This document shows, piece after piece, positions 1 through 44,549 of a DNA stretch of 44,549 nucleotides (its first letter is position 1; the number at the start of each line of letters is the position of its first letter). Both the position numbers and the translations under genes were made by a program. The notes beneath the pieces are model-generated. The model saw only the letters and a program-made list of their open reading frames with translations. It did no database searches and was not told the origin of the DNA. Origin of the DNA: a virus; IMG/VR virus record IMGVR_UViG_3300011114_000959, positions 1-44,549 of that record; one strand, written 5' to 3'.

Positions 1-127
1 CACCGGCGTAAATCCGCGATCCAGCCGTCGCTTGGCTTTGGCGAATGTCGCGTTATCAATCTCGCTGCCGACGAACCGCCGTCCCTCAATCAGCGCGGCA
101 AGGCCTGTTGTCGCACCGCCAAGGCAA
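1..127. repeat. Left copy of a 127-bp terminal direct repeat (circular join)
   Basis: These bases are identical to the last 127 of the window. Removing one copy leaves a 44,422-base circle in which the methyltransferase frame continues without a break. The length matches a common assembler k-mer size, so I read it as a circular-contig overlap and not as a biological terminal repeat. Confidence 0.95.
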
Positions 128-708
128 GGGTCGGCAATCAAGTCACCCGTCCGCGAATAGTCCCGCACAAGCGCCCGCATCAGCCACTCAGGCTTGCCGC
201 CTGTGATAAACTGCCGCTCGCTTGGGCCGTAATAACCACCAGGCAACGTGCCCCACTTGGCAAACTCAGGCGTGCGCGGGCGACTCACGACGATGTGGAT
301 CGCCCAACTTGAAGGCCCATCGCCGCACAGCCGCACCGTCATCCCTGAGATGATCGCTGGAACGTCCTGAAACGTCACGCGGTTGTGTCGCGCCATCGCT
401 GCTTTCCAGTGCGGCATCAGCACATCGTCGGTCAGGCTCACCATCCAACCGCGCGTGCGCGGTGCCCAGAAGTCGACAAAGGCGTCGACGTCGGCGGGTG
501 TCCATCCGCTGTATTCAATTTGCTGCCGCTCAACGCGTACATCGGTTTTGCCGTTGTTGCGAACCCAGCCATCAGCAGCGGCAACGCCGTCACGGTGTCC
601 GTCGTGCGTTTTGGAAGAATACGGGCAATCACAAATCAAAACATCGGCTTGCGCGTCTTGCATCACTTCGCGATAATCGCCGCAGCGAAGGTCTGGTTTT
701 TCGTTCAT
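1..708 (-). CDS. DNA methyltransferase, N6A/N4C type (N-terminal 236 of 250 codons; spans circular join)
   Basis: Probable site-specific amino-methyltransferase that modifies phage DNA. The ATG is at 708-706. Residues 27-30 read D-C-P-Y, a variant of the catalytic DPPY motif, and residues 193-200 (D-P-C-L-G-G-A-T) form the AdoMet-binding motif. The catalytic motif comes before the AdoMet motif, as in beta-class N4/N6 enzymes such as PF01555. The frame runs off the left edge and resumes at 44422, ending at 44378, which gives 250 residues. The protein ends in QVELF, close to the bacterial beta-clamp-binding pentapeptide QL(S/D)LF. Its own ribosome site is weak, but a 12-codon ORF ends on its start with an ATGA overlap, suggesting coupled translation. 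Target base and site cannot be read from sequence. Confidence 0.85.
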   Translation of the reverse strand, partial: MNEKPDLRCGDYREVMQDAQADVLICDCPYSSKTHDGHRDGVAAADGWVRNNGKTDVRVERQQIEYSGWTPADVDAFVDFWAPRTRGWMVSLTDDVLMPHWKAAMARHNRVTFQDVPAIISGMTVRLCGDGPSSWAIHIVVSRPRTPEFAKWGTLPGGYYGPSERQFITGGKPEWLMRALVRDYSRTGDLIADPCLGGATTGLAALIEGRRFVGSEIDNATFAKAKRRLDRGFTPV

Positions 709-743
709 GCGTCGTACCCAAACAAGTCTGCGGAAGCGTTCAT
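705..743 (-). CDS. 12-codon mini-ORF bridging the RuvC-like and methyltransferase genes
   Basis: The frame encodes MNASADLFGYDA. Its ATG (743-741) overlaps the TGA of the RuvC-like gene as ATGA, and its TGA overlaps the ATG of the methyltransferase in the same way. A good ribosome site, GAGGG, lies just upstream, whereas the methyltransferase has only a weak one. I infer a translational relay between the flanking genes. The peptide contains ADLF, faintly like a sliding-clamp-binding motif, but this could be chance in so short a sequence. Confidence 0.4.
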   Translation of the reverse strand: MNASADLFGYDA

Positions 744-1381
744 TTTCCCTCGCTCAAAATCTGCCCCAAGGCCCAAGCACAGGCGAACGCCGCCCGCGCG
801 TGGTTGCCCATGCCCGCCAAGTGTCCCGCCGGTCGGTCCGGTGTCGCCTCGCGCAGCAGTTCCGGCGGCACCGCAGACACAGCCGCTTTCGTCCGCGTCG
901 CAGGTTTGCCAACTTTGCCGCGCGTCCACTTTGCCTGCTCACCGCGCTTCGGGCCCGCCATCGCAGCATCGCCGCCGTGGTCTGCGAGCGTCGCCTTCCA
1001 AATTGCGCTGTCGCCCGTCACAGACACGCCGAAACGCTGCCGCAGTTGGTGCGCCACAGCCCGCCGCTCAAGCTGGTAGATGTCGCCGCTGTGGTCCCAA
1101 GCGCCGTGCAGCATATCGCGGCCAACAGATGTGCCGCCCGCCACGCCAAGGATCCAGCCGCACTGCTCACACGCATCAGCGATGTCGTTGCCCGCAATCC
1201 CGTAGGCGCGCGGTCGTTCGATTGCCAGCGGCACCCGAATCGCGCCCAGAATCAGGCGGATTTGATCGCCTGCGTCCGCTGCCGTCGAATCGATTTCGCC
1301 GTGTCGGATGACCGTGCGCGTGTCGGTGCAATATTCGCACCAGCCGATGACTTTGCCAGGGTCGATTCCGCAGATTCGCAT
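740..1381 (-). CDS. RuvC-like Holliday-junction resolvase / RNase H-fold nuclease
   Basis: 213-residue protein that begins MRICGIDPG, the first strand of the RuvC/RNase H fold with the first catalytic Asp, followed by IERP around residue 64 that supplies the second acid. Such phage enzymes cut branched DNA during recombination or before packaging. The ATG at 1381 was chosen over a start 11 codons earlier because it opens the conserved strand, has a purine-rich site GGGGAA upstream, and lies one base after the stop of the preceding gene. The usual C-terminal D-x-x-D/H pair is not clear. The helix there reads GNHARAAFACAWA, with Asn-His and Arg where acids are expected, so metal binding may be altered. 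The segment at about residues 135-185 is basic and poorly conserved in look. Confidence 0.75.
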   Translation of the reverse strand: MRICGIDPGKVIGWCEYCTDTRTVIRHGEIDSTAADAGDQIRLILGAIRVPLAIERPRAYGIAGNDIADACEQCGWILGVAGGTSVGRDMLHGAWDHSGDIYQLERRAVAHQLRQRFGVSVTGDSAIWKATLADHGGDAAMAGPKRGEQAKWTRGKVGKPATRTKAAVSAVPPELLREATPDRPAGHLAGMGNHARAAFACAWALGQILSEGK

Positions 1382-1382
1382 G

Positions 1383-2483
1383 TTATTCCCCAGCCCTTTC
1401 TGCCAGCAGCGCATGATTCAGCGCCGAAATGGTAGCCACAAAATCATCAAATTCCGCACCGTTGGCAGCCTCACGCGCTGACCGGATTGCGGTTGCGGTG
1501 GCGAGTTCCACCGACAGATTGCGGATTTGACGTTGGGCCGAGTTCAAGTCGCCTTTAAGGTCAAGGGTTTGCTCGCTCAATTCCACAATCCTCGCATCTT
1601 GCGGCTGGGATTTGAGTGCGGCGAGTTCGCGGCGTAGCCCGCGCACAATTTCGTGCAAATCCGTGTCGCTAGAGATTGCGTCTTTCAAGCCTTGGAGCAT
1701 TGCAAGGTTGTCGGCGTGGAGTGATTTTTGCGTCGCGAGTTCAGCTGTGAGGCGTTGAATTTCAAGCCGGTTTTCTTCAAGAAATTCGCTGACCTCTTTG
1801 CTGACGGGGCGATTTTCGCCAGCAATGAACCACATGTATTTATTGCTAATGTAGCCCAATTGCGCAGTAACCAGCGCGCCCTTCGCCGTGGCGAGTTCAT
1901 CCATCGTGGCCTGTCGCGCCGCTCGCATCGAGTCGAAGTCACGCCGCAAATCATCCCGCCCGCTCTCCGCTTCAGCTAGGTCCGCCGTCAACTTGGTGAG
2001 TTCGACCATCCGATCGATGTTCCGATCGTTGTGTGCGTTCCGGTCCTGCGTCATTTCCGCCAGCGCGGCGGTCAACTCGGCGATCTTGGCGTGCAGTGTG
2101 GTAATCGCAGCGTCTTTGATAGGCTCACGCTGGCCGAATGCGGTCAACTGCGTGTTCAGCCAATCGTTTTCAACTGCGAGATTGGCGTTCATCCCTTGCA
2201 CGGCAAGCAGGTCTGCGCGCAGTTTCGCGACCTGTGCGCCACCACGTTCCGCGTCGCGGCGAAAGTCATCGAACATCGCTCGCGTAGTGTCGTCGCTCAG
2301 CAATATCTTGTCGCATTTGTGGGTGTTGATCTCCGTTTTCGCCCCCTCCAAATTCCGCTGACAGTCGCGCAAGTCGTCGGCAAGTGAATGGTTTCGCTGG
2401 CGAAGCAACATCAAATAGGCGGCGATGCCGACAGCGCTGGGTGACAGGTCGTCGAATTTGTGCTTGTCAATTTGCAGCATCAC
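1383..2483 (-). CDS. Large coiled-coil protein, function unknown
   Basis: 366-residue protein dominated by heptad-like Leu/Ala-rich helices from about residue 30 to 350, with no enzyme motif I recognise. Two adjacent starts are possible, GTG at 2483 and ATG at 2480, both behind an AGAGGTG ribosome site. The same frame stays open upstream to about 2580 without ATG, GTG or TTG, so a rarer start cannot be excluded. A short non-helical stretch with two Trp-containing elements (NKYMWFIAGE) sits near the middle. It lies one base upstream of the RuvC-like gene and is probably co-translated with it. A structural or scaffold role in replication or host takeover is only a guess. Confidence 0.7.
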   Translation of the reverse strand: MMLQIDKHKFDDLSPSAVGIAAYLMLLRQRNHSLADDLRDCQRNLEGAKTEINTHKCDKILLSDDTTRAMFDDFRRDAERGGAQVAKLRADLLAVQGMNANLAVENDWLNTQLTAFGQREPIKDAAITTLHAKIAELTAALAEMTQDRNAHNDRNIDRMVELTKLTADLAEAESGRDDLRRDFDSMRAARQATMDELATAKGALVTAQLGYISNKYMWFIAGENRPVSKEVSEFLEENRLEIQRLTAELATQKSLHADNLAMLQGLKDAISSDTDLHEIVRGLRRELAALKSQPQDARIVELSEQTLDLKGDLNSAQRQIRNLSVELATATAIRSAREAANGAEFDDFVATISALNHALLAERAGE

Positions 2484-2698
2484 TTCAACACCTCTGCGCA
2501 GTTGCGCTGATAATTGCCGTTCGTAAATGAGCCTTTTTCCGCTCGTGCTCAGGAGGGCCGGAATCTCAATTTCAATGGTTAGTTACGCCGGTTCGAGCCT
2601 CACTCCATTTGTCGCGGCTGTCCGCTCGTCTTTGCCCCGTATCGCCGGGGCCACGCGACTTCCGCTCTGCCCGCAGGCAGTCTTTAGTTTTCTACAGC
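2484..2698. other. Gap between SSB-like and coiled-coil genes with two hairpins
   Basis: 215 bases without a convincing gene. Two perfect inverted repeats stand close together: GCCCCG (2634-2639) with CGGGGC (2646-2651), and CTGCC (2667-2671) with GGCAG (2676-2680). In the leftward mRNA both would fold just after the SSB-like stop codon. There is no following U-tract, so they look more like mRNA processing or attenuation elements than a classical terminator. Confidence 0.4.
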
Positions 2699-3070
2699 CT
2701 AAAACGGCACTAAACTGCTGCTGTCAAACGGCGGTTGCAACACCGGCAGTCCAGGTTCTTTGCGCAGGTCGGTAATCCGCCATGTCGTGATCACCCGCTC
2801 CTGCCCATCGGGCGCAACCCAGATTTTCGCGTTACCCCTGCCGCGCACCTTGACCGCATCCAGCGGCAGAAGCGCAGCCACCGCCTCCTTGAACGCGGGC
2901 GGTACGTCGAATTTCACAACCACTTCCGGCACCTGTCGCTCATTGCCGCTTTTGTCGCGGTAACTGTCCGCTGGCTTAAAAACATGCAACGTCAAGTAAT
3001 CGTTGCGTGACTCCACAGTGCGCACATAGCCTGTTGTGGTTCTCTCGTCGCTTGGATAAATTCGCTCCAT
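2699..3070 (-). CDS. Putative single-stranded DNA-binding protein
   Basis: 123-residue protein just downstream of the ERF annealing gene. The body alternates short hydrophobic and charged stretches, as in a beta-rich OB-like fold (for example EVVVKF, VKVRGRG and ERVITTW). The C-terminus is a proline-rich linker ending DSSSLVPF, which resembles the acidic, Phe-ending tip by which SSB proteins recruit partners. The ATG has a strong GGAG site seven bases upstream. I do not see a clear match to bacterial SSB over the whole length, so the call rests on tail, size and position. An unrelated ERF-linked protein is the alternative. Confidence 0.5.
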   Translation of the reverse strand: MERIYPSDERTTTGYVRTVESRNDYLTLHVFKPADSYRDKSGNERQVPEVVVKFDVPPAFKEAVAALLPLDAVKVRGRGNAKIWVAPDGQERVITTWRITDLRKEPGLPVLQPPFDSSSLVPF

Positions 3071-3094
3071 TGGTATCTCCTAAAGTGTGTATGG

Positions 3095-3814
3095 TTACAG
3101 CGAGATGCACTTGTCACAGGACACCGCGCTGCGCTCTGCCCAATCGGTTCGCCCGCACGACTTGCACGGCTCCTGCTCAAAACCGGTATCCGGCGTTTGC
3201 AACGCAACCTTGCGCGCCCGCAGTTCATTTTGCTGCGCCTCCGTCGCCCCGGACAGCCGCGCGGCGTGAAACGCTTTCTCCAGCTCGGCCATCGTCGCCG
3301 CCTGTCGTCCGGCTGTCATTGCCACATCCAGCGCGGATTGTGGGGCTGGCTTGGTCTGTACGGGCTTGGGTGCGGGCGGAGCGGGCGTTGCCGCCTGTTT
3401 GGCGGGCGCGGGCGTCTGGGGTGATTTGTGCGCCGCAGCGTTGCCGTCGTCGTCGTCCACGCCGATGCCGACGATGGCGCTCAACCCGTAGCGCCGCCCG
3501 TAACTGATTGCGCTGCCCATCCCTTGCGCGTCGGGCTTGCCCGGCTTGCAGGCGAACGTGCCTTCAATCCACTGCCCGCTTGCATGCAAAAGGCGAGTTA
3601 TCACCGTCACCTTCTGCTCGTCGCCCTCAGCGACCTGCACCACGGCCAGACCATGCTTCGCCAGCGGCACGCGGCAGGCGTCAAGCACGCTCGCCAATGT
3701 AGCGTACTTGCTGCCGAAGTGCGGGTTTACGCGGTCTTTGTCCGCATGGGTCAACTCGCCCTGCGCGGCAGACAACGCCGCAGCCAACTTGTCAATTTCG
3801 TTACTCGTTTGCAT
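3095..3814 (-). CDS. erf: ERF-family single-strand annealing recombinase
   Basis: 239-residue protein of the ERF superfamily, which pairs complementary single strands during phage recombination and genome circularisation. The N-terminal 130 residues carry the family signature NPHFGSKYATLASV near residue 30 and GSAISYGRRYGLSAIVGI near residue 100, followed by the acidic DDDDGN. A long Ala/Pro linker (about 130-170) leads to a helical segment and a C-terminal zinc ribbon with C-x2-C and C-x2-C pairs. That added ribbon is not part of the minimal ERF domain and may bind DNA or a partner. The start has an AAGAGG ribosome site. Neighbours (Gp157-like upstream, SSB-like downstream) form a usual phage recombination block. 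Confidence 0.92.
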   Translation of the reverse strand: MQTSNEIDKLAAALSAAQGELTHADKDRVNPHFGSKYATLASVLDACRVPLAKHGLAVVQVAEGDEQKVTVITRLLHASGQWIEGTFACKPGKPDAQGMGSAISYGRRYGLSAIVGIGVDDDDGNAAAHKSPQTPAPAKQAATPAPPAPKPVQTKPAPQSALDVAMTAGRQAATMAELEKAFHAARLSGATEAQQNELRARKVALQTPDTGFEQEPCKSCGRTDWAERSAVSCDKCISL

Positions 3815-3852
3815 GAGATACCTCTTGGCGTATTTTTCGCCAATTTGTTGTT

Positions 3853-4389
3853 TTACTTACTGAAAACGACACTCTCATTTTCGTGCGGAACAATCTCCGC
3901 ACCGGGCACCGCAACGCCTGATTTGATCGAGGCTTTGATAGCCGTCTTGTCCGCAGCAACCGTCACCCGCTGAAATGCCAGCGGCAACAGCGCCACGTCC
4001 GCAACTTCCACGGTCTCGGATTTGCGTGCTCTAAGCGCGACCCAGCCGCCGGCGAACTCAACCTTTGCCTCGCCGGTCAAAGCGATGTGCTCGCGCAGCA
4101 GCAACTCCGTCCGCTGCGTCACCCGCTCCGCAACCGCGTCCAGCCGTTTGGCCGCGTCCAGCAGGCGTTGACCTTCGCCGCGCAGCCAAGCGGCGTCAGC
4201 GTCGGCTTTGCGAATCACAGCGCCACAGGCACCGAATTTTGACACAGCAGCGTCCAGGTACTCGGTCAACTGGCGGTCCCAGTCAGCCTCCTGCTCGGCA
4301 TCGTCCCAGCCATCGGCGGCGGTCGCTGTCAACGCGCTTGCGACCAGCGCAAGGCTGTACGCGGTCATTTTGGGTTGTTCAATTTGCAT
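3853..4389 (-). CDS. Siphovirus Gp157-like protein
   Basis: 178-residue protein that fits the Siphovirus Gp157 family (PF05565). It has an N-terminal helical region with many Asp/Glu, a central helix bundle (about 60-110), and the C-terminal pattern in which LLPLAFQRV is followed by DKTAIKASIKSGVAVPGAEIV. Members occur next to ERF or SSB genes and have been linked to phage resistance in streptococci, but the activity is not established. The ATG at 4389 was chosen because GGAG sits seven bases upstream and the family begins there. A longer frame upstream lies inside the HTH gene and reads as shadow. The start overlaps the HTH gene by 11 bases. Confidence 0.8.
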   Translation of the reverse strand: MQIEQPKMTAYSLALVASALTATAADGWDDAEQEADWDRQLTEYLDAAVSKFGACGAVIRKADADAAWLRGEGQRLLDAAKRLDAVAERVTQRTELLLREHIALTGEAKVEFAGGWVALRARKSETVEVADVALLPLAFQRVTVAADKTAIKASIKSGVAVPGAEIVPHENESVVFSK

Positions 4390-4564
4390 TGGTTTTCTCC
4401 GGCAGTTTGGGCAGGAAAGGCGCAAGCATTTCCAGCGTGTAGACGCGGTGGTCCAGCGCATTTCGCAGGGCCGTCAGTTTGCCGCTTTTGTCCCAGCGCA
4501 GCAGGGTTTTGTGCGATACGCCGATTTGCTTGGCGGCATCGCTGATTTGAATTACATCGGCCAT
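4379..4564 (-). CDS. Small MerR/excisionase-type helix-turn-helix protein
   Basis: 61 residues with a winged-helix pattern of the MerR/Xis kind: ISDAAKQIGVSHKTLLRWDKSGKL forms the helix-turn-helix and HRVYTLEML the wing. It likely binds DNA and may regulate its own operon or assist recombination. It is the first gene after a well-formed promoter (4607-4635), with a GGGAGA ribosome site, and overlaps the Gp157-like gene. No integrase is present, so an excisionase role is not supported and a regulator is more likely. Confidence 0.75.
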   Translation of the reverse strand: MADVIQISDAAKQIGVSHKTLLRWDKSGKLTALRNALDHRVYTLEMLAPFLPKLPEKTNAN

Positions 4565-4606
4565 CGGTCTCCCTTTGCGCGGTTTGCGTCCCGCGTTGTC
4601 ATGTGC

Positions 4607-4635
4607 AGTCTAGGTCAGCCGTCAATTGCAGTCAA
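4607..4635 (-). promoter_or_regulatory. Sigma70-like promoter for the recombination block
   Basis: On the minus strand TTGACT (4635-4630) is followed after exactly 17 bases by TAGACT (4612-4607). It sits in the only clear gap of this part of the operon, about 43 bases before the HTH start. The -35 element is identical to that of the main leftward promoter near 15.63 kb. Confidence 0.6.
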
Positions 4636-4669
4636 GCGAATTCGAGCGGAAATCGTCATTGGCGCAAAA

Positions 4670-4978
4670 CTATTTCGCAACCCCTTCAAACTCAGCCAGA
4701 AAAGCCAGCGCAACCGCCTCAGCGCGGGTCGGTTTTGGTTCATAGCCAGCGGGAATGTCGTTGTGCCAGCAGAACCATTTGCCGTTATCGCCAGCGAGAA
4801 TGCCGCGCTGCAAATCGTGCTCCGGCAAATCCAGCAGCAACAGCGGCCAACTCGATTCGAGATCGGGGCCTCCGAGCCCGCCCACGCTCGCCCAAATTAT
4901 TCCGTCTCGATAGCTCGTCACCTCGCGCCACCGCTGCGTTTTCCCAATCCGTGCCGCCAGTTCTTTGAGATCAGCCAT
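4670..4978 (-). CDS. Hypothetical phage protein
   Basis: 102 residues, rich in Trp (RWREV, IIWASVG, KWFCWHND) with a helical C-terminus PTRAEAVALAFLAEF. The arrangement is of the small accessory kind found beside DUF551-like genes in phage early operons, where a short sandwich domain ends in a helix beginning with Pro. I cannot name a family. It begins eight bases inside the preceding DUF551-like gene, so the two are probably translated together. The next segment downstream holds the promoter of the recombination block. Confidence 0.6.
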   Translation of the reverse strand: MADLKELAARIGKTQRWREVTSYRDGIIWASVGGLGGPDLESSWPLLLLDLPEHDLQRGILAGDNGKWFCWHNDIPAGYEPKPTRAEAVALAFLAEFEGVAK

Positions 4979-5264
4979 GATTCACCTCCGGTTTCGCTGG
5001 CATTTCCCGCCAAGCAACCACGTCCGCAGTCGGCCATCCTGACCAGTCGTCGCTGTGACTGTGCGCCACGCCGATGTAGCCGCTGGCCAGCAAGAGCAGC
5101 ACGTCGCGGGTCGTGTCGGGAAAGCTGCCGTCGGTATGCCACCGCTCGCGCTCCTCGATGACCGCAAGTTTGGCGCGCAGTTGCGCAAGTTCTGCCGCCG
5201 CCTCAATAGCCAAGTCTGATTCTGCCGGGAAAAATGCCAGCAATGCGTCAAGTCCTTGTTTCAT
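4971..5264 (-). CDS. DUF551-like phage protein
   Basis: 97 residues. The N-terminal half is a short helix (residues 10-40, rich in Ala, Glu and Leu). The C-terminal half has the DUF551-like order: RWHTDGSFPD, then VLLLLASGYIGVAHS, ending VVAWREMPAKPE, with Trp and the final W-x-x-x-P signature. Proteins of this family are frequent in early regions of phages of Gram-negative hosts and have no assigned role. The start overlaps the stop of the upstream small gene as ATGA. A second, more distant relative is encoded at 11229-11639. Confidence 0.65.
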   Translation of the reverse strand: MKQGLDALLAFFPAESDLAIEAAAELAQLRAKLAVIEERERWHTDGSFPDTTRDVLLLLASGYIGVAHSHSDDWSGWPTADVVAWREMPAKPEVNHG

Positions 5265-5452
5265 TTACCCTCCAGCGCATCAAGCGCGGCGTCAAGTTGT
5301 TTTGCTGAGTCTGCCATTGCCCTCCACGCGGCATCTTGGGCGGCAAGCGCATCGCTCCATCGGCGCTGGCATTCGCGGTGTACCTTGGTCGCGGCAATGA
5401 CGGCTGAGCGTGCGGCGTGTTGCTCTGCTGGCGCCTTTGTTGTCGGTTTCAT
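5261..5452 (-). CDS. Small helical protein, unknown function
   Basis: 63 residues, MKPTTKAPAEQ at the start and then one continuous Ala/Glu/Arg-rich helix with four Trp/Arg positions (RRWSDAL, AAWRAM). The ATG at 5452 forms an ATGA overlap with the stop of the XRE coiled-coil gene, and its own stop overlaps the start of the DUF551-like gene in the same way. This supports the short start over one 36 codons earlier, which would lie inside the upstream gene. It may act with the coiled-coil protein, but only the coupling supports this. Confidence 0.55.
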   Translation of the reverse strand: MKPTTKAPAEQHAARSAVIAATKVHRECQRRWSDALAAQDAAWRAMADSAKQLDAALDALEGK

Positions 5453-6207
5453 TTGCCACCGCCTTCGCCGTCGGTCGGCGCGTCCAGAATCGCAAAGATT
5501 TCGCTGTACCCAGCCCTCGCGAAAGGAATTATCGCCGGTCGCTGCTCGTAGCTCAGGCACTTTGTCCGTACTTCCGCCAACTTCGCCTCCGTTGCGGCGA
5601 TTTGGGCGGTCAAATACTCAATCGATTCATCCCGCATTGCGATGACCAGTGCTGAGTCACCTGCCGTGTCGAGCTTCGCCCGCAACCCCGCAATCTCCTC
5701 CTGCGCCGCGTACAACCCCTCGCTCTGAATCAGGTTCGCCTGTTGCAGTGCGGCGATGGTCGCAGCTTGGGCGTCAACATCACCGGCGTATGCATCCCAA
5801 TTCGCCACCGTCGCTCGCAGTTCCGCAATCTCCGCCGCTTGGCTGGCGATGGTCGCGCCGTCCCGCTCAAACCGCGCCTTTGCGCCAGCGTCAAACATTC
5901 CGCCGTCTTGCTCCAGTTCACAGATCATTGCGTGTTGATCGGCAACGCTTGTGCGGAGTTCCGCAATCAAGGCAGCCTGTGCGTCCTCGATTGGGTCGCT
6001 CTCCATCTCACGAAGCGCGGCGAGATCGAGTAGCGGAATGCTGAATAAGCGAGCCGCCTTATCTAGTGTTTGCGCTGACGGTCGCAGTTTGTCGTTCTCC
6101 ATCAACGACAACGCGGCGGCAGAAATGCCCAATAGGGGCGCGGTTTCGCGTAAGCCTTTGTCGCCGTTATTGAATCGCGCCTTTCGCAATGTTTGTCCAA
6201 GCGTCAT
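5449..6207 (-). CDS. XRE-family HTH protein with long coiled-coil tail
   Basis: 252 residues. Residues 1-65 form a Cro/C1-type helix-turn-helix: LGQTLRKAR, then LRETAPLLGISAAALSLME and PSAQTLDKAARLF. After that comes about 150 residues of near-continuous coiled coil with repeated AEIAELRA-like heptads and a short C-terminal globular piece. Such fusions suggest a DNA-binding oligomer. It could regulate early genes or organise phage DNA. No cI/cro switch architecture is visible around it, and the gene lies in the middle of a unidirectional operon, so a lysogeny repressor is unlikely. The ribosome site GGAGAGAGGG is strong. Confidence 0.7.
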   Translation of the reverse strand: MTLGQTLRKARFNNGDKGLRETAPLLGISAAALSLMENDKLRPSAQTLDKAARLFSIPLLDLAALREMESDPIEDAQAALIAELRTSVADQHAMICELEQDGGMFDAGAKARFERDGATIASQAAEIAELRATVANWDAYAGDVDAQAATIAALQQANLIQSEGLYAAQEEIAGLRAKLDTAGDSALVIAMRDESIEYLTAQIAATEAKLAEVRTKCLSYEQRPAIIPFARAGYSEIFAILDAPTDGEGGGK

Positions 6208-6235
6208 ATTCCCTCTCTCCCCAAGCGCCCTCGCG

Positions 6236-6445
6236 CTAAATTGGCCCCTTCAGCCGCCACAAATCAACTCCATAAACACTCCGCCCGCGTACCAGCACGC
6301 CAGCGGCTTCCAGTTCGTCCAGCAATTCCCGATACCTGCAGTCCTTCGCCCCTTCACCCTTCGCGCGCAGTTCCGGCAGCGTGCAACCGAGCGGATAGCG
6401 TGCGAGGCGGGCGAGGAGTTGGATGCGGGTTGCTGTGGATTTCAT
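6236..6445 (-). CDS. Small winged-helix-like protein
   Basis: 69 residues with the layout of a winged helix: RIQLLARLARYPLG, then TLPELRAK, CRYRELLDELEAAGVLVR and a terminal strand VYGVDLWRL. Lys and Arg are plentiful, so DNA binding is plausible. The ATG overlaps the stop of the SF2 helicase gene as ATGA. I cannot assign a family, and the HTH reading is an inference from hydrophobic spacing. Confidence 0.6.
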   Translation of the reverse strand: MKSTATRIQLLARLARYPLGCTLPELRAKGEGAKDCRYRELLDELEAAGVLVRGRSVYGVDLWRLKGPI

Positions 6446-8307
6446 TGGGCAACCTCGGCGGTCAACTCAAGGTCAGGCCACGGCAGTTTTTGCGTGCGGC
6501 GATCGCGGATGACCATGCAAACGCCGAACAGGTCGCTGATGTCGCCCTTTTTCAGGCCGTGGAAATTGTCGCCGATGACCCGCAGTGCCTTGCGGTGCAG
6601 CGTCGGGATTTCGGCCACGGTCCCGGTGATTTTCGACAACCAACCCACGTTTTTCGTTTGCTTTTCGCTGGGCGCATCCGACCGCCAGCCCGTCGATTTG
6701 ATCTTGGCCTCGATCAGGCCCGCCAGCGCAAACGCCAGATTGAGCCGCCGGATATAGCTGCGGTACACGCTGAGTTTTTTGACCATCGGCGGGTCCGCGC
6801 CAAGGTCGAGCACAAACTGCGCCTCCTGATCTTCTTCCGGGATTGCCGACTCCGGCGCATCCTGCCCACCCGCCAACATCGCCTCATACGTCAGGCCGAA
6901 AACGTTAAACAGATCATGCGGATCGAGCAGATAGGCGCAGTCCTTGCCGGGGCTGGCGCGCAACACGCGGCCAACCTCCTGACAAAACCGCACCTTGCTG
7001 CCGACGGCGCGGCGCATACAAAGCCAGCGAAGCCAAGGTAAATCAATGCCTTCCGATAGCATGTTCACATGCACCAGCACTTCGATTTCGCCGGTGCGCA
7101 GCGATTCAATCACGTCGGCCTGCTGCGGGCGGGTCAGGCCGAAATGGATGGCGGCTGCGGTCACGCCTGCACGGCGCAGCGTCGCGGCATATCCCTCGGC
7201 GTCGGCAACTGAGGTTGCGTTCGCCAAGCCGGGGCCGTGTCGCAGTGCGTTGCGGATCATCTCGGTGCATGCGTCGTCGAGCGGCATTTCGTCGCCGGTC
7301 CAACTCACAAGCGAGGGCTGCACGATCACGCCGTCGCGCAGCGCGTCAGCCACGCCGTATTCGTACGCCAGATCGGTCCACAGCGACAGACTGCCGCCCC
7401 TTTCGCTGCGGTACGGGGTCGCGGTAAAACCGATTGCCGCAGCTGGTGCAAGAGCTGCGTGCGCGGCGATAATCTGCGCCGTTTCGCTGCGGTGAATTTC
7501 ATCGCCTATCCACAGCGCGACGGTTTTGCCGGTGCGCGCAAGTTCGGCGGCAAGCGCGGTTGCGCTGGCGTTGCAGCACACGATGATCCGCCGCCCGGTT
7601 TCTTTGGCGTGCGTGTAGTAGCGGCCTACGGGTTCGCCACAGATTGTCGCTACGGTCGCGGCCAACTGATCAACCAGGCGCACGGTCGGGGTCGTGATCA
7701 CGATTACGCCGGTTTCATCTGTCGGCGTGCAACGTGCGATTTCGGCTAACAAAATGCTTTTACCACTGCCCATCGTGGCCGACACAACGCTGCGGCGACC
7801 GTCGGCAATCGCAGCAAGCGCCAACGGCAGCGCGGCCCGTTGCCATTCGCGCGGGGTTGCGGTGGCCCACGCACCGGCGATTTCGACCGGCGGCATGATC
7901 ACGCCCAGCGGCGGTTCTAGCGTTGGTGATGCAACATCCGGCAGTTGGTGAACAATCATCGTAGCGGCGTATTCTTTCCTGCGATCTTGTTCCGCCAAAT
8001 GCTCCGCGTAACTGCATCCCTGTCGCTCCTCCCAGCGGCGCAGCCATTCAGCGCGGCAGCGGCGGGCGATTTTGTTTTCTGGGTCGCAGTCGCGCACCTG
8101 CGATAGCAACCAGGATTCCGGCACATCCCGCCACGCCACATCAGCAAACGGCGCATGGCCGGTGGGGGCGGTTTCCGTCGGCGGCCACGAATGATGTCCG
8201 GCGGGGCAACGCACGCCGTACTTTTGATGCATATCGTTAAAGTCAGGCGTATATTCGGCGAGTTTGGCTGTTTGCGGACCGCAGTTTTTGACTTGGCAAT
8301 AAGGCAT
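6442..8307 (-). CDS. SF2 DNA helicase (DEAD/DEAH type)
   Basis: 621-residue ATP-dependent helicase for replication or recombination. A Cys/His-bearing N-terminal part (residues 1-45) leads into a segment around 50-100 (HAPFADVAWRDVPESWLL) that resembles the small DUF3820-like module of phage and bacterial proteins. The helicase core follows: Walker A SATMGSGKS at 177-184, DEIH at 269-272, FTATP at 294-298, and the second RecA domain with LSEGIDLP and the arginine-finger motif QEVGRVLRA. The ATG at 8307 has a GGAGGG site and lies one base after the stop of the SF3 helicase gene. A longer frame upstream would sit inside that gene. UvsW/RadD-like helicases are the nearest functional analogues. 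Confidence 0.9.
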   Translation of the reverse strand: MPYCQVKNCGPQTAKLAEYTPDFNDMHQKYGVRCPAGHHSWPPTETAPTGHAPFADVAWRDVPESWLLSQVRDCDPENKIARRCRAEWLRRWEERQGCSYAEHLAEQDRRKEYAATMIVHQLPDVASPTLEPPLGVIMPPVEIAGAWATATPREWQRAALPLALAAIADGRRSVVSATMGSGKSILLAEIARCTPTDETGVIVITTPTVRLVDQLAATVATICGEPVGRYYTHAKETGRRIIVCCNASATALAAELARTGKTVALWIGDEIHRSETAQIIAAHAALAPAAAIGFTATPYRSERGGSLSLWTDLAYEYGVADALRDGVIVQPSLVSWTGDEMPLDDACTEMIRNALRHGPGLANATSVADAEGYAATLRRAGVTAAAIHFGLTRPQQADVIESLRTGEIEVLVHVNMLSEGIDLPWLRWLCMRRAVGSKVRFCQEVGRVLRASPGKDCAYLLDPHDLFNVFGLTYEAMLAGGQDAPESAIPEEDQEAQFVLDLGADPPMVKKLSVYRSYIRRLNLAFALAGLIEAKIKSTGWRSDAPSEKQTKNVGWLSKITGTVAEIPTLHRKALRVIGDNFHGLKKGDISDLFGVCMVIRDRRTQKLPWPDLELTAEVAQ

Positions 8308-8308
8308 T

Positions 8309-10168
8309 TCAATCCCTCCCATAGCGGCTGTTGTTGCCCCAAGCCCCATCAGCGACGCGGCGGGCGTCACTCTTGATCTCGGCGTTCCACTTGACAACTT
8401 GGCGCGTTTCCTTTGCGAATCCGATAGCTTTGAGGCGGGCAGCGAACAGGTTGCTGGCGGGCGCGCGGTGGCCGTTGTCTTTGGCCCACGCGCAGAAATG
8501 GTTATAAAGCACGCTACCCTGCGTCACAAAGTCGTTTACCTCCATCAGCGATTCGTTGGCCCATGCGCGGATTGGGTTGCTGTCGAGTTGCCAGAGATGC
8601 GTCGCAGCTTCGGCAGATCCAGGGCGAATCAAATGCCCGCGCGCCAGCAATGCGGGCAGCGCCGCCAGCGCGGTAGCGGCAATCTGCGGCGCTTCTGCCG
8701 TCAATTTAGCTTGTAGATTCCGGTCTTGCCGTTCGCGGGGGACGATATTGGCGCAATCCAGCAACACAAGCCGGTCCATCAATGCGCTGTCACGGCTCGG
8801 CGGCAATTCGTTGGCGGCGAAAACATGCGCGCAGCGCGGCACCCAGTCAAACGGCTTTTCCGCCGGGTATCGGCAGTTGACCATTTCGCCGCTGAGAATT
8901 GCCTTGGCAGCTTCGCCATCCATCAATTCGCGGGCGGGAAGTTCATTGACGAAATTGATTCGGCCACCACTCAAGTGCGCGCGGTGGTATTCGGACGACA
9001 TCGCATGCAGGGTGATGGCGCGGTGGCTTGATACCGGAAAGCATGTTGAAATCATGTGTAGTATTTGGCTTTTGCCGGTGTCTTTGGGGCCGACAAGCAG
9101 CGGCGTGTCCTTGTAGCGGGTGGCGATGCCGCAGATTGCCGCGCCCAGCCATTCCCAAAAGTACCGAATCCGCTGATCAAAGTCATCGCATCCGGCCCAC
9201 GTCTGGCTCAGCAGCGTTTCGGCGGTCCACGCTCGCTCTGCCAACGGTGCCAACGGGTAGGCGGCGGAATGATCGCTCTTGACGCGATGGTCGCGAGTCA
9301 TCTTTTCAATAATGATTTCATTGCCATCTATGCGCGCAAACACGTTGGCGAACGGTGCACCAGTAGGTGCCTCTGCAAAAAACTTTGGCGCAAACAACGT
9401 TGTTTTGCAGTTCTGGACGATTCCTTTGACGTTTCCGGCGCTCAACGTAATCGGGCGAAATTTATCAGCATCGCCCTGTTCTCGCGCTGGAACGACAACC
9501 CATTGACCATCATAGCTTTGTGCGGTTTTTGCCAGCGTCTCATCTTCCCAGCGGGTCCATGTGCTGCCGGTGAATTGCCAGATTCGATTTTCGGCGCAGA
9601 CAACGCTTTCGCGCGGGCCGAGGGTGACCGCAAGGTCAAGGCCAAGTTCCACTTCGCCGCCGCGTTTGAATGTTTTTTCTTGCGGCGCGCATTCCTCTGC
9701 GGGATCAGCAGCCAGTGCGGCGTCGCACAACTGGTCAAGTCTGTTGACGCCGCTCGGTGTCGGGCGGGGTGGCGTGGCGGTATCCGGCGGCGGTTTTGGC
9801 CTCTCCGGTTTTGGCCTGTCGGCCACACTGCCGATCGGGTGTTTGCCTTTGCTTAGTGCATCCGACAGCTTGGCGCGCAAATCGCGCTCGGTCCATACAG
9901 GATCGCAAATATCGTTCCAAGCCCAAAGCAGCGGCCACGCCTCCGCTTCACTCAGACCGAAATCGCGCACAAGCATTGCTGCCGTGCCGAATGTGCGGGA
10001 ATTTCCACCCTGCCCTGAAATTGCGCCGGGGCATTTGGCAATCCAAGCCGCCGCGCGTTTGATCCGCACGTCGCTGTTCTGTGAATACATCGGCGGCGTA
10101 AATTCGCGCAACGGCACCGCCGGCAGCTCAGCCACGGCCTGTAGAATTTGGGCAATGGCGTATTTCAT
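8309..10168 (-). CDS. Replicative SF3 helicase, P4/D5 primase-helicase family
   Basis: 619 residues. Residues 30-115 form a helical PriCT-like domain ending PVWTERDLRAKL, followed by a Pro-rich linker. A D5-N-like region (about 185-300) precedes the SF3 ATPase with Walker A GPKDTGKS at 360-367 and Walker B INFVNELP near 405. The D5 C-terminal winged-helix region follows. The polymerising primase domain is missing from this chain and is encoded by the upstream gene, whose stop overlaps this ATG as ATGA. The two probably form a split primase-helicase that unwinds and primes at the repeat-rich region upstream. The start at 10168 was preferred to one 13 codons earlier because of that overlap. Confidence 0.88.
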   Translation of the reverse strand: MKYAIAQILQAVAELPAVPLREFTPPMYSQNSDVRIKRAAAWIAKCPGAISGQGGNSRTFGTAAMLVRDFGLSEAEAWPLLWAWNDICDPVWTERDLRAKLSDALSKGKHPIGSVADRPKPERPKPPPDTATPPRPTPSGVNRLDQLCDAALAADPAEECAPQEKTFKRGGEVELGLDLAVTLGPRESVVCAENRIWQFTGSTWTRWEDETLAKTAQSYDGQWVVVPAREQGDADKFRPITLSAGNVKGIVQNCKTTLFAPKFFAEAPTGAPFANVFARIDGNEIIIEKMTRDHRVKSDHSAAYPLAPLAERAWTAETLLSQTWAGCDDFDQRIRYFWEWLGAAICGIATRYKDTPLLVGPKDTGKSQILHMISTCFPVSSHRAITLHAMSSEYHRAHLSGGRINFVNELPARELMDGEAAKAILSGEMVNCRYPAEKPFDWVPRCAHVFAANELPPSRDSALMDRLVLLDCANIVPRERQDRNLQAKLTAEAPQIAATALAALPALLARGHLIRPGSAEAATHLWQLDSNPIRAWANESLMEVNDFVTQGSVLYNHFCAWAKDNGHRAPASNLFAARLKAIGFAKETRQVVKWNAEIKSDARRVADGAWGNNSRYGRD

Positions 10169-10719
10169 TTGAGCGTCACCATGTAAGGGTCCGTTTTGCA
10201 ATGCCAAAAGCCAGGCACACGCAACACGCGCGATGGATCTGAGACTTTGCTATCGCTGCCGTAGTGTTGCGCAAGTCTGCGCTGTGCATCGGAAAAATCC
10301 AGAATAGGGCAATCGTCGACCAGCCAATATGCGTGTGGGCCGTTGCGCGACTGCACGACGATCGACGGTGGCAAGTGCCACGCGGGCGGCGTGAATCCGT
10401 CGCAGTCGATGAACACCGCGCGGATGCGCGTGATATTCGATGCTTCGCGGCCAAGACCATCGGTTTCATTGACGGTGACAAAAACGCCGCAGCGATCCGC
10501 ATTTGCGCGCGTGAGTCGGACGGCGGCCTCCGCTAGCGTGGCGTAAAAATGCTTGGCCTTGCTGGGGCGCTTGCTGCCGCGCTTGCCGTTCGCCAACAGC
10601 GGCGCGGGCAAATCGTCAAAATATTGCCAAGTGCAGGGCGTTTCTGCGCTGCCGGTCAGCGCGGCAATGTAGGCGGCTGCCATTTTCAGGTCGGGCGAGT
10701 AGGGCAACGCGCACCTCAA
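10165..10719 (-). CDS. Archaeo-eukaryotic-type DNA primase (RepB-like AEP)
   Basis: Up to 184 residues that match the RepB-like primase domain (PF16793 type). The catalytic acids are in FIDCDG (D105, D107), followed by a histidine in GPHAYW (H129) and the DPSRVLRVPG motif at 161-170 that closes the active site. It should lay down primers for phage replication with the SF3 helicase encoded next. The start is uncertain. TTG at 10719 overlaps the stop of an upstream 54-codon frame as TTGA, while the first ATG is at 10683 but has no visible ribosome site. Either leaves the catalytic core intact. Confidence 0.85.
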   Translation of the reverse strand: MRCALPYSPDLKMAAAYIAALTGSAETPCTWQYFDDLPAPLLANGKRGSKRPSKAKHFYATLAEAAVRLTRANADRCGVFVTVNETDGLGREASNITRIRAVFIDCDGFTPPAWHLPPSIVVQSRNGPHAYWLVDDCPILDFSDAQRRLAQHYGSDSKVSDPSRVLRVPGFWHCKTDPYMVTLK

Positions 10720-10880
10720 AACCTAGCCCGCCACGCGATCGCTTCGACACGATCGGGGCGGTGCTGGTCGATTCGCCGCAAGCGGGCGCGGCTCTCGATT
10801 CGGAAACTGGGCACGGGTGCTGCAAGGCGGTCGAAGTCGCTTGCGTGGTCGGTTTTAGCACAGTTCGGCGGCGCGGTCAA
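10716..10880 (-). CDS. Small basic protein upstream of the primase (54 codons)
   Basis: Open frame starting with TTG at 10880. It encodes a hydrophilic, Arg-rich peptide including SDFDRLAAPVPSFRIESRAR and ending RVEAIAWRARF. Composition and codon pattern look coding, and the stop overlaps the primase TTG. There is no good ribosome site and the region just upstream is the repeat array, so the exact start is unsure. If real, it would be a small replication accessory protein, possibly binding the adjacent repeats. Confidence 0.45.
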   Translation of the reverse strand: MTAPPNCAKTDHASDFDRLAAPVPSFRIESRARLRRIDQHRPDRVEAIAWRARF

Positions 10881-10891
10881 TCTTTTTTTTG

Positions 10892-11147
10892 TAGAGGGTG
10901 TTAGAGGGTGCGTTAGAGGGTGGAACGCAATAAAATCAGTGACATTAGAGGGCTTAGAGGGCTAGAGGGTCGGGGGTCGCATGCGTGCGCGCATGCATGC
11001 GCATGCGCGCATGCGAGGGGCTTTTTACCCTCTACACCCTCTAAGCCCTCTAATGTGCCTGAAACTGCTACACAAAAAAAATCCGTACCCTCTAAAAAAA
11101 CACCTGTACCCTCTAATGTCGTTGAAATCATTAGGGCGTACCCTCTA
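10892..11147. repeat. Candidate replication origin: 6 + 6 inverted TAGAGGG units around a central dyad
   Basis: Six TAGAGGG heptamers start at 10892, 10902, 10914, 10946, 10955 and 10963. Six inverted CCCTCTA copies start at 11028, 11037, 11046, 11088, 11109 and 11141. Between them lies a 38-base alternating purine-pyrimidine tract. A-runs occur near 11073-11080 and 11094-11100. The array is non-coding and lies directly before the primase and helicases, as iteron origins do. The number and symmetry of the units are seen directly. The origin function is inferred. A partition or transcription-control site is the alternative. Confidence 0.65.
10978..11015. repeat. 38-bp alternating purine-pyrimidine tract (Z-DNA/cruciform-prone)
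   Basis: A run of GC/GT/AT steps built from overlapping GCATGC and GCGCGC palindromes, with strict alternation of purine and pyrimidine. Sequences of this kind can adopt Z-form DNA or extrude a hairpin under negative supercoiling. It marks the symmetry centre of the two heptamer blocks. Confidence 0.75.
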
Positions 11148-11164
11148 ATGTCGTTGAAATCATT
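11106..11164. repeat. 27-bp exact direct repeat (two copies, 32-bp period)
   Basis: Copies at 11106-11132 and 11138-11164 each contain one CCCTCTA unit followed by ATGTCGTTGAAATCATT. A diverged copy in inverted orientation lies on the other side of the centre, at about 10929-10952. The 32-bp period is three helical turns, which would place both copies on one face of the DNA for a bound initiator. Confidence 0.8.
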
Positions 11165-11228
11165 CAAATCCACCTATCGTCGGCGTACCGCCTCTTGCGC
11201 TCCGCCTCAAGCTCTTTGTCCCATGCTT

Positions 11229-11639
11229 TCAGCGAGTCGAGACACTCTCGTAGATGGGCGTTGGAATTTCTCGCCAGCAGTCGGGCGCGTGCAGCTCATG
11301 TTTTGCCACGTTGTGATCATTCCGGGGCACCCACTCAGGCGGATAATGTTTGTAGCAAATTCGCGTAGCTAGCCAGCAACCTTTCGGCGTTGCCACCAAA
11401 ACTTCAATGTTCGCGGGCGCTTGGTCAACGTCATGATTCCAACCAGCGGCGTCCACGGTCGATTTGACGGCGTGACGCTCGTCGCAGAAGTCCTTGGCGG
11501 CTCGCCGTGCGTCCAGCGCCCGCGAATACTCGTCGTATTTCGCGGCGTCGTGCAGCGCTTTGAGTTCGCGCATTGTCGGGTGCTTGTGGGTCGGGCAGTC
11601 CGCAACTTTGCAGGTAGTTGTTATTTTGGGCATGTTCAT
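11229..11639 (-). CDS. DUF551-like small phage protein
   Basis: 136 residues starting MNMPKITTTCKVADCP, with an N-terminal Cys/His cluster (C-x4-C then H-x-H). A helical linker precedes a C-terminal half that ends DCWREIPTP, with strands VLVATPKGCWLATRI and a Trp-x-Pro pair, loosely like DUF551. The ATG overlaps the upstream stop as ATGA. It is the last gene before the candidate origin. Role unknown. Confidence 0.6.
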   Translation of the reverse strand: MNMPKITTTCKVADCPTHKHPTMRELKALHDAAKYDEYSRALDARRAAKDFCDERHAVKSTVDAAGWNHDVDQAPANIEVLVATPKGCWLATRICYKHYPPEWVPRNDHNVAKHELHAPDCWREIPTPIYESVSTR

Positions 11640-12121
11640 TGGTCGCCTCCGTCGCGCACGGCGCTGGCAATCAGACTCCGCAGCACGGTTTCGGCGGTGG
11701 ATTGGTTGCCGATTTGGCACTCAGCGACGATTCGCGGATGGCTTCCGTCGTCATGCAGAATGTGCCAATCGGCGTGATCGCTCCAATTTGCAAGGCTTGT
11801 TTGCGCGAGATGGCATGGGCGCACCACCATTTGAAACGGCAGCAGCGTTAAAATCTTTCCACCGCTGCCCGGCGGTAGAAAATCAGGGCCATATTCCGGC
11901 AACGGCAACACGCCCAAAAGCCACAGTGCGGCCTCACAAGACCTTTCGGCGGCATCGCGGGTCGAAAATCCAGCCATCGACGCCGTGCTATTAAGGTAGC
12001 ATGGGTACGCAACCTGCCAAATTCGCCAAGCAGTGCCGATATTTGGATGCGTCTCGATTGCGGCATTCCATCCTTCCGGCAATCCTTGCGCAACCCCATC
12101 GATAAAGTGCAAAGTTTTCAT
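11636..12121 (-). CDS. Hypothetical protein
   Basis: 161 residues beginning MKTLHFIDGVAQGLPEGW. It contains a central segment with two Cys/Trp positions (SCEAALWLLGVLPLPEYGPDF) and a C-terminal helix. I recognise no family or active-site pattern. The ATG at 12121 has AAGGAATGAG upstream and was preferred to an earlier in-frame start that would run deep into the preceding gene. The stop overlaps the next start as ATGA, so it belongs to the same coupled early operon. Confidence 0.6.
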   Translation of the reverse strand: MKTLHFIDGVAQGLPEGWNAAIETHPNIGTAWRIWQVAYPCYLNSTASMAGFSTRDAAERSCEAALWLLGVLPLPEYGPDFLPPGSGGKILTLLPFQMVVRPCHLAQTSLANWSDHADWHILHDDGSHPRIVAECQIGNQSTAETVLRSLIASAVRDGGDQ

Positions 12122-12147
12122 CTCATTCCTTGTGCGCAGTCGCGCGG

Positions 12148-12324
12148 TTAAGTCGCTTTCCAGTGCGCCGGTTTGGCGCACGGCTTCATCGTCAGCCGCG
12201 ATGCAAATCCGCAGTCGCAACTCATGGTTATCGGGCCAGCGATCGCGTCGTGCAGTCGCCAGCGCCATTTGTGCCGCAGTCCGCACGCAGCACACCGCCA
12301 GCGGATTCGCTCGGTGCGTTTCAC
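12148..12324 (-). CDS. Small zinc-ribbon protein
   Basis: 58 residues starting with GTG, with C-x2-C (CAAC) near residue 10 and C-x-C (CDCG) near residue 35, spacing that fits a zinc ribbon, between basic flanks (RWRCAACGLRHKWRWRL). The GTG overlaps the stop of the preceding zinc-ribbon gene as GTGA. GGAG lies 13 bases upstream. A nucleic-acid-binding or transcription-modifying role is plausible but unproven. Confidence 0.5.
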   Translation of the reverse strand: MKRTERIRWRCAACGLRHKWRWRLHDAIAGPITMSCDCGFASRLTMKPCAKPAHWKAT

Positions 12325-12458
12325 GATAGCCACAATCTCCAAAAAAACCGCGCGATCCGTCTGCGCAGCGTGAGTTTTGCCAGCCGGCAGCGAGTGCAGC
12401 GGGATTGCGGGTCCAAAGAAAAGCGAAGCGGTTGGCGGCATTGAGCGCAGTTGGTCAT
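12321..12458 (-). CDS. Tiny zinc-ribbon protein (45 codons)
   Basis: 45 residues with two C-x2-C knuckles, NCAQC near residue 4 and RCTRC near residue 22, the classical spacing of a single rubredoxin-like zinc ribbon. A strongly basic, Trp-containing tail follows (RRRIARFFWRLWLS). The ATG overlaps the HNH endonuclease stop as ATGA, and the stop overlaps the next start. Both of these tandem small proteins could bind nucleic acid. Confidence 0.55.
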   Translation of the reverse strand: MTNCAQCRQPLRFSLDPQSRCTRCRLAKLTLRRRIARFFWRLWLS

Positions 12459-13039
12459 GGCAGCAATCCTTGCGATTCTATTGGGTTGCACCATTGCTCG
12501 GCGATTTTGGTAGCCCAAGCGATGAACTCAGCACGCCCTCTGGTTCCTTTGGCGATGTTGCAGGTGCCGCAACACGGCAGACAGTTGTTTGCTGTGTACG
12601 GTTTGGTTGAGTCGGCGCGGTCGATTCCGTTGTAAGTGAAGCCACTCGGGTTGTGTTTATTCCGTTTTACGTTTCCGCCTGGGTCGCCGCAGTAGTGGCA
12701 TGGTGCACGGATAAGTTTCTCAACCTCGGGATAGGTAAGGTGGAATTCAATGGATCGGTTTCGGGCATGACGTTTGTACTGTAAAATTATCTGGTTGATA
12801 ATTCCTCGGTCGTTCTGAAGTCGATGTCTACCTCTAGCCTCGTTCGATAGACACCCGCAACTCCTGGTGTTTCCGGATCTCAAAAGGGATCCTTGAACGG
12901 TCTTTATTTTTCCGCAGTCGCACTGAACTTCGTAGTGCCTGCGATGGCGATGGTCATGGTGGGAAAATGAAACAACCGTCAACCGAGTGAATCGGTCGCC
13001 GGTTTTGACTAGATGAGTGGAAGCATTGTTGATTGGCAT
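12455..13039 (-). CDS. HNH endonuclease with N-terminal AP2-like DNA-binding region
   Basis: 194 residues. The N-terminal half has the pattern of phage homing-endonuclease-associated domains: GDRFTRLTVV, then YEVQCDCG, and GNTRSCGCL. The C-terminal half is an HNH core: CHYCGDPGG, then YNGIDRADSTKPYTANNCLPCC, and CNIAKG. Stand-alone enzymes of this kind cut DNA site-specifically and spread by homing. The ATG at 13039 has no good ribosome site, and 66 bases separate it from the upstream gene, unlike the tight packing around it, which fits a mobile insertion. Confidence 0.82.
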   Translation of the reverse strand: MPINNASTHLVKTGDRFTRLTVVSFSHHDHRHRRHYEVQCDCGKIKTVQGSLLRSGNTRSCGCLSNEARGRHRLQNDRGIINQIILQYKRHARNRSIEFHLTYPEVEKLIRAPCHYCGDPGGNVKRNKHNPSGFTYNGIDRADSTKPYTANNCLPCCGTCNIAKGTRGRAEFIAWATKIAEQWCNPIESQGLLP

Positions 13040-13105
13040 GGGCCGTACTTTATCAGGTATTCGGCGTGATTGCAAATGAATAATGTGTATTGATCTGCAA
13101 GGGCT

Positions 13106-13663
13106 TCAGCAATTCCCGGCAAAAGTTGTGCTCCGCAGTTTCCAGCGGTCGGGCGACGGCGGCAAGCAATGCAAGCGTTGTTCGCGTCCGGCGACAATAT
13201 CGGTCGGGCGCAGCAACGGTAGCCCGCGCAGCCAGAGGCATGTTGCTTTCGTTTCGCCGTGGCCGAACATCCACGGCTGCAACACTTGATCCGGCTTGCG
13301 GAATCGACTGGACAGCACGCCGATCGGGTTCTCGATTGCCACCATCGGGATCGGCGCATCGTGCAGCAGCCGGACGAATTCGATTGCTCTCTCTCTCTCG
13401 TTGGCGCGGCCAGGGAAGCGCTCGGCAAACTCCGGTTTCATCCATTTGTTGCCAGCGACGGTCAGAAACGTACAAGGCGGGTGAAAACATCCTAAATCCC
13501 ACCCGTCGTCCAATATTTTTGTCACGTCGCCTTGAATGTGGAATGGGCTGCCATCATCCGCGGGCAGAAGGTCGCAGGACCAAGCATCCTGGCCGCGCAG
13601 ACGGAACGCGTCCCGGACTCGGCCTGAATATTCACACGCGACCAAAACGCGAAGCTTTTTCAC
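13106..13663 (-). CDS. Short cytosine-C5-methyltransferase-like protein
   Basis: 185 residues that match the catalytic half of C5 DNA methyltransferases: AdoMet site VLVACEYSGRVRDAF, the Asp-containing SCDLLPAD, the catalytic loop HPPCTFLT with its cysteine, and IENPIG (motif VI). The target-recognition domain and motifs IX-X seen in full enzymes are missing. The protein ends soon after ATCLWLRGLPLL. Phage proteins of this shortened form are common, and whether they methylate DNA is unclear. It starts with GTG (GTGA overlap) behind a strong GGAGG site. Confidence 0.75.
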   Translation of the reverse strand: MKKLRVLVACEYSGRVRDAFRLRGQDAWSCDLLPADDGSPFHIQGDVTKILDDGWDLGCFHPPCTFLTVAGNKWMKPEFAERFPGRANERERAIEFVRLLHDAPIPMVAIENPIGVLSSRFRKPDQVLQPWMFGHGETKATCLWLRGLPLLRPTDIVAGREQRLHCLPPSPDRWKLRSTTFAGNC

Positions 13664-13902
13664 GGCGTAGCCTCCAAAATCTCAACCAATTGCGTGGCAA
13701 CTTCCGCCAGTAGCCGTAAACTGGTTTGGTGAGCAATTGTGTACCTGTCGCGCGTATGTCCCGCACATAACTGGCGAATGCGACCTTTGCCGATTGCTAG
13801 TTCCGGCGCGTCAAATCTTGGATAAGAGCAAATCGGGCAGTGCATCGCGCGTCGGTGCGATTGGCCGGCGATGATGCGGAGTTGGTCAAGCGAGCGAGTC
13901 AT
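13660..13902 (-). CDS. Small protein with Cys/His knuckle
   Basis: 80 residues. It starts MTRSLDQLRIIAG, has CPICSYP near residue 22 and C-x2-H further on, consistent with one zinc-binding knuckle, and ends in an amphipathic helix. The ribosome site GGGAGGTG is excellent. It is bound to its neighbours by ATGA and GTGA overlaps, so it is part of the early operon. Function unknown. Confidence 0.55.
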   Translation of the reverse strand: MTRSLDQLRIIAGQSHRRAMHCPICSYPRFDAPELAIGKGRIRQLCAGHTRDRYTIAHQTSLRLLAEVATQLVEILEATP

Positions 13903-14063
13903 GTTCGCACCTCCCGCCGCGCTTTCCGCAGCCGTTCCGCAGCGATAAACAAACGGTTGCGCTGGTTCTTGACCACGCCAGCAGCCGCAGCAGCATCGCT
14001 TATCGCGGCAAAAGCGCGCTCGGCTGCGTCGAGTTCTGCCCATGCTTTCACGAGGTCAAGCAT
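13899..14063 (-). CDS. Small helical protein (54 codons)
   Basis: 54 residues, MLDLVKAWAELDAAERAFAA and then a basic helix ending RREVRT. It is almost entirely Ala/Arg/Glu-rich helix, consistent with a short coiled coil or DNA-associated peptide. The ATG at 14063 has GAGG six bases upstream. A longer frame would overlap the neighbouring gene. The stop forms an ATGA overlap with the next start. Confidence 0.5.
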   Translation of the reverse strand: MLDLVKAWAELDAAERAFAAISDAAAAAGVVKNQRNRLFIAAERLRKARREVRT

Positions 14064-14070
14064 CAATACC

Positions 14071-14391
14071 TCAGCAAACGCAGCGAAAGGTGTTCTCTTG
14101 GCAGCCGGTACAAAAGTCGGGGTCGAATTTGGCTGGGACTTGATCCCGCAATCCGTCGCGGTGGGCGATCGCCGCCAAGTGCAGGGCAATCAAACCTTCG
14201 GCCAAAAAGCGGGCCACAGCCTCGGTTTCTGCCATGTTGTCGCATTGGATCTGGGTCGAGCCGTGCGCAACGTGGCCATAAGGCTTGCCGTCGAGGTCGA
14301 GCGTGTCATGGCGACAAGCGGAGACCGTGCGTTCTGGCGTCGAGTCGCTGGAATGGCTGCCCCATTGTGTGCATTGGTGCTTGAATTTCAT
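14071..14391 (-). CDS. Hypothetical protein with C-terminal Cys cluster
   Basis: 106 residues starting MKFKHQCTQWGSHS. A helical centre (ETEAVARFLAEGLIALHLAA) is followed by a C-terminal CTGCQENTFRCVC cluster that may bind a metal. The ATG has an AGGAG site. It lies between two other cysteine-containing small proteins. No family recognised. Confidence 0.55.
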   Translation of the reverse strand: MKFKHQCTQWGSHSSDSTPERTVSACRHDTLDLDGKPYGHVAHGSTQIQCDNMAETEAVARFLAEGLIALHLAAIAHRDGLRDQVPAKFDPDFCTGCQENTFRCVC

Positions 14392-14393
14392 GG

Positions 14394-14660
14394 CTAATCT
14401 CCTAAGTGAGAGGTTTTGGCGACGATTTCGCCGGTGTCGTGGCAGGCGCAAGCGCAGTCCGCGTCGTTGCCGTCGTCGCAGTGCAGACATTGCTCACTGT
14501 CACACACGGGCTCGTCGCAGCCGTCGTGGTCGATGCCAGCGCCGTGGCACGTTGAGCAATCGCTGGCGCCGCACGGGTCGCCATAGGTGCAGTATGGTCG
14601 CCGACGTGCGCCGCGGCACTTCGGGCCGCAGCTTTCGCTGTCGTCCATGTAGCGGGTCAT
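14394..14660 (-). CDS. Cysteine-rich small protein (13 Cys in 88 residues)
   Basis: 88 residues with 13 cysteines and many Asp/His (CGASDCSTCHGAG, CDSEQCLHCDDG, CACACHDTG). The CSTCHGAG element resembles the CxxCxGxG zinc knuckles of DnaJ-type proteins, here once and imperfectly. A metal-binding protein of the host-takeover class is likely. The ATG has a GAGGAG site. It is compact, hydrophilic and has no signal peptide, so it should be cytoplasmic. Confidence 0.6.
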   Translation of the reverse strand: MTRYMDDSESCGPKCRGARRRPYCTYGDPCGASDCSTCHGAGIDHDGCDEPVCDSEQCLHCDDGNDADCACACHDTGEIVAKTSHLGD

Positions 14661-14857
14661 TTGCGGCTCCTCGCTATGTTTGCGGTTTCGTCGATTTCCG
14701 CCAGCATTTCAGCCTGTTGCTCGGGTGTGTACGCGGCTAAGCAGGCGACGGCGAGACGTAGCACGGCTGCATCACGCTCAGGCCCGCTGTCGGTTAAATC
14801 GACGATTAGTGCCATGGCTTCGCCTGCCGCAAAATCGATTCGTTCTCGCTGTGTCAT
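14657..14857 (-). CDS. Small acidic helical protein
   Basis: 66 residues, MTQRERIDFAAGEAMALIVDL followed by a helix with a cluster of acidic residues (PEQQAEMLAEIDET). The ATG is behind GGAGGTG and overlaps the upstream stop as ATGA. Similar short acidic proteins occur in many phage early regions. Function unknown. Confidence 0.55.
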   Translation of the reverse strand: MTQRERIDFAAGEAMALIVDLTDSGPERDAAVLRLAVACLAAYTPEQQAEMLAEIDETANIARSRK

Positions 14858-15081
14858 CGCATCACCTCCCGCACCATCGAAATGGCCCCGTCCGCGAGGC
14901 AGACCAGCGCCAGAACCGCCGCAAGCGCGATTGCGACGGCAACCGTGCGCCAAAGTCCGGCGCGGGCGTCCTGAGCGAAATTTGAGGGCCGTGGGGCATC
15001 AGCGGGAAAGCCGTTGCGCCACAGTTCGCAGGCCACTCGGTTGCGCTCGATTGCTGCGAGGGCGTTTGTTGTGTCGCGCAT
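14854..15081 (-). CDS. Small single-pass membrane protein
   Basis: 75 residues. The first 45 are hydrophilic, and a hydrophobic segment at about 46-65 (VAVAIALAAVLALVCLA) can span a membrane once, with a short charged C-terminus. No signal peptide, so the N-terminus is probably cytoplasmic. Early membrane proteins of phages often block superinfection or alter the envelope, but nothing here shows which. The ATG has AGGTGAG upstream. Confidence 0.55.
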   Translation of the reverse strand: MRDTTNALAAIERNRVACELWRNGFPADAPRPSNFAQDARAGLWRTVAVAIALAAVLALVCLADGAISMVREVMR

Positions 15082-15151
15082 TTCTCACCTCAATTCACAC
15101 AGTTGCGCTATCTCGCCCGCGACTTGCGGGTTGGGTTGCGCGGGAGTTGTC

Positions 15152-15337
15152 TCAGCGGTCGAAGTCGGATGATGCAGCTTCGGGCATTTCCAGCGCCGCG
15201 AGATGCGCTGCACGCGGACTGCCAGCGCGGACTGTCGCCGTGTGGATAAATCCGCGACTGGACATCGAAAACAGATAAACGCGATAGATTCCGCGAGCAA
15301 CGCGCTCGGTGCGATATTTCGTCGTGTAAGTCCACAT
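15152..15337 (-). CDS. Small early protein
   Basis: 61 residues starting MWTYTTKYRTERVARGIYRV, basic and beta-like at the start with a helical C-terminus (PRAAHLAALEMPEA). The ATG at 15337 has GGGAG eight bases upstream. An overlapping longer frame on the same strand (15085-15357) starts with TTG, lacks a ribosome site and was rejected. It is the second gene of the leftward operon. Role unknown. Confidence 0.45.
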   Translation of the reverse strand: MWTYTTKYRTERVARGIYRVYLFSMSSRGFIHTATVRAGSPRAAHLAALEMPEAASSDFDR

Positions 15338-15361
15338 CTTCCACACTCCCGCTGCAAGCAG

Positions 15362-15577
15362 CTATTTGGCCGTGGTTTCCGGCAGTTTCAGTTCTTTGGG
15401 CACAGGGCCGCGCCCGCGCGGTTTGCCGCAGTCAAGACCAGCCGCCTCAAGGGTTGAGATTCGACGTCCAAACGTCGCGCGTGGCAGCTCGAATTGCTCC
15501 GCCAGTGCGGTGTCCGTTACGCCCGCCGCGCGACTGTCGCGGATGAATTTGGCGATTTTCTTGTCTTCAGCTTTCAT
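15362..15577 (-). CDS. Small HTH protein, first gene of the leftward operon
   Basis: 71 residues: MKAEDKKIAKFIRDSRAAG, then VTDTALAEQFELPRATFGRR, which fits a helix-turn-helix of the AraC/MerR-like small-regulator kind, and a basic Pro-rich tail. First in the operon directly after the main leftward promoter, it may feed back on the divergent control region. The ribosome site GAGAGAA is moderate. Confidence 0.6.
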   Translation of the reverse strand: MKAEDKKIAKFIRDSRAAGVTDTALAEQFELPRATFGRRISTLEAAGLDCGKPRGRGPVPKELKLPETTAK

Positions 15578-15891
15578 CGGTTCTCTCTCGGGTCGCTTTC
15601 CGCTTCCCAGTGATTACAGGATATGGGCGAACGCGGGCGAAGTCAAGCAAATTTGGGCGAATGTGGAAAAATAAATCACGCGACAAATCAAGAGGTTGTG
15701 AAAAATTGACAGCGGCGATGCAAAATAGTTTTGCCGCGCGGTCGATTTATCGCCCAAAACGGCAAAAGCCGCTCGACTGCGAGGTGGAACGACTTTGCTT
15801 TGTCAGAATCGCGGGTTGCAGCAATCGCTTGCACTTGGCCGAATCTCGCGGCATTCTGCGGGCTGCGCAAGTGCGCGGAAGTGGTGCAATC
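15578..15891. other. Divergent control region between early and late units
   Basis: This stretch holds the leftward promoter and three GGGCGA elements (15625, 15635 and 15655) that may be operators. A perfect TTGACA occurs at 15706-15711 in the rightward direction, but without a good -10 at 16-18 bases. A separated inverted pair GCACTTG/CAAGTGC lies near 15830-15875. The reading frame that would extend the ParB-like gene leftward has AT-rich third positions and looks non-coding. Confidence 0.5.
15618..15646 (-). promoter_or_regulatory. Main leftward sigma70-like promoter
   Basis: Minus strand TTGACT (15646-15641), exactly 17 bases, then TATCCT (15623-15618), four of six matches to TATAAT. 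It is about 40 bases upstream of the first early gene, and GGGCGA repeats overlap the spacer. Host RNA polymerase could read the early genes from here on entry. Confidence 0.7.
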
Positions 15892-16437
15892 GTGGCGAAA
15901 AGACAGGCGGATGCGAGCGAAGGGCAACCGAAAGCGGGCGATTCTGCCGCTGAATGGGTTTTGATCAGCGACCTGTTGCCGTGGGCTAAAAATCCGCGCG
16001 ACAACAAGCAGGCGATCTTAAAAGTTGCTAAAAGTGTCAAGCGGTTCGGTTTCGGCGCGCCACTTGTCGCGCGATTGGCGAACAAATTTGTCATCGCGGG
16101 GCACACTCGCATTCTCGGCGCGCTGCATCCTCTGAACAAAATGACAATTGTGCCAGTGCGTTATCTCGACATCTCACAAGCTGAAGCTGAAGCGCTGGCA
16201 TTGGCCGACAACAAACTGGGCGAGATCGCAACGTGGGACGATGCCGCGCTGGCCGATGTGCTGCGCGAGATTCAAGCGGCGGATGCAAGTTTGCTTGCGG
16301 ATACGGGATTCAGCGAGGCGGAGATCAAGGAACTGATCGACGGACCAGATTTTCAACCAAGCGGCAATGAGCCGCCGCGTTTGGACGAAAAGAAGCCGAC
16401 TTGTTGCCCAAGTTGCGGTCACACATGGACCGTGTAG
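15892..16437 (+). CDS. ParB/Srx-like N-domain protein with C-terminal Cys cluster
   Basis: 181 residues. Residues 20-115 form a ParB-type domain: EWVLISDLLPWAKNPRDN, the box with IAGHTR at 69-73, and a helix ALALADNKLGE. The C-terminus ends CCPSCGHTW (C171, C172, C175), half of a zinc ribbon. In phages such domains accompany DNA-modification genes and may use nucleotide or bind DNA. GTG at 15892 was chosen because upstream codons look non-coding. GGAAGTGG precedes it. The end overlaps the Mom-like gene by 13 bases, implying coupling. No ParA partner or centromere array was seen, so plasmid partition is unlikely. Confidence 0.8.
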   Translation: MAKRQADASEGQPKAGDSAAEWVLISDLLPWAKNPRDNKQAILKVAKSVKRFGFGAPLVARLANKFVIAGHTRILGALHPLNKMTIVPVRYLDISQAEAEALALADNKLGEIATWDDAALADVLREIQAADASLLADTGFSEAEIKELIDGPDFQPSGNEPPRLDEKKPTCCPSCGHTWTV

Positions 16438-17147
16438 ATCCAGCAAAACCGTTGCATTTGGCGTGGGTTGACCATGCGGCGGCGAAATACGCCTGCGAGC
16501 ATTGGCATTATTCCAAATGTATTCCGGTATTTAAGATTGCACCGCTCGGGGTTTGGGAATTTGGCAGATTTGTCGGCGTCGTGATTTTTAGTGTGGGGGC
16601 GTCTCCGGATTTGGTCAAACCCTATGGTTTAACACAACAACAGGGGTGCGAATTGACGCGAGTCGCACTCGCCAAACACAAAAATTCGGTGTCAAAAATA
16701 CTCTCGATCGCGTTCCGAATGTTGCGGAAACAATCGCCAAATTTGCGGCTTTTGGTATCATTTGCCGACGGTGAACAGGGGCACCACGGCGGGATTTATC
16801 AAGCGGGCGGTTGGGTGTATTCAGGAAGTCAAACATTTCATGCGTATCGCGTTTTGGGGAAAATTGAACATCCCAAAACGTTGTATATGCGCTATGGTGT
16901 CGGCGGCCAATCAATTCCATGGCTTATCGCAAATGTTGACCCGAACGCGGAGAGAATCAAAAACGGGCTAAAACATCGCTACCTCATGCCGTTAGATCCT
17001 GAAATGCACAAGAAAATTCTACCATTAGCAAAGCCGTATCCCAAACGGCCAAATGCGTCCGCTTCCAGCGAAGGCGTTGCGTTCCCCGCAGCGAACGACG
17101 GGGCAGCACCGATCCGGACGCTCCAATCTGAGGAATCTGATGGCTGA
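16425..17147 (+). CDS. mom: Mom-like DNA adenine hypermodification protein
   Basis: 240 residues matching the Mom family, GNAT-fold enzymes. Phage Mu Mom converts adenine to a carbamoylmethyl-type derivative that blocks many restriction enzymes. Visible family features are HWHYSKCIPVF, GVWEFGRFVGVVIF, the core ELTRVALAKHKNSVSKIL, LLVSFADGEQGHHGGIYQAG, and KHRYLMPLDPEM near the end. It starts inside the ParB-like gene and has only a weak ribosome site, so translation is probably coupled to it. In Mu, expression also depends on a zinc protein (Com) encoded just upstream and overlapping. The likely role is protection of phage DNA before packaging. The chemical product and target site are not shown by sequence. 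Confidence 0.85.
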   Translation: MDRVDPAKPLHLAWVDHAAAKYACEHWHYSKCIPVFKIAPLGVWEFGRFVGVVIFSVGASPDLVKPYGLTQQQGCELTRVALAKHKNSVSKILSIAFRMLRKQSPNLRLLVSFADGEQGHHGGIYQAGGWVYSGSQTFHAYRVLGKIEHPKTLYMRYGVGGQSIPWLIANVDPNAERIKNGLKHRYLMPLDPEMHKKILPLAKPYPKRPNASASSEGVAFPAANDGAAPIRTLQSEESDG

Positions 17148-17171
17148 GCCGACAAAACCGAAGGGGATAAA

Positions 17172-17636
17172 ATGCCGGTAACACCAACAGAATCAAGAGA
17201 CCGCAGATTTATTGACCATATTCGCGCAGGGCTTGGCGAATTGCCCAAACTGCCGTCGCAGCAAGATATTCGCGTTGCTGCGCTGGCGTTGTTCACCCGA
17301 CAACTCGACGCAAAACTGAAGAATTTGCAGGACGGCGAGGCGATTCAAATCACTTACCGCATTGACATTGTAGGGCAAAACGGCAAAATTCGCGGCGGTA
17401 GCGGGTCTGAGCGCAATATGCCGGAATATCTGGAGTGGCGCAAAGCGGTTTATTCGCGCGACGCATTTACCTGCAAAGAGTGCGGAAGCAAAAAGCGGTT
17501 GAATGCCCATCATATAAAGCCGTGGCACGCGCATCGCGACCTGCGATTCACTGTTTCCAATGGCATTACGCTCTGTGGCGACTGTCACGCCAAGAAACAC
17601 CCTCATCTGAATTTCACGAAAAAACATGGCAACTAA
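17172..17636 (+). CDS. HNH endonuclease next to terminase
   Basis: 154 residues with the HNH core in its second half: RDAFTCKECGSKK (C-x2-C), LNAHHIKPWH, and GITLCGDCHAKKHP (C-x2-C-H). The first half is helical. HNH proteins directly upstream of terminase genes, as in HK97-type phages, stimulate cutting at the packaging site, so a role in genome packaging is likely. AGGGGA lies before the ATG, and its end overlaps the small terminase by 11 bases. Confidence 0.85.
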   Translation: MPVTPTESRDRRFIDHIRAGLGELPKLPSQQDIRVAALALFTRQLDAKLKNLQDGEAIQITYRIDIVGQNGKIRGGSGSERNMPEYLEWRKAVYSRDAFTCKECGSKKRLNAHHIKPWHAHRDLRFTVSNGITLCGDCHAKKHPHLNFTKKHGN

Positions 17637-18096
17637 GCGAAAAGACAACCCAAAACACCGCGCAGGGCCAAAGCCGCTGCCGTGGTATGACGCCAAACAA
17701 ATCAAAGACTTGTGCGATGGGTTGCGAACAGGCGCGTCGATTGAAATCGCAGCATCGCGGGCAAGAATCGGAAAGACGTTACTATTTGAGCGGTTAGCGG
17801 CAAAGACGCCAGAATCGGCGGAATTAGCGGAGCAGATGGAACGTGCGCGGGCTGAGGGGGCGGTTGGGCTGCTTGCTGTCATCGGCAAAGCGGCGACTGA
17901 GGGCAACTGGCAAGCTGCTGCCAAAAAGCTCGAATGGATGTATCCAGAGGTCTACGGTCGCCAACGCATCGAACTCACCGGCAAAGACGGCGGGGCGGTC
18001 CAAGTCGCGGCAACCGTGGCTGTCGATTTGTCGCGGTTGACCGATGACGAACTAGCAACTGCGCGGGCGTTACACGCTAAAATGCAAGGGGAATAG
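17626..18096 (+). CDS. terS: Terminase small subunit
   Basis: 156 residues with an N-terminal helix-turn-helix (LCDGLRTGASIEIAASRARI, then LFERLAAKT) that should bind the packaging site. The C-terminal ending YPEVYGRQRIELTGKDGG is typical of small terminases of this phage group. It recruits the large subunit to DNA. The start overlaps the HNH gene, and the large subunit follows after one small gene and a 300-base spacer. Confidence 0.85.
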   Translation: MATKRKDNPKHRAGPKPLPWYDAKQIKDLCDGLRTGASIEIAASRARIGKTLLFERLAAKTPESAELAEQMERARAEGAVGLLAVIGKAATEGNWQAAAKKLEWMYPEVYGRQRIELTGKDGGAVQVAATVAVDLSRLTDDELATARALHAKMQGE

Positions 18097-18394
18097 CTAT
18101 TGTGGCGCGCAGCGACACCAGCGCGCAGCGACGTGCAAGGCCCAAGCGGAGCGCGGGGAGTTTTGCCTCTGACCTTAAAGCTAGTTTTGGCGGGTAGGTG
18201 CCTGCGGCGCATGAAGGAAGCCAGTCGCCCCCGAAGAAAAATGTAGTTCTGTCATGCCTTTGTGTCGCTATCGCTGCCGTGTCGCGTTCGCGATGCGCCC
18301 TTGACCGGCCTGATTGCCATAAATCGGGGAAAAGAGCAATGCTACAAATCGTAGCATCCCGCAGTGTCACGAATAGCCTGCTTTGGAGATTTTG
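18097..18394. other. Spacer before terL with repeats and a hairpin
   Basis: About 300 bases with no convincing gene. A 12-bp direct repeat GCGCGCAGCGAC lies at 18105-18116 and 18121-18132. A hairpin ATGCTAC/GTAGCAT (18339-18345 and 18351-18357, 5-base loop) follows. A 65-codon GTG frame at 18198-18395 has weak coding character. The site could be a packaging site or a transcription element. Neither is shown. Confidence 0.45.
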
Positions 18395-18610
18395 ATGCCA
18401 CAGACCAACTCCTGCAACACACTGAATGCGTGCGACAAACTCCGATTGTTCGACCGGCGCGGCAAACAGGACGACGCTGGGCGGCGGGAGTTGCAGGCGC
18501 TTGTTGACGCCGCGCAATGCGAATTTGCTTGCGATGCGGCAGACTTGCAGTTGATTTTCGATAGTCAGCAACGGATAGAGCGCATGGTCGCGCGTTGGGG
18601 GAGTTGGTAG
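18395..18610 (+). CDS. Small conserved-looking protein between terminase genes
   Basis: 71 residues, MPQTNSCNTLNACDKLRLFD, then a helical stretch ALVDAAQCEFACDAADLQLI and a basic end ERMVARWGSW. Several Cys, but no spacing I recognise as a metal site. GGAG seven bases before the ATG and a close fit to the terL start support expression. Genes in this slot in related phages are often hypothetical packaging or structural helpers. Confidence 0.6.
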   Translation: MPQTNSCNTLNACDKLRLFDRRGKQDDAGRRELQALVDAAQCEFACDAADLQLIFDSQQRIERMVARWGSW

Positions 18611-18613
18611 CCG

Positions 18614-20230
18614 ATGGCAGACGGCAGCAAACCCAAGATCAAGCCGGTCGCACTCAGCGACTTCGATGCAGAGATCGCCCGCCGCCGCAACGTCAAGTGC
18701 GCAGATTCATTCTATGAATACTGCATCGCGACCTATCCCGGACTTGTGCAGGGCTGGCACTTGCGGGAATTGTGCTGGGAATTACAGCAGTTTGCGGAAC
18801 AGGTCGATTGTGGTGAATCGCCGCGCCTGATCGTGCAAATGCCGCCGCGACACACAAAAAGCACAACAGCATCGCAACGTTTCCCTGTGTGGTGCATGGC
18901 GAAATGGGGCTGGGATGTTCTACTCGGCAGTTATGGGCAGGATTTGGCCGATGAACAATCGCTGCGGGCAATCGAGGTAGCTGACAGCGACGTCACCCGC
19001 GCCGTTTTCCCGCACACGATCCGCAGCACCGATCCAAACGCCCGCAAGTCGTCAGCGACCGAGCGCATCCGCCGTTGGACACTTCGCGGCGCACCGACAG
19101 GCACGACCAAGGACGGCAAGCCAATCGAAGGCAGGCTAGGCACCTTTGCATGTGCGGGTATCGACGGCGCTTTCACCGGACGCGGCGCAAAGGTTTTTAT
19201 CTGCGACGATCCACACAAGAACCGCGCCGACGCCGAAAGCGAGGCAATGCGCAAAAAGGTCAAGCAGTTCTACACGTCAACCGCGAGCACGCGGCTTGAA
19301 CCGGGCGGCGGCATTCTGGTCATTCAAACGCGCTGGCACGATGACGACCTTGCGGGCTGGCTTCAGGCAGAGGCGAAAAAGCCGGACGGCGAAAAGTGGC
19401 GCGTCGTCAATTTCCCCGCCATCGCCGAAGTGGACGAATTCAGCCAACGCGACAACTCCCCGCTCCGCCTCGCTGGCGAAGCACTGCACCCAGCGCGGTA
19501 CCCGATTGAACGGCTGCGCAAAATCGAATCAATCGACCCGCGCGAATTCGCGGCGCTGTACCAGCAGCGACCTGTGCCGCTTGAGGGCGGTCTAATCAAA
19601 CCGGCTTATCTTGCGCACACATACAAGCCGCTCGCATGGGGCGGCTATCGTCCACCTGACCGCGTGTCGATGTCGTCGCCGATGCTGAATGTGCCAGGTG
19701 TTGCGCGGGGCGGCTTCCGCGTCGTCTGCGCGGATACCGCAACCAAAGCGGGACAGTTGAATGATTACACAGTGATCGGCAGCAGCGTCACGATTGAACT
19801 GTTGACATACATCGCCGACTTGTTGCAAAGACGCCTTGAGTTTCCGGCACTTTGCAGCAACATGCTATCGATCTGCGAACGCGACGATCCGCATGTGGTT
19901 TTGATCGAGGACAAAGGCAGCGGCCAATCGCTGATTCAGCAACTGCCCACACTCAAGAACGAAAAGGGCGAACTGGTTTGGCGTTGGCCGATCGTGGCGA
20001 TCGAGCCGGTGTTGGACAAACACACGCGCATGAGCAACGAGACGCCGATGCTTGAGGCAGGGCGCGTCATCCTGCCCGAGTCCGCCGTGTGGAAGCCGGA
20101 ATTTGAGCGCGAGCTTTTGCTGTTTCCGAACGCTGCGCACGATGATCAAGTTGACTATCTGTCGCAATTGCTTTGGTATTTGCGCACAAGTGGGCGCGGT
20201 GGCGGAGTCAATTCGCTTTTTGACTGGTAG
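18614..20230 (+). CDS. terL: Terminase large subunit (packaging motor ATPase-nuclease)
   Basis: 538 residues. The ATPase has a non-canonical Walker A, VQMPPRHTKST (76-84), Walker B VFICDDP (DDP at 198-200) and coupling region WHDDD near 241. The RNase H-like nuclease has CADTATKAG (D374), LIEDKGSG near 430 and HDDQVDYL near 516. It translocates DNA into the prohead and cuts the concatemer. A GGGGGAG site is present. The PPRHTKST loop resembles Mu-like and Acinetobacter-type myovirus terminases more than lambda, which fits headful packaging and the circular map, though the mode is not proven. Confidence 0.95.
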   Translation: MADGSKPKIKPVALSDFDAEIARRRNVKCADSFYEYCIATYPGLVQGWHLRELCWELQQFAEQVDCGESPRLIVQMPPRHTKSTTASQRFPVWCMAKWGWDVLLGSYGQDLADEQSLRAIEVADSDVTRAVFPHTIRSTDPNARKSSATERIRRWTLRGAPTGTTKDGKPIEGRLGTFACAGIDGAFTGRGAKVFICDDPHKNRADAESEAMRKKVKQFYTSTASTRLEPGGGILVIQTRWHDDDLAGWLQAEAKKPDGEKWRVVNFPAIAEVDEFSQRDNSPLRLAGEALHPARYPIERLRKIESIDPREFAALYQQRPVPLEGGLIKPAYLAHTYKPLAWGGYRPPDRVSMSSPMLNVPGVARGGFRVVCADTATKAGQLNDYTVIGSSVTIELLTYIADLLQRRLEFPALCSNMLSICERDDPHVVLIEDKGSGQSLIQQLPTLKNEKGELVWRWPIVAIEPVLDKHTRMSNETPMLEAGRVILPESAVWKPEFERELLLFPNAAHDDQVDYLSQLLWYLRTSGRGGGVNSLFDW

Positions 20231-20247
20231 CGGGGCACAATTCGACC

Positions 20248-21870
20248 ATGGCAAAGAAATTCCAAATCACGCCCATCCAGATCATCCGCCCGCAAGACGC
20301 CGCCCAGGCATACGCCGACGCGCGGCTTGCGGCCTTCCCGACACTGGCCCGCGACGATGGTCCCGCGCCTGATCCGATACTGGCGCTGACCGGCCAACGC
20401 AGCGACGGCTGGTCGAATCTGTACACCGGCCTCGGGCGCAAGGGCCGCGACAGCATCGTCAGCACCGAGTTTTGCCAGCGTGCACCGCTGACGATGGATG
20501 TATGTCGCGGATTGTATAGGCAGAATTGGCTTGCTGGGCTGCTGGTTGACGACCTTGTGCGCGACAGTTTCCGCGCGGGCTGGAAAATCGGCGTCACCGA
20601 TGAGACGCAAAAAGAGAAAACAGAAACGCTACTTCAAGACGAATGGCAGCGGATTGGCGCGTATCAGGTGTTGGGTGATGGGCTACGCTGGTCGCTGGTA
20701 TTTGGCGGCGCTGTCGGGCTGCTCTACACCGACGATGCGGCCAAATACACGCAGGCCAATCTCGGCACCTCAACATCGCTGCTCGGCAGTCCGGTTTCCA
20801 GCGGTGTTGTTTCTGCCATGGCGATGCCGCTGGAATTAAACGCGCTCAAGGAAGTGCTGCGCGTGCTGGTCGTGGATGCGCAGTTTGCCATCCCGAATAT
20901 CGGCACGCTGGACGCCGACCCACGCTCGCCCAATTTCGGGCTGCCGGTCTACTACAGCGTGACGCCATACGGGCTGAACACCGCGACTTATCAAGTGCAT
21001 TGGACGCGGCTGCTGCGGTTCCCCGGCGTGCCGACCGACAACCTGACACGCATCAGCAACCTGACGTGGGGCGATTCGATATTTGAGCGGGTCTACGATT
21101 CGCTCATGCGCTACGGCGTGGGCATGGCCGGCGCGGCTCAAATCATGAGCAGTTTTGAGCAAGGCGTGCTCAAGATGAAAGACCTGAACCTGCAACTGGG
21201 CAGTAAGCAAGAGGAAAAGACGATCGCCCGCGTGCTGGCGTTCAAGCTGGGCCTGTCAACCGCCTCGCTTGCGTTAATCGACTCGGAAAACGAGGAATAT
21301 TCACGCATTTCCGCCAAGGTTTCAGGGCTTGCCGATGTGCTGGAGGAACTGAAACTTGAAGCCGTCGGCGCGATGCGGATGCCCAAGAGCAAGGTTTTCG
21401 GCAGTCAGCAAGGCGAACTGGCGGGTGCGGAAGCTGATCAGGAGACTTGGCAGCAGCAGGTCCACGGCTGGCAGATGTACGCGGTTCACCCGCCGCTGGT
21501 GCAACTGAGCAATCTGCTGATAGCGGCGAAACTTGGCCCGTTCAAAGGCGTATTTCCAATTGGCCTGAAGATTGATCCGAACGGCATTGTTGCGCCGGAT
21601 GCCACAAAAGAGGCGGCTATCCGCAAGGTTACGGCTGACGCTGACGCGATTTACATTGACCGCAACGTGATTGAGCCGAGTGAGGTTGCAAATAGCCGTT
21701 TCGGTGGGCCAGCTTACAGCACCGAAACCACGCTTGATCCGGCGCTGACAAAGGCTCGCAACGCTGCTGCGACCATCGAGCCGGTCGGTGAAGGTGGCGA
21801 GCCTACGGGCGAGGACGTGCCTGCGGATAAGTCCAAGCAACAGCCTGAAGACAAACAGCCAATCGAATGA
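20248..21870 (+). CDS. Portal protein (DUF1073 family)
   Basis: 540 residues. It fits the DUF1073/phage-portal-3 family: DGWSNLYTGLGRKGRD, the wing-like domain with DGLRWSLVFGGAVGLLY, LPVYYSVTPYG, and the helical stem with GLADVLEELKLEAVGAMRMPKSKVFGSQQGE split across residues 365-400. It makes the dodecameric ring for DNA entry and tail attachment. Pfam now links part of this family to anti-CBASS Acb1 proteins, but this product has full portal length and portal neighbours, so I call it a portal. Its end overlaps the next gene by four bases. Confidence 0.9.
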   Translation: MAKKFQITPIQIIRPQDAAQAYADARLAAFPTLARDDGPAPDPILALTGQRSDGWSNLYTGLGRKGRDSIVSTEFCQRAPLTMDVCRGLYRQNWLAGLLVDDLVRDSFRAGWKIGVTDETQKEKTETLLQDEWQRIGAYQVLGDGLRWSLVFGGAVGLLYTDDAAKYTQANLGTSTSLLGSPVSSGVVSAMAMPLELNALKEVLRVLVVDAQFAIPNIGTLDADPRSPNFGLPVYYSVTPYGLNTATYQVHWTRLLRFPGVPTDNLTRISNLTWGDSIFERVYDSLMRYGVGMAGAAQIMSSFEQGVLKMKDLNLQLGSKQEEKTIARVLAFKLGLSTASLALIDSENEEYSRISAKVSGLADVLEELKLEAVGAMRMPKSKVFGSQQGELAGAEADQETWQQQVHGWQMYAVHPPLVQLSNLLIAAKLGPFKGVFPIGLKIDPNGIVAPDATKEAAIRKVTADADAIYIDRNVIEPSEVANSRFGGPAYSTETTLDPALTKARNAAATIEPVGEGGEPTGEDVPADKSKQQPEDKQPIE

Positions 21871-23018
21871 TCATCCGCCGCCCGGCCAAACCGCTGCGAC
21901 CCACGCGACCGCTGCGGGGTGAAACGCCAGCGCCGACACACACCAACGCGCTGCGGTTGGCGATTCTGCGCACGCAGCCGCCGCGCCCGATGCCGATTCC
22001 GCGCATCCCGCCGCTGATAGATGCCAAGTATGACGCGAAGTTACGCGCGATTGCGGTGCGGTCGTTTGCCGCTGTGGACCGCTTGATCAAAATCTGCCGT
22101 CAGCAGGGGGTGACTGAGCGACAGGACGCCAAAGACCCCGACCCGCAAAGCGAATTTGAGCTTGCACCGCTTGAAGAACAGCCCGGCTACACCGCCCCCG
22201 CCGCGCTCAAGACCGCCGCGGAACGGGTCGCGCTGACGAAAGCCGCGCAACTGCTTTTGCCGTTGCCGGTCAAGCAAGCCATCGGCCAAATGCGGCAAAC
22301 GCTGACGGCCTACAGCAAAGACCTGCAAGCGCATGGAATTGCAGCGCCAATTGCCGACGCGATCGAACGCCACGGCGCAAGCGTCAACGTGCAGATTGCG
22401 AAAACGCTTGGCATTCAGCCGATTCGCCCCGACCTTGCCAAACTGCGCAACCGATGGGTGGCGGACAATGCCAGTTTAATCAAGTCGATTCCAACAGTTG
22501 CGGCAGACCGTGCGCAAGGGATTGTGCAGCAGATGGTCGAAAACGGCTCGCGCTGGGAGACGATCGCCAAACAGCTTGAAAAGGAACTGGAAATCACCAA
22601 GAACCGCGCGCAGTTGATCGCGAGGGATCAAGTCGGCAAGTACAACGCGGCGCTGAACAGGGCGAATCAGCAGGCTTGCGGAATCCAACGATATCGGTGG
22701 GTTGGCACCAAAGATAGCCGTGAGAGGCCGGAGCATTTGGCGTTGGAAGGGATGATCTTCGATTGGGATCACCCGTCGCCCATTGGGGAACCCGGAACCC
22801 CAATTCGTTGCAGGTGTTGGAGCGAACCCGTTGTTTCTGATACACAAAAGACTTCGCCGCAATTGAGCGAGGAGGACTTGATCAACCGCACCGCCGCGCA
22901 AGGCCCGAAGCAATCGATGCCGGACGCCACGCCCGCAGAGGTACACGCCGAAGCTGAGCGCAGCGTCAAAGCCGCGATCAAGTTGGCGGAGAATCGGCAG
23001 AGATTGCTAAGCCGCTAA
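21867..23018 (+). CDS. Mu F-like head morphogenesis protein
   Basis: 383 residues. A Pro-rich start is followed by a helical middle, then the Mu F core (PF04233) from about residue 220 with AQLIARDQVGKYNAALN, the strand YRWVGTKDSRERPEH, and the end CRCWSEPVV. Such minor head proteins join the capsid through the portal and may enter the cell with DNA. It starts on the portal stop (ATGA). It is the last gene before the inverted cassette, and the two stops face each other with five bases between. Confidence 0.88.
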   Translation: MIIRRPAKPLRPTRPLRGETPAPTHTNALRLAILRTQPPRPMPIPRIPPLIDAKYDAKLRAIAVRSFAAVDRLIKICRQQGVTERQDAKDPDPQSEFELAPLEEQPGYTAPAALKTAAERVALTKAAQLLLPLPVKQAIGQMRQTLTAYSKDLQAHGIAAPIADAIERHGASVNVQIAKTLGIQPIRPDLAKLRNRWVADNASLIKSIPTVAADRAQGIVQQMVENGSRWETIAKQLEKELEITKNRAQLIARDQVGKYNAALNRANQQACGIQRYRWVGTKDSRERPEHLALEGMIFDWDHPSPIGEPGTPIRCRCWSEPVVSDTQKTSPQLSEEDLINRTAAQGPKQSMPDATPAEVHAEAERSVKAAIKLAENRQRLLSR

Positions 23019-23023
23019 CCCAG

Positions 23024-23407
23024 CTATTTGCTGTGACAATCTTCGCAAAGTGAGTCAAGCCCGTACACATGGCCCACGCGTTTCTTGCAGCGTCCGCATC
23101 CGAGCAAGCCATCGCATTTGGGCGCTCCAGCAGGCTCTATTCGCAGTAATTGCCCTGCAAGAATCGTGTATCTGGTTTGCGTGCGCGGCTCCCATCGGGA
23201 GATCGACACAACGGATGGTTGCGTAAGAATTTCAGCAAGGCAGTTCTTTGCCGCAAGTTCGGGTGTCGATCCGAAGCCACCCGTTAAATTGTGACCATCG
23301 CCCCACAAGTCTTTGACAGAACAGTGAAAAGGGCCATCGCGCCGCGTTTCGTAATACTGAAACTGAGGCCACCCAAGACGACACAGCGCAGCGATCAATT
23401 CACTCAT
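23024..23407 (-). CDS. Putative dsRNA-binding-domain protein with zinc ribbon (moron gene 4)
   Basis: 127 residues. Residues 1-63 follow the double-stranded-RNA-binding fold plan: helix LIAALCRLGWPQFQYYE, the loop GPFH exactly as in the GPxH element, a strand region, then GGFGSTPELAAKNCLAEIL. The last stretch mirrors the GxGxSKKxAKxxAA element, although the basic pair KK is replaced by EL. The C-terminal half ends with a zinc ribbon, CGRC near 107 and CEDC near 123. It is the last gene of a four-gene cassette on the strand opposite to the head genes. dsRNA binding is inferred from pattern and weakened by the missing lysines. Confidence 0.5.
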   Translation of the reverse strand: MSELIAALCRLGWPQFQYYETRRDGPFHCSVKDLWGDGHNLTGGFGSTPELAAKNCLAEILTQPSVVSISRWEPRTQTRYTILAGQLLRIEPAGAPKCDGLLGCGRCKKRVGHVYGLDSLCEDCHSK

Positions 23408-23676
23408 CGCGGCCACCGTCGATCCGCTTCCGCAAGCACCGCGTCAACCGCAGCTTGCCACGGCGGGGGTTGTGCGCTTTTCCGGTGCAACTCCGCGTAG
23501 ACCAACGGGACAGCGCCAGCGGCGATGGTTAGGAATTCGGAGCGGAGCGCGGGCGTGACAAAGGCCATGCGCAAGCCGTTTGGCGCAACCGTTGGCGCTT
23601 TATCGGGTTTCGTTTTCGCCGCAGTTCGTTTCGCCTTGGCTTTCGCGGACTTTTCCGCCTGAGTCATCGCCATCAT
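23404..23676 (-). CDS. Lys-rich small protein (moron gene 3)
   Basis: 90 residues. The first 30 are Lys/Ala-rich and probably disordered (KSAKAKAKRTAAKTKPDK). The remainder is a helical domain with ALRSEFLTIAAGAVPLVYAEL and a Trp-ended tail. Likely to contact nucleic acid by charge, but no family is recognised. Starts and stops overlap its neighbours as ATGA, so the cassette is one translational unit. Confidence 0.55.
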   Translation of the reverse strand: MMAMTQAEKSAKAKAKRTAAKTKPDKAPTVAPNGLRMAFVTPALRSEFLTIAAGAVPLVYAELHRKSAQPPPWQAAVDAVLAEADRRWPR

Positions 23677-23924
23677 TTCACCTCAAGCAGCGGATCTGTA
23701 AGCGCAAAGCCGTGCTTGTCAATCCGCCGCATCGTAATCCCAAAGAACCGACGCTCAACCGAATCCCAGCCGGTCACGTCCCGCGCCCACGCATCGGCCT
23801 CTTTGATGATGCCGATTTCCTCCGCCATCGCCCGATAGTGCTGCTGACGGCGCTGCTCCTGCTCTGCGGCAAGGAAGCCAGCGACGGCGACAGCGCGACC
23901 GTGTTGCTGCTTAACCTTGCGCAT
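23673..23924 (-). CDS. Small helical protein (moron gene 2)
   Basis: 83 residues starting MRKVKQQHGRAVAVAGFLAAEQ. Gln/Arg-rich helices follow, with a C-terminal part carrying DVTGWDSVERRFFGITMRR. The frame extends further upstream without a good start, and the chosen ATG lies inside the preceding gene (14-base overlap). No domain recognised. Its place between two nucleic-acid-like proteins is the only functional hint. Confidence 0.5.
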   Translation of the reverse strand: MRKVKQQHGRAVAVAGFLAAEQEQRRQQHYRAMAEEIGIIKEADAWARDVTGWDSVERRFFGITMRRIDKHGFALTDPLLEVK

Positions 23925-24150
23925 CGACAGCCTTTTTTTTGAATCCACCCTCACGTAAAGGCCCGCAATCGTGCCCCGCTTCCCGCAGCAAAAACGCCAG
24001 TTGACGGATCTGTTTGGCCGTCCTATTGAGCAAAACGCCAGCAGCGTCATAGGTTTGCGAATCGGCGATGATGGCTGCCGCCTGTTGCGCCGGTATTTCC
24101 GGCCCAGTTCTGATCATGCGAATTCGGCGTTTTTTGGCCTCTGGAATCAT
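23911..24150 (-). CDS. Putative HTH protein (moron gene 1)
   Basis: 79 residues. The basic start PEAKKRRIRMIR is followed by QQAAAIIADSQTYDAAGVLL, then a helical pair NRTAKQIRQLAFLLREAG that resembles a Myb/SANT-like or small HTH unit in which the second helix would bind DNA. First gene after its own promoter, which suggests autoregulation. The start has AAGG six bases before the ATG. Confidence 0.5.
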   Translation of the reverse strand: MIPEAKKRRIRMIRTGPEIPAQQAAAIIADSQTYDAAGVLLNRTAKQIRQLAFLLREAGHDCGPLREGGFKKKAVDAQG

Positions 24151-24157
24151 GCGCCTT

Positions 24158-24187
24158 ATTAGGACACTAGCGGCGATCCTTTGTCAA
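24158..24187 (-). promoter_or_regulatory. Sigma70-like promoter of the inverted cassette
   Basis: Minus strand TTGACA, a perfect -35 (24187-24182), 18 bases, then CCTAAT (24163-24158), which matches TATAAT at four positions. It ends eight bases before the ATG of the first cassette gene, so the transcript leader would be very short. Independent promoters are a hallmark of morons. Confidence 0.55.
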
Positions 24188-24203
24188 GCGCCACAATTCG
24201 CCC

Positions 24204-25313
24204 ATGCCAAAGCTCTACCGCGAAGATGGGTCCGCCTGCAAGTTCGACGCACTCGACGCCAACGGCTTTCTGCGCGGATTCGCGACGTTGGCTAAAGAAG
24301 GCGTCTACGAATACGGCGACGCCAGCGGCAAGACGTGGCGCGAGTTGACCCCGCTGTCAACGCTCACTGACACCAAGTGGCTGAAAAGCCTGAAGATGTC
24401 GCCAATCACGCTTGATCACCCGAGCGGCGGCATGGTCGACCGCAAAAACTTCAAGCAGCTTTCGGTCGGCACCGGCGGCAGCGAGTTTGCAACCGATGGC
24501 AGCGGAATCAGTAGCGAATTGACCATCATGGACGACGCTGCGATTGCAGCCGCCCAAAGCACGCACCAAGAGATAAGTCTCGGCTATTACGCGCAAGTTG
24601 AAGATCGCGCGGGGGTTTGGAACGGGCAGGCGTATGACCGCGTGCAAGTCGCGCGCACAGCCAATCACATTGCGCTTGTTCCCGCCGGTCGCCACGGCCC
24701 CGATGTGCGCTCCCACTTTGACGCTGCAACGGTCGCCCGCCAAGATGGGGCTGCAATTCAGGTCGGGAAAGTCACCGACGAAACCGCGAAAACAGACGAA
24801 ACGAGGGACGCGATGAATCTTGATCAGGCACTTGCCGCATTGACCGTTGCGAACGCGGCGACAGCGACCGAGAAATCCCGCGCTGACGGCGAAGCTGGCA
24901 AAGTCCTTGCGCTGACTGCGGAAAACACCGCGCTAAAAGCCGACGTTGCTGCACTGCCCGCCAAAATCGAGCAGGTCAAGGCCGATGCAGCCGCAGCCGC
25001 GAAAGCACGGGCGCAACTGGACGCCAAAGCGGTTGAAATGCTGGGCAAAGACTTCGTTTGCGACGGCAAGACCGACAGCGAAATCAAGCGGGCGATGCTG
25101 GAATCCAAGGGAATCAAAGCCGATGCAGCCGCGTCGGTCGAATTCTTGGACGGCGCGCTTTTGGCCGTCGCTGCGAACGTCACCGGCGGGTCAACCGCTC
25201 TGGATGCGCTTGCGGCTGGCATGGCTCTGCGCGGCGACAACCGCCCGACCCAAGACGCCGAAGTCGCCAAAGCCCTGCAAGCTCAAGCGGATTTCAACGC
25301 CAAGTTCAAATAG
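24204..25313 (+). CDS. Prohead protease (DUF2213) fused to scaffold-like tail
   Basis: 369 residues. The first 180 residues are the DUF2213 serine-protease-like region: LYREDGSACKFDALDANGFL, then PITLDHPSGGMVD with a likely catalytic His, EISLGYYAQVED with the Ser and HIALVPAGRHGPDVR closing the domain. Residues 200-360 form an Ala/Lys/Glu-rich coiled coil ending FNAKFK, the usual shape of a scaffold. One protein thus probably makes and later removes the inner prohead core. No clear ribosome site precedes the ATG, unusual for this operon, and the inverted cassette promoter lies just upstream. Confidence 0.85.
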   Translation: MPKLYREDGSACKFDALDANGFLRGFATLAKEGVYEYGDASGKTWRELTPLSTLTDTKWLKSLKMSPITLDHPSGGMVDRKNFKQLSVGTGGSEFATDGSGISSELTIMDDAAIAAAQSTHQEISLGYYAQVEDRAGVWNGQAYDRVQVARTANHIALVPAGRHGPDVRSHFDAATVARQDGAAIQVGKVTDETAKTDETRDAMNLDQALAALTVANAATATEKSRADGEAGKVLALTAENTALKADVAALPAKIEQVKADAAAAAKARAQLDAKAVEMLGKDFVCDGKTDSEIKRAMLESKGIKADAAASVEFLDGALLAVAANVTGGSTALDALAAGMALRGDNRPTQDAEVAKALQAQADFNAKFK

Positions 25314-25348
25314 TTCCGGCGCGCTAAGGCGCAACTTTGGAGATTCAG

Positions 25349-25834
25349 ATGGCTTTTTCTTCGGTCAGTTCCGCGCTGCAAATCGGCGTAATCGGGCAGC
25401 TTTCCAATCGCGACGACAACGATTTGGTTCAGTTTGCCAAGCCGTTGATCGACGCAACTCCGCTGATTCCGGGCCGTTTGTGCTACATCGACAACACCAA
25501 CGATGGCGTAAAAATCATCGCCGATCCGGTTGTGCAGCACTTGATTGCGGGCATCGTTGTCGATGATGGCAGTTTGCCAATCGATGTCACCAGCTACGTC
25601 ACCGGAAAGGTCGTGCCGGTTCTGCGGCGCGGGCGCATCTGGGTCAAAACTTTCGAGGCCGTCAAGTTCGGCGATCCGGTGTTCGTTTCCGATGTCGATT
25701 CGGGGGGCGAGCCTTTGGGTACATTCGGCATGCAGAACACGGGCGGTGACACAACCGACCTCACGAATTGGGGTTTTCAGTGGTCGGGCGCGAACGCTTC
25801 CGGTATGGCTGAACTGATCGTCAACCTGCCGTAA
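25349..25834 (+). CDS. Head decoration/structural cement protein
   Basis: 161 residues, beta-rich, starting MAFSSVSSALQIGVIGQLSN. The middle carries YVTGKVVPVLRRGRIWVKTF and GDPVFVSDVDSGG, a DUF2190/Gp24-like pattern of small proteins that lock the capsid surface. Its position between protease and major capsid gene agrees. GGAG lies eight bases before the ATG at 25349, which was preferred over one four codons earlier. Confidence 0.75.
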   Translation: MAFSSVSSALQIGVIGQLSNRDDNDLVQFAKPLIDATPLIPGRLCYIDNTNDGVKIIADPVVQHLIAGIVVDDGSLPIDVTSYVTGKVVPVLRRGRIWVKTFEAVKFGDPVFVSDVDSGGEPLGTFGMQNTGGDTTDLTNWGFQWSGANASGMAELIVNLP

Positions 25835-25881
25835 TCGGCCCGCACTTCGCAACGTAACGCAGCAAGGATAAAGGCAAAATC

Positions 25882-26985
25882 ATGAGCATGGTTCGACACT
25901 ACGACGCGGGAATCCAGACTTTGGCGATGCGCACCGACGCCCGCGACCCCTGGGGCCAGTGGGCGCAGCGGTTGCCGGTGTCGCGGCTTTTCCGCGCGAT
26001 TGGCGATGCTGCCGACACCTTGGGCTTGCGCAAGATCGACGCTGCGGGCGGCACTGCGCTTGCGCGTGAATTGCAACGGGTTTCGCCGATCATCAGCCAA
26101 CAGCCGTTGGCCGAGTTGACCAGCTTTACGCTGTTCCCCGGCGCACCTGATCAGCCGCAGCCGTTCATGGAAACGTATCTGTGGAAGGACGAAACCGCAA
26201 GCGTCGGCGTGCCTTCGCGCAGTTACGCCTACAACGGCCAAGCTGCCGACGCGCAAGTGCAGGCCAACACGGCGATTCCGATTCTGCCGATTGTCAACCA
26301 CACCGGCTGGCGTCTGGACGAAATCGCCCGCGCGATGCTGGGCAACGTCCCGCTGTCCACGCTGAAAATGGCGGCTTTGATGCGCGGCATCATGCAGACG
26401 GCCAACACCGAGAACTATTTCGGCAACAGCACCTACGGAATCAAAGGCTTCTACACGACCGCCGCAACGCCGTCCGTGGTCGCCAATGGTACCGCTGGTT
26501 CGCCGCGCTGGGTGGATGCATCGTTCAATCTGGTCAAGACGCCTGACGAAATCTTGGGTGATATTCAGCAGATGTACTTCGCTGCGGTGCAAGCCTGCAA
26601 GAACGTCCCCTGGCTCAAGCCCAATCGCCTGTTGCTGTCGCCGACATGCCAAGCGGTTTTGTCCGCCAACACCATGTCGCTGAACAATTCCCAGACGTTG
26701 CTTGCGCGCGTGACTGAGTTCTTGTCGGCGCTGGGAGACTTTGAAATCGTGGTTGCACCCGAAGCCAACGACAACACCTTGGGCGGCGGCGACGGCACCG
26801 CTTGGATGTCGCTTTACCGCTATGATCCCATGGTCATCGGTCGCGTCGTTGCGCAAGCCCCTGCGTTCTTGCCGCCCGATGTCGAATCGATGTCCACCAG
26901 CGTTGTCGGCCACTTGCAGGCGGGCGGTCTTTGCGTGCGCTACACCATCGGCACCCAAATCCGCTACGGTATGATCGCCGCGTAA
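25882..26985 (+). CDS. Major capsid protein (DUF2184 family)
   Basis: 367 residues, starting MSMVRHYDAGIQTLAMRTDA. The HK97-fold family DUF2184 shows here as the phrase FPGAPDQPQPFMETYLW, the core ANTAIPILPIVNHTGW with RLDEIARAMLGN, and the late FEIVVAPEANDNTLGGGDGT followed by YRYDPMVIGRVVAQAP. It builds the shell. The coding density and position after protease and decoration genes are as expected for contractile-tailed phages with DUF3383 sheaths. AAGGC is the ribosome site. Confidence 0.93.
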   Translation: MSMVRHYDAGIQTLAMRTDARDPWGQWAQRLPVSRLFRAIGDAADTLGLRKIDAAGGTALARELQRVSPIISQQPLAELTSFTLFPGAPDQPQPFMETYLWKDETASVGVPSRSYAYNGQAADAQVQANTAIPILPIVNHTGWRLDEIARAMLGNVPLSTLKMAALMRGIMQTANTENYFGNSTYGIKGFYTTAATPSVVANGTAGSPRWVDASFNLVKTPDEILGDIQQMYFAAVQACKNVPWLKPNRLLLSPTCQAVLSANTMSLNNSQTLLARVTEFLSALGDFEIVVAPEANDNTLGGGDGTAWMSLYRYDPMVIGRVVAQAPAFLPPDVESMSTSVVGHLQAGGLCVRYTIGTQIRYGMIAA

Positions 26986-27024
26986 TTGGCAGCGTAATCC
27001 TTTCCAGACTCAGGAGTTACGCCG

Positions 27025-27639
27025 ATGGCGCTTACCAAAATCACCGCGAAATATCTGGAGCAGTTGACGACGTATGGCGCGCAATCGTCTGTGATTACGG
27101 CCATCAAGGCCAATCTTGACGCGGCTTACAACGCAATCGACGCCGTAACCACGCGGTATGATGCGCAATCGACCGTGATTGCAGTAGCGGACAACACGCC
27201 AGTTGTGTTGCCGTTCGCGGCGTCGACCTTCCTTGGTCGTTTGGCTGCGGGCAACCTGAAGGCGTGTACAACCGCTGAAGTTCGCACTGAATTGGGCGTC
27301 ATGCAGCCGGTCAAGGCGCTGATTGCTTGGACCGACGCCGCGCAAGCACCGACTGCTGCGCAAGTGATTGCTTCTGCGCTGTTTTCGATCACATCCACCG
27401 CTGACCGCGTGATCACGATGCCGAGCACGGCGAACTTGATCACCGCAATCGGCGGCGTCGGCGCTTGGGCGCGGTTTACCATTGTGAATCTCGGCGCTTT
27501 CAACGTCACCGTGACCGCTGGCGACGGCAGCACGACCACACTAGGCAACATGGTCGCCGGTGGGGCTGCTGCGGGCAGTGCGACGTTCACTATCGTCGTC
27601 TTGGCTGGCGGTGCCACGGTCAAAATCATCCGCGAATAA
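27025..27639 (+). CDS. Putative head fibre/decoration protein
   Basis: 204 residues. The N-terminal third is helical (MALTKITAKYLEQLTTYGAQ). Then LPFAASTFLGRLAAGNLKAC with TTAEVRTELG forms the adaptor motif seen in many phage surface proteins. The remainder is a Gly/Thr/Val-rich beta domain with ITMPSTANLITAIGG and VTVTAGDGSTTTLGNMVAG. It follows the capsid gene and could form a fibre on the head. The exact class is unknown. Confidence 0.55.
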   Translation: MALTKITAKYLEQLTTYGAQSSVITAIKANLDAAYNAIDAVTTRYDAQSTVIAVADNTPVVLPFAASTFLGRLAAGNLKACTTAEVRTELGVMQPVKALIAWTDAAQAPTAAQVIASALFSITSTADRVITMPSTANLITAIGGVGAWARFTIVNLGAFNVTVTAGDGSTTTLGNMVAGGAAAGSATFTIVVLAGGATVKIIRE

Positions 27640-27650
27640 TTGGGGCTGCG

Positions 27651-28007
27651 ATGGCTGTCACAAACGCGGATGTAAAGGCTTTTGCACCACAATTCGCGGC
27701 AGTCGCCAACAGCGCGATCGACCTGTGGATTGGCTGGGCAGCGGGCGCGTGTGACCCGAACACCTTTGAAACTGATACCGACCAAGCAACTTTGCTCTAC
27801 GTTTGCCACAACTTGCAGGCGTCACAGGGCGGCAATGCGGGCGCTGTCGGTGCCGAGACAAACCGGCGCGTCGGCGATGTCAGCGTGTCGCACGCCAACC
27901 CAAACGGGCTGAGCGGCACTGACATGGGCGGACTTAAATCGACGTGGTACGGGCAGCAATTGAGCAATCTGATGCGTCGCTACACCGCTGGGCCGGTCAT
28001 CGTCTGA
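27651..28007 (+). CDS. Head-tail adaptor (DUF4054)
   Basis: 118 residues. MAVTNADVKAFAPQFAAV, the helix AIDLWIGWAAGACDP, the element YVCHNLQAS and the end YGQQLSNLMRRYTAGP fit the DUF4054 family of connector proteins that bind below the portal. It is followed by three neck genes in the same spacing as in Bcep781- and Acinetobacter AP22-like myoviruses. GGGGC is the only ribosome site. Confidence 0.82.
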   Translation: MAVTNADVKAFAPQFAAVANSAIDLWIGWAAGACDPNTFETDTDQATLLYVCHNLQASQGGNAGAVGAETNRRVGDVSVSHANPNGLSGTDMGGLKSTWYGQQLSNLMRRYTAGPVIV

Positions 28008-28014
28008 GGCTGCA

Positions 28015-28524
28015 ATGGCAATCGAAAAAGACGACAGGCGGGCTTGGGATGCGATGCTGCGGCAATTAGGCCAGATGAAACGCTCGGTTGTGACCGTCGG
28101 TGTGCATGAAAACGCCAAACCGCATACGGATGAGGACGGCAAGGAAGTGATGGCCATGCCGATGCTGGCAGCGATTCACGAATTCGGCACCGATACCATC
28201 CCACAACGCAGCTTTCTTGAATCGACGTTCAAGGTCAAAGCCGCTGCGTGGCAAAAGGAATTCAGCAAACAGATCGCCAACGTTGCGGACGGCAAGCAAT
28301 CGCCAAATGCGGCGCTGATTTTCATGGGCGTTGAAATGACCAAGGACGTGAAAAACACGATTCTCGCAAAGATTTCGCCAGCTTTGGCCGCGTCCACCAT
28401 CGCCAAGCGCATGAAAAAAGGCCAACACGGCGGCGGCGCAGCATCGCACGCAGGCGCAGTTACGCCCCTGATCGACAGCGGTCAGTTGCTCGCATCCATC
28501 GCATTCGAGGTGGGCGATGCTTGA
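28015..28524 (+). CDS. Neck/tail-completion protein
   Basis: 169 residues with the order usual for the gp10-like neck family: RSVVTVGVHENAKPH, IHEFGTDTIPQRSFLESTF, KQSPNAALIFMGVEM and the end PLIDSGQLLASIAFEV. The phrase IHEFGT followed by P-x-R-S/P-F is diagnostic. It helps close the head or connect the tail. Its stop overlaps the next start by eight bases. Confidence 0.75.
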   Translation: MAIEKDDRRAWDAMLRQLGQMKRSVVTVGVHENAKPHTDEDGKEVMAMPMLAAIHEFGTDTIPQRSFLESTFKVKAAAWQKEFSKQIANVADGKQSPNAALIFMGVEMTKDVKNTILAKISPALAASTIAKRMKKGQHGGGAASHAGAVTPLIDSGQLLASIAFEVGDA

Positions 28525-28912
28525 TATGTCAGGCGTGGTCATTTCGATGGCATCAAGCGCAGTTGTACGCACGCGACACGCGGCGGGCAGTTATCCGCAA
28601 GCATCGAATGACGCCAATCGCGGCAAGTTCGTTCCGGGCGCAGCGTCAACCACGACGATTAACGCATCAATGCAGCCGCTCACTTCGCGCGACCGGCAGC
28701 TTTTGCCCGATGGCGTGCGGGAAACTGCGCGTTGCTGGATGTACACGACAGCGGATGTGCGTGGTGACAGCCCTGCGACCACAAACAGCATTACCCAAGC
28801 GGACACAATCACTTACGGCGGGGAAATCTTCCAAGTGTACCAAGACCGCAACTGGCAAACCGACGGCCTTTATCACCGCAGCGCGCTCTACAGCGCCACG
28901 ATGGAGCCGTAA
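28517..28912 (+). CDS. Head-closure/connector protein
   Basis: 131 residues. The end TYGGEIFQVYQDRNWQTDGLYHR is typical of a family of neck proteins placed between gp10-like and terminator genes in contractile-tailed phages. The middle carries QLLPDGVRETARCWMYTTAD. Sequence alone does not give a more exact role. Direct overlap with the upstream gene and a three-base gap downstream indicate co-translation. Confidence 0.65.
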   Translation: MLDMSGVVISMASSAVVRTRHAAGSYPQASNDANRGKFVPGAASTTTINASMQPLTSRDRQLLPDGVRETARCWMYTTADVRGDSPATTNSITQADTITYGGEIFQVYQDRNWQTDGLYHRSALYSATMEP

Positions 28913-28914
28913 CT

Positions 28915-29469
28915 ATGTCAATCGCTTGGGCAACTGTGCAAACCGGCTTGTTCGACGTGATCGCCGCTGCTGTCGCGGGCCTTTCGCCGGTTCCGGTCAT
29001 TGCTTGGCAATTCCAAGCCGGTCAACCCGCCGCAATGCCACCCAAGCCCTGCGTTTTGCTCAACATTACCGACGCAGACCGCCCGCGCGGGACATTGGCA
29101 GCGGACGATGAGACGCAGCAAACGACTACGGCGGGCACGCAACACCGTGGCAGCCACAGGGCGCATACGCTGACCTGCAATGCCTACTCAGATTCGACCA
29201 TTGGCGCGCTCAGCAGCCGCGCAATCATCGGCGCAATCGACCGCTATTGCCAGAGTGACGCCGCTCGCGCGATCGGGATCCCCGCCGGATTCAAGATTTT
29301 CCCTAGCGGCGCACCGGCCAAGGATTTGAGCGCATTGCTGACAACGCGGGCCGAGTCTCGCACAATGCAAGAGTTCACTTTTGGCACACTGGACACGACC
29401 ACGGAAGTTATTGGCTGGATCGAAACCGTACCGCTCACAGGATTAAAGGTTGCGCCCGCGCAGACCTAG
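28915..29469 (+). CDS. Tail terminator-like neck protein
   Basis: 184 residues. VQTGLFDVIAAAVAGLS at the start, PPKPCVLLNITDADRPRG, the phrase AHTLTCNAYSD and the end LDTTTEVIGWIETV place it with gp12-like neck/terminator proteins that cap the tail tube. The order neck, terminator, sheath, tube is kept. No separate ribosome site is obvious. Confidence 0.65.
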   Translation: MSIAWATVQTGLFDVIAAAVAGLSPVPVIAWQFQAGQPAAMPPKPCVLLNITDADRPRGTLAADDETQQTTTAGTQHRGSHRAHTLTCNAYSDSTIGALSSRAIIGAIDRYCQSDAARAIGIPAGFKIFPSGAPAKDLSALLTTRAESRTMQEFTFGTLDTTTEVIGWIETVPLTGLKVAPAQT

Positions 29470-29484
29470 GAAAAGGCAAACAAA

Positions 29485-30864
29485 ATGGCAACTTCTCCGA
29501 TCGGCACAAACGAACTGATCAACATGCAAGTCGGCATCAACGCTGCTGCGGCAAGCGTCGATTCGTTCGGTTTGCCAATGATTTTCGACACCCAGAACAT
29601 CAAGAGCGCGGGCGCGTTGGTTCCGATTATCGGGACTTACACCAGTCTAGCGGCAGTCGTTGCGGGCGGTTTCGCAAGCTATACCAAGGCTTACAAGCTG
29701 GCGGCGGCTATCTTCGCGCAGCAGATTCGCCCCGCCAAGGTCAAGATCGCCAGCATCGCGGCGCTGTCGTCGGCTGAATTGACCGCTGTTGAGGCGCTTG
29801 ATTCGTCTTGGTATCTTTGCTTCGTAACTTCAATGGTTTCCGGCGACATTCAGACCGTTTCGACGTGGAACGACGCCACTGCGACCCGCCGTCATGCGCT
29901 GATGGCCGAATCGCAGGACGCGGCCAACTTCACCGCCGCGCCGTCGCTGCTGTCGATCTTGAACGCAGCCAACCCGACGCGCACTTTCTTGGGCTGCCGC
30001 AAGGCGAACGCGCAAGTGGTCACGCTGACGATTTCGGCGAGCTTTGTTGCGGCAAACTCCGTGAGCCTCAAGCTGAACGGCACCACAACCGGCGCGGTTC
30101 CATTCAATGCGACCAGCGCGCAAACGCTGACCGATTTGGCAACGGCGATTCAGGCGCTTTTTGCGGCAGCCGTCTGCACTGCTTCGGCTGCAACCGGCGT
30201 CATTACGATTACCGCGTTGAATCCGCTGATTGATTTGGTTGTGACCGACTATGCCTGCGCGGGTGGCGCGGGCCAGAACACCGCAGCGATCCTGCAAACC
30301 AACATCGGCGCGGGCTGCGCGGTCGCCGAAGTCGCCGGCTACCTGATTCCGCAAGGGCTGGGCCAGTCGGCGTTGTTCGGCAAGACCGTCGCCAAGGCTG
30401 CGGCAGATTTCACGATTTCGCAAAGCGTGCTGGATACGGTTCAAGCGAGCGGCGGCAACTGCTACGTCCAAATCGGCAACAAAGCCATGTGGAATCGCGG
30501 GACTATGGTGCGCTCGCTCGCGGCGGGCGTGTTTTTGTTCTTTGACACCATCGCGGGCGTTGACCGCATGGAACAGGAATTCAATGACGCGGTTATGACC
30601 GTGCTGACGCCTGCTGTTGGCAAATTGCCCTACAACAACAAAGGCATCTTGGCAATCGTCGGCGCGCTGGCGAACGTGGCGAAAAAGTACGTTTCGCTTG
30701 AAGTCATTGAAGATTTTGTCTACAAATCGACGTTCACCTATCCCGACATTTCGGCGGTATCCGCTGGCGACAAATCGAGCCGCACCTTGAACGGCATCGC
30801 GGCCAACTTCCAGAGCACCGGCGCGATTCAGAACGTCGCAATCACCGTTTCCGTTCAGGCGTAA
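29485..30864 (+). CDS. Tail sheath protein (DUF3383)
   Basis: 459 residues of the DUF3383 contractile sheath family: start INMQVGINAAAASVDSFGLP, then TYTSLAAVVAGGFASYTKAY, the subdomain starting VVTLTISASFVAANSVSLKL around residue 180, and the C-terminal part with RMEQEFNDAVMTVL and a final set of strands ending VAITVSVQA. The inserted beta module (about 178-265) repeats the form of a segment in the tail fibre. Contraction of this sheath drives the tube through the envelope. AAGGC is the ribosome site. Confidence 0.92.
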   Translation: MATSPIGTNELINMQVGINAAAASVDSFGLPMIFDTQNIKSAGALVPIIGTYTSLAAVVAGGFASYTKAYKLAAAIFAQQIRPAKVKIASIAALSSAELTAVEALDSSWYLCFVTSMVSGDIQTVSTWNDATATRRHALMAESQDAANFTAAPSLLSILNAANPTRTFLGCRKANAQVVTLTISASFVAANSVSLKLNGTTTGAVPFNATSAQTLTDLATAIQALFAAAVCTASAATGVITITALNPLIDLVVTDYACAGGAGQNTAAILQTNIGAGCAVAEVAGYLIPQGLGQSALFGKTVAKAAADFTISQSVLDTVQASGGNCYVQIGNKAMWNRGTMVRSLAAGVFLFFDTIAGVDRMEQEFNDAVMTVLTPAVGKLPYNNKGILAIVGALANVAKKYVSLEVIEDFVYKSTFTYPDISAVSAGDKSSRTLNGIAANFQSTGAIQNVAITVSVQA

Positions 30865-30900
30865 CCAACCGGCGCGCTTGCGCTCAAGTAGAGGCTTTCA

Positions 30901-31332
30901 ATGGCAAGTTTGGCAATCGGCATTTACAGCCCCGGCGATGTGATTGTGACCATGAACGGCATCCCGATTAGCGGATTTGCTGAAGATTCGTTCGTTTCCA
31001 GCAAGGAAACCACGCCGCAAGCCAGCGTCAAGCAGGGCTGCGACGGCGGGATTTACGCCACGCAAATCAAGGGCGGCGTGCCTGGCGAGTTGAAGATCAA
31101 GCTGTCGCAAACCAGTTTGAGCAACAATGCGATGGTATTGGCGCTGGCCCAGCAGAAGCTCGGAATCCTCAACGCTTTTTCCGTGATCAACGCGGGCGGT
31201 GGTGAATCGACGTTCTACCCGCGCGGATTCATTGCGGGAACGGCTGATCAGGAGTACGGCAAAGAGGCGGGCGAGCGCGAATGGACCATTGTCGGCGCGT
31301 GCTTCGCGCAACCCTCTGGCAACGAATTCTAA
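30901..31332 (+). CDS. Tail tube protein (DUF3277)
   Basis: 143 residues: YSPGDVIVTMNGIPISGFAE, then VKQGCDGGIYATQIKGGVPG, the phrase LKIKLSQTSLSNNAMVLALA and the end REWTIVGACFAQPSG match DUF3277 of inner-tube proteins. It follows the sheath gene, as always in this arrangement, and has GAGG before the ATG. The spacer of 36 bases holds a short GC-rich palindrome like the one in front of the decoration gene. Confidence 0.9.
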   Translation: MASLAIGIYSPGDVIVTMNGIPISGFAEDSFVSSKETTPQASVKQGCDGGIYATQIKGGVPGELKIKLSQTSLSNNAMVLALAQQKLGILNAFSVINAGGGESTFYPRGFIAGTADQEYGKEAGEREWTIVGACFAQPSGNEF

Positions 31333-31344
31333 GGGTTGTGACGC

Positions 31345-31791
31345 ATGGCACTTGTCGGCAAAACCGTCACCATCGGCGATAAAGACTACATTATCAGCCA
31401 GTTCGATGCTTTGCAGGCGATGGATGTTGGCTGTTTGGCGCAGCAATGGCGGGCGCGGCAGTTTGGCAAGGCGTCTGCCGGCCTCGCAGACCGCGCGCAG
31501 CTTGAATCGGCGCTGTTCGGCAGCCTTGAGCTAATCGCGCAGATGTACGCCAATTCTGAGTACCGCAGCAAGGTCTTTTGGCCGACGCTGGAGCTTTGCA
31601 CCTGCAACGGCAAGCCGGTCATCGACCGCGACGGCGTTTGGAAACTGACCTACGCGGGGGCTGAATTGCTGAATCTGCTCAAGTTGTTTCAGGCTGCACT
31701 TGAACATGCGTGCGGTGGTTTTTTTTTGGCGACATCGGGCGAAGCGGGGACGAACGCGGAGGCACCACCCCCGGCCGAAGCTACACCGTAG
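31345..31791 (+). CDS. Tail assembly chaperone, zero-frame product (G-like)
   Basis: 148 residues starting MALVGKTVTIGDKDYIISQF. The body is helical with RAQLESALFGSLELIAQMYA and ends in an Ala/Pro tail. This is the usual first tail chaperone between tube and tape measure, coating the tape measure while the tube grows. Codon 125 onward contains nine T in a row (31719-31727), at which ribosomes can move to the -1 frame and make a longer product. The zero frame after the slip has low-complexity AEAPPPAEATP, a typical sign. Confidence 0.82.
   Translation: MALVGKTVTIGDKDYIISQFDALQAMDVGCLAQQWRARQFGKASAGLADRAQLESALFGSLELIAQMYANSEYRSKVFWPTLELCTCNGKPVIDRDGVWKLTYAGAELLNLLKLFQAALEHACGGFFLATSGEAGTNAEAPPPAEATP
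31719..31725 (+). promoter_or_regulatory. -1 ribosomal frameshift site (T TTT TTT)
   Basis: Nine T bases give a perfect slippery heptamer in the chaperone frame (codons TTT TTT at 31720-31725). After slippage the ribosome reads TTT GGC GAC in the -1 frame. The extension is protein-like for 83 codons. The place, directly before the tape measure gene, is that of the G/GT switch in lambda and similar elements in contractile phages. A downstream stem or Shine-Dalgarno was not worked out. Confidence 0.8.
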
Positions 31792-31976
31792 ACGAACAAG
31801 TCAAGATTTGGGCGGACTTGCGAGCCGATGCGCTCAAAACCCGCTGGCTTTGGTGGCTCCCGCTCGAAAACGGCTACGCGCAATCGCTGCTGGAAGTGCA
31901 AACGCAATGGTCGCTGGATGACGTGTTGGCGGTGCAAGATAGGCTGATTTTCTTGGCGAAACGGGCAAGGCGGTAG
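31725..31976 (+). CDS. -1 frame extension of tail chaperone (T part of G-T fusion)
   Basis: 83 residues read only after frameshifting, giving a fusion of about 210 residues with the first 127 of the chaperone. It contains YTVDEQVKIWADLRADALKT, then RWLWWLPLENGYAQSLLEV and a basic end FLAKRARR. It has no good start of its own: a GTG at 31710 lies inside the chaperone frame with no ribosome site. It ends four bases before the tape measure GTG. The fusion should bridge tape measure and tube. Confidence 0.78.
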   Translation, partial: FGDIGRSGDERGGTTPGRSYTVDEQVKIWADLRADALKTRWLWWLPLENGYAQSLLEVQTQWSLDDVLAVQDRLIFLAKRARR

Positions 31977-31979
31977 CAA

Positions 31980-33818
31980 GTGGACATTCGCAGCCTCGTC
32001 ATTCGCCTTGGTTTCGGTCTGGACGCACGCGGCGCGGACGCAGCCGACAAGCGCATTGCCGGATTAAGCAAGAAATCAGACGACTTAGCCAACAAGTTCA
32101 AGCTCGCAGCGGGCGCACTCGCGGGCATCGGCGCGTACAAGATCGCTGCTGAACTGCGCGAATCTGTTGACGCTTCGATCAGCTTTGGCCGCGAAATGGG
32201 TAACATTTCCAGCTTGATCGGCGGCAATCAGGCGCGGACGCAGGAGCTTGCCACCGCATCGCAGCAAATGGCGCTCAAGTTTGGCCGATCCAGCAAGGAT
32301 ATAACTGGCGGATTGTACGAAGTGATTTCGACATTTGGCGATACCAAGGACGTGATCGAACAAACCGGCCTCGCCATCAAAATCGGCGCAGCAGGCGCGG
32401 GATCGACGGCGGACGGCATTAGCCTTTTGGGCGCTGTCACGAAAGCTTACGGCGACACATCTGCCGCAACCATGCAGAAGGTTAGCGATCTTGGCTTTCA
32501 AACCGTCAACCTCGGCAAAGTCACACTACCCGAATTGGCCGGCTCGATTCAGCAGGCGACACCGCTTGCTGCTGCGCTTGGCGTGAAATTAGAGGAGCTT
32601 TTCGCGATTCAAGCGACGGCTTCAGGCGTAACAGGCTCCGGCTCGGAAGTCTTCACGCAGATGAATAGCGCCATGAAATCGCTGATGGAGCGCACGCCGG
32701 AGATGGAGAGGGCGTTCAAAAAGGCCTTTGCGCACACGGGCGTCAAGACCGCGAAGGATGCGGTCGGCAAGTTCGGCCTAACTGGCGCACTTCAAAAGGT
32801 AATCAAGACCACGGACGGCAGCCAAGAGCAAATCGGCAAGTTGTTCGGGCGCATCGAAGGCCTAAAGTTGGGGCTTGCGCTCACTGGCAACCAAGCGGGC
32901 GACTTCGCTGAGAAAATGAAGGCTATGCAAAACGTTGCGGGCGCGACTGATACCGCTTTCAAGGCGCAGACGACCGGGCTTGCCAAGAATGCGTTTGAAA
33001 TGGATAAGTTGAACACGCGGGCAGAAGTTTTGCAGCAGCAAGTTGGCGCTCGGCTTGCGGGAACGTTGATCAACAGCAAGAAAGCATGGATGGATTTCGC
33101 GGAAGTCGCGATCGGCGGAATCGCGACTGGCTTGGACAATGCGACCGAAGCGGGTGATCGATATATCGATATGGTCAACGAGGCGAACGCCGCCATGGGC
33201 AAAAAGGTCGAGGGTGAAAAGGGAGGTCTTTGGGCGCAATTCTTCAACAAAGCCGGAAATGTCGGCTTGGCAGGTGCGGAGTTTGGCGCACTCGGATTGG
33301 AGACGATCGGGAGCAACATCGCCAAACTTTGGCGGGACGAGGATGGTCGCAATAAAGCAGCCGCGGAACTGGATATTGACGCGGGCGCAACCCGCGCCCG
33401 CGTACAGCAGTATTCACTGGCGGCGTTCGATCCGGAATCCGCCGCCAGATCTGCTGAACTGCGGCGCGTCAATCAAACCCAAATGGCAGAAACGGCGGCA
33501 GCAAGATCTGATTATCGGTCCCGCCACCACGGCCACGGGGGCAGTAATGCCGACCTGGCTGAAGAAGCGCGCAACCGCGAAAACGCGCCCAAGACAGCCG
33601 CGCTGACACCTGCCCAAATCGAGGCGGCGCAAGGCAGCGCTCGCAAATCGCTTGGATTGAAAGCGCAGCACACAAACCATAACACCATGAAAGTAGATAT
33701 TCATTTGCATGGCGGCGGCGAAGTTGCGGGTGTGACAAAGGCTGTCGGCGATGCGTGGCGCATGCTTACTGAGGCTGCCAACGATCAGGCCGCGCGGGCC
33801 AGCGGGGCGCAACCATGA
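31980..33818 (+). CDS. Tape measure protein
   Basis: 612 residues, GTG start. The N-terminal region with LVIRLGFGLDARGADAADKR is helical. Residues 90-300 hold the phage-related minor-tail region TQELATASQQMALKFGRSSK and MERTPEMERAFKKAFAH. A hydrophobic stretch lies near 380 (WMDFAEVAIGGIATGL), and the Gly-rich end has NHNTMKVDIHLHGGGEV. Length sets tail length: at about 0.15 nm per residue it predicts a short tail of roughly 90 nm, which is inferred. It overlaps the next gene by four bases. Confidence 0.88.
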   Translation: MDIRSLVIRLGFGLDARGADAADKRIAGLSKKSDDLANKFKLAAGALAGIGAYKIAAELRESVDASISFGREMGNISSLIGGNQARTQELATASQQMALKFGRSSKDITGGLYEVISTFGDTKDVIEQTGLAIKIGAAGAGSTADGISLLGAVTKAYGDTSAATMQKVSDLGFQTVNLGKVTLPELAGSIQQATPLAAALGVKLEELFAIQATASGVTGSGSEVFTQMNSAMKSLMERTPEMERAFKKAFAHTGVKTAKDAVGKFGLTGALQKVIKTTDGSQEQIGKLFGRIEGLKLGLALTGNQAGDFAEKMKAMQNVAGATDTAFKAQTTGLAKNAFEMDKLNTRAEVLQQQVGARLAGTLINSKKAWMDFAEVAIGGIATGLDNATEAGDRYIDMVNEANAAMGKKVEGEKGGLWAQFFNKAGNVGLAGAEFGALGLETIGSNIAKLWRDEDGRNKAAAELDIDAGATRARVQQYSLAAFDPESAARSAELRRVNQTQMAETAAARSDYRSRHHGHGGSNADLAEEARNRENAPKTAALTPAQIEAAQGSARKSLGLKAQHTNHNTMKVDIHLHGGGEVAGVTKAVGDAWRMLTEAANDQAARASGAQP

Positions 33819-34390
33819 GCAAACCAAGCTGCTACATCATTTTTGCCAATGCGTCGTATCTCACGCCGGACACTTACGAGAATTACAGCGTTTCGCTTGA
33901 AAGCGAGTCGCCAGATATTCCGACAGAGCAAGCGACGATCAATTCAAACATCATCCGCCAACCACGCAAGTTCACGATTGATTTGATCTTTACACCATAC
34001 CCGCAGAACACCGACCCATCGCCGCAACCCGGCGCAGATCGCCCGCAAAAGGCAGTCGCCCAACTTTTGACCGCGTGGCAACTGCGGCAAACCTGCGATG
34101 TCATGGTCAAGGGCAATTTATACCGCAACTGCGTTATTTCGTTCAACTATACCGACGACCAAACTGACACAATCAAAGTCGGCTGCCAAATCAAGGAACT
34201 GTTGATCGCATCGTCGGCAAGCGTCAAGGTTAAGCCGGTAAGCTCAAAGCTGAAAAAGGCAACCGGCAAAAAGAAGGTTGCCGTCACACCGATCAAAACG
34301 GGCGCAGCGCTGTTTGCCGTCGCGCATTTCGCTGTGGGTGATTGGCTTGGAGCCGCCGCACTCGCCAAAGTTGCAACGGTGGTACCGTAA
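33815..34390 (+). CDS. Baseplate Dit-like protein
   Basis: 191 residues. The core is a beta-rich region: YENYSVSLESESPDIPTEQA, PRKFTIDLIFTPYPQNTDP and YRNCVISFNYTDDQTDTIK, a layout shared with DUF6046-like Dit proteins in contractile baseplates. The C-terminus has a Lys-rich linker and a hydrophobic Ala-rich segment, which is unusual and could insert in the tube or the membrane. It sits between tape measure and plug genes. Confidence 0.65.
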   Translation: MSKPSCYIIFANASYLTPDTYENYSVSLESESPDIPTEQATINSNIIRQPRKFTIDLIFTPYPQNTDPSPQPGADRPQKAVAQLLTAWQLRQTCDVMVKGNLYRNCVISFNYTDDQTDTIKVGCQIKELLIASSASVKVKPVSSKLKKATGKKKVAVTPIKTGAALFAVAHFAVGDWLGAAALAKVATVVP

Positions 34391-34728
34391 TGCTGACAAT
34401 CCCGATGCAATCCGGTCCCGCTGTGCCGCCGCAAATCCTGCGCGTGGTGCTGGATGGCACACCGTTTCAGCTATATTTCCGCTGGAATGCCCGCGCGGCG
34501 ATGTGGCGACTCGACATTTCAGACGACGCGGGCGACGTCTTGGCGGCGGGGCTTGCCGTGCGTAACGCGGGCTTGCCAGTCAACGGCTGCAAATTCGGCC
34601 AAACCAACATGCCGCAAGGGCTTTTGCTGGCAATCGCGGGCACGGCCAAGGGCACCGACGCCGACAATGGCGAATTGGGCGCGCGGGTGCAGGTTGTCTA
34701 CGCCGAAGCTGCTGACGTGGCGGCATAA
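34390..34728 (+). CDS. Phage baseplate plug protein (DUF6983-like)
   Basis: 112 residues. ILRVVLDGTPFQLYFRWNAR, then MWRLDISDDAGDVLAAGLAV and VNGCKFGQTNMPQGLLLAIA conform to the plug family: a small beta protein that closes the tube inside the hub. The TAATG overlap with the preceding gene fixes the start. Length is typical. Confidence 0.78.
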   Translation: MLTIPMQSGPAVPPQILRVVLDGTPFQLYFRWNARAAMWRLDISDDAGDVLAAGLAVRNAGLPVNGCKFGQTNMPQGLLLAIAGTAKGTDADNGELGARVQVVYAEAADVAA

Positions 34729-35595
34729 ATGACGGATTCGCAACAGCTATTTCAGCCCACCTGCTCACTGCTGATCGATGATCAGTTGTACGACAATTCG
34801 GCGGGCAATGGCTATCGAATCACGTTTGAAGTCAAGCGAAAGTTGAGCAAATTCCCCGATCCGGCGACGATTACCGTCTACAACATCAATGCGACCACGC
34901 GGCAGAATTTCACCTTGGGCGCGCGGGTCGTGCTGTCCGCTGGATGGCAGGGATCAAGCGAAGTGATCTACGTCGGGACGCTGGTTGACGTGCGCCCGAT
35001 GCGCGACGGTCCAAACTGGGCCGTGTCGATCATCACAAGCGACGGCGACAAAGCCTTTCAGTCCTTCGTCAATCACAGCTTTGCCAAGGGCGTCCCGCTG
35101 TCGATCGTGGTTGCCAAGATTGCCGCCGCGATGGGCGTTGCTGTCCCGCAATCCGCGCAACCATTGCTCGCAGGCAAGGTCACCACCGGCGCGCTTGTGC
35201 AGTCAGGGCGTGCGCAACTGTCGTTGCAAACCCTGCTAGATCCTTTCGATTTGCACTACTCGCTGCAAGATGGCGGGTTGCTGATTCTCGAAGGCAACAT
35301 GCCCACGGCGGAAACGGCGGTTTTACTGTCGGCGTCAACAGGCCTGATCGGGTCGCCAGAGCGAATCGCCAGCAAAAAGAAGCACGTCAAGGGCGCGCCC
35401 AAAGGCAAAGCCGTCACCTATGCCACCCGCGTCCGCGTGACCGCGCTGATTCAGTCGGCAATCACCCCAGGGCGAAAGCTGCAACTCGACAGCGAAATCT
35501 TGCAAGGCTTATATCGCATTGACGAAGTTGTGTACAAAGGCGACACGCACGGCAGCGATTGGTACGCGCAAGCGATTTGCAGGGCGGTGGCGTAG
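34729..35595 (+). CDS. Baseplate hub protein (gp27/gpD-like)
   Basis: 288 residues, beta-rich: CSLLIDDQLYDNSAGNGYRI, then FEVKRKLSKFPDPATITVYN, the phrase GWQGSSEVIYVGTLVDVRP and NHSFAKGVPLSIVVAKIA. The order fits the hub family that forms the trimer below the tube and holds the spike. The end RIDEVVYKGDTHGSDWYAQA is typical of the family. It overlaps the spike gene by one base. Confidence 0.8.
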   Translation: MTDSQQLFQPTCSLLIDDQLYDNSAGNGYRITFEVKRKLSKFPDPATITVYNINATTRQNFTLGARVVLSAGWQGSSEVIYVGTLVDVRPMRDGPNWAVSIITSDGDKAFQSFVNHSFAKGVPLSIVVAKIAAAMGVAVPQSAQPLLAGKVTTGALVQSGRAQLSLQTLLDPFDLHYSLQDGGLLILEGNMPTAETAVLLSASTGLIGSPERIASKKKHVKGAPKGKAVTYATRVRVTALIQSAITPGRKLQLDSEILQGLYRIDEVVYKGDTHGSDWYAQAICRAVA

Positions 35596-36284
35596 TGGCA
35601 TTTTCCCTTGAAGAAACAATCGACTTCGCGCTGACCCAGCGGCTTGCTGCCGTTTGGACAACACTGCTTGCGCGCGTGCTGAGCTACGACGACGCGAGCC
35701 AGACGGCGAATCTCCAGCCATTCCCAGCGGTTTACCAAGACGACGAGCCAACCGCGATCGCCTCGCTGTCCAGCGTCCGCGTCTGTTTTGGCGGGCGGGC
35801 AAAGTGGAAGCTGAGCGCGGGCGATGTTGGCACGGTCCATTTTTGCGCGCGGTCGATTGCCGTCTACCAGCAGAACGGCAGCGAGGGCGACCCGGGCGAA
35901 GTGCGGATGCACGATTTGAGCGATGCGCTGTTTGACCCGACGAATTCAGGCGGCGCGACCCTGCCAACGGAAACCGGCGACAATCTGCGGATTTACGAGC
36001 CGACCGGCGCAAAGGTCTCGCTTGGCACGGCTGGGCTCGGGCGCAAAGCGGTGGCCCGCAATGCCGATCCGGTCCCCGCTGGCGGCTTGAATATCACAGC
36101 GGTTCCCACGGTGCCGCCCGCGCTGCCGGGCGTGATAATCACGTTCACTTACACCGACGCCAATGGCGTCACGACCGCCCAAATTCTGACTTTGCTTGGC
36201 ATTCTCACTGGCGCAGTTACCGGCGTTCCCGCTGTTTTGGCTGGTAAAATCACCGCAACATCGGCAAAGGTTGAGGCAGGATGA
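35595..36284 (+). CDS. Baseplate spike protein (Gp138-like OB-fold)
   Basis: 229 residues with a GTG start in TAGTG overlap. The N-terminal 110 residues carry the Gp138-type OB domain: TLLARVLSYDDASQTANLQP, RAKWKLSAGDVGTVHF and AVYQQNGSEGDPGE. The later RIYEPTGAKVSLGTAGLG is a turn before a C-terminal part with strongly alternating Thr/Val that probably makes the beta-helix of the spike. It pierces the outer envelope. The length is modest, so the needle should be short. Confidence 0.8.
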   Translation: MAFSLEETIDFALTQRLAAVWTTLLARVLSYDDASQTANLQPFPAVYQDDEPTAIASLSSVRVCFGGRAKWKLSAGDVGTVHFCARSIAVYQQNGSEGDPGEVRMHDLSDALFDPTNSGGATLPTETGDNLRIYEPTGAKVSLGTAGLGRKAVARNADPVPAGGLNITAVPTVPPALPGVIITFTYTDANGVTTAQILTLLGILTGAVTGVPAVLAGKITATSAKVEAG

Positions 36285-36643
36285 CAGCTTGGCGCGACCT
36301 CAAATTGACCGACGCGGGCGATCTTGCCATCGAAAACGGCGATTTCGTCCTGCTTGAAGGCATTGCGGCGATTGCGCAAGAGATTCGCATAGCTGTGCAG
36401 CTTTGGCGCGGCGAATACGCCTTTGATTCGACGCTGGGCATGGACTGGCAAACGCTTTTGGACAAGGGCGTGACCGATGCGCAGATTTCGTCCGCGCTCC
36501 GGCAGACCATCGCGCCCATCGTCGGCGTCGCATCGGTGGATAAAATCGAGATCGTGAGGCAGGATAATCGCAGGGCAACGATCGCAATCGCGGTCACTGC
36601 GGACACCGGCGCGACAGCAACGGTCACAACGGCGGTAGGATAA
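36281..36643 (+). CDS. Baseplate wedge protein (gp25/GpW-like)
   Basis: 120 residues: DLKLTDAGDLAIENGDFVL, then AQEIRIAVQLWRGEYAFDST with LGMDW, and a C-terminal part with IAPIVGVASVDKIEIVRQDN match gp25/DUF2634-like wedge proteins. It anchors the sheath at the baseplate and starts its polymerisation. ATGA and TAATG overlaps tie it to its neighbours. Confidence 0.85.
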   Translation: MTAWRDLKLTDAGDLAIENGDFVLLEGIAAIAQEIRIAVQLWRGEYAFDSTLGMDWQTLLDKGVTDAQISSALRQTIAPIVGVASVDKIEIVRQDNRRATIAIAVTADTGATATVTTAVG

Positions 36644-37827
36644 TGGCTCTCGCAATTGGCCCCAGCGGTCTGACAATCGACACCGCCGATGAAATCCTTG
36701 CCGCGCAGATTGCGACGGCAGAAGCGACCTTTGGCGCGTCGATTCAAGCGGGCAACGGCAACGCGGTCATCGGCCAACTGCTGAGCGGGCAGACGCAAGA
36801 ATTGCTGGCGATGCAGGAGGGTTTGGACGGCGTTTACCAGTCCGGCTTTTTGGACGGCGCGGCGGGTGTGAACCTGGACCGGCTCGCTGAAGATGTCGGC
36901 TTGAACCGTTTGCCAGCCGTGGCAACGGTCGTCGCGGGGCTGCTGCACAACACCGCTGGCGCACCTGTAACCGTGCCAATCGGCGCGCTTTTTCAGCTTG
37001 TTGCTACGGGCGCGACGTTTGCCACCATCGCAGCAACCGTTGTCGGTGCCGGCGCAAGTGTCGCCGCCAGTCTGCGCGCCATCGAAACCGGCCCGCAAGT
37101 CGTTGGGATTACCGTCGCCGCTGGGTGGACGATTCTGACGCCATTCGCGGGCAGCACCACAATCACTTTTGCCAATACAGTCGCGGGCGTAACCGGCACC
37201 GACCAAGAAATTGACGCGGATTTTAGGCTGCGGATTGAACAGTCGGCGCATCTACCCGGACGCACCACGCTTGACGCCATTCGCGCGGCGATTCGCGCTG
37301 TTGCGGGCGTTGTGCAGGCCAGCGTTTTTGAGAATCCCACCGACATTCTTGGCATTCTGACACCGGTTATCATCGCCGGATTGCCCAAGCACTCCTTTGT
37401 CGCAGTCGTGCGCGGCGGCGACAGCGTTTTGATTGCCACCGCCATTTTCCAAAACAAGGCAGCGGGAATCGAGACTTACGGCGGCACGACCGTCAATCTG
37501 ATCGACACCGACGGCTACACCGTGCCGACCAAATTCCAGACCGCAGCCGCAACAACGGTCGCGATTGTCGCAACATTGCTTGGACTTACGCACGCGCAAG
37601 TGCTCGTTCAAACTGCCGCAATCAATGCCGCCGTCGAAGCGTACATGGCGACGCGCGGGATGGGGCAGCTTGTGATTTTCGATGCGGTTCTCGGCGCAAT
37701 CTTCACCAACGCGGGGCCGGATTGCGTAGGCGTCACGCTGACGATCAATGGCGCTGCCGCAAATTTCGCCGTCGCTTGGGATCATTACCCGCTGACGGTT
37801 GACGCAGACATTACCTTGTTGCCGTAG
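36643..37827 (+). CDS. Baseplate J-like protein
   Basis: 394 residues of the baseplate J family (PF04865): start GPSGLTIDTADEILAAQI, GNAVIGQLLSGQTQELLAMQ, VNLDRLAEDVGLNR, the phrase LRIEQSAHLPGRTTLDAI, and a C-terminal GMGQLVIFDAVLGAIF. It forms the ring around the hub with gp25-like and DUF2612-like products. Start set by TAATG. Length is usual for the family. Confidence 0.93.
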   Translation: MALAIGPSGLTIDTADEILAAQIATAEATFGASIQAGNGNAVIGQLLSGQTQELLAMQEGLDGVYQSGFLDGAAGVNLDRLAEDVGLNRLPAVATVVAGLLHNTAGAPVTVPIGALFQLVATGATFATIAATVVGAGASVAASLRAIETGPQVVGITVAAGWTILTPFAGSTTITFANTVAGVTGTDQEIDADFRLRIEQSAHLPGRTTLDAIRAAIRAVAGVVQASVFENPTDILGILTPVIIAGLPKHSFVAVVRGGDSVLIATAIFQNKAAGIETYGGTTVNLIDTDGYTVPTKFQTAAATTVAIVATLLGLTHAQVLVQTAAINAAVEAYMATRGMGQLVIFDAVLGAIFTNAGPDCVGVTLTINGAAANFAVAWDHYPLTVDADITLLP

Positions 37828-37833
37828 GAAGTT

Positions 37834-38454
37834 ATGGCTGATCTTGTCGCAGAAAACTACGCCACGATTGCAACGGAAGCGCTGCCAGGCCAGTTTGCGC
37901 AATCGACCAACCTGCGAAACTGGGCCAAGGTTTTTGCCGCTGGCGTCCAATCCATTGAAGATGTGCTGCTTTTACTGCAAGTGGCGCGCGACCTCGACAC
38001 AGCGGCGGGCGTGTTCTTGGACCAGATTGGGCAGGTAGCGCAACAGCCGCGACTTGGCGGCAACTATCCAAGCGGCGAATCTGACACGGCTTATCGCCAG
38101 AAGTTGCGCGCGGCGATCATCCGCAATCGGTCAATGGGCGATGCCGAGACGATCCGCACAATGCTGCACGCGCTGCTTAAAGGCAATGTAGTCACGCTGC
38201 AATTGATTGACATGCCGCCCGCCGCGTTCAAAATCCTGCTGTACGTCACGACCGGACTAACCGCCGATGAGAAAGCCGTGGTCGTCAGCTTCGCGCTCGC
38301 TGCCAAATCGGCGGGCGTCGGTATCCAGTCGATCGCCAATTACACCGATCCAACTTTCGCCTACAATGCCGATGCTTATGGGCCACCGTTCAAGGGTTAC
38401 GATGACGGAACCGGCGCGGTCGGTGGGCAGTGGGCAGATTACTTTTTCCCGTAG
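37834..38454 (+). CDS. Tail protein, DUF2612/GpI-like
   Basis: 206 residues. LRNWAKVFAAGVQSIEDVLL, then DTAAGVFLDQIGQVAQQPRL, the phrase DTAYRQKLRAAIIRNRSMGD and a C-terminal ending YGPPFKGYDDGTGAVGGQWA match DUF2612, the wedge protein that links J to tail fibres. TAGGAAG lies before the ATG. Confidence 0.85.
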   Translation: MADLVAENYATIATEALPGQFAQSTNLRNWAKVFAAGVQSIEDVLLLLQVARDLDTAAGVFLDQIGQVAQQPRLGGNYPSGESDTAYRQKLRAAIIRNRSMGDAETIRTMLHALLKGNVVTLQLIDMPPAAFKILLYVTTGLTADEKAVVVSFALAAKSAGVGIQSIANYTDPTFAYNADAYGPPFKGYDDGTGAVGGQWADYFFP

Positions 38455-38469
38455 TTTTCGAGGTTTAAT

Positions 38470-40374
38470 ATGGGCTTTGGCGTCGTTGATCCATATCCGC
38501 TTGCAACCGCTGGCGAGCCGCAGATTTTGCCGTGGGCAAACAATCCGATTGCGCCAAATATTGAACCGCCGGGAACGCAGATCGACACCGGATGGAACCC
38601 CGCGCCGGATGCGCCTGATTTCAGGATTGAAAACTTCGTGCGCAATGCCCAAGCGGAACTGAATCGGCGCGGAATTCAGTGCGCGCTTTTTGTCGAGCAG
38701 GCAAACGCAACAGTCACGATTGCGGGCGCGCAAGGTGTTGGAAATAATCGCCGAATCACGATAAACGGCCACAATATCGACGACAACGGCGCGAATCTGG
38801 ACACAGCGACCATCGTTGCTGCGCGGTTTGTCGCCGCCATCAATGCCGATGCCGCTGTCAACACAAAGGTTTTTGCCACAAGTTCCGCCGGCGTGGTTTC
38901 GCTGGAAGGACTTGTGCCGGGTCTGGTTTTCACGCTTGCGGTCGCGGTGTTGGCTGGCGCTGGCACGATTACGGTTACGCTCGCGCCGGTGCAGCCGATT
39001 ATCCGCGTCGATTGGAGCGGCACAGGCAACCCCGATGATCCGGGGCAAATGGATCTAGTGATCGGATCGCTCAAAGCCGATGACTATGGCGGAACTATTG
39101 GCGATAAGAGGATCATCTGGCGCAAGGCTAAGGCGTCTTTTCGCGCTGGCGAATTTACAGGCGTTCTCGGCGACAACGCGACAACCGGCGCAAATTCAAT
39201 CGGTTTGGGCTTAGATGCGCAAGGCATTGGAGCGCGTTCATTTGCTGCGGGCGGCCCAGGTTCAATCGCCACCGGCGCGGATGCGATCGGACTTGGCGGC
39301 GGCAACGCCACGAATGCAGCCGACATTGCCATCGGCCTGAATTCGGCGGCAGATAGCACGGCATCAACCGAGGCGCTCGCTGTCGGTAATGGCGCAGCCG
39401 CCCGCGCGGGCCAAGCGACGGCAATCGGCGGCACAAGCACAGCTTCGGCGCTAGGCTCAACGGCGGTCGGTCGCGGCGCTTCGGCATCGGGCGCGGAATC
39501 GCTCGCGCTTGGCCTTGCGCCATCGGCTTCAGCGCAGGCCGCTGTCGCGATCGGATGGACGGCAGCAGCCACTTTTCACGACGCGATCGCCATCGGGGAC
39601 GGCGCACAGGCCACGACAGCGCAAGGCGCGATCGCTATTGGTACTGGCGTCGTCACCACAGGCAAGGGCGGATTCGGCAGCGGCATCACAAGCGGCGGCA
39701 ACCTTGTTCAGGCGTCTGGTCTTGGCTCGCGCGCACACGGCGCTCCGCACCTAACCAATGGCGTGGACGGCTCAGACGTGATCGCCAGCGGCGAAGGTGC
39801 GGCAGCGCACGGCGACGACACACTTGCCAGCGGCGCTTTTTCACGCGCAACCGGCGCGGGTGCGGTCGCAGCCAATCGCGGCGAGGTCGCGCATTCAGCA
39901 TTGTCCAATGCGACGAACGCCAGCAATTTCCAAGGCCAGCACCAAAAAAGCGAACTGGTTTTGCAGGCCAACACCGCAGACGACACAACACTGATCAAAT
40001 TCTGCACTGACAAAACGGACGGCACCGGCACTGAGTTTGTACCAACCGACAACCGCGGCTTTGTGCTACATTATGAAGTGGTTATCACCAAGCCGACAAC
40101 CGCCGACACCGCAATTTGGGCTGGCACCATCATGGGCAATAAATTGACGGGAGCCGTTGTTTTGACTGCTGGTTTTGACATTGCGGGCGCTGCTGTGGCG
40201 ATTGCTGCCGCGCTCGCGCCGAATGTCGCCACTGGCGTTTTCAACGCAGGCGCGTCGCGCCTCAAGATTTCCGCCAGCACAACCAAAGTTCGCTTTGAGA
40301 TCAACGGCGAAGCTGCGACTGATGGACGTGCTTGCCTGCATTTGCGCGTCGTTCAGAGCGGCAACGTCATCTAG
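38470..40374 (+). CDS. Tail fibre with YadA-like head repeats
   Basis: 634 residues. After an N-terminal baseplate-binding region there is a beta module at about 80-165 (QANATVTIAGAQGVGNNRRI and on), then about 200 residues of repeated 13-16-residue units containing AIGLG, AIGDGA, AVGRGASA and LALGLAP motifs. These follow the left-handed beta-roll head repeats of trimeric autotransporter adhesins (YadA/Hia). The C-terminal 120 residues, after QHQKSELVLQANTADD, form a compact tip domain. Likely the main receptor-binding fibre, trimeric. GAGG is the ribosome site. Confidence 0.82.
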   Translation: MGFGVVDPYPLATAGEPQILPWANNPIAPNIEPPGTQIDTGWNPAPDAPDFRIENFVRNAQAELNRRGIQCALFVEQANATVTIAGAQGVGNNRRITINGHNIDDNGANLDTATIVAARFVAAINADAAVNTKVFATSSAGVVSLEGLVPGLVFTLAVAVLAGAGTITVTLAPVQPIIRVDWSGTGNPDDPGQMDLVIGSLKADDYGGTIGDKRIIWRKAKASFRAGEFTGVLGDNATTGANSIGLGLDAQGIGARSFAAGGPGSIATGADAIGLGGGNATNAADIAIGLNSAADSTASTEALAVGNGAAARAGQATAIGGTSTASALGSTAVGRGASASGAESLALGLAPSASAQAAVAIGWTAAATFHDAIAIGDGAQATTAQGAIAIGTGVVTTGKGGFGSGITSGGNLVQASGLGSRAHGAPHLTNGVDGSDVIASGEGAAAHGDDTLASGAFSRATGAGAVAANRGEVAHSALSNATNASNFQGQHQKSELVLQANTADDTTLIKFCTDKTDGTGTEFVPTDNRGFVLHYEVVITKPTTADTAIWAGTIMGNKLTGAVVLTAGFDIAGAAVAIAAALAPNVATGVFNAGASRLKISASTTKVRFEINGEAATDGRACLHLRVVQSGNVI

Positions 40375-40421
40375 TTGCGTCGATCGCCGAATTCAGTCAT
40401 CATTTTTAACGAGGTCAACCG

Positions 40422-40805
40422 ATGCCAAAGACGAACACAAAACTGATCGACAACGCCGCGCAGAGCGTGCTGGCTGGCGCAACCGCTTCACTTCGCAGGC
40501 TAACTTGCCCAGCGATCGCGCCAACGCTTGTGTCGCAGGGCTATCCTTGCAGCAATTTCAGTCAGTTGCGGTTTTTCCTCAAGGCGAAAACTGCGGGCAC
40601 GGTCGATTTCAGCATCTACTGGTGGGATTTGATTGCGGAATTATGGATCTTGGACACCACGATCGGGACTGCGGGCGTCGCAAACGTCGCGACCGGCAAC
40701 AGCCTTGGGCCTGTTCTTGCGACTGGTGCGGCTGGATTCGTCTGCGTTGTCGCTGTGTTGAATGGCGGCGCGGCGGCTGACGTGTGGGCCGGAGGCAATC
40801 AATGA
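40422..40805 (+). CDS. Small tail-fibre-associated protein
   Basis: 127 residues: IDNAAQSVLAGATASLRRLT, then FSQLRFFLKAKTAGTVDFSI, YWWDLIAELWILDT and Gly/Ala/Val-rich strands to the end. The all-beta, Trp-containing layout is like small carbohydrate-facing fibre proteins, but no match is recognised. It lies between two fibre genes and overlaps the next by four bases. GAGG is the ribosome site. Confidence 0.55.
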   Translation: MPKTNTKLIDNAAQSVLAGATASLRRLTCPAIAPTLVSQGYPCSNFSQLRFFLKAKTAGTVDFSIYWWDLIAELWILDTTIGTAGVANVATGNSLGPVLATGAAGFVCVVAVLNGGAAADVWAGGNQ

Positions 40806-42094
40806 GCGTCAGCGGATCGGCAAATTACACTAAAGGGCTGAATACGCCAGAAGTTCTTGCGGTTATCGCTGCCTCGCCTGTTCCCGCGTCTGTCACGGCG
40901 GCAATCGCTGCTGCTGTCGCGGGCGCCATTATCTACCGTGGCGTGCAGGATTGCAGTGGCAACCCCAACTATCCGGCGGCAATCAAAGGAGATTACTACT
41001 ACGTTTCAGTCGCGGGCAAAATCGGCGGCGCATCTGGCGATAAAGTCGAGATAGGTGACACCTATTTCGCCAAAGCCGACAACGCGGGCGGCACAAAAGC
41101 GGCGGTCGGATCGTCTTGGGATATTGTGCAGGGCAACCTCATCGATGCGCTGCTGGCTGCGAATAATCTCAGCGATGTAGCAAGCGCTGCGACAGCATTA
41201 TCGAATCTTTCCGGACAACCTCTCAATGGCAGCCTGACCTCACTCGCGGCTACGGACGGCACCGGCGGTGACAAACTGCCTTATTTCAGCGCGGCACTGA
41301 CTATTGCGCTCGCAACGCTGACCAGTTTCGGGCGGACAATGCTGGCTTGGGCCAATGCAGCGGCGGCAAAGGCGGCGCTCGGCTACTACACCTCCGGCGA
41401 TACGTTTGTTGGCAATTTGACCGGCAATGCGTCGGGCAGTTCTGGCAGTTGCACGGGCAATGCGGCGACGGCAACGACAGCCGCAACGCAGGCGTGTTTG
41501 ACGGCCAATAACTTGTCCGACGTGACTGCTGCCACGGCTCGCACCAATTTGAGTTTGGGCAACGTAGACAACACGTCCGACGCCAACAAGCCGGTCAGCA
41601 CGGCGCAGCAAACCGCGTTGAACTTGAAGGCAAACCTCGCATCGCCGACGTTTTCCGGCACGGTTGTTGTCCCGACTGGCGCGGGCGCAACGTCAGCTAT
41701 CAACGCGCATCAGGCCGCGCCGACAGTCATTTCCTTTCGTAATGGTGTTGGCCCCGCGATTGCGGGCACTTACTATAATACTCCGTGGGCCGATTCATCT
41801 GCACCGACTTCTGGCGTTGAAATCACCGCCGTTGTTCCCGCCGCGATGCTGGTCAATGCTCTCTACATAGTGCGCGGTAGTACCACAAATTGTGATTGCG
41901 TCTACACTTTGCGCAAGAATAAGGCGGACACGGCCATCACCAAGACTTTAACCGGTACCGCTTTGACGGGCAGCGATACAGCGCATTCCGTTGCGTTTGC
42001 GGCAGGGGACGAAATTTCGCTCAAAATGGTGACAACGAACGACACAACTCCTGGGCTCGGTTGGATTGCGTCGGTCAGCGGCGTTCTTTTGTGA
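40802..42094 (+). CDS. Second tail fibre protein
   Basis: 430 residues. An N-terminal helical piece leads to a beta segment GAIIYRGVQDCSGNPNYPAA. Then come fibre-shaft motifs NNLSDVASAATALSNLSG, a second copy NNLSDVTAATARTNLSLGN, VDNTSDANKPVSTAQQTALN and LASPTFSGTVVVPTGAGAT, all typical of side fibres. The C-terminal part with VISFRNGVGPAIAGTYYN should be the tip. The end is beta-rich. ATGA overlap with the preceding gene indicates they are made together. Confidence 0.8.
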   Translation: MSVSGSANYTKGLNTPEVLAVIAASPVPASVTAAIAAAVAGAIIYRGVQDCSGNPNYPAAIKGDYYYVSVAGKIGGASGDKVEIGDTYFAKADNAGGTKAAVGSSWDIVQGNLIDALLAANNLSDVASAATALSNLSGQPLNGSLTSLAATDGTGGDKLPYFSAALTIALATLTSFGRTMLAWANAAAAKAALGYYTSGDTFVGNLTGNASGSSGSCTGNAATATTAATQACLTANNLSDVTAATARTNLSLGNVDNTSDANKPVSTAQQTALNLKANLASPTFSGTVVVPTGAGATSAINAHQAAPTVISFRNGVGPAIAGTYYNTPWADSSAPTSGVEITAVVPAAMLVNALYIVRGSTTNCDCVYTLRKNKADTAITKTLTGTALTGSDTAHSVAFAAGDEISLKMVTTNDTTPGLGWIASVSGVLL

Positions 42095-42110
42095 TTTAGC
42101 GAGGTTCCCA

Positions 42111-42155
42111 ATGCCGCGCAAAGATTGGAGTCCGCAAGCCGACGGGGATTGCTAA
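42111..42155 (+). CDS. 14-codon leader ORF before the lysis cassette
   Basis: MPRKDWSPQADGDC, with GAGG seven bases before the ATG, in the 73-base gap after the fibre gene. The stop is followed by AAGGAA and the ATG of the next gene 13 bases on. It may set translation of the cassette or be a remnant. No start or regulation can be proven from sequence. Confidence 0.3.
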   Translation: MPRKDWSPQADGDC

Positions 42156-42167
42156 GGAACGCGCATA

Positions 42168-42548
42168 ATGGCCCTAGAATTTGACCCAACCCAAGTTCCT
42201 GCGATTCTCGCCACGCTGTTTTCGGCTGGCACGCTCGGCGGCGTGATCAAACTCACGCGCTGGACGGCGAACCACGATTCCCGCGCGGCGCAGATTGAGA
42301 AAGATCACGCCAAACATTGCGCCGACGATAAGGAGGTACATGAAGGCGTTAGGGATAAGCTCGATAATATGTTGGGAAAATTCAGCAGACGTGATGTGAA
42401 ATTCGCGGCGCTTGAGGCGAATGTGCAACATTTGCAGGTACAGTCGAGTTTGGTGCCTCAGAATTTTCAACCGATTGTGCGGCACAGAACGAATGATGCG
42501 TCTGATACAAGCCAGCATCGTCCGATAAAACGGCCAAAGGATATTTGA
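42168..42548 (+). CDS. Membrane-anchored protein upstream of endolysin (holin candidate)
   Basis: 126 residues. One hydrophobic segment at about 9-28 (VPAILATLFSAGTLGGVIKL) is followed by a charged coiled-coil-like region with DKEVHEGVRDKLDNMLGKFS and a hydrophilic end. The shape, one N-terminal segment plus helix, resembles XhlA-like lysis helpers. It stands directly before the endolysin with a TGATG overlap. Several other small membrane proteins follow, so which is the actual holin is unsure. Confidence 0.5.
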   Translation: MALEFDPTQVPAILATLFSAGTLGGVIKLTRWTANHDSRAAQIEKDHAKHCADDKEVHEGVRDKLDNMLGKFSRRDVKFAALEANVQHLQVQSSLVPQNFQPIVRHRTNDASDTSQHRPIKRPKDI

Positions 42549-43045
42549 TGAGCGCACCAATTTCAAACAAAACCCTTGAGTCAATCGCACTTAGGGCTGA
42601 ATGGGCTTGCTGGGCTAAACCGGACGTGAAGGACGGCTACCAGATGGGTGCGGGACAAGTCCATGCAAACACTGACCATCCGTGGGATTCGGCCAATTTG
42701 TGCGATTGCAGCGCATTTGCCGACTGGTGCGCCGGCGTTGACAAGCATGGCCCCGCGTCGGCTGCATGGCAGAATACCGATGCGCTGGTCAACGATGGCC
42801 TGCACGCCCTCAAACAGGACTTGTGGCGGCTTCTCGATGCGCCGGTGCGCGGTTGCTTGATTGTCTACGGCGGGCACACTGACGCGGATGGCAAGCGGCG
42901 CGCAGGGCACGTTGGGGTCGTTCTGAGCCCGACCGAGACCGCCGATTGCTCGTCGACCGGCATGGGTATTCGGCGCGGCGTGCATACCGTCCAGTTCTTC
43001 TTAAATCACGGCGCGGTTTGCGTTGCACCAAACGGTGTTGCATGA
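42548..43045 (+). CDS. Endolysin, CHAP/NlpC-P60-like cysteine peptidase
   Basis: 165 residues. The catalytic Cys lies in NLCDCSAFADWCAG and the His in GHVGVVLSP, with GCLIVYGGHTDADGKRRAG between: the order Cys then His in a papain-like fold. It should cut peptidoglycan amide bonds. No signal peptide, so release needs a holin. The second residue pair, ADCSSTGMGIR, follows. The ATG at 42548 overlaps the upstream stop. A TTG one codon earlier is less likely. Confidence 0.8.
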   Translation: MSAPISNKTLESIALRAEWACWAKPDVKDGYQMGAGQVHANTDHPWDSANLCDCSAFADWCAGVDKHGPASAAWQNTDALVNDGLHALKQDLWRLLDAPVRGCLIVYGGHTDADGKRRAGHVGVVLSPTETADCSSTGMGIRRGVHTVQFFLNHGAVCVAPNGVA

Positions 43046-43149
43046 ATCCGCCGCACCCGTACCCATTTCGCCCAAACTGGCCAATGGTTGCAGGATTTGT
43101 GGCCGTTCTTGTCGTAGCCGTCGGGCTGTGCGTGTGGTTATGGAATTAA
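43042..43149 (+). CDS. Tiny single-pass membrane protein (35 codons)
   Basis: 35 residues with a Pro-rich head MNPPHPYPFRPNWP, then a hydrophobic run VAGFVAVLVVAVGLCVWLW. ATGA overlap with the endolysin. Too short for a canonical holin, but it could be a pinholin-like or regulatory membrane peptide. It overlaps the next gene by ten bases. Confidence 0.5.
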   Translation: MNPPHPYPFRPNWPMVAGFVAVLVVAVGLCVWLWN

Positions 43150-43463
43150 GCCACTTCGCTGAAACAACCATGCTCTGCGCCGTCGCGTTCTTCGTCGGCG
43201 TTGCTGTCGGCCTACTCGCCGCCGCGTGGAGCGACCTGTTCACACAGCCGGAGAATCCGCAAGCAAAGTCGCGCATCATTCAGCACGGCGCGAGTCAACT
43301 TCGGGAACACAGCGAACTTGAATCAATCAGCCCGCGACCCAATCCCGCCGCTGAATTTGAGCCGATGCAAGAGTTTCGTGAGGTTGCGGGCGAATACAAA
43401 CCGGCGTTGGATGTGCTGGCGCGCAAGAAAGCCAAACCGTCGCAGCAGGTGAAACGTGGCTAG
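43140..43463 (+). CDS. Membrane protein with periplasmic tail (possible i-spanin)
   Basis: 107 residues. One hydrophobic segment near residues 11-29 (LCAVAFFVGVAVGLLAAAW) is followed by a charged tail of about 75 residues. That is the general layout of an inner-membrane spanin, although the tail is not clearly a coiled coil. The ATG at 43140 has a weak ribosome site. Another ATG at 43170 would start right at the hydrophobic segment. A lipoprotein gene follows two genes later. Confidence 0.45.
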   Translation: MELSHFAETTMLCAVAFFVGVAVGLLAAAWSDLFTQPENPQAKSRIIQHGASQLREHSELESISPRPNPAAEFEPMQEFREVAGEYKPALDVLARKKAKPSQQVKRG

Positions 43464-43653
43464 AACCAAGCTGCAAAAGCTCCAAGAATCCATCGAGTTA
43501 GCCGTGTGCCTCGCGCTGATTCCGGTTGGGTACGCGGTCATCGCGGTCACGATGGCTGCGGCGCCGTCGCTGCTAGTCGTCGCTGCACTGCATCGTGCGG
43601 CTGTCGGGTACGTCGCGGCGGATTGTCGGATTCGGAAAAAGGGCTGGCAGTGA
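43456..43653 (+). CDS. Small membrane protein, holin-like
   Basis: 65 residues with GTG start. A charged head MARTKLQKLQESIEL leads to two hydrophobic stretches (LAVCLALIPVGYAVIAVTM and APSLLVVAALHRAAVGYVA) and a basic tail RIRKKGWQ, which fits a class II-like holin topology. AGCAGGTG precedes the start, inside the upstream gene. Coupled to the lipoprotein gene by GTGA. Confidence 0.5.
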   Translation: MARTKLQKLQESIELAVCLALIPVGYAVIAVTMAAAPSLLVVAALHRAAVGYVAADCRIRKKGWQ

Positions 43654-43814
43654 GACGATTGCTAGCCTTTGCGGTTGTTGCGCTTTTTGCGACGGTTGGG
43701 TGCAGCGCCCCGCAGCAATGCGAATATCTGCACGACGTTACAGCGAAAGTCTATTACAAGCGATGCGTCGTTTGCCAGTCGGCCAATCGGCTACCAAATT
43801 CGGAGTGCAAGTGA
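43650..43814 (+). CDS. Small lipoprotein (possible o-spanin)
   Basis: 54 residues: basic MRRLLAFAVVALFATVGC forms a signal with a lipobox-like TVGC (position -3 is Thr and not Leu). The mature peptide starts CSAPQQ and has three more Cys (QQCEYL, KRCVVCQ). Size and signal fit an outer-membrane spanin (Rz1-like), though typical Rz1 is Pro-rich, unlike this. GTGA overlap at both ends. Confidence 0.5.
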   Translation: MRRLLAFAVVALFATVGCSAPQQCEYLHDVTAKVYYKRCVVCQSANRLPNSECK

Positions 43815-44047
43815 ATAAAACAATTACACAATCCCGCACAAATCGCACAGTCGCTGGCATGGTCGCAGTCGTCGGCGTCAAACTGTTGGTCGCGCATGTG
43901 CCGATGCTGGCACCGATTGCTGAGGTGCTGACCGATGAAGTCGCTGGCGTGATCATCACAGGGCTGGGTGCGCTCGCGGTGGCGTTTAGGCAGGCGGCAA
44001 ATGGGCCTGCGCCGGTCGACAAACAGGACGTAGACACGCCGCGCTAA
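43811..44047 (+). CDS. Putative holin
   Basis: 78 residues, GTG start in GTGA overlap. Two hydrophobic segments (VAGMVAVVGVKLLVAHVPML and VAGVIITGLGALAVAF) are separated by the short charged turn EVLTDE, with a hydrophilic end DKQDVDTPR: a class II/III holin-like topology. It is the last gene of the late operon, and its TAA shares bases with the stop of the opposite-strand gene. Confidence 0.6.
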   Translation: MNKTITQSRTNRTVAGMVAVVGVKLLVAHVPMLAPIAEVLTDEVAGVIITGLGALAVAFRQAANGPAPVDKQDVDTPR

Positions 44048-44322
44048 CCCTTCAAGAATTCCGTGATTTTGTCCCAAGCGGGATTCATGCACGACAGATT
44101 TTGCAGCGATAGCGTCAGTAATTGCCGCGCCTTAGCATTCTCCGCCGCCAACGCCGCGTTCGCGTGGGTGAGTTCGGCGCGCACATCTCGCAATAGCCGC
44201 CGCATCTCAGCGGGCGTATGGTCCTGCGCGGGGCATGCGTTGGCTTGGCCATTAGTCTGCATTCCGCCTGTCGATTTGGGCGGGAGTCCGCAATAAGGGC
44301 AAACTGTTGGGTTATCGCTCAT
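44044..44322 (-). CDS. Zinc-ribbon and helix protein ending the leftward unit
   Basis: 92 residues: N-terminal CPYCGLPPK and a later C-x5-H (CPAQDH) may form a zinc ribbon. The remainder is a coiled-coil helix with RRLLRDVRAELTHANAALAA. It is the last gene of the leftward unit, downstream of the methyltransferase in the circular map, behind a very strong AGGAGGTGA ribosome site. The stop overlaps the holin stop as CTAA. Role unknown. Confidence 0.6.
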   Translation of the reverse strand: MSDNPTVCPYCGLPPKSTGGMQTNGQANACPAQDHTPAEMRRLLRDVRAELTHANAALAAENAKARQLLTLSLQNLSCMNPAWDKITEFLKG

Positions 44323-44377
44323 CTGTCACCTCCTGAAGTTGCCGTTAAATCGGCTTGACGAAAACGATGGCGGGGAA

Positions 44378-44549
44378 TCAAAACAACTCAACTTGCTCAG
44401 CCTTGGGCGCGTCGAATTGAAACACCGGCGTAAATCCGCGATCCAGCCGTCGCTTGGCTTTGGCGAATGTCGCGTTATCAATCTCGCTGCCGACGAACCG
44501 CCGTCCCTCAATCAGCGCGGCAAGGCCTGTTGTCGCACCGCCAAGGCAA
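44378..44549 (-). CDS. DNA methyltransferase, C-terminal part (continues from position 1)
   Basis: The last codons of the methyltransferase. The stop at 44378 follows QVELF. Bases 44423-44549 repeat the segment at 1-127, so only 44378-44422 (14 codons and the stop) add new sequence. The frame joins exactly, which supports circularity. The gene is described in full at its N-terminal entry. Confidence 0.85.
   Translation of the reverse strand, partial: CLGGATTGLAALIEGRRFVGSEIDNATFAKAKRRLDRGFTPVFQFDAPKAEQVELF
44423..44549. repeat. Right copy of the 127-bp terminal direct repeat
   Basis: Identical to bases 1-127. See the left copy. Together they define the circular genome of 44,422 bases. Confidence 0.95.

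Follow-up and report, generated by a model that had tools for sequence, protein, structure and literature searches.

A putative replication origin of opposing heptamer iterons in a tailed phage, and similar arrays beside related primases in phages and plasmids

Results and Discussion

An array of opposing heptamers next to the replication genes

The DNA analysed here, a 44,549-bp IMG/VR virus record referred to as the window, carries an array of short repeated words which, we infer, is very likely the replication origin of the phage, with the words acting as its iterons; this origin would be opened by the phage SF3 helicase via its C-terminal winged helix. Judged by comparison with dozens of related phages and a plasmid, the array is almost certainly the site where the phage begins copying its own DNA. 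A word search over the whole window recovered exactly six TAGAGGG and six CCCTCTA words, all of them at 10892-11147, and none elsewhere in the 44,549 bp. The two sets face each other as described in the original prediction, which had also correctly identified a strictly alternating purine-pyrimidine tract between them, two 27-bp direct repeats with a 32-bp period, A-tracts, and the adjoining genes for a primase, an SF3 helicase and an SF2 helicase, all leftward and directly left of the array. The features are as follows.

10892-10969, plus strand: left iteron block, six TAGAGGG directed toward the centre (starts at 10892, 10902, 10914, 10946, 10955 and 10963)
11028-11147, minus strand: right iteron block, six CCCTCTA (TAGAGGG on the minus strand) directed toward the centre (starts at 11028, 11037, 11046, 11088, 11109 and 11141)
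10978-11015, no strand assigned: centre, 38 bp, strictly alternating purine-pyrimidine, GC-rich and self-complementary; candidate opening or extrusion element
10936-10961, plus strand: left arm of a 26-bp inverted repeat, 92% complementary, holding two words; partner at 11037-11062
11037-11062, minus strand: right arm of the inverted repeat, 26 bp
11106-11132, plus strand: direct repeat 1, 27 bp, GTACCCTCTAATGTCGTTGAAATCATT, including one word
11138-11164, plus strand: direct repeat 2, 27 bp, identical to repeat 1, 32-bp period
10883-10890 and 11074-11081: T8/A8 tracts
10165-10719, minus strand: RepB'-type archaeo-eukaryotic primase (AEP), 184 aa (Pfam RepB_primase)
8309-10168, minus strand: SF3 (DUF5906/D5-type) helicase, probable start ATG at 10168 (ORF 10207-8309)
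8387-8575, minus strand: C-terminal winged-helix domain of the SF3 helicase, candidate TAGAGGG reader (Pox_D5, Pfam E 5e-4)
6442-8397, minus strand: SF2 helicase, in the same leftward operon as the primase and the SF3 helicase

The proposed mirror symmetry holds for the two opposing six-word blocks and not for their spacings, which run 10, 12, 32, 9 and 8 (start to start) in the left block and 9, 9, 42, 21 and 32 in the right one, so that the mirror is inexact. All twelve words are constant over 7 bp and their flanking bases vary, with a preference for T before the word (9/12) and T or C after it; within 10700-11300, only one copy with a single mismatch was detected (TAGATGG at 11251). The cluster scores 35.5, compared with 7.3 for the best of 20 Markov-1 simulations of the window, and a twelve-word array is far beyond chance. 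So is a 38-bp alternating tract: the next longest alternating run of the window measures 14 bp, and the longest across 40 simulations 26 bp. The entire array stretch can be folded as a single long hairpin (z = -10) and is more AT-rich than its own genome (rank 0.03); searches for sigma-70 promoters, terminators, tRNAs and Rfam families were negative there. The GC-skew minimum, at 8149, lies near the array and not at it, on a profile that is flat over 7-13 kb and confounded by gene direction.

Profile matches of the primase family in the PDB are RSF1010 RepB' (3h20/3h25) and the AEP domain of PrimPol (6zp9). Because the primase TGA overlaps the SF3 ATG (ATGA, 10165-10170), primase and SF3 helicase are two coupled genes and not one broken gene, and a split by frameshift or assembly error was rejected. 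Both proteins are fused in most relatives and split, as in the window, in the viral loci L046-L051. The C-terminus of the SF3 helicase is predicted to form a winged helix (core pLDDT 74-85); as the full-length model has a mean pLDDT of 42, the fold search was conducted with the C-terminal domain alone. Its best PDB match is the RFX DNA-binding domain 1dp7 (Foldseek probability 1.00, with a weak E-value of 0.027); further matches include the C-terminal region of ASFV PrimPol. Among relatives, Pfam matches to RFX and Pox_D5 were obtained in 2/41 and 4/41 cases, respectively. The array of the window, being located 5' of the primase gene, is about 2.7 kb away from the 3' end that encodes this putative reader.

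Conservation of the architecture beside related primases

Relatives were gathered by their primase: 13 viral loci were collected first, and an alignment-based search then gave 80 viral and 43 prokaryote-genome loci. Each locus was scanned on both strands for clusters of any 7-mer. A mixed-orientation cluster of its own 7-bp word, starting within -100 to +160 of the stop codon, is present at 33 of the 62 non-redundant primase-helicase ORFs and at none of the 64 other long ORFs of the same loci, single-strand coding-repeat clusters being excluded from these counts and a few mixed calls (L041, L045 and L092) being doubtful. When counted by groups, 33 of 82 have an array, versus 2.2 expected. Clusters of the CAGCACC type (Vibrio phages L041-L045 and others) were rejected as same-strand repeats of coding DNA. 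The usual position of the array is constant, with a start no more than a few tens of bases from the stop of the primase-helicase ORF. About half of the family ORFs have no detectable array, several Vibrio phages among them. In BPP-1, there is only a weak four-site cluster, about 480-560 bp 3' of bbp29, and no cluster was found at the gene in Pondi and Mulvp2.

Conservation beside related primases had been set as the check on which the origin reading could fail. The reading came through: as far as sequence comparison can tell, it is the architecture of the array, and not its sequence, which is conserved beside related primases, in phages from several phyla and in a plasmid, and this supports the interpretation as a replication origin. 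The nearest viral relatives (L046-L051) have their cluster 5' of the primase, like the window, which groups in a supported clade with them and with L126, a Myxococcales MAG contig. The latter is the nearest relative overall and carries a 3+3 mirror array.

The exact array sequence has no match in named phages, and neither the exact word nor the 6+6 layout occurs elsewhere among the sequences searched. A search of viral contigs for the triple TTAGAGGG returned mostly tandem or regularly spaced same-strand repeats, and the architecture of the window was not recovered with the ordered spacer pattern.

Two named elements illustrate the family. In Moraxella phage Mcat10, the helicase stop is directly followed by nine GCAGACA words; an annotated attL is located just past this iteron array (L170:3801-3813), origin and attachment site thus adjoining. 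The circular plasmid of Deinococcus sp. AB2017081 (L176, NZ_CP140101) has six CTTCACC words per unit across the end of its primase gene; the 33.6-kb record contains the 16.8-kb plasmid twice, head to tail, and there is one primase gene and one array per unit. This primase, of the same type, is the only annotated replication gene, in a plasmid gene table that is incomplete. The Deinococcus plasmid comes closest to a natural plasmid test of such an array, although another replication gene is possible.

Shared anatomy and the alternating centre

The spacing between neighbouring words on the same strand falls within 8-12 bp for 79 of 107 pairs and is most often 9 bp, independently of the word itself. 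Words switch orientation less often than chance would give (99 switches vs 122.5; p 0.0008), and 21 of 47 arrays have a single switch, i.e. are mirror arrays. The minimal form is 2+2 (L109, L125, L106, L164 and L097).

Family arrays are AT-rich relative to their own loci, and in 9 of 44 (about a fifth), the array has a longest alternating purine-pyrimidine run that stands out as exceptional within its own locus; as the segments used for comparison are mostly coding DNA, part of both signals may be a general property of non-coding DNA. The doubtful mixed calls L041, L045 and L092 were left out of this analysis. Near the array middle, the alternating run is of GC type in L052, L057, L061 and L099 and of AT type in L075. 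The Z-DNA-prone centre, which had been singled out as unusual, is indeed unusual, but it recurs in a minority of relatives, among which the 38-bp tract of the window is the extreme case.

Changing words and the identity of the reader

Words can change in concert between close relatives. The primase-helicases of L077 and L082 are about 93% identical and their origin scaffolds are homologous, but the words are GTCCCCC in one and GTCAACCC in the other at matching places, all words having changed in concert (L077:4612-5040; L082:6419-6850). As primases 92-96% identical accompany different words, the primase is disfavoured as the word reader, and the word would evolve in concert with some other protein. 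In L127 and L129, whose primases are almost the same, the words differ and the C-termini have diverged (24-48% over the final two 50-residue bins). In L076/L089 and L077/L082, on the other hand, the C-termini are 89-95% identical and yet the words differ. The L076 array (7604-8160) contains two GCCCGGAT and four CGTCACA/TGTGACG words, whereas GCCCGGA is found in its close relative L089, as if one word were in the course of being replaced by another in L076.

At least four helicase types are found behind the same RepB'-type primase in the family alignment (DUF5906/D5, VapE-like, AAA_25 RecA-type and DUF3987), and arrays accompany several of them, so that the reader need not be homologous across the family. 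The C-terminal domain of the helicase is the best candidate reader, although the two pairs with similar C-termini and different words tell against a firm assignment.

Comparison with known origins and proposed mechanism

The plan of the array had been thought to be undescribed. This is not the case: a melting site with short iterons on both sides, in two opposing sets, beside a primase or initiator gene, is the published plan of PICI and SaPI origins (PMC6092414, PMC7581432). In PICIs, two iteron sets flank the presumed melting site, and pri-rep-ori segments drive plasmid replication (PMC6092414); in SaPI Rep and SCCmec Cch2, it is the C-terminal domain that reads short iterons, and SaPI Rep apparently does so in the form of two hexamers (PMC7581432). 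Like SaPIbov1, SaPI1 and E. coli EcCICFT073 (PMC6092414, PMC7581432), the window has two short-iteron sets around a centre (6+6 around 10978-11015) and an adjacent AEP primase with a D5/SF3-type initiator whose C-terminal DNA-binding domain is, in the window, a predicted one; iteron sequence also varies from element to element in both. The SaPI/PICI centre is AT-rich, whereas that of the window is GC-rich and alternating, though the whole window array is AT-rich. Their origins lie immediately 3' of rep, as do most arrays of the present family relative to the primase-helicase gene, while the window array is 5' of the primase, as in L046-L051. Finally, SaPIs and PICIs are satellites, whereas the window is a tailed phage that encodes terminase, portal, capsid and tape measure proteins, with 6+6 heptamers and a RepB'-type primase. 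The window origin thus probably follows the PICI plan in a phage, with two deviations, namely its position 5' of the primase and its alternating GC-rich centre.

Other systems share fewer elements with the window. At the putative SCCmec origin, too, a D5-type helicase, Cch2, uses a C-terminal DNA-binding domain to read short repeats (AAGTG), which lie just 3' of its gene (PMC7581432); these are only three direct repeats of 5 nt, however, and the primase, which acts with a small partner, belongs to the PolA family instead of being an AEP. In pRN1, an essential origin lies directly 3' of the ORF904 gene, which encodes AEP, SF3 and C-terminal winged-helix domains (PMC4234260); its origin resembles the window array in strong hairpin potential and in having structure rather than sequence conserved, but it is a single large stem-loop without iterons, in an archaeal plasmid. 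RSF1010 oriV (RepA/RepB'/RepC) shares iterons and the RepB'-type primase, and differs by its RecA-type RepA helicase, its separate RepC iteron binder and its ssi hairpins, the window having an SF3 helicase and no RepC-like neighbour that we could find; some relatives of the window carry AAA_25 helicases. In SV40 and papillomavirus origins, short words in opposing blocks are read by the DNA-binding domain of the SF3 helicase itself, which assembles as a double ring. These origins, cited as an analogy in PMC7581432, differ in that the DNA-binding domain is N-terminal and of another fold, and no homology is claimed.

By analogy with SaPI/PICI Rep and SCCmec Cch2, TAGAGGG would be the private iteron of this phage, bound by the SF3 helicase through its C-terminal winged helix. 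Specific binding of the words by an initiator would agree, indirectly, with their constancy amid variable flanks and with the concerted changes in relatives. One helicase ring would be assembled on each half-array, and the two rings would face each other across the centre, which would then open or extrude. The coupled RepB'-type primase may prime the exposed strands, and forks would proceed in two directions.

Alternative explanations

The likeliest of the alternatives concerns the reader. Iterons could serve as origin sites and be read by a separate phage protein, in the manner of RSF1010 RepC, instead of by the SF3 C-terminus. The primase is RepB'-like, and RSF1010 does have a separate iteron binder (PMC4234260); moreover, arrays persist when the helicase type switches behind the same primase, and words change in L077/L082 and L076/L089 with almost unchanged C-termini. 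However, neither a RepC-like gene nor any other conserved gene for a small DNA-binding protein turned up next to the arrays, the neighbours in the window being unmatched or scattered in the loci of relatives, and the winged helix predicted at the SF3 C-terminus has counterparts in use in SaPI Rep and Cch2 (PMC7581432). We thus consider a separate reader rather unlikely, while giving it real weight.

Explanations without any origin function fare worse. The words might be operator sites for a phage repressor or activator, such as the XRE-type protein encoded at 5449-6207, controlling the leftward replication operon; the array does occupy the gap 5' of the replication genes, and a helix-turn-helix protein is encoded in the same operon. 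Yet in relatives, most arrays abut the stop of the primase-helicase gene on its 3' side, where they cannot be the promoter of that gene, and no sigma-70-like promoter was detected in or near the window array. We know of no operator layout with twelve sites in mirror blocks, and regard this explanation as improbable. Still less probable is a plasmid-type partition site or an incompatibility or copy-control locus distinct from the start site: iteron arrays can control copy number and the phage may be temperate or plasmid-like, but the window genes tested included no ParA/ParB pair, and the array tracks the primase-helicase gene across elements. As the window was assembled from a metagenome and its ends overlap by 127 bp, in a way typical of assemblers, a non-functional tandem repeat or assembly artefact must also be considered. 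This can practically be dismissed, as words are invariant at 7 bp where flanks vary and similar architecture occurs in isolated organisms and dozens of contigs.

A proposed family of origins with private words

An origin family with private words in phages and plasmids is a broader and more interesting result than the window origin itself. We tentatively suggest that many phages and plasmids with RepB'-type primases may share one origin design. Each lineage would have its own 7-bp word, rewritten together with the protein that reads it, and an alternating tract prone to Z-DNA or cruciform formation could take the place of the AT-rich opening element, most extremely so in the window. More generally, a private inverted heptamer cluster at the stop of, or just upstream of, a RepB'-type primase-helicase gene provides a rule for recognizing origins from sequence only, across many phages that have been little studied. 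The results also suggest that full phages and plasmids share the PICI origin plan, which has been described as unique to satellites. Concerted word changes in near-identical relatives make initiator-origin co-evolution directly testable, as well as origin-based incompatibility or interference between phages.

Other features of the window

The window has a 127-bp direct terminal repeat (1-127 and 44423-44549). This is also the length of a k-mer often used in assembly, and a circular or circularly permuted genome is more probable than one bounded by true terminal repeats. An Endonuclease VII/HNH-type nuclease (12455-13075) adjoins the replication genes, an ERF-family single-strand annealing protein is encoded at 3095-3814, and a Mom-family protein, i.e. 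a Mu-type DNA modification gene, is located at 16401-17147 (E 4e-49).

Follow-up and report, generated by a model that had tools for sequence, protein, structure and literature searches.

A ParB-like gene, a mom gene and a tRNA-Gly-like element lodged in the 3' end of mom, all occurring in a 44.5-kb phage record (the whole stretch of DNA analysed here, referred to as the window), probably form a ParB-Mom-tRNA(Gly) cassette in which Mom would use glycyl-tRNA to modify adenine in the phage DNA, a reading to which a probability of about 0.7 is given. Loci were collected from viral contigs, from the genomes of bacteria and from named phages, and their comparison has shown that the predicted ParB-like gene, mom and the candidate element go together in many phages and in some bacterial genomes. 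In the window, the cassette is located at the head of the packaging genes (Table 1). The leftward arm of the same window (positions 3095-13075, minus strand) is devoted to replication and recombination and comprises an Erf-like annealing protein, a Mu Gam-like end protection protein, a helicase, a primase, a RepB primase and an endonuclease VII-like protein.

Table 1. Features of the cassette and of its immediate downstream neighbours (positions in the window).
Feature	Position	Strand	Basis or remark
ParB-like gene	15892..16437	+	GTG start; frame also open from GTG 15610
Codons of CCPSCGHTWTV, end of the ParB-like protein, with the mom ATG 16425 inside	16402..16434	+	sequence
mom gene	16425..17147	+	ATG start; frame also open from TTG 16401
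tRNA-Gly-like element in the mom 3' end	17055..17125	+	covariance model and structure
Acceptor stem	17055-17061/17115-17121	+	7/7 paired
D-type hairpin	17062-17073	+	structure
Anticodon stem	17076-17080/17088-17092	+	5/5 paired
Anticodon UCC (glycine), 7-nt loop GUUCCCC, U33 present	17083..17085	+	structure
T arm with bulged A 17112	17097-17114	+	structure
U73; encoded CCA	17122; 17123-17125	+	structure
HNH endonuclease gene, next downstream (context, outside the cassette)	17172..17636	+	Pfam HNH, E = 5e-8
Terminase small subunit (context)	17626..18096	+	PHROG 4102, E = 1e-15

The downstream gene of the pair is a true mom and the assignment is strong. The encoded protein belongs to Pfam PF25680 (E = 4.4e-49, 167.3 bits versus a gathering cut-off of 27.1) and to PHROG 1384 (E = 1e-52), and its AF2 model is of high confidence (pLDDT 94.4). 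In a structure comparison dominated by ordinary GNATs, the closest fold to this model is that of Mu Mom, represented by the crystal structure 8bv8 of a mutant, S124A, described as inactive (VIA-align Z 20.2, rmsd 3.6 over 188 residues; Foldseek E = 1e-12). Residue S90 of the window protein is aligned to S124 of Mu Mom, and a serine or a threonine occupies this position in 71 of 71 relatives, in agreement with the family membership that had been claimed for the gene from its sequence. Across the same 71 Moms, the loop standing at the CoA site of the GNAT fold reads HxxPVSRI, and the R/QxxGxG/A pyrophosphate loop after strand 4 is absent. Mu Mom shares 26% identity with the window Mom and 33% with the Mu-type query; by such sequence comparisons, the window-type and Mu-type Moms are two groups far apart from each other, about one third identical. 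The conserved part of the protein stops at KPYPKRP, near position 17054, and from there on the open frame runs across the tRNA-like element. In one relative (L022, 2386-3435), mom is broken up over overlapping frames and a C run lies close to the break; the ParB gene upstream of it is intact, and the locus yielded no tRNA-like element.

The two protein-coding frames of the window overlap by 13 nt, from the first ATG of mom to the ParB stop, and no Shine-Dalgarno-like run is visible by inspection of the sequence before this ATG, so that two statements of the preliminary description, namely that mom starts inside the ParB-like gene and has almost no ribosome site of its own, hold. A search for a conserved adjacency of both genes, which that description had called for, gave a clear answer: among the 149 window-type loci with enough room upstream, 123 have a ParB-like ORF whose end falls at the mom start or a little way into the gene, and in all 78 Mu-type loci, retrieved in a second search that used a Mu-type Mom alignment, such an ORF abuts or overlaps mom, these and the following locus counts not being independent events since the loci are related. 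As judged from these counts, the overlap is conserved and not due to chance.

The tRNA-Gly-like element lies within the stretch covered by the preliminary description, the text of which missed it. It was recovered with a covariance model seeded with seven colinear 76-nt elements, from which the window element was left out; the seed was restricted to these seven because MAFFT applied to all elements misaligned the forms with a short D arm. The window element scores 33.0 bits (E = 3e-5) when the record it belongs to is searched, the next best match having an E-value of 0.098, and it is still found with E = 4.6e-4 in 643 kb. The complete glycine set (C35, C36, U73, G1:C72 and C2:G71) is present in the window copy, which also keeps U33 and is devoid of the UUC T-loop and of an unbroken T stem. 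Folded as a single sequence, the element does not adopt the cloverleaf and folds no better than shuffled sequences (z = -0.40); since the cloverleaf (-24.3 kcal/mol) is not the lowest-energy fold (-28.8 kcal/mol), the support for the window element is phylogenetic. The Rfam tRNA model gave only chance matches below threshold in this region, and no other tRNA was found in the window.

Of 153 window-type loci, 116 have a match of the covariance model at mom; of 78 Mu-type loci, 77 do. Two additional elements (L162 and L166) were encountered in loci fetched with a ParB query instead of a Mom query, and both turned out to be Mu-type Mom loci; the model gave no match in the other 23 loci of the ParB-query set, most of which associate ParB with a methyltransferase. 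A reading of the neighbouring genes leads to the same picture, since the annotated tRNAs beside mom are glycine tRNAs and cloverleaf-like sequences are found at the mom 3' end in most of the other loci. Among 154 non-duplicate Mom loci, ARAGORN detected six tRNAs within 300 nt of mom, all of them specific for glycine and one of which (L151) precedes mom, and three tRNAs elsewhere, for Asn, Met and Lys. In 173 of 197 plus-strand matches, the element lies wholly inside the mom ORF. In other loci it comes past the stop codon, ahead of mom (L150, L151, L153), downstream at a distance of about 500 nt (L038, L052), or on the opposite strand (L026). According to this distribution, the conserved feature is an RNA predicted near mom, not a protein tail. 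Duplicated forms also occur: two tandem tRNA-like elements, the second of which is weak (E = 0.03), immediately precede a distant Mom in a Chloroflexi MAG (L151, 774-948), and two near-identical tRNA-Gly-like elements are located about 2.2 kb apart on a Planctomycetaceae contig (L147, 4447-4522 and 6674-6749).

The element is not universal. The model finds no copy anywhere in Mu, phiEf11 and six other whole records, among which is L018, and many prophages of Paenibacillus, Yersinia and actinomycetes possess mom with no element detected in the stretch or record searched. A dedicated tRNA is thus not needed by every Mom. In L018, a weak candidate can be recognized by eye below the detection level of the model. 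Nine loci from Paenibacillus, Lysinibacillus, Yersinia and Serratia (L111-L113, L115, L116, L119, L120, L122 and L135) keep the ParB-Mom pair with no tRNA-like element detected at mom, and may use the tRNA-Gly of the host.

In the aligned elements, 97% of the cells are paired and 18-19 of the 21 pairs show changes on both sides, figures which lean towards the model because the alignments were fitted to it. This level was reached by none of 500 shuffles, in two separate Mom groups, and it collapses when the pairing partners are slid by one column. The seven-sequence seed, aligned with MAFFT, was already paired at 96.6%, with double changes in 12 of the 21 pairs. In addition, the Rfam tRNA model (RF00005) recognizes two of the elements (L027 and L082) with the same boundaries and marks the A of their T stem as an insertion, with scores of 24.0 and 17.5 bits versus a gathering score of 29, which was reached by no element tested. 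Compensatory changes of this kind have shown the predicted RNA to be a real cloverleaf.

The features that are kept and those that are lost follow a distinct pattern. The classical identity set of bacterial glycine tRNAs consists of G1:C72, C2:G71, U73, C35 and C36. The pairs G1:C72 and C2:G71, together with U73, occur in 169 of 169 distinct elements and an NCC anticodon in all 153 elements with a 7-nt loop, while the third acceptor pair differs in five sequences and pairs 4-7 show wide, compensated variation. Conversely, only 43 of the 153 elements with a 7-nt loop keep U33, 25 of 169 keep the T-loop UUC, and a bulged A interrupts the T stem in 154 of 169. As the T stem is where EF-Tu holds a tRNA and the turn at U33 is required by the ribosome, most copies have been shown, at the level of their predicted structures, to have lost features necessary for decoding and for delivery by EF-Tu. 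Such RNAs should be chargeable, owing to the conserved identity set, and poor in translation, owing to the bulge and the loss of U33, which is what a tRNA kept for charging instead of decoding should look like.

This pattern weighs on two other explanations of the element. Phages often carry tRNAs, and five copies (L008, L026, L028, L138 and L143) are canonical enough to be detected by ARAGORN, as would be expected from an ordinary or decaying translational tRNA, or from the relic of an integration at a host tRNA-Gly gene. Such an origin is nevertheless very improbable, taking into account that covariation in all four helices combined with invariant charging determinants points to selection on the whole RNA, that the element is always of the glycine type and stands outside any tRNA cluster, that U33 and the T-loop are lost in most copies, and that it has been conserved in two Mom groups as distant as those described above. 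An element controlling the expression of mom, either through a cut by RNase P that would process or destabilize the messenger, or as an autoregulatory site bound by Mom or ParB, is somewhat easier to conceive, since tRNA folds are known substrates of RNase P and the element resides within the mom transcript, most often wholly inside the ORF. It is still unlikely: processing needs neither an NCC anticodon nor U73, yet both are invariant, and the position of the element varies from one locus to another, up to the opposite strand.

The ParB-like protein itself belongs to PHROG 620 (E = 4e-34). Alone, it is not reached by the Pfam ParB model; a profile built from 38 relatives matches ParB chains of the Noc/Spo0J type, with Noc as the best match (E = 6e-10). 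A GHTR sequence stands where ParB proteins usually have a GERR-type motif. The C-terminus reads ...EKKPTCCPSCGHTWTV, with CCPSCGHTWTV as final residues, and this tail is modelled as a confident beta hairpin in the AF2 model (pLDDT 87.6). Residues F154, L164, C172, P173 and C175 are invariant in the 38 relatives, and the tail, F..DQGxLD....CPxCG or also F...LDE..CPxCG, is nearly universal in the ParBs of the window group and as conserved as the ParB core. The fusion of a CCPSC end to a ParB-like domain, noticed in the preliminary description, is accordingly real with respect to the sequence and PHROG 620, and the cysteine cluster reduces to a single conserved CxxC.

From this cluster, a possible control of mom like that by Com of phage Mu had been proposed; under such a control, the ParB tail would open an RNA hairpin lying at the overlap and thereby switch on the translation of mom. 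The Com protein has four zinc-binding cysteines (CCCC), and its binding site is a hairpin located where mom starts (PMC6483171). The overlapping genes, the weak ribosome site and the conserved CPxCG tail, encoded by the very codons in which mom starts, are reminiscent of such a control. However, the four-cysteine zinc finger of Com is absent, and no stable RNA hairpin was found at the mom start, where the region folds no better than shuffled sequences (z = +0.38), so that the analogy lacks support. Moreover, the tail occurs in the ParB of Arthrobacter phage Brent (L182, 2351-3391), which has no mom and where two small genes of unknown function come next, and in a ParB that overlaps, in another frame, an apparent C5-cytosine methyltransferase gene (L161, 3001-3489), which looks like the same overlap design applied to another enzyme. 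ParBs preceding the Mu-type moms are devoid of the cysteine tail and typically end in NENSNGNALA-like sequences. A Com-like role is accordingly highly doubtful, and the tail is ruled out as a Mom-specific feature. As a guess, it might serve as a docking site for the partner enzyme. The broader suggestion that ParB couples DNA recognition to modification fares better: ParB and Mom form a conserved unit, and a participation of ParB in DNA modification would fit, by analogy, with the ParB domains fused or adjacent to DNA methyltransferases in other phages. The methylation expected alongside Mom is not borne out, no methyltransferase being found among the 25 window ORFs tested.

The preferred reading, in which Mom is served by a glycyl-tRNA, comes from the nature of the Mom product. 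PMC3146451 cites Swinton 1983, a paper whose title gives the modified base of Mu as alpha-N-(purin-6-yl)glycinamide, and glycyl-tRNA is for this reason proposed as the donor of Mom, a role it quite probably fulfils. The product has thus been known since 1983, and the origin of its glycinamide group has been unclear, published proposals assuming an acyl-CoA; a glycine tRNA conserved inside mom would point to glycyl-tRNA and makes the donor question directly testable. In the proposed mechanism, the host glycyl-tRNA synthetase would charge the dedicated tRNA, which the bulge of the T arm and the odd anticodon loop would keep off EF-Tu and the ribosome. Mom, a GNAT fold in which the acyl-CoA loop is replaced by PVSR, would take the glycyl ester as donor for adenine. 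By a simple route, the glycyl group would be transferred to N6, the free amine of the glycine would attack C6 and the ring opening would give purin-6-yl-glycinamide. ParB would bring Mom to the DNA, by analogy with the ParB-methyltransferase fusions, and the outcome would be a phage DNA resistant to restriction. Mu-like phages without a tRNA of their own would rely on host glycyl-tRNA. The lack of the Gly-rich CoA loop of GNATs in the aligned Moms argues for this proposal; against it stands a review on jumbo phages (PMC7824862), which names an acyl-CoA such as glycyl-CoA as the source of the acyl group that Mom transfers.

Taken together, these features suggest that the phage attaches glycine from a charged tRNA to its own DNA. 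It is reasonably likely that Mom is an aminoacyl-tRNA-dependent DNA base modifier, with a dedicated, translation-incompetent tRNA-Gly as adjoining cofactor gene. If true, the transfer of an amino acid from a tRNA to a DNA base would represent a class of DNA modification for which no earlier description was found, and would connect DNA hypermodification and anti-restriction with the machinery of translation. It would also explain many unannotated RNA genes of phages and provide a sequence marker for modified phage genomes. No literature linking Mom to glycyl-tRNA, to aminoacyl-tRNA or to tRNA-Gly was found, and papers beyond the search may exist; as far as searched, three points are new: how general the cassette is among phages, which tRNA features are retained or lost, and the connection with the chemistry of Mom.

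Among the known systems, com-mom of phage Mu resembles the window locus by the fold and the conserved residues of Mom and by the occurrence of an overlapping upstream gene; it differs in that this gene encodes Com instead of ParB and acts at a start hairpin that was not found here, and in that Mu is devoid of the tRNA-Gly-like RNA which the window carries in the mom 3' end. The glycyl-tRNAs of the staphylococcal cell wall (FemXAB) similarly consist of a dedicated tRNA-Gly working outside translation and feeding a GNAT-related transferase, in a host-encoded system whose acceptor is peptidoglycan, whereas the acceptor proposed for Mom is DNA. Phage ParB-methyltransferase fusions (PHROG 498) likewise join a ParB-like domain to a DNA-modifying enzyme, which is a fused methyltransferase with no tRNA-like element nearby, instead of a Mom with an overlapping gene and an element. 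GNAT enzymes acting on glycyl-tRNA, as proposed for Mom, do exist, in the form of the toxins TacT and ItaT (PMC9241777), which acetylate the charged tRNA, whereas the proposed reaction would pass a group from the charged tRNA to DNA. This anatomy was described once before, in the ssrA genomic islands of Dehalococcoides, where 16 modules combine parB and mom with an embedded tRNA-Gly-like locus whose DCC anticodon lies in a 5-nt loop (McMurdie 2011, PMC3146451). In that work, Mom is described as acting by methylation and the tRNA-Gly-like locus served as a primer site, and no link from the tRNA to the chemistry of Mom was found in its text. The islands were reported from one genus and one marine fosmid, whereas the association described here extends over many phages and two groups of Mom.
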